A stretch of DNA of 33,373 nucleotides from Chloroflexota bacterium. GTDB lineage: Bacteria > Chloroflexota > Anaerolineae > Aggregatilineales > Phototrophicaceae. The notes beneath the pieces are model-generated. The model did not search any database, had not been told where the DNA came from, and worked only from the letters and a program-made list of their open reading frames with translations. Location of the stretch: NCBI GenBank assembly GCA_026706395.1, contig JAPOYU010000130.1:7168-40540 (forward strand), written 5' to 3'. Below, piece by piece: positions 1 through 33,373 of this stretch; positions within the stretch are counted from its first letter, which is position 1; the number at the start of each line of letters is the position of its first letter. Both the position numbers and the translations under genes were made by a program.

Positions 1-1
1 C

Positions 2-223
2 TCCGGCGCGCTGCTGGCCTTCACCCTCTCGCTGGACGACTTTGTCATCACCTTCTTCACCTCCGGCGTCGGCACCTCGACATTGCCCGTCTTCGTCTAT
101 GGCTTGCTGAAGTTGACCGTCACGCCGGAAGTAAACGCTATCTCGACAATCATGATGGTCTTAAGTACGATTTTGATCGGCATTTCATTGGCAATGCAGG
201 GGCGAAATACGTCCCGCGCTTAG
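2..223 (+). CDS. potC: ABC transporter permease, spermidine/putrescine type (C-terminal end only)
   Basis: The reading frame is open from the window edge to TAG at 221-223, giving the last 73 residues of a permease. The visible part begins SGALLAFTLSLDDFVITFFT and continues with a hydrophobic final helix (ISTIMMVLSTILIGISLAMQ). The LSLDDFVITFF stretch is characteristic of PotC-type inner-membrane subunits, which form the channel with PotB and bind the ATPase. A binding-protein gene follows 28 bp downstream and the ATPase comes next, so this is the end of a polyamine-type (or related cation/opine) import operon whose earlier genes lie outside the window. The substrate cannot be told from this fragment. 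The family call is firm; the potC name is by resemblance. Confidence 0.85.
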   Translation, partial: SGALLAFTLSLDDFVITFFTSGVGTSTLPVFVYGLLKLTVTPEVNAISTIMMVLSTILIGISLAMQGRNTSRA

Positions 224-251
224 TTCATTCTTCAAGACGGAGGAGAATCTC

Positions 252-1339
252 ATGAAGAAGATTATTGGTGCGCTTACACTGCTGTTTCTGTTGGTTCCAG
301 CGTCAATTGGGCAAGACATGGAGCACGAACCCTGGACTTGCCCGGAAGGCTATGAAGGGCAGACGCTCAGCATCTTCAACTGGTCGACCTACATCGCCGA
401 AGATACCGTGCCCAACTTTGAAGAAGCCTGCGGCGTGACCGTCAACTACGACATCTACGAGAGCAATGAAGCGATGCTGGCGCGCATCCGTCAGGGCAAC
501 CCCGGCTATATGACATTGTCGTGCCGAGCGGCGGCACCGTGCAGCGCATGGCGGAAGAGATGCTCTTGATTCCGCTGGATCTGGAGATGATTCCCAATGT
601 CGCCAATCTGATTCCGGACTTGCTGGGCGCGGCCTACGATCCGGAGAACATGTACTCCCTGCCCTATCAATGGGGTACGGTCGGCGTTGGCTACAGCACC
701 GAAGTCTTCCCCGACGGCATCACTTCCTGGGATCAGGTCTGGGATCACGATGGTCCGGTCGCCTGGCTGGACGACCGGCAGACCATGCTGGGCATCGCCC
801 ACTTGTTCCTGGGTAACGACCCCAATACCACCGTTCCCGATGAGATCAACGCGGCTCGCGATTACCTGATCGAGAAAGGCGGCAATGTCGTGACAGTTGC
901 GGCCGATGACGGGCAGGTGCTGCTGGAACGGGGCGATGTCGATATCGCCATCGAATACAACGGCGACATCTTGCAGATCTCTTGGGATTGCGAATGCGAT
1001 GACTACGCCTACGCCATACCGGAAGAAGGCAGCAACGTCTGGATCGACAACCTCTCGATACCGGTTGACGCGCCCAACCCGGAACTGGCGATGGTCTTCA
1101 TCGACTACATTCTCGATGCCAAGGTCGGGGCCGACCTGACCAATTACATCTGGTACGCCTCGCCGAATCAGGCGTCGATCGAATCCGGTTTCATCGACGA
1201 AGAGATCCTGAACGATCCGGCGATCTTCCCGCCGCCCGAGCAGGTGGCGAATCTCTTCGCGATCATTGATGTCGGCGCTGAGGCGGAAGAACTGATCAAC
1301 AACGCCTGGGACGAACTGCTCATCTTCCTCGGGCAATAA
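252..1339 (+). pseudogene. potD: Polyamine-type extracellular solute-binding protein, broken by a frameshift
   Basis: Two overlapping frames together make one PotD-like protein of about 362 residues. The first (from 252) has a good ribosome site (GGAGGAG), a signal peptide MKKIIGALTLLFLLVPASIG and the typical N-terminal motif LSIFNWSTYIAEDTVPNFEE. It runs into nonsense after GNPGY and stops at 569. The second carries the rest (DIVVPSGGTVQRMAEEM through YSLPYQWGTVGVGYSTE) to TAA at 1337-1339. The break is at about 508-513, where TATAT stands for the expected TAT: an extra AT (or one missing base) shifts the frame. Flanking coding quality is intact on both sides, so the lesion is recent or is a sequencing or assembly error. 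If real, the importer lacks its periplasmic receptor. It lies between the permease tail and potA. Confidence 0.85.
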
Positions 1340-1349
1340 GTCAGGCGGT

Positions 1350-1373
1350 ATACCCTGGGCTGACCTGGGGTAT
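1350..1373. repeat. Short inverted repeat after potD
   Basis: ATACCC at 1350-1355 pairs with GGGTAT at 1368-1373 around a 12-base loop, just after the potD stop codon. It could be a weak attenuator or mRNA-stabilising stem between potD and potA. No T-run follows, so I do not call it a terminator. Confidence 0.3.
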
Positions 1374-1399
1374 TTCCGAATCCACCGCAAGAAATTGCT

Positions 1400-1440
1400 C
1401 CCCCTCTCCAATGCATTGGGGAGGGGGCTGGGGGGAGGGG
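1400..1440 (+). repeat. G-rich palindromic repeat element in the potA leader
   Basis: Positions 1400-1427 form a near-perfect 28-bp palindrome with one T-G mismatch, centred on CCAATGCATTGG. It is followed by the run GGGCTGGGGGGAGGGG up to 1440. The same architecture (C-rich arm, G-rich arm, then GGGG-CNGGGGG-GGGG) recurs in the intergenic repeats at 2805-2845, 7444-7510, 9083-9168 and 9261-9347, and in reverse orientation at 17567-17592. The G-rich tail lies immediately before the likely potA start and may act as its ribosome-binding region. Confidence 0.7.
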
Positions 1441-2574
1441 TTGGCTCCTCACGCGAAAACCTACGATGTTGAACTGGTTGACATCGTCAAGGACTTCGAA
1501 TCCGGCGGCGGTCGCGTCCGCGCGGTGGATCATGTCAGCGTTCAGATCGAAGACGGCGAGTTCTTCGCGCTGCTGGGTCCCAGCGGCTGCGGCAAGACCA
1601 CAACCCTGCGCCTGATCGCCGGATTCGAGCAGCCCACCGCCGGGCACATCCTCATCCGCGGGCGGGCGATGGAAGGCATCCCGGCTTATCATCGCCCCGT
1701 GAACACCGTGTTTCAGGATTACGCCCTCTTCCCGCATCTGACCGTCGAGCAGAACATCATGTTCGGCTTGCAGATGGAGGGCGTGCACAAAAGGGAAGCG
1801 CGGAAGCTGGCGGCTGAATCGCTGGAGAAAGTGCGGCTGCCGGGCGTTGGCGGGCGCAAGCCGCATCAGCTATCCGGCGGTCAGCAGCAGCGTGTCGCCT
1901 TGGCTCGCGCATTGGTGAAGCAGCCGGCCGTGTTGCTCCTTGACGAACCGCTCGGCGCGCTCGATCTCAAATTGCGCAAGAATATGCAGTTTGAGTTGAA
2001 GGCCCTGCAGCGCGATGTCGGCATCACCTTCATCTATGTCACGCATGACCAGGAAGAAGCCATCACCATGGCCGACCGCATCGCCGTCATGAACGACGGG
2101 GTGATGCTGCAAGTCGGGACGCCGAAGCAGATCTACGAACATCCCGAGACGCACTTCGTGGCCGACTTCATCGGCGAGACAAACTTCATCGCCGGCATGC
2201 TGATCGAACGCGGCGCCGACGGCTACGGCAAGGTCCGGCTTGATGACGGGTCCATAATACGCGCCGGGTTATCCGAGGGTCTGCGCAGCTCGGCCGGCGC
2301 AGTCACGGTGGCCATCCGCCCCGAGCGCATCGGCATTACAGCTGATGACCAACTGGATGACTCGGACGCCGCGGGCGTGACAGTTCTTGACGCGCTACTA
2401 ACCGACAGCCAGTACATCGGCACGGATACGCGCTTTACGCTGCGAATCGGCGGTCGGATAGAGCTGGTTGCGCGCTTGCAAAACATCAAAGACCAGGAAC
2501 ACGCCGCCCTAAAAATCGGGGGGAATGTCAAAGTATTCTGGGGGGATTCGAGCACGACCGTGCTGGATAAGTAA
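1441..2574 (+). CDS. potA: ABC transporter ATPase, spermidine/putrescine type
   Basis: Cytoplasmic ATPase that powers the polyamine-type importer encoded upstream. Visible in order: Walker A (GPSGCGKTT), Q-loop (NTVFQDYALFPHL), signature (LSGGQQQRVALARAL), Walker B (VLLLDEPLGALD), H-loop (VTHDQEEA), then a C-terminal TOBE-type regulatory domain (IRPERIGI...). Length, about 377 residues, fits PotA. The start is uncertain. An in-frame ATG at 1411 exists but lies inside the palindrome centre, has no ribosome site, and would add MHWGGGWGEG, which is just translated repeat. I prefer TTG at 1441, directly after the purine-rich repeat tail, followed by the family-like YDVELVDIVKDF. Function is confident; the exact substrate is inferred. 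Confidence 0.93.
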   Translation: MAPHAKTYDVELVDIVKDFESGGGRVRAVDHVSVQIEDGEFFALLGPSGCGKTTTLRLIAGFEQPTAGHILIRGRAMEGIPAYHRPVNTVFQDYALFPHLTVEQNIMFGLQMEGVHKREARKLAAESLEKVRLPGVGGRKPHQLSGGQQQRVALARALVKQPAVLLLDEPLGALDLKLRKNMQFELKALQRDVGITFIYVTHDQEEAITMADRIAVMNDGVMLQVGTPKQIYEHPETHFVADFIGETNFIAGMLIERGADGYGKVRLDDGSIIRAGLSEGLRSSAGAVTVAIRPERIGITADDQLDDSDAAGVTVLDALLTDSQYIGTDTRFTLRIGGRIELVARLQNIKDQEHAALKIGGNVKVFWGDSSTTVLDK

Positions 2575-2676
2575 ATCCAAGTAAGTAATTGTAAACTAAC
2601 CACCGAGTACACCGAGTTTTTCTGAGGTTACAGAGGAGCATTCGAAACCATTACATATCACGCCAATCCAGCAGCC

Positions 2677-2937
2677 TGTAAGGGATGATCGGTATTTCAA
2701 ATTTCATGGATAGTTAGCTGAAAGAATATCGAATCCTTACCAAAAAAAGACGGTCAATCCCTGCACATGCGAACTGATTGCAAGGAAATCCGCAAAACTT
2801 AGCTCCCCTTCCCTGATTTATCGGGGAAGGGGCCGGGGGATGGGGTAAAAAAGCATTTCAAGCACCTAATACCAATCAAGCCTTGTAGGGGCGAGCGGCG
2901 GCCTAGTGGGTGTCTACGCGACCCTTGGCTCGCCCGC
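2677..2937 (+). repeat. Composite intergenic repeat, copy A
   Basis: This stretch is nearly collinear with 7541-7794: it begins TGTAAGGGATGATCGG, passes through the G-rich palindrome (CCCCTTCCC at 2805-2813 pairing with GGGAAGGGG at 2824-2832, a perfect 9-bp stem with a 10-base loop), and ends with CTTGTAGGGGCGAG and CGCCCG. Compared with the 7541 copy it lacks the nested stem in the loop. It instead carries about 26 extra bases (2896-2921) near its end containing TGTCTACGCG, flanked by GGGT (2908-2911) and ACCC (2921-2924). It occupies most of the 515-bp gap between potA and the next gene. Confidence 0.75.
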
Positions 2938-3009
2938 AAACCCCTCACTCTGTGCCTCTGTGGTGAATCCCTTTATGCGGAGTTCGGTATACCTTGAAAT
3001 CCACCACTC
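2938..3009 (+). repeat. Tail of composite repeat A with CTCTGTGG minisatellite-like sequence
   Basis: CTCTGTGCCTCTGTGGTG followed by a stretch containing GGTATACC and ending CCACCACTCC is a diverged counterpart of 7868-7935. An inverted relative (ACCACCGAGTACACCGAG) lies at 2598-2615, so the block between potA and the next gene is bounded by sequences in opposite orientation. No coding content is seen in 2575-3089. Confidence 0.5.
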
Positions 3010-3045
3010 CCACATCCGCAATCTATAGCGCGCATTCCGGCTTGA

Positions 3046-3054
3046 TGGTAATAT
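3046..3054 (+). promoter_or_regulatory. TG-extended -10 promoter candidate for the dehalogenase-like gene
   Basis: TGGTAATAT fits an extended -10 element (TGn followed by TAATAT), 35 bp before the ATG at 3090. No convincing -35 is present. A start site near 3061 would give a leader of about 30 bases. Confidence 0.4.
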
Positions 3055-3089
3055 CAGCCTGACGATTTGGACGTGCCGACGAGATCCAC

Positions 3090-4307
3090 ATGATCGCCCC
3101 GCTCCGGGAAAAGACCTATATTCGCGAAAATGGCCGTTGCCGCAAGCCGGTTGACGCCAAGACTGGCTTCGAGGTCACAGAGGACTTCCAGCGCTTCAAT
3201 CAGAAGTACGACATGTTCAATCGCGCCGTCTGGGACGAGGAAGTGCGGTCGGATCGGTCGCGCAAGTTCTTCGAGTCCTACTTCACCGATCTGGCGGAGT
3301 TTCGCAAAGTCGAGGGCTTTCAACATCGCGACTACGCCCTCCGCAACGCCGCCTGGTACATCGCCGATTTCACCGCCGACTTGCTGGAGACGAGCGACGA
3401 CCGCAAGGAAGGTTTCCTCGATACCTACACCATGTTCCGCGAAGGCGCGACCCGCAAGACCGAAGCGAGCCCGGAAGAAAACACCGCGGAGCTGAAGCGC
3501 GCCGGTCGCTTCCTCGGCGCGGACGCCATCGGCATCTGCGAATACGACGAGCGCTGGGTCTATACGCACAACTACAGCCGACAAAAGCTGACCGACAAAG
3601 AAATGGACCTGCCGGAAGATTTAACCTCCGCCGTCGTGATCGTCAACGAGATGGATCACGCGACCATCGAAACGGTGCCCTCCGCCCTGAGCGGCGCCGC
3701 AACCGGGCAAGGTTACAGCCGCGATATCATCGCCGTGTTGTCCATCACGCAGTACATACGCAATCTCGGCTACCGCGCCTTCGCCAGCCTCAATGATACG
3801 GCGCTGTCCATCCCGCTGGCGATTCAAGCCGGCCTGGGCCAGTATGGGCGGCATGGCCTGCTCATCACGCCGGAGTTCGGTCCGCGCGTCCGCATCGCCA
3901 AGATCTTCACCGACCTCCCCTTGATCTCCGATGAGCCGATCGATTTCGGCGTCACCGAGACCTGCGACATCTGCCGCCGCTGCAGCACAGCCTGCCCGGT
4001 CAAAGCCATCCCCTTTGACGAGCCCAACTTCGACAGGCATGATGGCGTTTCGCATCTCAAAGGCGTCAAGAAATGGACCATCGACGCCAAACAATGCTTT
4101 CAATTCTGGGCGAACCAAGGCACTGATTGTTCGATCTGCATCCGCGTCTGCCCCTACAATCGCGATTTCTCGAAACTCTTCAATCGAGCCCTGCGCTGGA
4201 TGCTGGGCAATCGCTGGCGGCGTCTGGCGCTCTGGCTGGACCAAAAACTCAAGCATGGCGAGCGGAAAACAGCCGGCTGGTGGTGGGGTCGGGCCTCAAG
4301 TGGCTGA
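3090..4307 (+). CDS. Reductive-dehalogenase-family iron-sulfur protein (cytoplasmic form)
   Basis: A 405-residue protein of the reductive dehalogenase/epoxyqueuosine reductase superfamily. The segment AGLGQYGRHGLLITPEFG (about 247-264), followed by RVRIAKIFTDLPL, is the corrinoid-domain motif of dehalogenases. Two [4Fe-4S] sites follow: C292, C295, C298, C302 and C336, C347, C350, C354, the second inside CFQFWANQGTDCSICIRVCP, which is dehalogenase-like rather than QueG-like. Family members use cobalamin and two clusters for reductive cleavage, classically of carbon-halogen bonds. There is no twin-arginine leader and no RdhB anchor gene beside it, so a cytoplasmic, non-respiratory role is likely. 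The C-terminus is basic and Trp-rich (KTAGWWWGR). An extended -10 lies 35 bp upstream. The actual substrate is unknown. Confidence 0.85.
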   Translation: MIAPLREKTYIRENGRCRKPVDAKTGFEVTEDFQRFNQKYDMFNRAVWDEEVRSDRSRKFFESYFTDLAEFRKVEGFQHRDYALRNAAWYIADFTADLLETSDDRKEGFLDTYTMFREGATRKTEASPEENTAELKRAGRFLGADAIGICEYDERWVYTHNYSRQKLTDKEMDLPEDLTSAVVIVNEMDHATIETVPSALSGAATGQGYSRDIIAVLSITQYIRNLGYRAFASLNDTALSIPLAIQAGLGQYGRHGLLITPEFGPRVRIAKIFTDLPLISDEPIDFGVTETCDICRRCSTACPVKAIPFDEPNFDRHDGVSHLKGVKKWTIDAKQCFQFWANQGTDCSICIRVCPYNRDFSKLFNRALRWMLGNRWRRLALWLDQKLKHGERKTAGWWWGRASSG

Positions 4308-4358
4308 TTGCTCGGACAAAACAGTTGCTGCGATAGACTCAAACGGGCATCCCTTTCG

Positions 4359-4772
4359 ATGAACCAACTCCTGGCTGGTCTAAGCTTCGCGCCATTGCGG
4401 CTTGCTGTGGCCATCGGCTGGTCGATACTGCTGTCAGTGCTTTTGCTGCAAGCTGAGGCCGACCCGCTGATCGACCTCGGTATCCCCCGCGGAGACAATA
4501 CGCTCGCCCGCGAACTCGCCTTCAGCACCCTCCATTTGCTGGCGTTCAGCGCGACTTGCCTCTGCTGGTTCTGGGCCCTGCCGCATAAATGGCGGCCGCG
4601 GAGCTCACTAATCATCGCCCTCGCGATCACGATCATACTCGGCGCCGCTACCGAGCTTTTGCAGACCTATACGCTCGATCGCTACGCATCCTGGATCGAC
4701 CTGGTGGCGAACATCTGTGGAGCGGTGCTGGCGGCGAAAGTGATTTGGATGCGCCAAGCCGCGCAACAGTAG
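4359..4772 (+). CDS. VanZ-like small membrane protein
   Basis: 137 residues starting MNQLLAGLSF, with about four hydrophobic segments (near residues 13-31, 50-70, 79-98 and 110-130). The C-terminal pattern ELLQTYTLDRYASWIDLVANICGA matches the VanZ-family signature (E..Q...  .R..s..D...N..G). VanZ-like proteins are inner-membrane proteins of poorly known role, some linked to glycopeptide resistance. The gene starts 51 bp after the dehalogenase-like gene in the same direction and may be co-transcribed, but it is not an RdhB-type anchor. A longer frame opens at 4308; I chose 4359 because the protein then begins at the usual N-terminal hydrophobic region. Confidence 0.72.
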   Translation: MNQLLAGLSFAPLRLAVAIGWSILLSVLLLQAEADPLIDLGIPRGDNTLARELAFSTLHLLAFSATCLCWFWALPHKWRPRSSLIIALAITIILGAATELLQTYTLDRYASWIDLVANICGAVLAAKVIWMRQAAQQ

Positions 4773-4852
4773 TCCCCGGGCCGTCATCCCCCCGTACTCG
4801 ACATTACCGCCCCAACGCTCATTCAAGCGGATTATCGCCGCTCTTCGTCTTA

Positions 4853-4861
4853 TGCTAAGCT
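4853..4861 (+). promoter_or_regulatory. TG-extended -10 promoter candidate for the propeller/SH3 gene
   Basis: TGCTAAGCT is an extended -10 pattern 30 bp before the ATG at 4892. It overlaps a small inverted repeat (TATGCT at 4851-4856 and AGCATA at 4865-4870), which could be an operator. Confidence 0.35.
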
Positions 4862-4891
4862 GGAAGCATACTGACCTACGGGACAATCACT

Positions 4892-6616
4892 ATGAGACAA
4901 ATTCTCTCGCGGATTGCGCTATGCTTCTGGGCGCTGGCGCTCGCAGGCGCCGTATCGGCTCAGTCGATCAACCAAAACGTCTATGCTTTTATGCAAGGCG
5001 ACTTGTGGAAGTTCGACCTGGACAGCAACACATCGGCGCAGTTGACGCGCACCGGCTACAATGGCGGACCGATACTTTCCCCCGACGGCGGAAAACTCGC
5101 CTACTTGGCGACCTCCGAGGCATTTGTGGCGCGCTGGGAAGCGGGCACATCCACGCAGACCGGCGGGACCCCGCCAGCCAACGTCTGGATTATGGACGTA
5201 ACAAGCGAGACCTTCACGCTTGTCGCCGATCAAACTGGCGCGAGCGCGGCGGGATATTTGCGCTCGCTCCCCGTCTGGTCCCCCGATAGCCGGCGGCTGG
5301 CCTGGATAGAATTCGACCCGGAAGGGCCGGCCTTGGAAACGGCCGTCTTGCGCGTTTATGACATGGGTTCCGGCGACCGGACTACCGTGCCAAGATCGCT
5401 CGACTTGGGCATACAGGGCGACAACTTACGAATGCCAAGCCTGCGCTGGGGCGGCGGCGGGATTGCCCGCCTGCTCTATACCTCCGCGCCCGGCAGCGAC
5501 GAGCCGGCCCTCTTTGTTGAATTCATTGACGTCGACGCCGGCGCATTGACAAAATATGACCTCGGATTGAACGCCAACCGCGACAACACCGTACGCGACT
5601 TTATCTGGGTGGATCATCTGGGCGCCAGCCGGCTGGCCCTGCAGATTCAAGACTATTGGGAGGTGATGAATCCCGCAGATGGGAACCGCGCGCGACTGCT
5701 CGACCCGCCGCGCTTGAAGAATCGCGGGATATCCGGCGCCATCCAGGTCATACCCGCCTCGGTGGCCAACGCCAGTGGCGATTGGGATATCCACTGGTAC
5801 GCCACCAGCGGCGCAAACCTGTACAACACCGGTTATGACAGTCCCCGCGTCAACCGCAATTACTTGCCCGCCCTCTCGCCGGACGGGACGCGCATGGCCT
5901 GGCATAATGGCGACCACATCAGCAGTTGGAATATCGGTCTGGCGGAAGGCAATCGCGCCCTGGCCAGCGACGCCAGCCATCGCCGTGCTTTCCCGATCCC
6001 GCAGCCTGTCAGCGTCGTCTGGGCCCCCACAGAGTGGATCACAACCGGCGCGGTTGCCGGCGCTCCCGTTAGTCAAATATCGGCGGCATGTGCCTTGACA
6101 CCGCTCCTCAGCGCGGGGGACGAGGCCATCGTCAGTCCAGACGTCACGCTGCGAATCCGCAGCGACGCCTCCACCACCGGTTCAGAACTGGCCCGGGCCG
6201 AGTCAGGCTCGGTCCTCACCATCCAGGCCGGCCCGATCTGCGCCGATGGATACCACTGGTATGCCGTCCACGATGACGAATTGGCCGGCTGGTCAGCGGA
6301 AGGCGGCGGAGGAGAATACTGGCTGCTCTACCACCTGGCTTGCGCTGACAGCCCGCCGACGCGCCTGACGACCGGAATGACGGCGGCCGTTAGCGGAGAC
6401 CGCGTCGTCAACATCCGCAGCAGCCCCGGCGCGGCCGATACGCAAGTGGTCTGGGCGGTGGCGGCCGGCGAAGAGTTTGATGTCGCCGGCCTCCCGCAGT
6501 GCGGGGCGGCGGGACTGCGCTGGTACCCAATACGCCGCGACCAGGTCAGCGGCTGGATCGCCGAGGGACAAGGCGATGAATACTGGATTGAGCCGGTCGC
6601 CGATCAGTCCCGCTGA
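4892..6616 (+). CDS. Secreted TolB-like beta-propeller protein with two C-terminal SH3-type domains
   Basis: 574 residues. A signal peptide (MRQILSRIALCFWALALAGAVSA, cleavage near 23) precedes repeated WD40-like/PD40 blades recognisable by SPDG-type turns (GPILSPDGGKLAYLA, LPVWSPDSRRLAWIE, PALSPDGTRMAWH) over about residues 30-380. Two bacterial SH3-type repeats follow: about 400-475 (VTLRIRSDAS...WYAVHDDELAGWSAEGGG) and 490-570 (VVNIRSSPGA...WYPIRRDQVSGWIAEGQG). These domains usually bind cell-wall or extracellular ligands; the propeller may bind proteins or sugars. No enzyme motif is visible. The 3' end overlaps the convergent acetyltransferase gene by 13 bp. The architecture is common in Chloroflexota; the precise role is unknown. 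Confidence 0.85.
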   Translation: MRQILSRIALCFWALALAGAVSAQSINQNVYAFMQGDLWKFDLDSNTSAQLTRTGYNGGPILSPDGGKLAYLATSEAFVARWEAGTSTQTGGTPPANVWIMDVTSETFTLVADQTGASAAGYLRSLPVWSPDSRRLAWIEFDPEGPALETAVLRVYDMGSGDRTTVPRSLDLGIQGDNLRMPSLRWGGGGIARLLYTSAPGSDEPALFVEFIDVDAGALTKYDLGLNANRDNTVRDFIWVDHLGASRLALQIQDYWEVMNPADGNRARLLDPPRLKNRGISGAIQVIPASVANASGDWDIHWYATSGANLYNTGYDSPRVNRNYLPALSPDGTRMAWHNGDHISSWNIGLAEGNRALASDASHRRAFPIPQPVSVVWAPTEWITTGAVAGAPVSQISAACALTPLLSAGDEAIVSPDVTLRIRSDASTTGSELARAESGSVLTIQAGPICADGYHWYAVHDDELAGWSAEGGGGEYWLLYHLACADSPPTRLTTGMTAAVSGDRVVNIRSSPGAADTQVVWAVAAGEEFDVAGLPQCGAAGLRWYPIRRDQVSGWIAEGQGDEYWIEPVADQSR

Positions 6617-7230
6617 AAGTCCGGGTTTTCCCAAACGATCAGCGTCGCCCAGTTGTCCGAGGCTTCGTCTTCGATATAGTCTTCCAGCAAGCCGCGTACA
6701 GCAAAGCCCCGGCCAAGCTGAAACGATAGCGTACTGTCGTAGAGCTCGCCCGCCACGACCCGGGCGACATAGTCTTGCGGCGTCATGGCCGCTTTGTAGT
6801 CGGCGAATCCCGGGATGAGCCCGCCGGCGACGATCCCGCGGCGCTTCAAGCCTCTCACTATATCTTTGCGCGCCCCGTACAGCAGCGAGCCCACGCCGCG
6901 CCGCCGAAAATCCGGATGCACGCTGATATCGGCGCCGTAATACCAATCACCCTGCGGATCATGATGGCTGTAGTAACCGCCGTCGATGATCTCCTGGAAG
7001 CTGTGCTGAGCCTGCTCGAAATCAAAGTCGATCAGAAAGCCCGAGCCCAAACCAATGACGCGTTCGTCGAGCAAGGCGACGAAATTACCCTCCGGGAACA
7101 ACTTGCAATGATTGAGGAAATGCTCCTCCCGCATCAGTTCCTCAGCCCCCAGCGTAGGAAAGCAATCGCGCTGCAACTGCTCAAGCGCGCGGGCGTAGCG
7201 CGGCTCTATCGTCTCTATCCGGATCGTCAT
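6604..7230 (-). CDS. GNAT-family N-acetyltransferase
   Basis: 208 residues starting MTIRIETIEPRYARAL. The acetyl-CoA-binding motif is clear: ADISVHPDFRRRGVGSLLYG, with the R-R-x-G-x-G loop. The start is at 7230 because GAGGCGG lies just upstream; the frame stays open a further 53 codons into the repeat-bearing intergenic DNA, but that extension is not GNAT-like. The enzyme transfers acetyl from acetyl-CoA to an amine or small molecule that cannot be predicted. Its last 13 bp overlap the end of the convergent propeller gene (6604-6616), so neither gene has room for a terminator there. Confidence 0.85.
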   Translation of the reverse strand: MTIRIETIEPRYARALEQLQRDCFPTLGAEELMREEHFLNHCKLFPEGNFVALLDERVIGLGSGFLIDFDFEQAQHSFQEIIDGGYYSHHDPQGDWYYGADISVHPDFRRRGVGSLLYGARKDIVRGLKRRGIVAGGLIPGFADYKAAMTPQDYVARVVAGELYDSTLSFQLGRGFAVRGLLEDYIEDEASDNWATLIVWENPDFQRD

Positions 7231-7398
7231 CACCGCCTCGCGACTCGCTAGATAAGGTGTTCCAAGAAAGTAATGTGAAAGGTTGACGAAGTAAAGAGAG
7301 ACACAAAAATCGAAACCTTGTAAGGCTTGTCCGCTACTGAAACTCATACGCATAAATAACTGAAATAACACTGAAACAATACAATACAAGAGGGTCGA

Positions 7399-7540
7399 TC
7401 CTTGCGAAACTCACAATTACTACGAAATCCGCCAAGTTTTGCTCCCCTTCCCTCCTTGTGGGATGCTCGCCATAGAGATGGCGAGAGGGGCCGGGGGATG
7501 GGGGGACGAATTGTGCAAGCGCCCAGTACCGGACAAGCAT
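7399..7540 (+). repeat. Composite intergenic repeat with one nested stem
   Basis: GATCCTTGCGAAACTCA..ATTACTACGAAATCCGC is shared with 9213-9250. It leads into the G-rich palindrome starting at 7444. Inside that loop a second perfect palindrome is present: CTCGCCAT at 7466-7473, AGAG loop, ATGGCGAG at 7478-7485. The unit ends with a spacer (CAGTACCGGACAAGC) shared with the next copy, which abuts at 7541. The DNA at 7231-7398 is A+T-richer; I see no gene in it. Confidence 0.7.
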
Positions 7541-7794
7541 TGTAAGGGATGATCGGTATTTCAAATTTCATGGATAGTCAACTGAAAGAATATTGAAACC
7601 TTACCAAAAAAAGACGATCAATCCGTGCACATGCGAACTGATTGCAAGAAAATCCGCAAAACTTAGCTCCCCTTCCCTGATTTATCGGATGCCCGCCATA
7701 GAGATGGCGGGAAGGGGCCGGGGGATGGGGTAAAAAAGCGTGTCAAGCACCCAATACCGGACAAGCCTTGTAGGGGCGAGCCTTGGGTCGCCCG
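7541..7794 (+). repeat. Composite intergenic repeat, copy B, with one nested stem
   Basis: Almost the same as 2677-2937, but the palindrome loop contains a 22-base insertion bearing CCCGCCAT (7692-7699), AGAG, ATGGCGGG (7704-7711), a perfect 8-bp stem. Relative to the stem at 7466-7485, the second base pair is changed on both sides (T-A to C-G), so pairing is kept. It ends TTGTAGGGGCGAG and CGCCCG. Confidence 0.75.
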
Positions 7795-7849
7795 AAACTA
7801 GTCCAAATAAACCATCATTACTTTCTCGGATTTACTTCTGTGACTTCGG

Positions 7850-7876
7850 TGTACTCAGTGTACTCAGTGTACTCGG
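7850..7876 (+). repeat. 9-bp tandem repeat (three units)
   Basis: TGTACTCAG, TGTACTCAG, TGTACTCGG stand head to tail, flanked by CTTCGG and TGGTAAAAAATCC. The reverse complement resembles the ACCACCGAGTACACCGAG sequence at 2598-2615. No gene is seen in 7231-8048 apart from these repeats. Confidence 0.75.
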
Positions 7877-8048
7877 TGGTAAAAAATCCTGTGCAGAACT
7901 CGCTATACCCCGTAGGTCCCCGTAATTCACCACTCCCCCGGCCGCTCTTCCGACGAATGGACTAAATGGACTGCATTGGATATACAAAACACGCCGCGCC
8001 TGTCGTAGGATTGACGGCAGATCAATGGGGACGACGAGAGAGTGAAAC

Positions 8049-8954
8049 ATGGCCACCAACGGACACCAGCAGAACGGCAGCGAAAAAGGCACGGACAAGG
8101 TCAAGCGCGGCTTGGCCCAAATGCTCAAGGGCGGCGTTATCATGGATGTCGTCACCCCGGAGCATGCGCGAATCGCCGAGGACGCCGGCGCTGTCGCAGT
8201 CATGGCGCTGGAGCGCGTCCCGGCCGATATCCGCGTGGGTGGCGGCGTCGCGCGGATGTCCGATCCCGACATGATCGAAGGCATTATCAATGCCGTGTCC
8301 ATCCCCGTAATGGCCAAGGCGCGCATCGGCCACTTTGTCGAAGCGCAGATCCTGGAAGCGCTGGGCGTCGATTATATCGACGAAAGCGAAGTGCTGACGC
8401 CGGCTGATGAAGAACATCACATCAACAAGTGGAATTTCTCCGTGCCCTTCGTCTGCGGTTGCCGCAACCTGGGCGAAGCGCTGCGGCGCATCAACGAAGG
8501 CGCGGCGATGATGCGGACCAAAGGCGAAGCCGGCACCGGCGATGTCGTCGAAGCCGTCCGCCATGCCCGCGCCGTCAACAGCGAAATCCGCCGCGTCAGC
8601 TGCATGGACGATGATGAACTCTACACCTACGCCAAGGATATCCGCGCGCCCTACGACCTGGTGAAGGAAACGGCCGAGCTTGGACGCCTGCCGGTGGTGA
8701 ACTTTGCGGCGGGCGGCGTGGCCACCCCGGCCGATGCCGCGCTGATGATGCAGCTTGGCGTGGACGGCGTATTCGTCGGCAGCGGCATATTCAAAAGCGG
8801 CGAGCCGGCAAAGCGCGCCAACGCCATCGTGAAGGCCGTGACCCACTACACCGACGCCAAGATCCTGGCCGATGTCAGCCGCAACCTGGGCGAAGCCATG
8901 GTCGGCATCAACGTGACGCCCGACGAGGTCATCCTGGGCAAGCGCGGCTGGTAG
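8049..8954 (+). CDS. pdxS: Pyridoxal 5'-phosphate synthase subunit PdxS
   Basis: 301 residues, typical PdxS (Pdx1) length, a TIM-barrel enzyme that makes PLP from ribose 5-phosphate, glyceraldehyde 3-phosphate and ammonia. Key residues are in place: D33 (IMDVV), the Schiff-base lysine K90 (MAKARIGH) and K158 ([10 protein letters not shown]), plus the phosphate-binding region [14 protein letters not shown] and the VGSGIFKS loop. The partner glutaminase PdxT, which supplies ammonia, is not adjacent and not in the window. The gene stands alone between two repeat blocks. A TATACA at 7981-7986 is a possible -10. PLP made here could feed the PLP enzymes at 10036 and 13908, although that link is only by proximity. 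Confidence 0.97.
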
Positions 8955-9076
8955 CCTTCGCTTCCAATCACATCTTCGGGCTTGGCGATTCACCCTGCCC
9001 ATCCTTCGCTCCCCAACCCCTGTATCGGGGAATGAGTCAGGGGAAATGAGTTCTAATCCCATCACTTCCGCTCAAC

Positions 9077-9254
9077 CCTAGCTCCCCTTCCCTCTTTATT
9101 GGATGCTCGCCAGACGTGGCTGTGTCTACGCGCCACTAGAGATGGCGAGAGGGGCCGGGGGAGGGGTAAAAAAGCGTGTCCCGCCCTAATACCAATCAAG
9201 CCCCATAGGCGCGATCCTTGCGAAACTCAACAAATTACTACGAAATCCGCAAAA
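9077..9254 (+). repeat. Composite repeat with doubly nested palindrome, tandem unit 1
   Basis: The unit begins CCTAGCTCCCCTTCCC and repeats with a 178-bp period at 9255. The outer G-rich palindrome contains a CTCGCCA...TGGCGAG stem, and that stem's loop in turn holds 24 extra bases (9113-9136) with a third hairpin: GTGGC (9116-9120), core TGTCTACGCG (9123-9132), closing GCCAC (9132-9136). It ends with a tail (CGATCCTTGCGAAACTCA...AAATCCGC) that also precedes the copy at 7399. Confidence 0.75.
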
Positions 9255-9395
9255 CCTAGCTCCCCTTCCCTGATTCATCGGATGCCCGCCAGACGTGGCT
9301 GTGTCTACGCGCCACTAGAGATGGCGAGAGGGGCCGGGGGATGGGGTAAAAAAGCGTGTCCCGCCCTAATACCAATCAAGCCCCATAGGGGTGGC
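9255..9395 (+). repeat. Composite repeat with doubly nested palindrome, tandem unit 2
   Basis: Same order as 9077-9254: outer palindrome, inner stem (CCCGCCA...TGGCGAG), and innermost 24-base hairpin at 9292-9315 with GTGGC, TGTCTACGCG and GCCAC. The spacer GTGTCCCGCCCTAATACCAA and the end AGCCCCATAGG are shared with unit 1. Confidence 0.75.
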
Positions 9396-9490
9396 CCGCT
9401 GCCTCCCTCCGCTTTACGAATGATTTTCGCTGCGCATCCCGGCGGCTCGCCCGTCTCTGCGCTGAATTCAATTAGTTTGTATTTTCCAAT

Positions 9491-9510
9491 ACGAGAACAT
9501 TTGTTCTCGT
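9491..9510. promoter_or_regulatory. LexA-type (Cheo-box-like) operator
   Basis: ACGAGAAC (9491-9498), ATTT, GTTCTCGT (9503-9510) is a perfect inverted repeat containing GAAC-N4-GTTC, the SOS-box pattern of Gram-positive and Chloroflexota LexA proteins. It lies just upstream of an extended -10 at 9527-9535, where bound LexA would block polymerase. No recognisable SOS gene follows. Confidence 0.6.
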
Positions 9511-9526
9511 TTGCCAACCGACTTTC

Positions 9527-9535
9527 TGCTACACT
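9527..9535 (+). promoter_or_regulatory. TG-extended -10 promoter candidate next to the LexA-type box
   Basis: TGCTACACT fits the extended -10 pattern seen before other genes here. A start site about 7 bases downstream falls at 9542, on an ATG, so any message would be leaderless. The ORF from that ATG (to 10027) has no family resemblance and is probably not a conserved gene. Confidence 0.4.
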
Positions 9536-9706
9536 GCCATTATGAATGCCAAATCGCCCGTCCAGCATCCAACCCGAAAACATGATGATCCCAACCCAAA
9601 CACAACTTTCAACGCGCAAAATCCGCAGTTTCAGCCCGAAAATGCCCCTGTATCTATACTGTATCGATATAGAATGGGAAGTAAGTTATATATTAATAAT
9701 ATGAAG

Positions 9707-9787
9707 ATGTCCTCTATATGTCCTTTATGTATACTCTTGTGGTCCTTTATGCACCTTTTTGCGTCGTTTTGCATCTTTTTGCGTCGG
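9707..9787 (+). repeat. A+T-rich minisatellite-like region
   Basis: Two 11-bp units (ATGTCCTCTAT, ATGTCCTTTAT) at 9707-9728, a related GGTCCTTTAT at 9741-9750, then a 20-bp unit CTTTTTGCGTCGTTTTGCAT at 9755-9774 restarting at 9775. Base composition is clearly lower in G+C than the surrounding genes. Apart from this, the LexA-type box and the repeats, I see nothing assignable in 8955-10035. Confidence 0.55.
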
Positions 9788-10035
9788 AGTGACAAGACCT
9801 TGACAGGACACAAACAATGGCAAAACATCTCCAACTGCGCTCCCGTCAAGAGGCGACAGCGGACTCAGATGGCCAGATGGCCAAAAAAATATTTCCGCAA
9901 CAGCCGGCGTCCGCTCATGCGCCACACTGAACCCGACCGCAGCATTCGCAGCCCGGCCGGCAATTGCGTTATTTGCCGTATACGTTTGCATCGGGTATTC
10001 TCGCTCGATATCGCCATTTGGAAATGAGACGAGAC

Positions 10036-11088
10036 ATGTCATTCAAGACCGTGCACGACCTGGAGACGCCCAGCGTCCTCATCGATCTGGACAAGATGGA
10101 GCGCAATATCGCCGTCATGCAAGGGCGCTGCGATGAACTGGGCATCCAGTTCCGGCCCCATATCAAGACGCACAAGATACCAGATATCGCCCGCCGTCAA
10201 ATCGAGGCCGGCGCGGTCGGCATCGCCTGCCAGAAAGTCAGCGAGGCCGAGGTATTCGCCGCGGCCGGCTTCAAGGACATCCAGATTCCTTACAACATCC
10301 TGGGCGCGCGCAAAACACGACGCCTGGCTGAAATGGCGAAGCAAGCCGATGTGACCGTGACCGTCGACAGCAAGACGGTGATCGATGGCATCGCCGAAGC
10401 AGCCCAGGAAGCCGGCTCTACGATCAAAATGATGGTCGAACTCGTTTCCCTGGGCCAGCGGACGGGAACCACGCCGGCCGATGCCCTGGCACTGGCGCGC
10501 CGTATCGCAGCGACGGACAACCTGCGCTTCGCCGGACTGATGATCTATCCCTCTGACGCGGCGATTCGACCGCGCCTTCTCGAGACGCTCAAGTTGCTTG
10601 AGTCGGCCGGCATCGCCGTTGAGACAGTCAGCGGCGGCGGCAGCGGCGCCATCAGCGATGCCCGCTTGCTCCCCGAACTCACCGAGCTGCGGGTGGGCAC
10701 CTGTATCTTCTGGGATTGGAATTGTGTCGCTGCCGAATACACCGGCTTCGACCAATGCGCCATGCAAGTTCGCGCGACCGTGGTCAGCGCCAACGAGCCC
10801 AGCCGCGTCATTCTCGATAGCGGCAGCAAGGCAATCCACTCGGAAACCCTCGATGGGCAATACGGCTATATCGTTGAGTATCCAGACGCGCGACTGCGCA
10901 AGGTCAACGAGGAGCACGGCTATATCGACTGCAGCGCCTGCCCTCGCCCGCCTTCAGTAGGCGAAATTGTGCACATTATACCGGTGCATACATGCGTAGT
11001 GACCAACCTTCACAATCAACTCTACGGCGTACGCGGCGATGAAATCGAGATCGTCTGGGATGTGGCCGCCCGCGGAATGGTCTGGTAA
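10036..11088 (+). CDS. D-threonine aldolase / D-serine dehydratase family PLP enzyme
   Basis: 350 residues of the fold-type III (alanine-racemase-like) DSD1/DTA family. The N-terminal barrel carries LETPSVLIDLDKMERNI and the PLP lysine in RPHIKTHK (K44). The C-terminal beta domain has the divalent-metal ligands H318 and C320 in IIPVHTC. Relatives split D-threonine or D-beta-hydroxy amino acids to glycine and an aldehyde, or dehydrate D-serine or hydroxyaspartate; which one applies here is not decidable. I start at MSFKTVHD (10036), after GAGACGAG; the frame extends upstream to 9964 without homology. An M19 dipeptidase gene follows 17 bp later with its own ribosome site, so the pair probably forms an operon for D-amino-acid use. 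Confidence 0.9.
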   Translation: MSFKTVHDLETPSVLIDLDKMERNIAVMQGRCDELGIQFRPHIKTHKIPDIARRQIEAGAVGIACQKVSEAEVFAAAGFKDIQIPYNILGARKTRRLAEMAKQADVTVTVDSKTVIDGIAEAAQEAGSTIKMMVELVSLGQRTGTTPADALALARRIAATDNLRFAGLMIYPSDAAIRPRLLETLKLLESAGIAVETVSGGGSGAISDARLLPELTELRVGTCIFWDWNCVAAEYTGFDQCAMQVRATVVSANEPSRVILDSGSKAIHSETLDGQYGYIVEYPDARLRKVNEEHGYIDCSACPRPPSVGEIVHIIPVHTCVVTNLHNQLYGVRGDEIEIVWDVAARGMVW

Positions 11089-11105
11089 ATGGAAGGACAG
11101 CTAGA

Positions 11106-12182
11106 ATGCTGACTATTGACGCGCACCTGGACCTGTCCTGGAATGCCCTGCAATGGAACCGGGATCTGCTCGAATCCGTCTACACCATTCGGGCTAAAGA
11201 AGGTCGCCTTGCTGGCAAGGGTCGGGCGCAGAACACCGTTTGCCTGCCCGAGATGCGGCAGGGCCGGGTCGCCGTCAGCTTCGCCACCATGCTGGCCCGC
11301 TCCACCGGCCACAACGCGGCGCATATCGACTACGGATCGCAAGCGCAGGCTTACGGCACAGCGCAAGGTCAGCTCGCCTACTATCGCGCACTCGAGGCGG
11401 ACGGTCACGTCAAGATTCTCGAAGACGCTTCCAGCTTGCGCGGCCACATCGAGGAATGGGAGCGCTGGGAGGACGAAGGCGCAAGCCTGGAGGCCTCTCC
11501 GCCGCTAGGCTTCGTCATCAGCATGGAAGGCGCGGACCCGATACGCGAACCGGCGCAGCTCGAAGCCTGGTGGGCGGCCGGCTTGCGCTTGCTCGGCCCG
11601 ACGCATTATGGCCCCGGACGCTACGCCGGCGGCACCGGCACAGAACTCGGGCTCACCGACTTGGGCAAGCCCCTGTTGCAGGAGATGACGCGCCTGGGCA
11701 TGCTGCTCGATCTCACCCACCTCTCCGACGAAGCCTTTTGGGAAGCGGTCGCGATATACGACGGTCCGGTCCTGGCCAGCCACAACAACTGCCGGGCGCT
11801 CGTGCCACATCAACGTCAATTCAGCGATGAGCAGCTCAAGCTCATCATCGAGCGAGACGGCGTTGTCGGCGCGGCCTTTGATATCTGGATGCTCCAGCCG
11901 GGCTTCATCAAAGGGGGGAGCAACGAAGGCGTTTTCATCGAGCACGTCATTGATCACATCGACCACATCTGCCAACTCGCCGGGGATAGTCGGCACGCCG
12001 CCATAGGCACTGACTTGGATGGCGGATTCGGGCGCGACCAATCGCCCTGCGATCTGGATACAATAGCCGATTTGCAGCAAGTGCCCGGAAAGCTGGCGGC
12101 GCGTGGCTACGAGGAACTCGACATCAAGAACATCATGTACGCCAACTGGCTGCGCCTGCTCTATGCCGCCTGGGGAGATTAA
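11106..12182 (+). CDS. Membrane-dipeptidase family (peptidase M19) hydrolase
   Basis: 358 residues, complete for family M19, a binuclear-zinc TIM-barrel related to amidohydrolases. Metal ligands fit the family: H7 and D9 (IDAHLDLSW), E141 (ISMEGAD), H205 (LTHLSDEAF) and H226 (ASHNNCR), with the late IGTDLDGGFG motif. No signal peptide, so it is cytoplasmic. Members cleave dipeptides, and several bacterial ones prefer a D-residue at the C-terminus. Placement 17 bp behind a D-amino-acid PLP enzyme supports release of D-amino acids that the neighbour then degrades (inference). GGAAGGA precedes the ATG. It is convergent with the aldolase gene 25 bp away. Confidence 0.92.
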   Translation: MLTIDAHLDLSWNALQWNRDLLESVYTIRAKEGRLAGKGRAQNTVCLPEMRQGRVAVSFATMLARSTGHNAAHIDYGSQAQAYGTAQGQLAYYRALEADGHVKILEDASSLRGHIEEWERWEDEGASLEASPPLGFVISMEGADPIREPAQLEAWWAAGLRLLGPTHYGPGRYAGGTGTELGLTDLGKPLLQEMTRLGMLLDLTHLSDEAFWEAVAIYDGPVLASHNNCRALVPHQRQFSDEQLKLIIERDGVVGAAFDIWMLQPGFIKGGSNEGVFIEHVIDHIDHICQLAGDSRHAAIGTDLDGGFGRDQSPCDLDTIADLQQVPGKLAARGYEELDIKNIMYANWLRLLYAAWGD

Positions 12183-12207
12183 GCCGGCGCAGAGGAAGCT
12201 CGAGCGA

Positions 12208-12993
12208 TTACCTCCCGCCGGACAGCATGTCGTCGAGCTCGGCGCTGGCGCGCTGCAAGACATCTTTCAGCGCGAAGTCGCCGCCGTGGGGAACCATCAG
12301 CGAGCCCTGCCGGCGATAACGGTCGACCTCGTCGATGGACGATGCCGTCCGCGCCCAGACCACCCCCTGCTTATCCGCCGCCGCCGCCACCTGCGCCACA
12401 GCATCGTCGATCGTCATGCCGATTTCCGGATACGCAGCGAGCCGCAGGCCCAAGTCGCCCGGCCCCACGAACAGCGCGTCAATGCCCGGCACGGCGGCGA
12501 TCCCTTCGGCATTGGCGACCGCTTCCGGCGTTTCGATCTGCGCGACGATGAAGGTTTCGCGATTGGCGTCTTCGATATAGCTGCTATCGGCTATCCAGGC
12601 GTCGCCGCCGAAATTTGAGTCCAGGCCTGCGCCGTCGAGTCCGCGGTTGCCAAGCGGTGGATACTTGGTCGCGGCGACGATCGCGCGGGCCATCGCCGCG
12701 TCTTCGACAAAAGGAATCATCAGCCCGGTCGCGCCATCTTCCAGGTAGCGATACAGCCGCGTCCGCTGGACGGTTGGCGGGCGAACCAGGCAGTCAATGT
12801 CGTAAAGCTGGCAGAGGGCCAGCAAATGCTGGACCTCGCGATTGTCGAAATTGCGATGTTCCAGGTCGAGCCAGATGCCGTCATAGTTGTAATGCGCGGC
12901 GTAGCGAATGAAGAAGGGCAATACATGCCCCATAGAGCAGAAGCGAGCGAACTGCTCAGCTCGCCATTTCGCCAGAACTTTGCTGTTTCGCAT
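12208..12993 (-). CDS. HpcH/HpaI family aldolase
   Basis: 261 residues of the class II pyruvate-type aldolase family (HpaI, GarL, citrate-lyase beta relatives). Motifs in order: DLEHR with H46, CLVRPP with R71 (pyruvate carboxylate binding), GATGLMIPFVED, metal ligands E154 (QIETPEAVANAE) and D180 (ALFVGPGDLG). Such enzymes reversibly split 4-hydroxy-2-oxo acids into pyruvate (or oxaloacetate/glyoxylate-like donors) and an aldehyde. It is the last gene of the leftward cluster containing a sugar ABC importer, an aminotransferase and an SDR, which suits a catabolic end step. GGAGAG lies 9 bases before the ATG. The natural substrate is unknown. Confidence 0.92.
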   Translation of the reverse strand: MRNSKVLAKWRAEQFARFCSMGHVLPFFIRYAAHYNYDGIWLDLEHRNFDNREVQHLLALCQLYDIDCLVRPPTVQRTRLYRYLEDGATGLMIPFVEDAAMARAIVAATKYPPLGNRGLDGAGLDSNFGGDAWIADSSYIEDANRETFIVAQIETPEAVANAEGIAAVPGIDALFVGPGDLGLRLAAYPEIGMTIDDAVAQVAAAADKQGVVWARTASSIDEVDRYRRQGSLMVPHGGDFALKDVLQRASAELDDMLSGGR

Positions 12994-13080
12994 GGTTGCT
13001 TTCTCTCCGTTTACGCGACACGTTTTGCCAGCGCGCCGACATCAAGAGCGCGGGGCAGGCTAACATGGACAAAGCCAGAT

Positions 13081-13839
13081 TCAGGCGTCTTTATGCAAGT
13101 AACCGCCATCAACGCGCAGAATCGTCCCCGTGATATAGTCAGCATCTTGCGACGCGAGAAAGGCAGCCGCTTTGCCGATGTCAGCGGGTGTGCCCAGGCG
13201 CCCCCAAGGCAGCATCTTCCCCTGTTCTTCCAGAACCGCTGCGCCAAAGGCTTCATGCTCGCCCGGCGTATCAATCCAGCCCGGCTCGATGATGTTGACG
13301 TTTATCTTGTGCGGCACCAATTCGCGGGCGATCGACTTCGCCATGTGATTCAGCCCGGCCTTGGCCGCGTTGTAGGCGATCGCATTCTGATAAGGCATTT
13401 CGGCATGAATGCTGGAGATGAACACCATTTTGCCGCCTTGGCCTCGGTCGACCATGTGCCGGGCGACAAGCTGGCTCATGTTGAAGCCCGAGATCAACGT
13501 GCCTTGGATGACACGCTCAAACACATCAGGTTCAACGTCCAGCAGGCCAAGCCGATTGGTGAAGGCCGGGTTGCTCACCAGGATATCGATAACGCCCGCC
13601 TTGTCGATCACACGCCGAAGCAGGGACTCGCAGCCCGCGCGACTGAATACATCCGCTTCCAGCGCGAGCGCATCGCCGCCAGCCGCATTGATTTCAGCCA
13701 CCGTCGCTGCCAGATCCGGGCTGCCCGGCCGGTCGTTGACGACCACTCTAGCGCCACGGCGCGCCAATTCCAGCGCACAGCCTTTGCCGATGCCGCGCCC
13801 GCCTCCGGTGACAAGCGCCGTCTTTCCTGCCAGGCTCAT
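13081..13839 (-). CDS. Short-chain dehydrogenase/reductase (SDR)
   Basis: 252 residues, a classical SDR: cofactor motif TGGGRGIG (11-18), LVSNPA in place of the usual NNAG, catalytic S143 (ISSIH), Y156 and K160 (YNAAK), and the C-terminal DYITGTILRVDGGY. It oxidises or reduces an alcohol/ketone with NAD(P). D36 after the second beta strand (VVVNDRP) suggests NAD preference. I start at ATG 13839, seven bases after GGAGT; a TTG two codons earlier is less likely. The gene sits between the aminotransferase (68 bp upstream) and the aldolase (87 bp downstream), consistent with an oxidation step in the same pathway. Confidence 0.92.
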   Translation of the reverse strand: MSLAGKTALVTGGGRGIGKGCALELARRGARVVVNDRPGSPDLAATVAEINAAGGDALALEADVFSRAGCESLLRRVIDKAGVIDILVSNPAFTNRLGLLDVEPDVFERVIQGTLISGFNMSQLVARHMVDRGQGGKMVFISSIHAEMPYQNAIAYNAAKAGLNHMAKSIARELVPHKINVNIIEPGWIDTPGEHEAFGAAVLEEQGKMLPWGRLGTPADIGKAAAFLASQDADYITGTILRVDGGYLHKDA

Positions 13840-13907
13840 TAGCAAGACTCCTAAGCAAAACCCGGTTAACTGTATCGGCAGCCAGGACGCGGCATACCGA
13901 TTCCTAC

Positions 13908-15065
13908 CTACTCCAGCAGTGGACGCATCTGCCGCAAGGCCCGTTCCAGCAGCGGCAACTCGGCCGCGTAACAGAGCCGCAGATAGCCTTCGCCTTGCGG
14001 GCCGAAGGCGGCGCCGGGCGCCAAGCCAACACCGCAGTCCAGCAGCACTTTTTGGGCAAAGCTATAGCTGTCCGTCACGCCATCAACGGCGAAGAAGGCG
14101 TAGAAGGCCGCCTTTGGCAGGGCAAAGCGGACGCGCGGCAGTTCAGCGAATCTGCGCGCGACGAGATCCCGCGCGGCTTGATAGCGCCGCCCCGCGTCAG
14201 CCACGAAAGCTTCCCCTTCCCGCAAAGCGGTGATGCCGGCGATTTGCGTCGGCGCGAATATGCAGGAGAAGTTGAATTCGCTCACCGCCGCCAGCGTATC
14301 TATCAACGAAGCCGGCGCGGTCAGCCAGCCCAGACGCCAGCCCGTCATCGCCCAGGATTTCGAGAAGCTATTAACGATCAGGTATTTATCATCATCGGTG
14401 ACTTTATCGGCGAAGCTCGGGGCGCAATCGCGATCGTAAACGACCCGATTGTAAACCTCGTCGGCGATCAGCCAGATGTCGCGTTCGCGGCAGAAATCGA
14501 TGATCTGCTGCTGCTCGTCGTCTTCCAGCATCCAGCCGGTGGGATTGTTGGGCGAATTGATGAGCAACGCGCCGGTATGCGGCGGGCAGGCGGCAAAGAG
14601 TTCGTCAAGATCAAGCGTCCAGGCGCCATCGCGGGGCCGAATGGAGACGCGTATGATATCGCCGCCCAGGATGCCAGCGGCGGCGGGCAAATTGGGCCAG
14701 ACCGGCGATGGCACCAGGACCGCCCGGCTATCGGCGACGATGCACTGCAGCGCAACGGCAAGCGCTGTCATCCCCGATGGCGTCACAGCAATGTTGTCCA
14801 CGGTGAGGCTCGTGCCGTAAAGTCCGTTGCTGTACTCGGCAAGCGCCGCGCGCAGCTCGATGATGCCGAGGTTTGGCTGGTAGAAGGTCTGCCCTTCGTC
14901 GATGGCGTCCTTGGCGGCTTGGCGGATGAATTCGGGGGTCGGTTTGTCCGGCTCGCCGAACCAGAGCGGAATGACATCTCCCCGGTCCATGGCGGTATCG
15001 GCCAGCTTGCGAATCAAGCTGGGCTGCAGCGCGCGCACCGCTGGGCGCCCGGGCTGTATCGTCAT
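13908..15065 (-). CDS. Class I/II PLP-dependent aminotransferase
   Basis: 385 residues with the fold-type I aminotransferase set: LWFGEPDKPTP near the N-terminus, SPNNPTGW (N174), ADEVYNR (D202, Y205), the PLP lysine K236 in SFSKSWAMTGWRLGW, and a substrate-carboxylate arginine in GYLRLCYA. It resembles aspartate-aminotransferase-like enzymes of broad specificity. The start at 15065 (MTIQPGRPAV) follows the permease stop codon by only 5 bp, so it is translationally linked to the sugar importer; a much longer open frame to 15362 only reads the antisense of a permease frame. The context suggests transamination of an imported compound or its keto product. Donor and acceptor are not predictable. 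Confidence 0.92.
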   Translation of the reverse strand: MTIQPGRPAVRALQPSLIRKLADTAMDRGDVIPLWFGEPDKPTPEFIRQAAKDAIDEGQTFYQPNLGIIELRAALAEYSNGLYGTSLTVDNIAVTPSGMTALAVALQCIVADSRAVLVPSPVWPNLPAAAGILGGDIIRVSIRPRDGAWTLDLDELFAACPPHTGALLINSPNNPTGWMLEDDEQQQIIDFCRERDIWLIADEVYNRVVYDRDCAPSFADKVTDDDKYLIVNSFSKSWAMTGWRLGWLTAPASLIDTLAAVSEFNFSCIFAPTQIAGITALREGEAFVADAGRRYQAARDLVARRFAELPRVRFALPKAAFYAFFAVDGVTDSYSFAQKVLLDCGVGLAPGAAFGPQGEGYLRLCYAAELPLLERALRQMRPLLE

Positions 15066-15070
15066 GAAGG

Positions 15071-16045
15071 CTAGTCCCCTTCCTGTTTGTAGAGCGCCAC
15101 CGCCACGACGATGATGAGCCCTTGAATAAGCCCCTGTATAAACTGATTGACGCCCAGCATAACCAGCAGGTTGGCGGTGATGCCGAGCAGCAGCACGCCG
15201 CCGAGCGTCCCGATCACAGTGCCGCGGCCGCCGAAAAGGCTCGTCCCGCCGATGATGACCGCAGTGATCGTTTGCAGCTCGATGCCATCGCCGATGGCCG
15301 GATCGCCAACGCCCATGCGCGAAAGCCAGAGCAAACCGGTCACGGAAGCGGTCAAGCTGCACAAGACATAAACGCCATAACGCACCGCTTTGATTGGCAC
15401 GCCGGAGAGGCGCGCGACTTCGATATTGCCGCCGATCGCGTAAAGATACTTGCCGAAAGCGGTATAGCGCAGCATGAGCGCCGTCAGCACAAGCAGCAGA
15501 CCGAACATGATGGCGATGATCGGCACCGGTCCAATTTTCTGGACATAGAACATGATGAATGGCCTGCTCGCAGAACCCACGGGCGATGTTGAAATGCTGA
15601 GACTGATGCCGCGCAGAATGCCCAGTGACGCCAGCGTAACGATGAAGGGCGCGATCTTCACTTCATTGACGAGGAAGCCGTGAACCAGGCCGACCACCAG
15701 TCCCAGCCCCAAGGTCGCAGCGATGGCCGCGCCCTGATTACTCGTTTCACCATCCATTACAATGGCCGAAACAAGAATAGACAACTTCACCAGCGAGCCG
15801 ACGGAAAGGTCAATACCGGCGGTTAAGATAACGAGCATCTGGCCCAAGGCGACGATGCCCAGGAAGGCGGCCTGACGGGCGACATTGGTAAGGTTGCGCA
15901 CGGTCAAAAAGCGCTCTGACTGCGTGGCGCCAATGATGAAGAGCAAGATAATGAAACCATATACTGCGAAGATCGGCCCGTAGCGCCGCAAGAATAGGCG
16001 TTGGGAATCGGTCAAGCCACCGGGCAACCGCGCAGAGATGTTCAT
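15071..16045 (-). CDS. Sugar ABC transporter permease (RbsC type), second permease of the cluster
   Basis: 324 residues, a BPD_transp_2 family inner-membrane protein with many hydrophobic helices. Typical RbsC-family stretches are VARQAAFLGIVALGQMLVIL, AGIDLSVGSLVKL, and the late IIGGTSLFGGRGTVIGTLGG. It forms the channel of a class II sugar importer with the other permease (18874). Its ATG overlaps the ATPase stop codon by 4 bp (ATGA, 16042-16045). The aminotransferase starts 5 bp downstream. Substrates of this class include ribose, xylose, inositol, AI-2 and other polyols; none can be fixed here. Confidence 0.93.
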   Translation of the reverse strand: MNISARLPGGLTDSQRLFLRRYGPIFAVYGFIILLFIIGATQSERFLTVRNLTNVARQAAFLGIVALGQMLVILTAGIDLSVGSLVKLSILVSAIVMDGETSNQGAAIAATLGLGLVVGLVHGFLVNEVKIAPFIVTLASLGILRGISLSISTSPVGSASRPFIMFYVQKIGPVPIIAIMFGLLLVLTALMLRYTAFGKYLYAIGGNIEVARLSGVPIKAVRYGVYVLCSLTASVTGLLWLSRMGVGDPAIGDGIELQTITAVIIGGTSLFGGRGTVIGTLGGVLLLGITANLLVMLGVNQFIQGLIQGLIIVVAVALYKQEGD

Positions 16046-17532
16046 GAAAGTTCAGCTTTGCCACCCGCCATAGTGGCGAGCTCAATGATGCCGGCCTCGG
16101 TCGCTTCCGCCTGCGCAACTTCGCCGACGATGCGACCATCGTTCATGACCAGAATCCGATCGCTCATGCCGATCACCTCGGGCAGTTCCGATGAGATCAT
16201 CACAATCGCGATTCCGCGATCATTCAACTGGCGCATCAGTTTGTAGATTTCGAATTTCGCGCCGACATCGACGCCGCGCGTCGGCTCATCCAAGATGACC
16301 ACAGTCGGATTCGTCTCCAGCCACTTCGCCAGGACCAACTTCTGTTGATTGCCGCCGCTGAGGTATTGCGCTTCCTGATCGGCAGAAGCCATGACAATCG
16401 ACAGGCGCTCCTTCAAGCCGTCGACGATTTCAGCCTCGGCCTGGCTTTGCAGGACGCCTAAACGGGTGATGCGCGACAAGATTGGCAAAGTCACATTGAT
16501 GCGGACCGAGAGGGAAGTGAAAAGCCCATGCGACTTGCGATCTTCCGGCACCAGCACCAGGCCGGATTCAATCGCTTGCGCCGGATTGCTCCAGCGCGCG
16601 CCTTTGTCGGTGACTAGCGCAATCTCTCCGCTCGTCAAAGGATCAGCGCCGAATAAAGCGCGAGCCAACTCCGTCCGCCCCGAACCGACCATGCCGGCGA
16701 TGCCCAGAATTTCGCCCTTATGGAGCTTCAGGCTGGCGTCTTCGAGGATGGTGTCGGTGGAGACATTTTCGGCAACCAAGACCAACTCGCCCTGTTCGTG
16801 ATCCGTCTGCGGGAAGATTTCATCCAGCGGGCGCCCAACCATCATCTCAACCAAAGTTGGCCGATCCAACTGACTGATGGGACGCGTATCGACCAACTCG
16901 CCATCTTTGAGCACCGTCACTTCGTCGGCGATGCGAAAGACCTCGTCCAGCCGGTGCGAGATGTAAATGATCGTGACGCCCTGCTCCACTAAGGATTCAA
17001 TGATGTCAAATAATTGATCGAGCTCGCTGCCGGCTAGGATCGCGGACGGCTCGTCCATGACGATGAGGTCGGCATTCTGCGACAGGGCTTTGGCGATCTC
17101 GACCAATTGGCGCTGCGCCACGGTCAGTTCGCTAACGGGAAGCCGTGTATCCAGGCGAATGCCCAAGCGCTTAAGCAATGCCGCAGCTCTACTGTGAAGT
17201 TCGTACAGATTCAGCAGGCCAAAGACGTGTCGCGGCTCACGACCGAGAAAGATGTTTTCAGCCACGGACATCTGCGAGACCAGAGCCAGTTCCTGGTATA
17301 TGATGCTGATCCCGCTGTCGATGACTTCGCCGGCCGACACGTCCTCGCGCCGTTCGCCCTTGTAGATGATCTCGCCGGCGTCCGCCTTGTATGCGCCCGC
17401 CAGGATCTTCATCAGGGTCGACTTGCCGGCGCCATTCTCGCCCACGAGCCCGTAGACCTGCCCCGGGCTACAGCGAATCGAGACGTCTTTCAGCGCTTGC
17501 ACACCAGCAAAGGACTTGGAGATACCGAGCAT
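16042..17532 (-). CDS. Sugar ABC transporter ATPase with two nucleotide-binding domains (RbsA/MglA type)
   Basis: 496 residues containing two ABC domains. Domain 1: Walker A GENGAGKST (31-39), a degenerate signature (ELTVAQRQLVEIAKAL) and Walker B IVMDEPSAIL. Domain 2: degenerate Walker A (GMVGSGRTEL, Lys replaced), signature LSGGNQQKLVLAKWL and Walker B VVILDEPTRGVD. This asymmetry is normal for RbsA/MglA/XylG. It energises the permeases at 15071 and 18874. The first ATG (17532) leaves a slightly short N-terminus with no spaced ribosome site. In frame upstream the codons read IDEYILE, family-like, with GAGGTG just before an ATC at 17551-17553, so a non-AUG start is possible. A G-rich palindrome lies in the leader. 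Confidence 0.93.
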   Translation of the reverse strand: MLGISKSFAGVQALKDVSIRCSPGQVYGLVGENGAGKSTLMKILAGAYKADAGEIIYKGERREDVSAGEVIDSGISIIYQELALVSQMSVAENIFLGREPRHVFGLLNLYELHSRAAALLKRLGIRLDTRLPVSELTVAQRQLVEIAKALSQNADLIVMDEPSAILAGSELDQLFDIIESLVEQGVTIIYISHRLDEVFRIADEVTVLKDGELVDTRPISQLDRPTLVEMMVGRPLDEIFPQTDHEQGELVLVAENVSTDTILEDASLKLHKGEILGIAGMVGSGRTELARALFGADPLTSGEIALVTDKGARWSNPAQAIESGLVLVPEDRKSHGLFTSLSVRINVTLPILSRITRLGVLQSQAEAEIVDGLKERLSIVMASADQEAQYLSGGNQQKLVLAKWLETNPTVVILDEPTRGVDVGAKFEIYKLMRQLNDRGIAIVMISSELPEVIGMSDRILVMNDGRIVGEVAQAEATEAGIIELATMAGGKAELS

Positions 17533-17566
17533 CTCCAGGATGTATTCGTCGATACCCCACCTCTAA

Positions 17567-17592
17567 CCCCTCCCCAGTAAACTAGGGAGGGG
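17567..17592 (-). repeat. G-rich palindromic repeat element in the sugar ATPase leader
   Basis: CCCCTCCC (17567-17574) pairs with GGGAGGGG (17585-17592), with AGT/ACT extending the stem across one mismatch. Read on the minus strand it is followed by GGGGTTAGAGGTGGGG, the same arm-plus-G-tail plan as at 1400-1440. It lies between the binding-protein stop codon and the ATPase start. Confidence 0.6.
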
Positions 17593-17622
17593 AATTGTTA
17601 TTCGATTCGCCCGCGGGCAGAA

Positions 17623-18771
17623 CTAGCCAGACTCTTCAACGAGGAAGCCGAGCTCGGCCAGTTTCTCATCGGGCATAGTGACCGGGCCGTGCACGTCGTC
17701 GCTCCATCGCGGTCTGTAGTAATCCTCAGCCTCGGCATCGGTGAAGGGACGGGCTTCGGGCATGGTGTCGACGAAATCGATGAAGCGCGGAGTAGGCTCG
17801 CCCTGCAGAATCTGAATGGCGGCGTCGAGGCAGATCGTGATCATCGCGTTCGGATACATCCAGGCGTAGAATTGGAAGCCGTGTTCAATCGCCGAGCGCA
17901 GGAAGCCATTCTGCATTTCGCCGCCCGCGATCGGCGGGATCGCCATTTCGGCATCCTCATAGGCGCTGATCATGCCCTGGACCATCTGCGCGCCGCCGGA
18001 CCAAATGCCATCGATCGCGTCGCCGTGCTGCGCCAGCCAGGTCTCCATGATCTTTTTGCCTTCGGCCGGCGACCAGAATCCCGGCTGTTTGTCCAGCAGC
18101 TCGATGCCATGGGAATCAAATACGGCGAGGGCGCCTTCTTCCATGATGTCCGAGGTGGAAGTGCCCGGGATGCCAGTCATCATCAGGAAATCGCCATCAG
18201 CGCCGACCGTGTCGATCAGCCACTGCGCCAAAGTGGCTCCGATGCTATAGAGATTGGTGCCGACTTCGGTGACGAAGTTGTCGGTTTCCACGGCGCTGGC
18301 GCAGAGCACAACGGGTACGCCCTGCATCATCGCGCGCTCGACCGGCGCCGACAATGCCGCTGCGCCCATCGGCACGAGGATAAGCGCGTCTGGTTCCTGC
18401 GCCAGAAGGTCCTCCACCTGCGGAACCTGGATATCGGCGCTGGCTTGCGCGTCTCCGTAGAGGAATTCTGAGATGACATCTTCTCCCAAGTGCTCCACGT
18501 ACCAGTAGGCATGCGCGTCAAAGAGCGCCGACCAAGCGTTGCTCGTGCCTTGCGCCGCCAAAGCAATGCGGTATGGCGGATCCTTGGCGAATTCGCTGGT
18601 GTCGTACTCTTGATTCAGGCGCGGAATCACACTCTGCAAGTAGGGCGACGCGTCTATCATTTCCTGCGTAATCTCGAACGTCATCATGCCATCGTCTTGC
18701 CCAATAGACACGATAGACGCGCTGAGCAGCAGACACAGAATGAACAGTCCGCAAATCAATTTCCTAAACAT
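17623..18771 (-). CDS. Sugar ABC transporter substrate-binding protein (Peripla_BP_4 type)
   Basis: 382 residues with a signal peptide (MFRKLICGLFILCLLLSASI, cleavage near IVSIGQ). The body has the class I periplasmic-binding-protein pattern: YRIALAAQGTSNAWSALFDA, ASADIQVPQVEDLLAQEPDALILVP, VPVVLCASAVETDNFVTEVG and IDGIWSGGAQMVQGM. This is the RbsB-like family that captures sugars or polyols outside the membrane for the adjacent permeases. The ribosome site GGGAGGA is strong, and a 29-bp stem-loop lies just upstream, both fitting high expression of the receptor. Gene order is permease, receptor, ATPase, permease. The ligand is unknown. Confidence 0.93.
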   Translation of the reverse strand: MFRKLICGLFILCLLLSASIVSIGQDDGMMTFEITQEMIDASPYLQSVIPRLNQEYDTSEFAKDPPYRIALAAQGTSNAWSALFDAHAYWYVEHLGEDVISEFLYGDAQASADIQVPQVEDLLAQEPDALILVPMGAAALSAPVERAMMQGVPVVLCASAVETDNFVTEVGTNLYSIGATLAQWLIDTVGADGDFLMMTGIPGTSTSDIMEEGALAVFDSHGIELLDKQPGFWSPAEGKKIMETWLAQHGDAIDGIWSGGAQMVQGMISAYEDAEMAIPPIAGGEMQNGFLRSAIEHGFQFYAWMYPNAMITICLDAAIQILQGEPTPRFIDFVDTMPEARPFTDAEAEDYYRPRWSDDVHGPVTMPDEKLAELGFLVEESG

Positions 18772-18796
18772 TTTCTTTCCTCCCTAAGCTGACTAG

Positions 18797-18825
18797 AGGT
18801 CAAAACAAGTTGAATCGTTTGACCT
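18797..18825 (-). promoter_or_regulatory. Intergenic stem-loop before the binding-protein gene
   Basis: AGGTCAAA (18797-18804) and TTTGACCT (18818-18825) form a perfect 8-bp stem with a 13-base loop. It lies between the first permease gene and the binding-protein gene, 26 bp before the latter. It may stabilise the receptor message or be an operator; no T-run follows, so a terminator is unlikely. Confidence 0.5.
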
Positions 18826-18873
18826 GACTTCCAAGGTCTCTTTTGTCCCGATTCGCCCCCTTTCACCTAATTC

Positions 18874-19851
18874 CTACTCTTCAATGCTGGCGAGACTGTA
18901 CAAGGTGACCGCGCCCAGAATCACCAAGCCCTTGATGATGAACTGCACTTCGATATCCAGGCCCATTAGTATTGCCATCGTGCTAAGTATCTGAATAATC
19001 AGCACGCCGGCGATGGTTCCCAGCAAGCCGCCGCGCCCGCCGACGAAGGCGGTCCCACCGACGATCGCCGCCGCAATAGAGTCCAGCTCGAGACCGGTGC
19101 CGATAAAACGATCCACATAGCCGACATAACCCGTCAGCACGATGCCGGAGACAACCGCCAGGCAACTGCCCAGGATATAAACGGAAATGCGGATGGCATC
19201 GACCGAGATACCGGAAAGGCGCGCTGCTTCAGTGTTGCTGCCGACGGCGTAGACTTTGCGACCATAGGCGGTGCGCCGCAAGACGAAGATGAAGAAGGCG
19301 TTCAGCCCCAGCCACAGAAGCAGCGGGACAGAAAGCACAAACCAGGACTCATTGACGATGCCCAGGATATCCGGCACGAAGCCGCCGGGCACGCCTTTGG
19401 TGTAGGCTTGCGTGGCGCCCTTGACCAGCACCAGCATCCCCAGCGTCGCCACAAAGGGGGGCACGCGCCGTTTCGTGACCAGCAGTCCGTTGCCCGCGCC
19501 CACAATCGCGCCCAGCGCCAGCGATATCAAGATCGCCGGAATCACCATCTCGTCGCGTCCGTTGGTGACGTCCGCCACCACAATCGAGGTCATGATGAAA
19601 ATGCCGCCGATGGATAGATCGAGACCGGCGACCAGCAGGATCATCGTCTGCCCGATCGCGACAATGCCCAACTGCGACGCCTGCCGCATGACGACCGCAA
19701 TCGTGTTGACATCGTAAAGCCTCGGCGTCAAGACCGCAGCGGCGAGCAAGAGAACCAGCAGCGCAATGTAAACGCCGTAACTGGCGACGAAATGGCGCAG
19801 CCGCCAGGCGCTGACTCCCGAAGTCGATTCGTATGGCTTTGCGACGCTCAT
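18874..19851 (-). CDS. Sugar ABC transporter permease (RbsC type), first permease of the cluster
   Basis: 325 residues of the BPD_transp_2 family, inner membrane. Family stretches: VVMRQASQLGIVAIGQTMIL, AGLDLSIGGIFIMTS, VGSNTEAARLSGISV and IVGGTAFVGGRGGLLGTIAG. It is homologous to but clearly different from the permease at 15071, so the transporter is probably a heterodimer or the two serve alternative complexes. The start at MSVAKPYES follows CAGGTATACGA. The PNPOx gene ends 62 bp upstream in the same direction. Confidence 0.93.
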   Translation of the reverse strand: MSVAKPYESTSGVSAWRLRHFVASYGVYIALLVLLLAAAVLTPRLYDVNTIAVVMRQASQLGIVAIGQTMILLVAGLDLSIGGIFIMTSIVVADVTNGRDEMVIPAILISLALGAIVGAGNGLLVTKRRVPPFVATLGMLVLVKGATQAYTKGVPGGFVPDILGIVNESWFVLSVPLLLWLGLNAFFIFVLRRTAYGRKVYAVGSNTEAARLSGISVDAIRISVYILGSCLAVVSGIVLTGYVGYVDRFIGTGLELDSIAAAIVGGTAFVGGRGGLLGTIAGVLIIQILSTMAILMGLDIEVQFIIKGLVILGAVTLYSLASIEE

Positions 19852-19913
19852 TCGTATACCTGATCGGTACGCTGGGCAGCGAGCGCTGTCATGTCACCGC
19901 TCTATGCCAGGCC

Positions 19914-20429
19914 TTAGTGCGGGGCAGCCGGCGCATCCGGGTCATCGAGATATTTCGCCGCCCATTCGACGCCTTCCCATGAGATCGTTTTTTCCGGCGT
20001 AATCTTGACCAGATAACGCGGTCGTACACGAGACGGCTCAAGATACTCCGGACCGCGTTCGCCGAGATAGCGGACCGACATCCGCCGGCCGATTTCAAGC
20101 CACTCGCCGTGCATCAGCGCCGGCCCGTCGACAATTTCGGCCCCGCCGCGGAACAGGACGCGCGTGTATGGGCTGACGTCCATAGCGCAGGAAACCGAAC
20201 AGCGCGGGAAGCGAATCAGGTGCTGGGCGAAGATCGTCTTAGCGCGGGGGATGACCCACATCGCTTCTCCATCCCATTCCTGCCAAACCGGCGTGATGTA
20301 CGGGTCGCCCTTGCTATCGACCGTAGCGATGCGCGCCACGATCGGTCCATCGAGAAATTCATTGATTTCCGCCGGATACAACCCACGCATCTTGCCCATC
20401 CATTCGGGATACTCTCGTTTAGCGCTCAT
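19914..20429 (-). CDS. Pyridoxamine 5'-phosphate oxidase-fold (split-barrel) flavoprotein
   Basis: 171 residues of the PNPOx-like/FMN-binding split-barrel family: LDGPIVARIATVDSKGDPYITPVWQEWDG is the usual N-terminal strand pair, followed by IPRAKTIFAQHLIRFPRCSVSCA, FRGGAEIVDGP and RPRYLVKITPEKTISWEG. Members bind FMN or F420 or act as haem-related proteins; few are true PdxH, and this one lacks enough PdxH-specific sequence to claim that activity. I start at 20429, where AAAGGA lies 8 bases upstream; the ORF to 20453 has no better site. It is the first gene after the promoter at 20502-20530 and heads the importer cluster. Confidence 0.85.
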   Translation of the reverse strand: MSAKREYPEWMGKMRGLYPAEINEFLDGPIVARIATVDSKGDPYITPVWQEWDGEAMWVIPRAKTIFAQHLIRFPRCSVSCAMDVSPYTRVLFRGGAEIVDGPALMHGEWLEIGRRMSVRYLGERGPEYLEPSRVRPRYLVKITPEKTISWEGVEWAAKYLDDPDAPAAPH

Positions 20430-20466
20430 TATTTGTCCTTTCAACATCCGCAAGAATCTTAGATTC

Positions 20467-20486
20467 GCGACTTTGCTTACAGTCGC
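20467..20486 (-). promoter_or_regulatory. Inverted repeat in the leader of the PNPOx-importer operon
   Basis: GCGACT (20467-20472) and AGTCGC (20481-20486) with an 8-base spacer lie about 10-30 bases downstream of the expected start site. The location suits a repressor operator or leader hairpin. Confidence 0.4.
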
Positions 20487-20501
20487 AGTTATGACATGGT
20501 G

Positions 20502-20530
20502 AGTATAGCCAATGTTATGACGCCTGCCAA
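20502..20530 (-). promoter_or_regulatory. Sigma70-type promoter driving the leftward importer operon
   Basis: On the minus strand TTGGCA (20530-20525) and TATACT (20507-20502) are separated by exactly 17 bases. Four of six -35 bases and five of six -10 bases match consensus. It lies 37 bp beyond the VOC stop codon and about 73 bp before the PNPOx ATG, so it should start a message covering the genes down to at least 13908. Confidence 0.65.
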
Positions 20531-20566
20531 AATCGACTGCCTTATGCTCCGGCTCTGGTATGCGAC

Positions 20567-21337
20567 TCAGACCAACTCAATCCGTACGCCAGCCGCATCC
20601 GACGGTGCGATAGATCGCGCCGCGCCATCTGTCTTGAAGCGGACACGCCAGGGCAAAGGCGCATTCGCGTCGATGTGGCGCTGCAGCGGGCTGCTGCTGT
20701 CATTTGGCGTCAGATACTCCAGCCGATGCGGGCCGACCTGGTAGACGACGCCGCTGGCATTCAGCGCTGAATCGCGCACCGGTTCGCCTTCGCTTCGCAG
20801 GGCGGCGTCCATGATGCGCCGCGCCTTGCCGAGATCGCGGGCGACAAGCGTTAGCGTATCGATTCCGGTCACCTGATTCTCGTGCCGCTTCTCTTTCGGG
20901 ACGCGCTCTTCGCGCGGTGTTTCGTCTTCGATGATGAAGGGGATGAGACCTTGGTATTCGCCGTAAATCTCATTGTTCAGCCAGGAAAGCCGGTAGCCAT
21001 CGACGCGAATGCGGCTTAAGCCGACCAGCGGACTCATCTCGACGCCTTGGACCGCGAAGATGCTGTAGTCGCCGCGGATGTCGTCGGTACCCATACAGAA
21101 GTCGATCAGTCCGCCGCCCCGGCTATGCACAGCATCCCACCAATAATGCTTTGGACTGTGTTCGTAGAATGACAGCAGCTCAATGTAGGCGCCGTCATCC
21201 AGGCCAATCAGCGCGTTGTACGAGCCGATCGGATGCTTGCCTCCGCCGACCACATTGCAGCCAAGCCCCTTAAACGTCGCTGTCAGCGCGTCCAAGCGCG
21301 GACCGGCGATAACGATATGGTCGATGCCGTGAATCAT
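20567..21337 (-). CDS. VOC/glyoxalase-like domain protein
   Basis: 256 residues with the start MIHGIDHIVIAGPRLDAL, the usual opening of vicinal-oxygen-chelate proteins, and the layout of the Glyoxalase_3-like group: GGGKHPIGSYNALIGLDDGAYIELL in the first half and ITGIDTLTLVARDLGKARRI-like sequence (here VTGIDTLTLVARDLGKA) in the second. The fold holds a metal for isomerisation, ring cleavage or lyase chemistry; the activity is not predictable. H7 and E53 are possible metal ligands. A TG-extended -10 lies upstream in the divergent region shared with the hydrolase at 21466. Confidence 0.8.
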   Translation of the reverse strand: MIHGIDHIVIAGPRLDALTATFKGLGCNVVGGGKHPIGSYNALIGLDDGAYIELLSFYEHSPKHYWWDAVHSRGGGLIDFCMGTDDIRGDYSIFAVQGVEMSPLVGLSRIRVDGYRLSWLNNEIYGEYQGLIPFIIEDETPREERVPKEKRHENQVTGIDTLTLVARDLGKARRIMDAALRSEGEPVRDSALNASGVVYQVGPHRLEYLTPNDSSSPLQRHIDANAPLPWRVRFKTDGAARSIAPSDAAGVRIELV

Positions 21338-21352
21338 GCCCGCCTCTATTCT

Positions 21353-21377
21353 CCCGAAACATCGGGCAAGTATAGCA
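21353..21377 (-). promoter_or_regulatory. TG-extended -10 promoter and small inverted repeat before the VOC gene
   Basis: On the minus strand TGCTATACT (21377-21369) is an extended -10. Just downstream, CCCGA (21353-21357) and TCGGG (21362-21366) form a short inverted repeat that overlaps the expected start site, a plausible operator. Confidence 0.45.
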
Positions 21378-21405
21378 CCTGGCCCGGGCGCGCGCCGCGC
21401 ATTGC

Positions 21406-21434
21406 TTGACGAAAGCCGCTGAATTCGTTCTAGT
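21406..21434 (+). promoter_or_regulatory. Promoter candidate for the metallo-beta-lactamase-fold gene
   Basis: TTGACG (21406-21411) and TCTAGT (21429-21434) are 17 bases apart; TAGTAA two bases on is an alternative -10. It is divergent from the VOC promoter and lies 31 bp before the ATG at 21466. Confidence 0.45.
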
Positions 21435-21465
21435 AATAAGGAAACTAAAGGGGTGGAGCATTGAC

Positions 21466-22212
21466 ATGAAACTCACAAGTGATTTGCATGTGGTCGGCGG
21501 CGGCTACTTTGGCTTTGGTTTATCCGGATACCTGGACTGCCACGTCTTCGTGCTCAACAGCGGCGATGAGTTAGCGCTGGTTGATCCCGGCATGGGCATG
21601 GACCGGGATTTCGACACCATCCTCGATAACATCCGCGATGATGGCCTCGACCCGGGCAAGATACGCAAAATGATCCTGACGCATTATCATTGCGATCATA
21701 TCGGCGCGGCGGCCGAAGCTCAGCGCCGGCTCGATGTGGAAGTCTACGCCTCGGCCTTTGCCGCCCCGGCCATCCGCAACGCTGACGAGAAGGCGGTGGC
21801 GCTTGATGTCGCCAAAGCGGCCGGATTCTACCCGGAAGAATTCCATTTGCCGCCCTGCCCGGTAGATGTCGAGTTGGTCGAAGGCGATGTCGTCAATATC
21901 GGGAATCTGGCGCTCGAGACATTCGAGACGCCGGGCCACTGCGACGGCCATCTCAGCTTCGTCATGCGCGGGGGCGACCGGACCTACTTACTGGGCGCCG
22001 ATCTTGTGTTTTGGGGCGGAAAAGTGGTCTGGCAGAACATCCATGACTGCCGCATCGATGCTTACGCCGACAGCATGTTCAAGATGGAGCCTTACGAGTT
22101 CGACGCGCTGATCCCGGGCCATTTGCAGATTTCCTTGACTGGCGGCAAGGCGCACGTTGACGCGGCCTGCGCCGCGTTTCGGCAACTGGGCATTCCGCCG
22201 AATCTGCTTTAG
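21466..22212 (+). CDS. Metallo-beta-lactamase-fold hydrolase
   Basis: 248 residues. The binuclear-metal motif is complete: H73, H75, D77, H78 in THYHCDHIG, H158 in TPGHCDGH, D179 in LLGADL and H219 in LIPGHLQ. Family members include glyoxalase II, lactonases and thioester or phosphodiester hydrolases; no feature picks one. GGAG lies 7 bases before the ATG; a longer frame from 21406 lacks such a site and overlaps the promoter. It is divergent from the VOC gene and convergent with the hydroxyproline-dehydratase-like gene 40 bp away. There is no signal peptide, so it is cytoplasmic. Confidence 0.9.
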   Translation: MKLTSDLHVVGGGYFGFGLSGYLDCHVFVLNSGDELALVDPGMGMDRDFDTILDNIRDDGLDPGKIRKMILTHYHCDHIGAAAEAQRRLDVEVYASAFAAPAIRNADEKAVALDVAKAAGFYPEEFHLPPCPVDVELVEGDVVNIGNLALETFETPGHCDGHLSFVMRGGDRTYLLGADLVFWGGKVVWQNIHDCRIDAYADSMFKMEPYEFDALIPGHLQISLTGGKAHVDAACAAFRQLGIPPNLL

Positions 22213-22252
22213 CGGGAGCGACAACTGCCGCGCTTCGGCGGAGCGCCGGGTC

Positions 22253-23281
22253 TCATCGGCAGCCCCAAGTATCGGACAGGCGATAACCGAGCGGCCAGGG
22301 GTCGTCCGGATCCAGCATCAACTGCTGCGTCCCGGTGATCCAGGCGCGCCCCCGTATGCTGGGGATAATCGCTGGGCGCCCCGCAATTTCAGTGACTTCC
22401 ACGATGCCGCAGTGGAAGCTGGAGCCGATTATCGAGCGCGCCAGGTACGCTTCGCCAAGCCGCAATTCTCCGCGAGCGTGCAGCACCGCCAGCCGCGCCG
22501 AGCAGCCGGTGCCAGTTGGCGAGCGATCCAGTTTGCCCGGATCAACCGCCACCGTATTCCGACCGGTCAAGACGCCATCGCGCCGTTCCAGCGGCAGCGT
22601 GAACTGGCAGAAGGAGATGTGATTCCATTCCTCATGAATCGGATGCCGAAAGCCTATCTGCTCGTTGGCGGCGGCGGTGATGGCGGCGCCAATCCGCGCC
22701 AAATCGCGCGCCTCGTCGGGAACGATCTCGAAGCCCAGCGCGCGGGCATCGACCAGCGCAAAGCTGTCGCCGCCATAAGCGATGTCCACGTCAAGCGTGC
22801 CGAAGCCTTCGAGTTCCAGCTTGGCATCCAGTTGATCGACAAAGGACGGCACGTTGTGAAACTCAATGCTCTGCGCTTTGCCATCGCGGCAGAATGCGCG
22901 CACCTGCACCAGACCGGCCGGCGCTTCCAGATGGAATATTGTTTCCGGTTCCCGCATGTCGACCATGCCTGTATCAAGCAAAACGGTCGCGACGCAAATT
23001 GTATTTGACCCGGACATCGGCGGCGTGTGCTCCGGCTCCATGACGATGAAGCCGTAAACGGCATCCGGATGTTTTGGCGGAACAAGCAGGTTGATGTGTT
23101 TGAAGACGCCTCCGCGCGGCTCGTTCAGAACAAAGCGCCGCAGACTCTGATCGTTCGCTATCCAGCGAGATTGCTCCCAGAGCGTCTCACCCGGCGGCGG
23201 CGCGACACCGCCGACGATCACATTGCCGACCTCGCCTTCGGCATGGCAGGAAACAATATGTATGAGCTTCGTCGTGCGCAT
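22253..23281 (-). CDS. Proline racemase family protein, likely hydroxyproline epimerase or trans-3-hydroxyproline dehydratase
   Basis: 342 residues of the proline racemase superfamily. Opening [23 protein letters not shown] and the two active-site loops are typical. Proline racemase uses two cysteines; here the first position is serine, S90 in [10 protein letters not shown], while the second cysteine is kept, C260 in [13 protein letters not shown] Ser/Cys pair is known in a subgroup that acts on hydroxyprolines (epimerisation and/or dehydration), so simple proline racemase activity is unlikely. The start at 23281 follows GAGGAC by 6 bases; 38 upstream in-frame codons are not family-like. It faces the RraA-family gene across a 219-bp divergent region. 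Confidence 0.9.
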
Positions 23282-23307
23282 CGCGTTGTCCTCGCTGCAC
23301 TCCCCGA

Positions 23308-23317
23308 CCGATATCGG
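23308..23317. promoter_or_regulatory. Perfect 10-bp palindrome in a divergent promoter region
   Basis: CCGATATCGG lies 27 bp upstream of the hydroxyproline-enzyme start codon, in the region between that gene and the rightward RraA-family gene. It could be a half of an operator; nothing else supports it. Confidence 0.2.
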
Positions 23318-23455
23318 GCTTGCTTCCGTCAATGTATAAACCATAATGGCGCGCTTAACAATAAACTTCCGTGATCGGCCGCATCTCGATTTCATTCAAG
23401 TTGCTCGACCTCTTCCGCGGAAGTGGTTCGGGCGCAGGCATAAAGCGAGCGCAGA

Positions 23456-23464
23456 TGGTACAAT
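23456..23464 (+). promoter_or_regulatory. TG-extended -10 promoter candidate for the RraA-family gene
   Basis: TGGTACAAT is an extended -10 pattern 36 bp before the ATG at 23501, with no clear -35. Confidence 0.4.
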
Positions 23465-23500
23465 CGCCACACGATGCCAGGCCGGTGAGGAATCTGACTT

Positions 23501-24214
23501 ATGCAGAAAGCCGTATTGGAAAAGCTGCGCCGCTATGACAGCGCGACCGTTGCCAATGTGATTGAGCTCTTCGAAGTGCGTCCGCGCAACCGCGGCTTCA
23601 TGGACCGCCGGGTCAAGGCAGTCTTTCCCGATTTGCCGCCGATGGTCGGTTTCGCCTCGACCGTGACCTGCCGGACATTCATAGCGCCGCCGAATCGCGC
23701 CGTCCCCACTGTGCCCGATCTCATCGCGCGTTCTGCCGAGCTTTCGGGACCGGCCGTGATCGTCATGCAAAATCTCGATACGCATGGTTCGGCGGCGATA
23801 TTCGGCGATGTTCTCTGCAACTCTTTCGCCGCATTTGGGGCGGCCGGCTTGGTCACTGATGGGCCTGGCCGGGACTTCGTTGGCATTGAGCCGCTGGCCT
23901 TTCCCGTTTTCTGTGACGGCGTCGTCAGCGCGCATGGTTACATGCATCTGCTCGAGTTGCACAGTCCGGTGCAAGTCGGCGGGATCACCGTTAATCCGGA
24001 CGAACTGCTGCACGGCGACGCCAATGGCGTGACCACAGTTCCACTCGACATCGCCGCCGACGTCGCCGACGCCTGCGCCGAGTTCGCGGCTACTGAGGCG
24101 CTGGTCATCGACCGGGCGCAGAGCGGTTCGGCGGGGCTGGCTGAACTCCGTGAGGCTTACAGCGAAATGGCGCGCAGGCAGGCTGAACTGGGCGAGCGAG
24201 TGCGCAAGCCTTGA
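23501..24214 (+). CDS. RraA/dimethylmenaquinone-methyltransferase-like family protein
   Basis: 237 residues of the RraA-like fold, which includes RNase E inhibitors, 4-hydroxy-4-methyl-2-oxoglutarate/oxaloacetate aldolases and dehydratase-like enzymes. The core motif is present: FGDVLCNSFAAFGAAGLVTDG followed by RDF (family G-D...G..G.V.DG..RD), then GDANGVTTVP. The Arg and Asp after the glycine-rich turn bind the metal-coordinated oxo acid in aldolase members, so an oxo-acid lyase in the cytoplasm is the better guess. GAGGAA precedes the ATG. The RmlD-type reductase gene follows 30 bp later and is probably co-transcribed. Confidence 0.85.
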   Translation: MQKAVLEKLRRYDSATVANVIELFEVRPRNRGFMDRRVKAVFPDLPPMVGFASTVTCRTFIAPPNRAVPTVPDLIARSAELSGPAVIVMQNLDTHGSAAIFGDVLCNSFAAFGAAGLVTDGPGRDFVGIEPLAFPVFCDGVVSAHGYMHLLELHSPVQVGGITVNPDELLHGDANGVTTVPLDIAADVADACAEFAATEALVIDRAQSGSAGLAELREAYSEMARRQAELGERVRKP

Positions 24215-24244
24215 ATGCCGAAGTACGTCTAAAGGACGGTTGAA

Positions 24245-25225
24245 ATGCGCCTGTACATAACCGGCGGCACCGGCCTGGTAGGCAGCAATGTGATCCGCCT
24301 GGCGCGCCAGCGAGGCATGGAGATCATCGCCTCGCAGTACGGTCCGCCGCCCGAATGGACTGTCGATTACCAACTCGATCCACTCGATCTGGCCGACCAC
24401 GACGCCATCCGCCGCTCCATCCGCGAGTACCGTCCAGACGCCGTCATCCATACCGCCGCCATCCTGGATCAGATTGTCATGGATACTAGGCGCGAGCTCT
24501 GCTGGTCCTTGATGGTCGACGGGACTCGCGTCCTGGCGGAAGCCTGTCGCGAAGTCGGCGCGCGCTTGGTCTTCGTCTCATCGGACTGGGTATTCGACGG
24601 TCGAAGCGAGATTGTAAACGAGAGCTCCCCGCCAAACCCGGTCAACTTCTACGGTGTTATGAAGGTCGCCTCGGAACGGGACTTGGGGGCGATGGACGGC
24701 TTGAATTATGGCGTTGGCCGTTTGGCCGGCATCTACGGCTTGAATTACGCCGCGCCGTCGCTGCTGCGGAAGGACAACGGCTTGGGCTTCGACTTCTCGG
24801 TTTATGTCATCCACCGCTTGGCCGCGGGCTTGCCCGCTGTGGTCTGGACCGGCCCCAAAGTCAACGACGAAGCTCACCCCACCCTGGCATCCGATTGCGC
24901 CGACATGCTACTGCGTCTGGCTCAGCATGACGGCAACGGCTGCCACGTGGACACTGGCAGTTCCATCTTCCACTGCTTCGGCAGCGAGTGGATCAGCCGC
25001 ATTGATCTGGCGCATCAGATCGCCGCCGCCTTTGATGCCGACCCCGCCCTGATAATGCCGACCCGTACCGACCAGTCCGTGCTGGACGAGATGCGGCACA
25101 TCGGCATCCCCTATCGCACGCGCGCCAGCACTGAGCGGACGGCGAAAGCGCTGGGACGGCGCGCCTTGAACGTGGCGGAAGGTTTGGCGGCTTTTCGTCA
25201 GGAGTGGGATGCCTTTTGGAGCTAA
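24245..25225 (+). CDS. RmlD-type NAD(P)-dependent sugar epimerase/reductase (extended SDR)
   Basis: 326 residues. Cofactor motif TGGTGLVG (6-13, GxxGxxG), catalytic S112/S113 in FVSSDWVFDG, Y136 and K140 in NFYGVMK. The pattern SSDWVFDG followed by NPVNFYGVMKVASE is that of dTDP-4-dehydrorhamnose-reductase-like (RmlD) proteins. No other dTDP-rhamnose genes are near, so a role in rhamnose synthesis is doubtful; an NAD-dependent step on an acyclic or nucleotide-linked sugar is as likely. AGGACGG lies upstream of the ATG. It is the second gene behind the RraA-family gene. Confidence 0.87.
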   Translation: MRLYITGGTGLVGSNVIRLARQRGMEIIASQYGPPPEWTVDYQLDPLDLADHDAIRRSIREYRPDAVIHTAAILDQIVMDTRRELCWSLMVDGTRVLAEACREVGARLVFVSSDWVFDGRSEIVNESSPPNPVNFYGVMKVASERDLGAMDGLNYGVGRLAGIYGLNYAAPSLLRKDNGLGFDFSVYVIHRLAAGLPAVVWTGPKVNDEAHPTLASDCADMLLRLAQHDGNGCHVDTGSSIFHCFGSEWISRIDLAHQIAAAFDADPALIMPTRTDQSVLDEMRHIGIPYRTRASTERTAKALGRRALNVAEGLAAFRQEWDAFWS

Positions 25226-25230
25226 GGCTG

Positions 25231-25259
25231 TTTCCACCATTCCCTCGACATGCTACTCT
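25231..25259 (+). promoter_or_regulatory. Promoter candidate for the secreted SH3 protein gene
   Basis: TTTCCA (25231-25236) and TACTCT (25254-25259) are 17 bases apart, with TG one base before the -10 (TGCTACTCT). It lies 36 bp before the ATG at 25296 and just after the preceding stop codon. Confidence 0.45.
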
Positions 25260-25295
25260 AAGGCTATCGCGGATAAATCTTATTGAGGTAGTGGC

Positions 25296-26000
25296 ATGAA
25301 AGGCATAAAGTGTATCCTTGTAATCTTGACGCTGTGCATTTGCTCCATGACAGCCGTAGCGCATGACGAGGGCATAGGCAGTTTTGCTCATCCCGTTCCG
25401 CGGGGTATGGGGGGCTTGGCCGGCGACTACTATGTCCAGGTGGGCATATTCGAGCGCCCGTCGAGTTCATTTGAAATGGCGATGCCGGGCGAGGATGAGG
25501 AGTATGCCAGCGTCTACGTGGCAGTCGCCTGCGGCGGAGACCGCAGCACAAACTGCGCGATTCACGCCCACAATTTCGCACTGGCGGGGGATATGGGAAT
25601 CGTGTATGAAAACGCGCTGGATCTGGGCGCCATAGAGATTGCGCCGGGCGAGGTCATCGATACGGTTGTTAAGGCTCTGGTTAAGAAGGACGACAGAAAT
25701 TTGCTGCTGCTGTTTTCGCATTTCGAGGCGACTCCATTCACCTATCCTGTCGTGCTAGAGGCGGCGGTCAATGAAGGCATGACCGAAAGTCTTGAAGTGG
25801 TCGCGCTTATTGGCATGGTTGCGCGGGTCGGGCCCGTTGACAACCTTGCATTTACTGGCGTCTTTGGCAAAGGCGAGGCTTTAACCGCGCTGGGACGCAG
25901 CGAAGGCGGCGACTGGCTGCGGATTGCTTTCGGCTGGGTACCGGCGGTTAATGTGGAGGCGGCTGGCGATATAATGAGCCTGCCCGTCACAACCAAGTAG
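25296..26000 (+). CDS. Secreted protein with a DUF4352-like domain and a C-terminal SH3-type domain
   Basis: 234 residues. A signal peptide (MKGIKCILVILTLCICSMTAVA) is followed by a beta-rich domain at about 45-150 (YASVYVAVACGGD...CAIHAHNFALAGDMG...IEIAPGEVIDTVVKALV...LLLLFSHF) that resembles DUF4352/telokin-like domains. The end, about 170-225, reads ARVGPVDNLAFTGVFGKGEA then LTALGRSEGGDWLRIAFGWV, an SH3b pattern. Such proteins act outside the membrane, probably binding wall or envelope ligands. I recognise no enzyme site. It has its own promoter candidate and ends 30 bp before the sulfatase gene, so the two may share a transcript. Confidence 0.72.
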   Translation: MKGIKCILVILTLCICSMTAVAHDEGIGSFAHPVPRGMGGLAGDYYVQVGIFERPSSSFEMAMPGEDEEYASVYVAVACGGDRSTNCAIHAHNFALAGDMGIVYENALDLGAIEIAPGEVIDTVVKALVKKDDRNLLLLFSHFEATPFTYPVVLEAAVNEGMTESLEVVALIGMVARVGPVDNLAFTGVFGKGEALTALGRSEGGDWLRIAFGWVPAVNVEAAGDIMSLPVTTK

Positions 26001-26030
26001 GCGATTCGCAGCTGCGGGCGCAGAGCGAGA

Positions 26031-27377
26031 ATGGCAATGGATAAACCCAACGTCGTCTTCCTGCTGACCGACCAGTGGCGCCTGCAAGCGCTGGGATACG
26101 CCGGCAACGGCCAGGTGCAAACGCCGAACATCAATCGACTGGCGAGTGAAAGCGTCAACTTCAGGCACACTATATCCGGGTACTCAGTCTGTTGCCCCTG
26201 GCGAGCCAGCTTCCTCACCGGGCAGTATCCGCTGACGCACGGCGTCATCGTGAACGATGTGCCGATCAGCAGTGATCCGGTCGGCTTGGGCGATGCCTTC
26301 AAGCAGGCTGGATATGACACGGCCTTCATCGGCAAGTGGCATGTCGACGGGCGCGGCCGCAGCAACTACATCCCGCCGGAACGCCGCCTGGGCTTCGACA
26401 CCTTCATGACGCTGGAATGCAGTCACGATTACAACCGGTCGGCATACTACGATGGCGATGACCCGACCAAGCGCATTTGGGAGGGCTATGATGTCTTCGC
26501 CCAGACGTCAGCGGCGGAGCAATACATCCGGTCACAGCCGCGTGACCGACCATTTCTGCTGGTGCTGAGTTGGGGACCGCCGCATAACCCCTACGAAACC
26601 GCGCCACAGCAATACCGGGACATGTACGATGAGCGCGATATCGAGTTGCGACCCAACGTCACCGCCGAGATGGCTGATGATGCGCGCGAATGGCTGGCGG
26701 GTTATTACGCGCATTGCAGCGCCATCGACAAGTCGGTCGGCGACATCATGGCGACGCTTGACGATCTCGATTTGGCGGATGACACGGTGCTGGTCTTCGC
26801 CTCCGACCATGGCGACATGCTCGGCTCGCAGGGGACAATACGCAAGCAGAAACCTTGGGACGAGTCGATTCGCGTACCCTTCCTACTGCGCTACGCCGGG
26901 AAGTATGGAAGCGAGGCGCGCGAGGTTGATCCTTTCTTAAACGCCCACGATATCATGCCGACGATGCTGGGTGTCTGCGGCCTGCCCATTCCCGAAAGCG
27001 TCGAAGGGCGCGATTTTTCAGCGGCGTTAGACGGCGAAAATGTTGAAAGTCAGGGGGCGCTGCTCGCCTGCTTCCATCCCTTTGGCGAGTGGCATCGGGG
27101 CGTCGGCGGACGGGAATACCGCGGTATCCGCACGGCGCGCTACACGTACTGCCGGACGTTGGATGGTCCCTGGCTGCTCTATGACAACGAAGCCGATCCA
27201 TATCAAGTGGAGAATCTGGTCGATCGCCCGGAAATCGCCGACCTGCAGCGGGATTTGGATGCGCTGCTGCAGCGCGAACTGGAGGCCATCGGCGACGACT
27301 TCCTGCCGGGCATGTCCTACATCAATCGCTGGGGTTATCCGCTGGACGACACGGGCACCGTGCCATTCCGCCGGTGA
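26031..27377 (+). CDS. Type I sulfatase (arylsulfatase family)
   Basis: 448 residues of the alkaline-phosphatase/sulfatase superfamily. The modification site is VCCPWRASFLTGQYP: C54 in C-x-P-x-R, with Trp at the position normally Ser (CxPSR). C54 would be converted to formylglycine by an FGE or anSME enzyme, not encoded here. Metal ligands D14 (LLTDQW) and the FASDHGDMLG motif (D and H near 260) are present; IGKWH binds sulfate in relatives. No signal peptide, so either cytoplasmic or exported otherwise. Substrate unknown (sulfated sugars or choline sulfate are usual). It is convergent with the oxygenase gene, only 19 bp apart. Confidence 0.9.
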   Translation: MAMDKPNVVFLLTDQWRLQALGYAGNGQVQTPNINRLASESVNFRHTISGYSVCCPWRASFLTGQYPLTHGVIVNDVPISSDPVGLGDAFKQAGYDTAFIGKWHVDGRGRSNYIPPERRLGFDTFMTLECSHDYNRSAYYDGDDPTKRIWEGYDVFAQTSAAEQYIRSQPRDRPFLLVLSWGPPHNPYETAPQQYRDMYDERDIELRPNVTAEMADDAREWLAGYYAHCSAIDKSVGDIMATLDDLDLADDTVLVFASDHGDMLGSQGTIRKQKPWDESIRVPFLLRYAGKYGSEAREVDPFLNAHDIMPTMLGVCGLPIPESVEGRDFSAALDGENVESQGALLACFHPFGEWHRGVGGREYRGIRTARYTYCRTLDGPWLLYDNEADPYQVENLVDRPEIADLQRDLDALLQRELEAIGDDFLPGMSYINRWGYPLDDTGTVPFRR

Positions 27378-27396
27378 AATCCTCGCGGCGGCTCGC

Positions 27397-28215
27397 TCAG
27401 CCTGCGTAGCGAATGGTGTCCTTGCTGCGATGGTAGATCAGCGGAACCTGCGCTTCTTCATCGATCACATCGCCGATCGCATAACTCTCGAACAGCTCGG
27501 GCGGCAGGATATTTTGCGTGCCGTTGAAGGTGCAGCCATCGGGCATGTAAGCGCAGGTCATGGCGCGGCGGTGATAGGGGGTCATATTCGCGCCGGCCCC
27601 ATGCGCCAGCAGGCCGTTATGAAATGAACAGGAACCGGCTTTCATCTCGGCCGGTACCGCCTCCAACTTGCTCCACTCCGGATAGGCATTGAACAAGCCG
27701 CTGATATTGCTGCCAATGCTGACGTTGTCCCAGGTCGCCAGCTTGTGTGTGCCGGGCAAGAAGTAGAGGCAGCCGTTGTCGCGCGTGGCGTCATCCAGCG
27801 CCACCCAGAGGCTGATGGCAGCGCGCGAGGAAAACGACCAGTAGGGATTATCCAGGTGCCAGGCGGTGGGATTGCCCCAGGGCGGCTTGATCAGCGCTTG
27901 GTCGTGCCAGATGCGGATGCCATCGACGCCGGCAAGGTCGGCCGCCATCTTGCCCAGGCGCTCATCGAGCATCAGCCGGCGCATACCCTCGTGGTCATTC
28001 CACAAGTTGATGCGCTGGGTGAAGACCTGGGCATAATAGTTGTCCTCTTCCATGCTGCTGCCGTCAGCCAGTTTGCGCTTGCCCCGGTTGGCAACCGCTT
28101 CATCGACGTAAGTCCGCCAGATCTGCAAATCATCCGCGTCCAGAAAGTCGTCTATGATGACGAAACCATTGTCCTGATAAAATTGAATCTGCTCGTTAGT
28201 GACTATATGATTCAT
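27397..28215 (-). CDS. Phytanoyl-CoA dioxygenase (PhyH) family Fe(II)/2-oxoglutarate oxygenase
   Basis: 272 residues. The iron triad is H120, D122 (TAWHLDNPYW) and H205 (LLAHGAGAN), with R217 downstream for 2-oxoglutarate (HRRAMTCAYMP). N-terminal IQFYQDNGFVIIDDFLD is typical of the family. These enzymes hydroxylate small organic substrates using O2 and 2-oxoglutarate; targets range from fatty acyl-CoA to ectoine and phosphonates, and cannot be fixed here. AGGAGGG precedes the ATG. It is the last gene of a leftward cluster, 25 bp behind the GMC oxidoreductase, so it may act on the same pathway. Confidence 0.9.
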   Translation of the reverse strand: MNHIVTNEQIQFYQDNGFVIIDDFLDADDLQIWRTYVDEAVANRGKRKLADGSSMEEDNYYAQVFTQRINLWNDHEGMRRLMLDERLGKMAADLAGVDGIRIWHDQALIKPPWGNPTAWHLDNPYWSFSSRAAISLWVALDDATRDNGCLYFLPGTHKLATWDNVSIGSNISGLFNAYPEWSKLEAVPAEMKAGSCSFHNGLLAHGAGANMTPYHRRAMTCAYMPDGCTFNGTQNILPPELFESYAIGDVIDEEAQVPLIYHRSKDTIRYAG

Positions 28216-28240
28216 CGCCTGCCCTCCTGATATCGCGCAA

Positions 28241-29899
28241 TTACCAGCGCTTTACGATATTCTCCACCGTCCGCCAGGCCAGCGCCATGATCGTCTCGAC
28301 CGGATTGAAACCGCCGTTGGTCACATGCGGCGAGCCATCGGCGATGAAGAGGTTGTCCTGGCTGTGCACGCGGCAGAATGGATCGACCACCGATGTCGCC
28401 GGATCTTCGCCCATGCGGCAGGTGCCAGCTTGATGCTGCCCGCCTGACAGATAGCGCGGCATCTGCCTGCCCCAGACCTGGGTCGCGCCCGATGCCAGCA
28501 GCCATTCTTTCGCCCGTTCACCCATGAATCTCGCCGTGCGCACCGTCTCCGGATGCGATGTGCCCGAAAGATGCACGACGGGAATCCCGTAGCGGTCTTT
28601 GAGGGACGGATTGATAGACACGCGCGCTTCAGGGCTGGGGATTTCCTGCACCGGTCCCGTGACATCATTGATGCGGCGATAGTTCTCGCGCATGAATCGC
28701 TTGGCTTCGATGCCCCAGCGCGGCGCCTCCGGCGGGTAGAAACGCTTCCACAATGTAACCGGCGTCACGATATCTTCATCGCCCAGGAAGCCGCCGCCGA
28801 TAAGGCCATCGTTGCCGTGGTTGAACTGGCAGGTTGCGATTGAGCAGCCCGGACCCACGCCGTCAAACATGACATCGGGAAATATACCGTAAGCGCCCGG
28901 ATAATAATGTCCTTGCAAATTGCGCCCGACCTGGTCGCCGCCATTGCCGATGCCGGTCGGCTCCTGCTTGGTGGCGGAATTTAGCAGCAAACGCGCCGTC
29001 TCCACCGCGCCGCAGCTCAAAACGACCACATCAGCCGTATGAGTCTGTCGCTTTCCAGCGACATCAATGATTGTGACGCCGGTGATGCGCCCGCCATCGC
29101 TGCAGGTCAGCCGCTCCACCATGACTTCCGTTTGCAAGGTACAATGGCCCGAGCGGAGGGCGCGCGGCACTGTCGTGTTTTGGCTGCCGTTCTTGGCATC
29201 CACCGGGCAGGCGTAACCCACGCACTGCTGACAATTAATGCAGCCCGGCCGATCGTTGTATGGCACCGAATTGATCAGCCGCGGCACCCGCAGGGTTTGC
29301 CAACCCAGACTCTCCAATCCGCGCTTGTGTATGCTCGATTTGTACGGCAGCGGCAGAGCAGGCATCGGATAGGGCTTGTCGTAGCGGGGCAAATGCGTCA
29401 TGGTTTGGTGATCGCCACAGATGCCGATTTCCCATTCGACTTTCTCGTAGTAGGGCGCCATGTCTTCGTATGTAATCGGCCAATCGGCGAGGGAACTGCC
29501 CTCGGGCACGCCATACTCGCTCGCCATGCGAAAGTCCTGCGGCATAAAGCGCCAGGCTTGCCCGGCATAAACACGCGTCCCGCTGCCCACGCACGCGGCG
29601 TTATTCTGGTAGCCCGGCTCATGCGGCCGCAGCAGGCGAAGATCGCCCAGCGGTTTGCCAATTAGAATGGGGAAGGAGTCGGCCTCTATCGTCCGCGGAT
29701 TGCCATCAAGATCCGGTCCCGCGTTGTGCCCGTAAACCGGCATCCTCTGATTGCGCAAGTGATCGCGACCGACCGCAGCAAAGGACAGGTCGCGCCCGCG
29801 TTCCAGCAAGAGGACGGATTTGCCAGCCTCGGCCAGCACGGCAGCGGCAACGCCTCCGCCCGCGCCGGAACCGACAACGATTGCGTCATAATCGCTCAT
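28241..29899 (-). CDS. GMC-family FAD-dependent oxidoreductase (alcohol/sugar dehydrogenase large subunit)
   Basis: 552 residues. FAD motif DYDAIVVGSGAGGGVAAAVL at 3-22, LLERGRD, then a cysteine group C220, C223, C226, C231 (CINCQQCVGYACP), typical of one GMC subgroup, and the C-terminal GMC domain with AGTCRMG and the catalytic His/Asn region HVTNGGFNPVETIM. It likely oxidises a sugar, polyol or alcohol. The small gluconate-dehydrogenase-subunit-3-like gene overlaps its start by 4 bp (ATGA, 29896-29899), marking a two-subunit enzyme. No Tat or Sec leader is seen and no cytochrome c subunit is nearby, unlike classical membrane gluconate dehydrogenase. Confidence 0.92.
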   Translation of the reverse strand: MSDYDAIVVGSGAGGGVAAAVLAEAGKSVLLLERGRDLSFAAVGRDHLRNQRMPVYGHNAGPDLDGNPRTIEADSFPILIGKPLGDLRLLRPHEPGYQNNAACVGSGTRVYAGQAWRFMPQDFRMASEYGVPEGSSLADWPITYEDMAPYYEKVEWEIGICGDHQTMTHLPRYDKPYPMPALPLPYKSSIHKRGLESLGWQTLRVPRLINSVPYNDRPGCINCQQCVGYACPVDAKNGSQNTTVPRALRSGHCTLQTEVMVERLTCSDGGRITGVTIIDVAGKRQTHTADVVVLSCGAVETARLLLNSATKQEPTGIGNGGDQVGRNLQGHYYPGAYGIFPDVMFDGVGPGCSIATCQFNHGNDGLIGGGFLGDEDIVTPVTLWKRFYPPEAPRWGIEAKRFMRENYRRINDVTGPVQEIPSPEARVSINPSLKDRYGIPVVHLSGTSHPETVRTARFMGERAKEWLLASGATQVWGRQMPRYLSGGQHQAGTCRMGEDPATSVVDPFCRVHSQDNLFIADGSPHVTNGGFNPVETIMALAWRTVENIVKRW

Positions 29900-30306
29900 C
29901 CGGTCACCTCGAAACCAATCATCCGCCAGGCGATGCCATTTCGGTTGCCGCCGTTGCCTGGATCGCTGTAATAGCCTTCAGCGCAATGCTCGACTATCTC
30001 GCGGAAGAACGCCGCCGGTTCAATCGACCAGCGCGCCTTGACCTCGCCCTTCTCTACGCGTGTGAGCAGTTCAGCACGCTCTTGTTGGGTCATGTCCGCG
30101 AAGTCAGTCCCATTGACCGCGCGCGCTTCGGCGTCAAGATCGGCCAGCCAAGTCTTGTATGACGAGAGCGATTGTGCCAGATCGCCCGCCAGTTGCCGCT
30201 GCAGATAATCGCCGACGCCAGCCTCCACAGCGCCAGGATAGTCGTCCGGCGGAATGATCGTATCCAGCAAGGCGTACAGACATTTCATTTGTGCTTGATC
30301 AAACAT
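29896..30306 (-). CDS. Gluconate 2-dehydrogenase subunit 3 family protein
   Basis: 136 residues resembling the Gluconate_2-dh3 family: LYALLDTIIPPDDYPGAVEAG near the start, YLQRQLAGDLAQ, and the C-terminal FFREIVEHCAEGYYSDPGNGGNRNGIAWRMIGF, the family's most conserved end. This small subunit pairs with GMC flavoproteins. Classical members carry a twin-arginine leader that exports the complex; this one starts directly with MFDQAQMKCLYALL, so the pair should stay in the cytoplasm. Its stop codon overlaps the GMC start by 4 bp. AAGGGA lies upstream. Confidence 0.88.
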   Translation of the reverse strand: MFDQAQMKCLYALLDTIIPPDDYPGAVEAGVGDYLQRQLAGDLAQSLSSYKTWLADLDAEARAVNGTDFADMTQQERAELLTRVEKGEVKARWSIEPAAFFREIVEHCAEGYYSDPGNGGNRNGIAWRMIGFEVTG

Positions 30307-30378
30307 TTCAGTGGTCCCTTGCTCAATCGGATCGTGGCAGGTCTCTTGCCGCAGTCTTTGCCCGACGTATCCAGGCGA

Positions 30379-31278
30379 TCAGATCGGCCCCAGCAGAAAG
30401 TCGTCCTCGTTCAACTGCCGCAGGACAAGATGCCAAAGCGCCGCGATCAGTATTTCGCGGATGAATAAGTACAGAGCGATCATGATGCTGAGTTCGACCG
30501 CTTCCAACGCAATGACAACGGCGATCGCCAGCGCGAAGCCAAGCAGCTGCAGGAGCGCAAAGCCGGCCACCGCGATGCTAGCCTTGTCGATATTAGTCTG
30601 TGTACGCATGCATACGATTATCGCCGTGAGGCAAGCGATTATAGTCGACTGCAAATGCTCCAGCGGAATCACCAAAGTGACGAGCAGCAGCGCGGCCAGC
30701 ATCGTAGCAAACTCAAATGGGTTAACCTGGCCCACCTGGGTGGCAGCGATGCAAAATGCCATTGCAAAGCAGAAGAAAACGGCGCCGGCCAAATAGCGCC
30801 TCAGCAGCGTCAACCAGGCCAGCGCATCGCCTTCGTTTAGCACCACCTTGCCAATGACCAGCAAGACGAAGGCCTGACCGGGCGGGATCATGCTGACTTC
30901 GTCCATTACGCCGGCGCGGGTTTGACGCAACATTAGGGCGACGATGCGCCCGATCCAGATCGAACAGTAAGACAGGCTGAAGAGCATCAGCCAAAGCGGC
31001 AACGTCCACAGGATCGCACTACTTACAAAGTTATAGACGTGGGCGAAGGCAAAGAACAGAAGCAAGGCGCAGACGAGGCTAAAGGGTAAAATGTTGACCC
31101 GTCGTCCCTGCTTTAGCTGTCGGCTGAAATGCGCCGCGATCGGGTGGCGAGCATGGCGCCGCAAAGTGTGCCATAAGGACGCGCGGACGAAGATTCTGTG
31201 TAGCGCGTACCTCGTGGATGCCCTGCTTAGCAAGCGCGCCTCAATCTTGAGGGGCAGCAGCCGCGCCATCATTTCCAT
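30379..31278 (-). CDS. Unrecognised multi-pass membrane protein
   Basis: 299 residues, no family recognised. A basic N-terminus (about 60 residues with many Arg/His) is followed by roughly seven hydrophobic segments (about 63-82, 87-110, 133-148, 165-185, 190-212, 213-228, 235-285). GVMDEVSMIPPGQAFVLLVIGK (split here: GVMDEVSMIPPGQ, AFVLLVIGK) in the middle vaguely recalls ABC-2-type membrane proteins, which is weak evidence. GGAGGG precedes the ATG. It lies 28 bp after the dppF-like gene and 72 bp before the dehydrogenase subunit, inside a single-direction cluster. Its location suggests a membrane partner for transport or for electron transfer from the GMC enzyme; both ideas are guesses. Confidence 0.6.
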   Translation of the reverse strand: MEMMARLLPLKIEARLLSRASTRYALHRIFVRASLWHTLRRHARHPIAAHFSRQLKQGRRVNILPFSLVCALLLFFAFAHVYNFVSSAILWTLPLWLMLFSLSYCSIWIGRIVALMLRQTRAGVMDEVSMIPPGQAFVLLVIGKVVLNEGDALAWLTLLRRYLAGAVFFCFAMAFCIAATQVGQVNPFEFATMLAALLLVTLVIPLEHLQSTIIACLTAIIVCMRTQTNIDKASIAVAGFALLQLLGFALAIAVVIALEAVELSIMIALYLFIREILIAALWHLVLRQLNEDDFLLGPI

Positions 31279-31306
31279 GGCCGCCCTCCGGCTGAAAGTC
31301 CACCCT

Positions 31307-32380
31307 TCAGCTAGCTGCCGGCGTCAATATTGTCTTCTCCGCGGCGTCGACAGTCTCATCATAGAGGAAGCACTTAACGCTGCGCCCTTCGTGCTGCACT
31401 GTCGGTGGAATATTGTTGTGGCAGATATCCATCACAGCCGGGCAGCGTCCAGCAAATTTGCAGCCGGTGCGCGTATACTCATCGACTTCGATGACCGCCA
31501 GGTCGATCTTTTCGTCCCAGGCTTCTTCCGACTTAATGCTCGGAATAGAAGTCTTGAGGTTCTGCGTGTAGGGATGGAGCGGATTCCCCAATACGCGCTC
31601 AGTGGGTCCCATCTCGACGATCCAGCCACGCAGCATCACGGCGATGCGGTCGCCGGTGTAATAGGCGGTCGCCAGGTCGTGCGTGATGTATATGACGCTT
31701 ACGTTGTTGTCTTCCTTGAGCTTGCGGAACATGTTCACAATCGACATGCGCAGTGAGGCATCGAGCATCGACACCGGTTCGTCGGCGACAATCAGAGAGG
31801 GCTTGGTGATCAATGCCCGCGCGATAGCGACGCGCTGCGCTTGCCCGCCAGATAACTCGTTGGGATAACGCCCGGCGATCTCCGCCAGCGTCAAGCCGAC
31901 CTCGCTCAACACCTCGTTTACATAGCGCGGCGTTTCCTTCTTGTCAGCCACCATCTTGTAATTCTGCGCCGTCTCATAAAGATAGCTGTCGATGCGCTTC
32001 AGCGGACTAAAGGCGGCGAATGGATCTTGGAAGACCGGCTGCACCTCGCGGTAAAACCAGGTCTTCATTTCCTTGCGGCTGATGTCATTGATGACTCGGT
32101 TTTTGTAGCGCAGGATGCCCTCGGACGAGGACTCCATGCCCAGCACCATCTTGGCCAAGGTGGTCTTGCCACTGCCGCTTTCACCGACCACGGCGAAAAT
32201 CTCCGGCTTGTCGGAATCAATGACGATAGAGGCGTTATCGACGGCGTGAAAGTCTTGCGAGGCAAAACCTTGGCGGAGATGAAAGACTTTGGACAGTTTC
32301 TCAATCTGAAGGAGTGGCGCGTAGACATTGCCACCTTGTGGCTTAGACTGCGAGTCACGCGTAGACACTGTGACCTCCAT
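31307..32380 (-). CDS. Oligopeptide/dipeptide-type ABC transporter ATPase (DppF/OppF-like)
   Basis: 357 residues. Walker A GESGSGKTT, Q-loop QPVFQDPFAAFSPL, signature LSGGQAQRVAIARAL, Walker B LIVADEPVSMLD, H-loop ITHDLATA, and the C-terminal OppF-type zone LHPYTQNL with a cysteine cluster (CKFAGRCPAVMDIC). It pairs with the upstream ATPase to drive an importer of the peptide/nickel family whose permeases and receptor must lie beyond the right edge. A perfect ribosome site (GAGGAGGAG) fixes the start at 32380, overlapping dppD by 26 bp. The N-terminal 25 residues are encoded across two 21-bp hairpin elements (32314-32334, 32354-32374), giving VTVSTRDS and GGNVYAPL. Confidence 0.92.
   Translation of the reverse strand: MEVTVSTRDSQSKPQGGNVYAPLLQIEKLSKVFHLRQGFASQDFHAVDNASIVIDSDKPEIFAVVGESGSGKTTLAKMVLGMESSSEGILRYKNRVINDISRKEMKTWFYREVQPVFQDPFAAFSPLKRIDSYLYETAQNYKMVADKKETPRYVNEVLSEVGLTLAEIAGRYPNELSGGQAQRVAIARALITKPSLIVADEPVSMLDASLRMSIVNMFRKLKEDNNVSVIYITHDLATAYYTGDRIAVMLRGWIVEMGPTERVLGNPLHPYTQNLKTSIPSIKSEEAWDEKIDLAVIEVDEYTRTGCKFAGRCPAVMDICHNNIPPTVQHEGRSVKCFLYDETVDAAEKTILTPAAS
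32314..32334 (-). repeat. 21-bp hairpin element with TGTCTACGCG core, inside the 5' end of dppF
   Basis: Read on the minus strand: GTGGC, AA, core TGTCTACGCG, CCAC, with GTGGC pairing to GCCAC. It differs in two bases from the elements at 9116-9136 and 9295-9315 in the intergenic repeats. Confidence 0.65.
32354..32374 (-). repeat. 21-bp hairpin element with TGTCTACGCG core, at the dppD/dppF junction
   Basis: Read on the minus strand: GTCAC, AG, core TGTCTACGCG, TGAC, with GTCAC pairing to GTGAC. The core matches the other elements, while the stem is different but still complementary. It encodes the last residues and stop codon of dppD and codons 3-9 of dppF. Confidence 0.6.
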
Positions 32381-33365
32381 TCAGCTCCTCCTCGACCACA
32401 TGGCAAGCAGTGAAATGCTTCGGCTCAATTTCGATCAATTCGGGTTCGATCGTCTTGCAGACATCCTTCGCCAGTGGGCAGCGCTCATGAAAGCGACAGC
32501 CGCTGGGCGGACGGTCCAGTGCCGGCGGGCGCCCGGGAATGGCCAGGCGTTCCTCGCGCGAATCCAGACTGGGCAGCGACTCGATCAGATAGCGCGTATA
32601 GGGATGACGCGGATTCTCCAGTATCGTCTGCGTGTCCGACTCTTCCACCAGCTTGCCGGCGTAGAGAATGCCGATGCGGTCGGCCAGGTTTGCGTGCACG
32701 CCGATATCGTGCGTAATCAGGACGAGCGTACTGCCCTCTTTCTGCTGCACATCTTTCAGCATTTGTATCACGCCGCGCTGCACCACCACATCAAGCGCGC
32801 TAGTCGGCTCATCGGCGAAGATAAGCTTGGGCCAGAGAATGGTCGCCAGGGCGATGGTCACGCGCTGCCGCATACCGCCGGAAAGCTGATGCGGGTAAGA
32901 CGCCATCACCTTCTCCGGCAAGCCCAGATCGCGCAGGTATTCCGCCGTAAGTTGAAAAGATTCCTTCTTGGTCACATCTCGATGCGCGCTGATGAAGTCG
33001 TGGAAGGTGTCGCGTATCCGCCGCACCGGATTCAGCACGTGCATGGAACCCTGCGGGATGTAAGAAATCGTGCGCCACTTCAGGTCCCGCTGCTCCTCCT
33101 CGGTCATATCGGCCGCGTTCTTCGTCTCGCCATCGAGATGATAGATCACCTCGCCACCAACTACCGTCAGCGGCGGCTGATAGGCGCCCAGCAGAATCCG
33201 CAGCAGGGTTGACTTGCCGCAGCCCGATTCACCGGCGATGCCATAGACCTCGCCCTCCTGAATCCGCAGCGTGATATCGTCTACCGCTTTAACCGTACGC
33301 TCGACGCCGTAGGCTTTAGTGATGTAATAGGCGCGCAGGTTGTTGGTTTCGATTATGGTGCCCAT
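32355..33365 (-). CDS. Oligopeptide/dipeptide-type ABC transporter ATPase (DppD/OppD-like)
   Basis: 336 residues. Walker A GESGCGKST, Q-loop SYIPQGSMHVLNPV, signature LSGGMRQRVTIALAT, Walker B LIFADEPTSALD, H-loop ITHDIGVHA, and the OppD-type C-terminus HPYTRYLIESLP with the cysteine motif CRFHERCPLAKDVC. It is the partner of the ATPase at 31307; its 3' end overlaps that gene by 26 bp. It begins 8 bp from the window edge, so the upstream permease genes are outside. The imported substrate (peptide, nickel, opine or oligosaccharide) is unknown. The operon runs on through the membrane protein, the two dehydrogenase subunits and the oxygenase. Confidence 0.93.
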   Translation of the reverse strand: MGTIIETNNLRAYYITKAYGVERTVKAVDDITLRIQEGEVYGIAGESGCGKSTLLRILLGAYQPPLTVVGGEVIYHLDGETKNAADMTEEEQRDLKWRTISYIPQGSMHVLNPVRRIRDTFHDFISAHRDVTKKESFQLTAEYLRDLGLPEKVMASYPHQLSGGMRQRVTIALATILWPKLIFADEPTSALDVVVQRGVIQMLKDVQQKEGSTLVLITHDIGVHANLADRIGILYAGKLVEESDTQTILENPRHPYTRYLIESLPSLDSREERLAIPGRPPALDRPPSGCRFHERCPLAKDVCKTIEPELIEIEPKHFTACHVVEEELNGGHSVYA

Positions 33366-33373
33366 ACATCGTC

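Follow-up and report, generated by a model that had tools for sequence, protein, structure and literature searches.

The innermost level of a set of nested palindromes in the Chloroflexota contig JAPOYU010000130.1 is probably a non-autonomous mobile hairpin of 22 or 24 nt, as judged from its sequence and distribution. The window, i.e., the whole stretch of 33,373 nt that was analyzed, contained five copies of a C/G-rich palindrome: one plain, two with a second hairpin in the loop (level 2), and two in which the level-2 hairpin held a further one (level 3, hereafter the small hairpin). The small hairpin was dispersed in high copy number, occurred in genes as well as in hairpin tips and inside its own loop, and retained its base pairing while the letters of its stem varied. 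Comparison of filled and empty sites indicated that its presence or absence is that of one block without target duplication. Being 22–24 nt long and without a gene, with one conserved loop and with stem letters that are free to vary, it would be a mobile-looking element near the size floor. The relevant features of the window were as follows:

1397–1443, + strand: plain C/G-rich palindrome, a divergent member missed by the sequence-only reading
2677–2896, + strand: longer repeat with the plain copy (palindrome 2802–2849, stem 2805–2832, 10-nt loop)
2885–2935, + strand: GTAG REP, GTAG + GGGCGAGC .. CTTG .. GCTCGCCC, with an interior of 31 nt
7441–7502, + strand: C/G-rich palindrome with a level-2 hairpin, 8-bp stem CTCGCCAT (7466–7473) / ATGGCGAG (7478–7485)
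7541–7781, + strand: second longer repeat, holding the C/G-rich palindrome 7666–7733 with the 21-nt level-2 difference at 7688–7708
7770–7793, + strand: GTAG REP like that at 2885–2935, without the small hairpin and with the loop CTTG (identified by eye)
9081–9168, + strand: C/G-rich palindrome with level-2 arms 9106–9112 / 9143–9149 and the 24-nt small hairpin 9113–9136
9259–9348, + strand: C/G-rich palindrome with level-2 arms 9285–9291 / 9322–9328 and the small hairpin 9292–9315
32314–32334, − strand: small hairpin with a GTGGC stem at the start of gene 31307–32380 (−), read as GGNVYAP
32354–32374, − strand: small hairpin with a GTCAC stem, coding for both the last residues of the upstream gene (GGHSVYA*) and the first ones of the gene that follows (VTVSTRD)

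The sequence-only reading had described a series of five copies with palindromes nested in palindromes; the series is real, and all copies were located with small corrections. The plain copy at 2805–2832 was as described, consisting of CCCCTTCCC, the 10-nt loop TGATTTATCG and GGGAAGGGG. A second perfect 8-bp stem had been reported for two copies and was present in both, that of palindrome 7666–7733 being CCCGCCAT (7692–7699) / ATGGCGGG (7704–7711), while the C-rich arm of this copy starts at 7669 rather than 7673. The further 24 bases with a third hairpin, placed in the copies at 9083 and 9261, correspond to 9113–9136 (stem 9116–9120 / 9132–9136) and 9292–9315, and the 9259 copy minus these 24 nt equals the level-2 form. 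The level-2 hairpin of the copies at 7441 and 7666 was GCCATAGAGATGGC, and the 24-nt level-3 addition was GACGTGGCTGTGTCTACGCGCCAC. As for the paired change thought to preserve the level-2 stems, three copies retained the pairing and one did not, since the stem of the 9259 copy (CCCGCCA / TGGCGAG) has one C–A mismatch and is hence imperfect; the 3′ partner of this change falls within the 3′ arm of the host repeat itself. The repeats 2677–2896 and 7541–7781 matched closely on either side (95% over 148 nt upstream) and differed in length by exactly 21 nt, that is, by the level-2 hairpin. The level-3 loop GTCTACGCG occurred five times in the window versus 0.28 expected, a number equalled in none of 100 shuffles: two copies lay in the nests, one in the GTAGGGGCGAGC..GCTCGCCC palindrome 2885–2935, the tip of which is a divergent small-hairpin copy (2897–2923), and two at the gene start 32314–32374. 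The sequence-only reading had overlooked the three that are not part of the nests.

The small hairpin consists of a G-N-M prefix, a stem, the loop (A/T/G)GTGTCTACGC and the complementary stem, and measures 22 nt with a 4-bp stem or 24 nt with a 5-bp stem. At least four Watson–Crick pairs enclosed the 11-nt loop in 199 of the 243 distinct copies, versus 0.6% of random places, copies closer than 90 nt to a locus end being left out of this count; the other 44 copies, with fewer than four pairs, were excluded from the counts of tips, genes, frames, duplications, prefixes, self-nesting and gene-site hairpins given below. There were 17 different 4-bp stems among the copies. In the 194 copies whose loci had been chosen without regard to the stem (loci L001–L034, selected with a 5-bp-stem pattern, were set aside), Watson–Crick pairs were found at stem positions 1–4 in 178, 186, 178 and 170 copies, versus 165, 80, 96 and 95 if the columns were independent, and position 5 was at chance level (40 versus 39 expected). 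The covariation score was 0.716 for an alignment of 60 of the 88 distinct 21-mers, hand-chosen to cover every stem type with failures included, versus 0.217 after shuffling (reached in 0 of 500 shuffles) and 0.035–0.172 for slid partners. It should be noted that the constancy of the loop is partly an artefact because the copies were gathered by their loop. The prefix began with G in 177 of 199 copies, and the base 3′ of the unit was C or T in 173. In predicted folds of the two level-3 copies (9081 and 9259), GTG pairs with CGC inside the loop, leaving a single bulged base and TCTA at the tip.

The pattern GTGTCTACGCG was found 42–261 times per genome in 12 relatives, its reversed form 0–6 times. 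Among the 154 genomes of the order, 33 contained at least 10 copies and the remaining 121 no more than five; none of 300 further genomes, an even sample of the phylum, had more than six. The clade referred to below is a block of 32 genomes in the genome list, a term that carries no claim of kinship, and comprises 30 of those 33 together with G120 and G125, which had none; G076, G090 and G100 had at least 10 copies and lay outside the block. The first 9.6 kb of the window was matched by all 30 clade genomes searched. A scan with GTGGCNNTGTCTACGCGCCAC over 84,980 species, one genome per species, yielded 34 stretches, all titled Chloroflexi, Chloroflexota or Anaerolineae; the contexts inspected were the level-2 tip, TAGGGGCGACC..GGTCGCCC tips and apparent genes. 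Arrays of the small hairpin in 22-nt tandem were found in G090 and G076, both outside the clade. Meanwhile, two units 22 nt apart were observed at locus L092 of G104, a genome with only four matches in all.

The sequence-only reading had suggested that small hairpin units insert into hairpin tips, and for level 3 the data agree: the unit is an independent dispersed element, and its removal restores host palindromes at many places. After removal in silico, a host stem of at least 7 bp formed at 55 of 199 places, versus 8.8 on average, and never more than 16, in 200 flank shuffles, the copies in this test being non-independent because REPs multiply. In these 55 restored hosts, the unit lay directly 3′ of the host 5′ arm in 43 and after one base in 12. 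When both sides were given equal freedom, the unpaired part was longer 3′ of the unit in 59 cases, longer 5′ in three and of equal length in three. A search made without the loop motif gave 356 GTAG-type REPs (stem of at least 7 bp), with interiors of 2–7 nt in 291, 25–31 nt in 39, 45–51 nt in 13 (eight of them a unit in a unit, by eye) and other lengths in 13. The interiors clustered near 3–7, 26–29 and 48–51 nt, i.e., in steps of 22 nt. Among 38 REPs with an interior of 24–30 nt, the exact loop was present in 29, a loop with up to two mismatches in 32, and the opposite-strand loop in at least three more. In 24 of 199 copies, the small hairpin lay inside an older copy, at GTGTC^TACGC. A three-level palindrome was found at L248: GTACGGGCGAGC(GATCTGCAGTGTC(GGC GGTC loop GACC)TACGCGCAG)CGGTG GCTCGCCC. 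Altogether, the unit occupied tips of RAYT-type GTAG REPs, the level-2 hairpin of the window, C/G-rich repeats and its own loop. Against a simple tip rule, one REP subfamily carried the unit at the opposite loop edge, and the cut in self-nesting was in mid-loop. In some tip copies, both stem and host are identical (e.g., GGGCGTTT), and these probably arose by amplification of a REP that already contained the unit. Given this subfamily and the gene sites outside hairpins (see below), the tip copies may reflect a preference, survivor bias or partly amplified composites.

Genes, called with a codon-usage script rather than taken from annotation, made up 83% of the copy-holding loci, yet carried only 21 of the 199 copies. 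The 5-bp-stem (24-nt) form accounted for 20 of the 21 gene copies versus 44 of 178 outside genes; in loci not picked by stem, i.e., without L001–L034, the figures were 7/8 and 22/148 (Fisher p = 2.8 × 10−5). The near exclusiveness of the 24-nt form in genes is best explained by maintenance of the reading frame. One of the 21, the copy at 11202 of L245, lies within a C-rich palindrome and was probably assigned to a gene in error; it was counted in the frame test and left out of the gene-site hairpin test, in which a stem of at least 4 bp was found at 1 of 20 sites versus about 10% of random places, so that no hairpin was required at these sites. The GTGGC form had five of six frames open. The clearest case in genes was the operon joint to which the two gene copies of the window belong, where translations revealed two units in the window, two in G010 and three in G009 (one of them worn), whereas the related joint of G011 (MSQSEPLLQIE) was without a unit and thus lacked the small hairpin of 32354–32374; in G008, the preceding gene had a 24-nt unit close to its end (IEPKH[DVAVSTRH]FVACH). 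These copies show a route to in-frame eight-residue inserts in bacterial proteins.

An empty counterpart, in a related gene or another repeat copy, was found by alignment for 22 of 176 copies, those less than 150 nt from a locus end having been dropped. The gap was 24 nt in nine, 22 nt in five and 13–23 nt in the other eight, mostly in poorer alignments. In one gene gap of G007, two copies of a REP were found near each other, one filled and the other empty. No target duplication was detected: the left flank ended with the 3′ arm in 5 of 127 units of 22 nt (shuffled mean 3.8) and in 1 of 29 units of 24 nt (shuffled mean 0.08). The small hairpin shares this insertion without target duplication with IS200/IS605-type elements.

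The level-2 hairpin was likewise dispersed in the clade: CGCCATAGAGATGGCG, with one mismatch allowed, was found 81 times in G115 and 55 times in G125, and its reversed control in neither. G127, G128, G130 and G131 had more than 100 loops each and only one or two level-2 hairpins, whereas G125 had no level-3 loop; the contrast indicates that levels 2 and 3 are separate families. Among the in-clade copies inspected, all were seen by eye to lie in C/G-rich repeats except one (L228 at 4756), so that independent movement of level 2 is no more than a possibility, and its stem often continued into the host arm. In G003, a level-2 hairpin was present inside a C/G-rich repeat in the gene gap that corresponds to 1397–1443 of the window. 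Consequently, the insertion series proposed by the sequence-only reading holds for level 3; for level 2, there is an exact 21-nt difference, yet one almost confined to a single repeat family. Long perfect palindromes centred on the level-2 hairpin were also noticed at the contig ends of L211 and L220, where they are probably assembly fold-backs.

A search for a RayT-type gene had been recommended, and RAYT-like genes were indeed present, although not flanked by the small hairpin. Such a protein was read in G004 (L255:1456–2115, − strand), and as a query it matched 77 of the 154 genomes of the order, namely, 26 of 32 clade genomes and 51 of 122 others. The six clade genomes without a match, in which the assemblies may be incomplete, and the frequency of RAYTs where the unit is absent (51/122) both count against a RAYT as the mover. 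Inverted TAGGGGC palindromes were found close to both ends of the RAYT gene in 20 of 25 clade loci (L260–L284) and close to one end in five, which identifies the palindrome hosting most tip insertions as a GTAG REP. The loop motif of the small hairpin (one mismatch) was found in 3 of these 25 loci, never close on both sides. Since RAYTs do not have the small hairpin at their flanks, a RAYT is no more than a candidate that may move it, as far as can be judged from these loci. RAYT-like genes ringed by inverted GTAG REPs were common in the order (L260–L289; L255), and in L274, one of the three loci with the loop motif (one mismatch), this motif occurred near 1568, within the RAYT-matched stretch 1501–1965. 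It should be noted that Pfam PF01797 overlooked many RAYT-like genes of the order. Absence of a Y1 transposase from the clade, considered when Pfam gave none in G008, G003 and others, was discarded after the RAYT protein query found four in G008 and two in G003; weak PF01797 matches in frames of 642–661 aa were also set aside, the one that was read (L251) not being transposase-like.

Enzymes of the Y1 type bind hairpins of about 20–25 nt on single-stranded DNA and act via single-stranded circles (PMC6006769). By analogy, single-strand chemistry of this type is considered the likeliest kind of mechanism, with about an even chance within the overall reading, and we favour single-strand transposition by a RAYT/HUH-type enzyme, with RAYTs as the first candidates. 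The unit would move as single-stranded DNA, would be recognised by the enzyme as a folded hairpin, as in IS200/IS605 and REP/RAYT systems, and would be joined to DNA exposed as a single strand, for example in the tips of hairpins. Nesting would then result from repeated insertion, with level 2 placed at the loop edge of the C/G-rich repeat and the small unit subsequently entering one base pair below the level-2 tip. More tentatively, and as a claim that we think rather doubtful when taken as a whole, the transposon could be a single-stranded DNA dumbbell of 22–24 nt. As a closed circle, it would have a 4–5-bp stem capped on one side by the 11-nt loop and on the other by G-N-M as a 3-nt loop; the circle would open at the joint of the 3′ arm and G-N-M and enter at the joint of the host 5′ arm and loop, so that donor and target geometry would be alike. 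One tip cutting-joining activity would give insertion, 22-nt tandem arrays and nested palindromes, and the stem letters would be free because only the loop and the pairing are read; self-nesting (cut TC^TA) and hairpin-free gene sites would need a second, looser mode.

Several other origins were weighed against a mobile hairpin. The hairpin may be immobile by itself, having invaded a small number of GTAG REPs and C/G-rich repeats that were then spread by RAYTs; such a passenger would fit the several tip copies with common host and stem and the RAYT genes surrounded by REPs, but bare 24-nt units in genes, self-nesting, the tandem arrays of G090 and G076 and the many distinct host/stem pairs make it unlikely. 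Template switching can turn imperfect palindromes perfect and would yield paired changes. Together with replication slippage at hairpins, where polymerases pause at the tips, it might copy the unit and correct its stems without a dedicated enzyme; in view of the fixed sizes of 22 and 24 nt, a single conserved loop at hundreds of unlinked places and the confinement to one part of the phylum, this explanation is improbable. A kept loop with a covarying stem is also typical of RNA hairpins, and insertion of a small RNA hairpin copied into DNA, comparable to that of yeast GC clusters, would follow an idea in print for yeast mitochondria (PMC4478555); as the unit has neither a tail nor a target duplication, we regard an RNA-borne origin as quite improbable.

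Two further readings were rejected. Stepwise loss from a long nested form, the alternative offered by the sequence-only reading, gained no supporting point and is very improbable, since plain hosts are in the majority (291 of 356 REPs, with interiors of 2–7 nt), related genes without the insert exist, and G125 combines 55 level-2 hairpins with zero level-3 loops. The arms are C/G-rich and of low complexity, and randomly varying junctions had been named in advance as the sign of an alignment artefact; however, the junctions are fixed to the base, the 21- and 24-nt blocks separate near-identical copies, and units occur in genes, so that an artefact is hardly credible. Insertion of a mobile hairpin is preferred. 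With a natural series of sites that are empty, filled once or twice, or in genes, the origin of nested palindromes and REP loop variants can be tested directly; the series also supplies natural substrates in the search for an enzyme that would read the loops of hairpins and join their tips.

GTAG REPs and REPINs (RAYT, TnpA-REP) resemble the small hairpin in being short, high-copy and mostly outside genes, with some inside; they are the main hosts here, with RAYT genes among them. The small hairpin, however, has no GTAG at its 5′ foot, where the host palindromes do have it, and carries GTAG only within the loop on the other strand; RAYT genes are not flanked by it, and REP tips are among its own insertion sites. 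The small dispersed repeats (SDR) of Nostoc, a member of another phylum, reportedly measure about 21–27 nt and insert in other repeats, and would thus be alike in size and in insertion in repeats. The GTAG REP and REPIN features used for comparison are those of PMC3116915, PMC3733652 and PMC6006769; PMC6306507 was also among the papers used for comparison. CGTC REPs (dRS3 of Neisseria, RPE-4/RPE-6 of Rickettsia) are also short, have no known dedicated transposase and occur in genes too, but are defined by stems of 8–9 bp and loops of 4–5 nt (PMC3733652), whereas the small hairpin has a 4–5-bp stem and an 11-nt loop and falls outside this definition. The plan was not known to the sequence-only reading from any named element; insertion of one palindrome within another is nevertheless in print for Volvox organelle DNA, with units averaging 50 nt (PMC2670323), and among the hairpin elements of sponge (PMC2800124) and yeast (PMC4478555) mitochondria, units are likewise found inserted within one another. 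All three are organellar and longer than the small hairpin, and in the sponge and yeast elements the stems are kept and the loops vary, the reverse of the present case. REP-targeting insertion sequences such as ISPsy8 and IS1397 break the palindrome at a fixed point (PMC1525189), but are full insertion sequences with transposase genes, whereas the small hairpin has only 22–24 nt. A search of the bacterial literature, in a collection with few subscription journals, revealed no description of the unit or of 22-nt self-nesting, and Rfam gave no window match at or above the gathering threshold of any family.

Two minor features of the window were also observed. The sequence GGGAAGGGGCCGGGGGATGGGG (2824–2847, and other C/G-rich copies) has four G runs and, judging by its composition, might form a G-quadruplex. 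Degenerate short repeats in a run (TGTCCT.., TTTTGCGTCG) occupy 9640–9790 and are present in the same gene gap in G003 as well.
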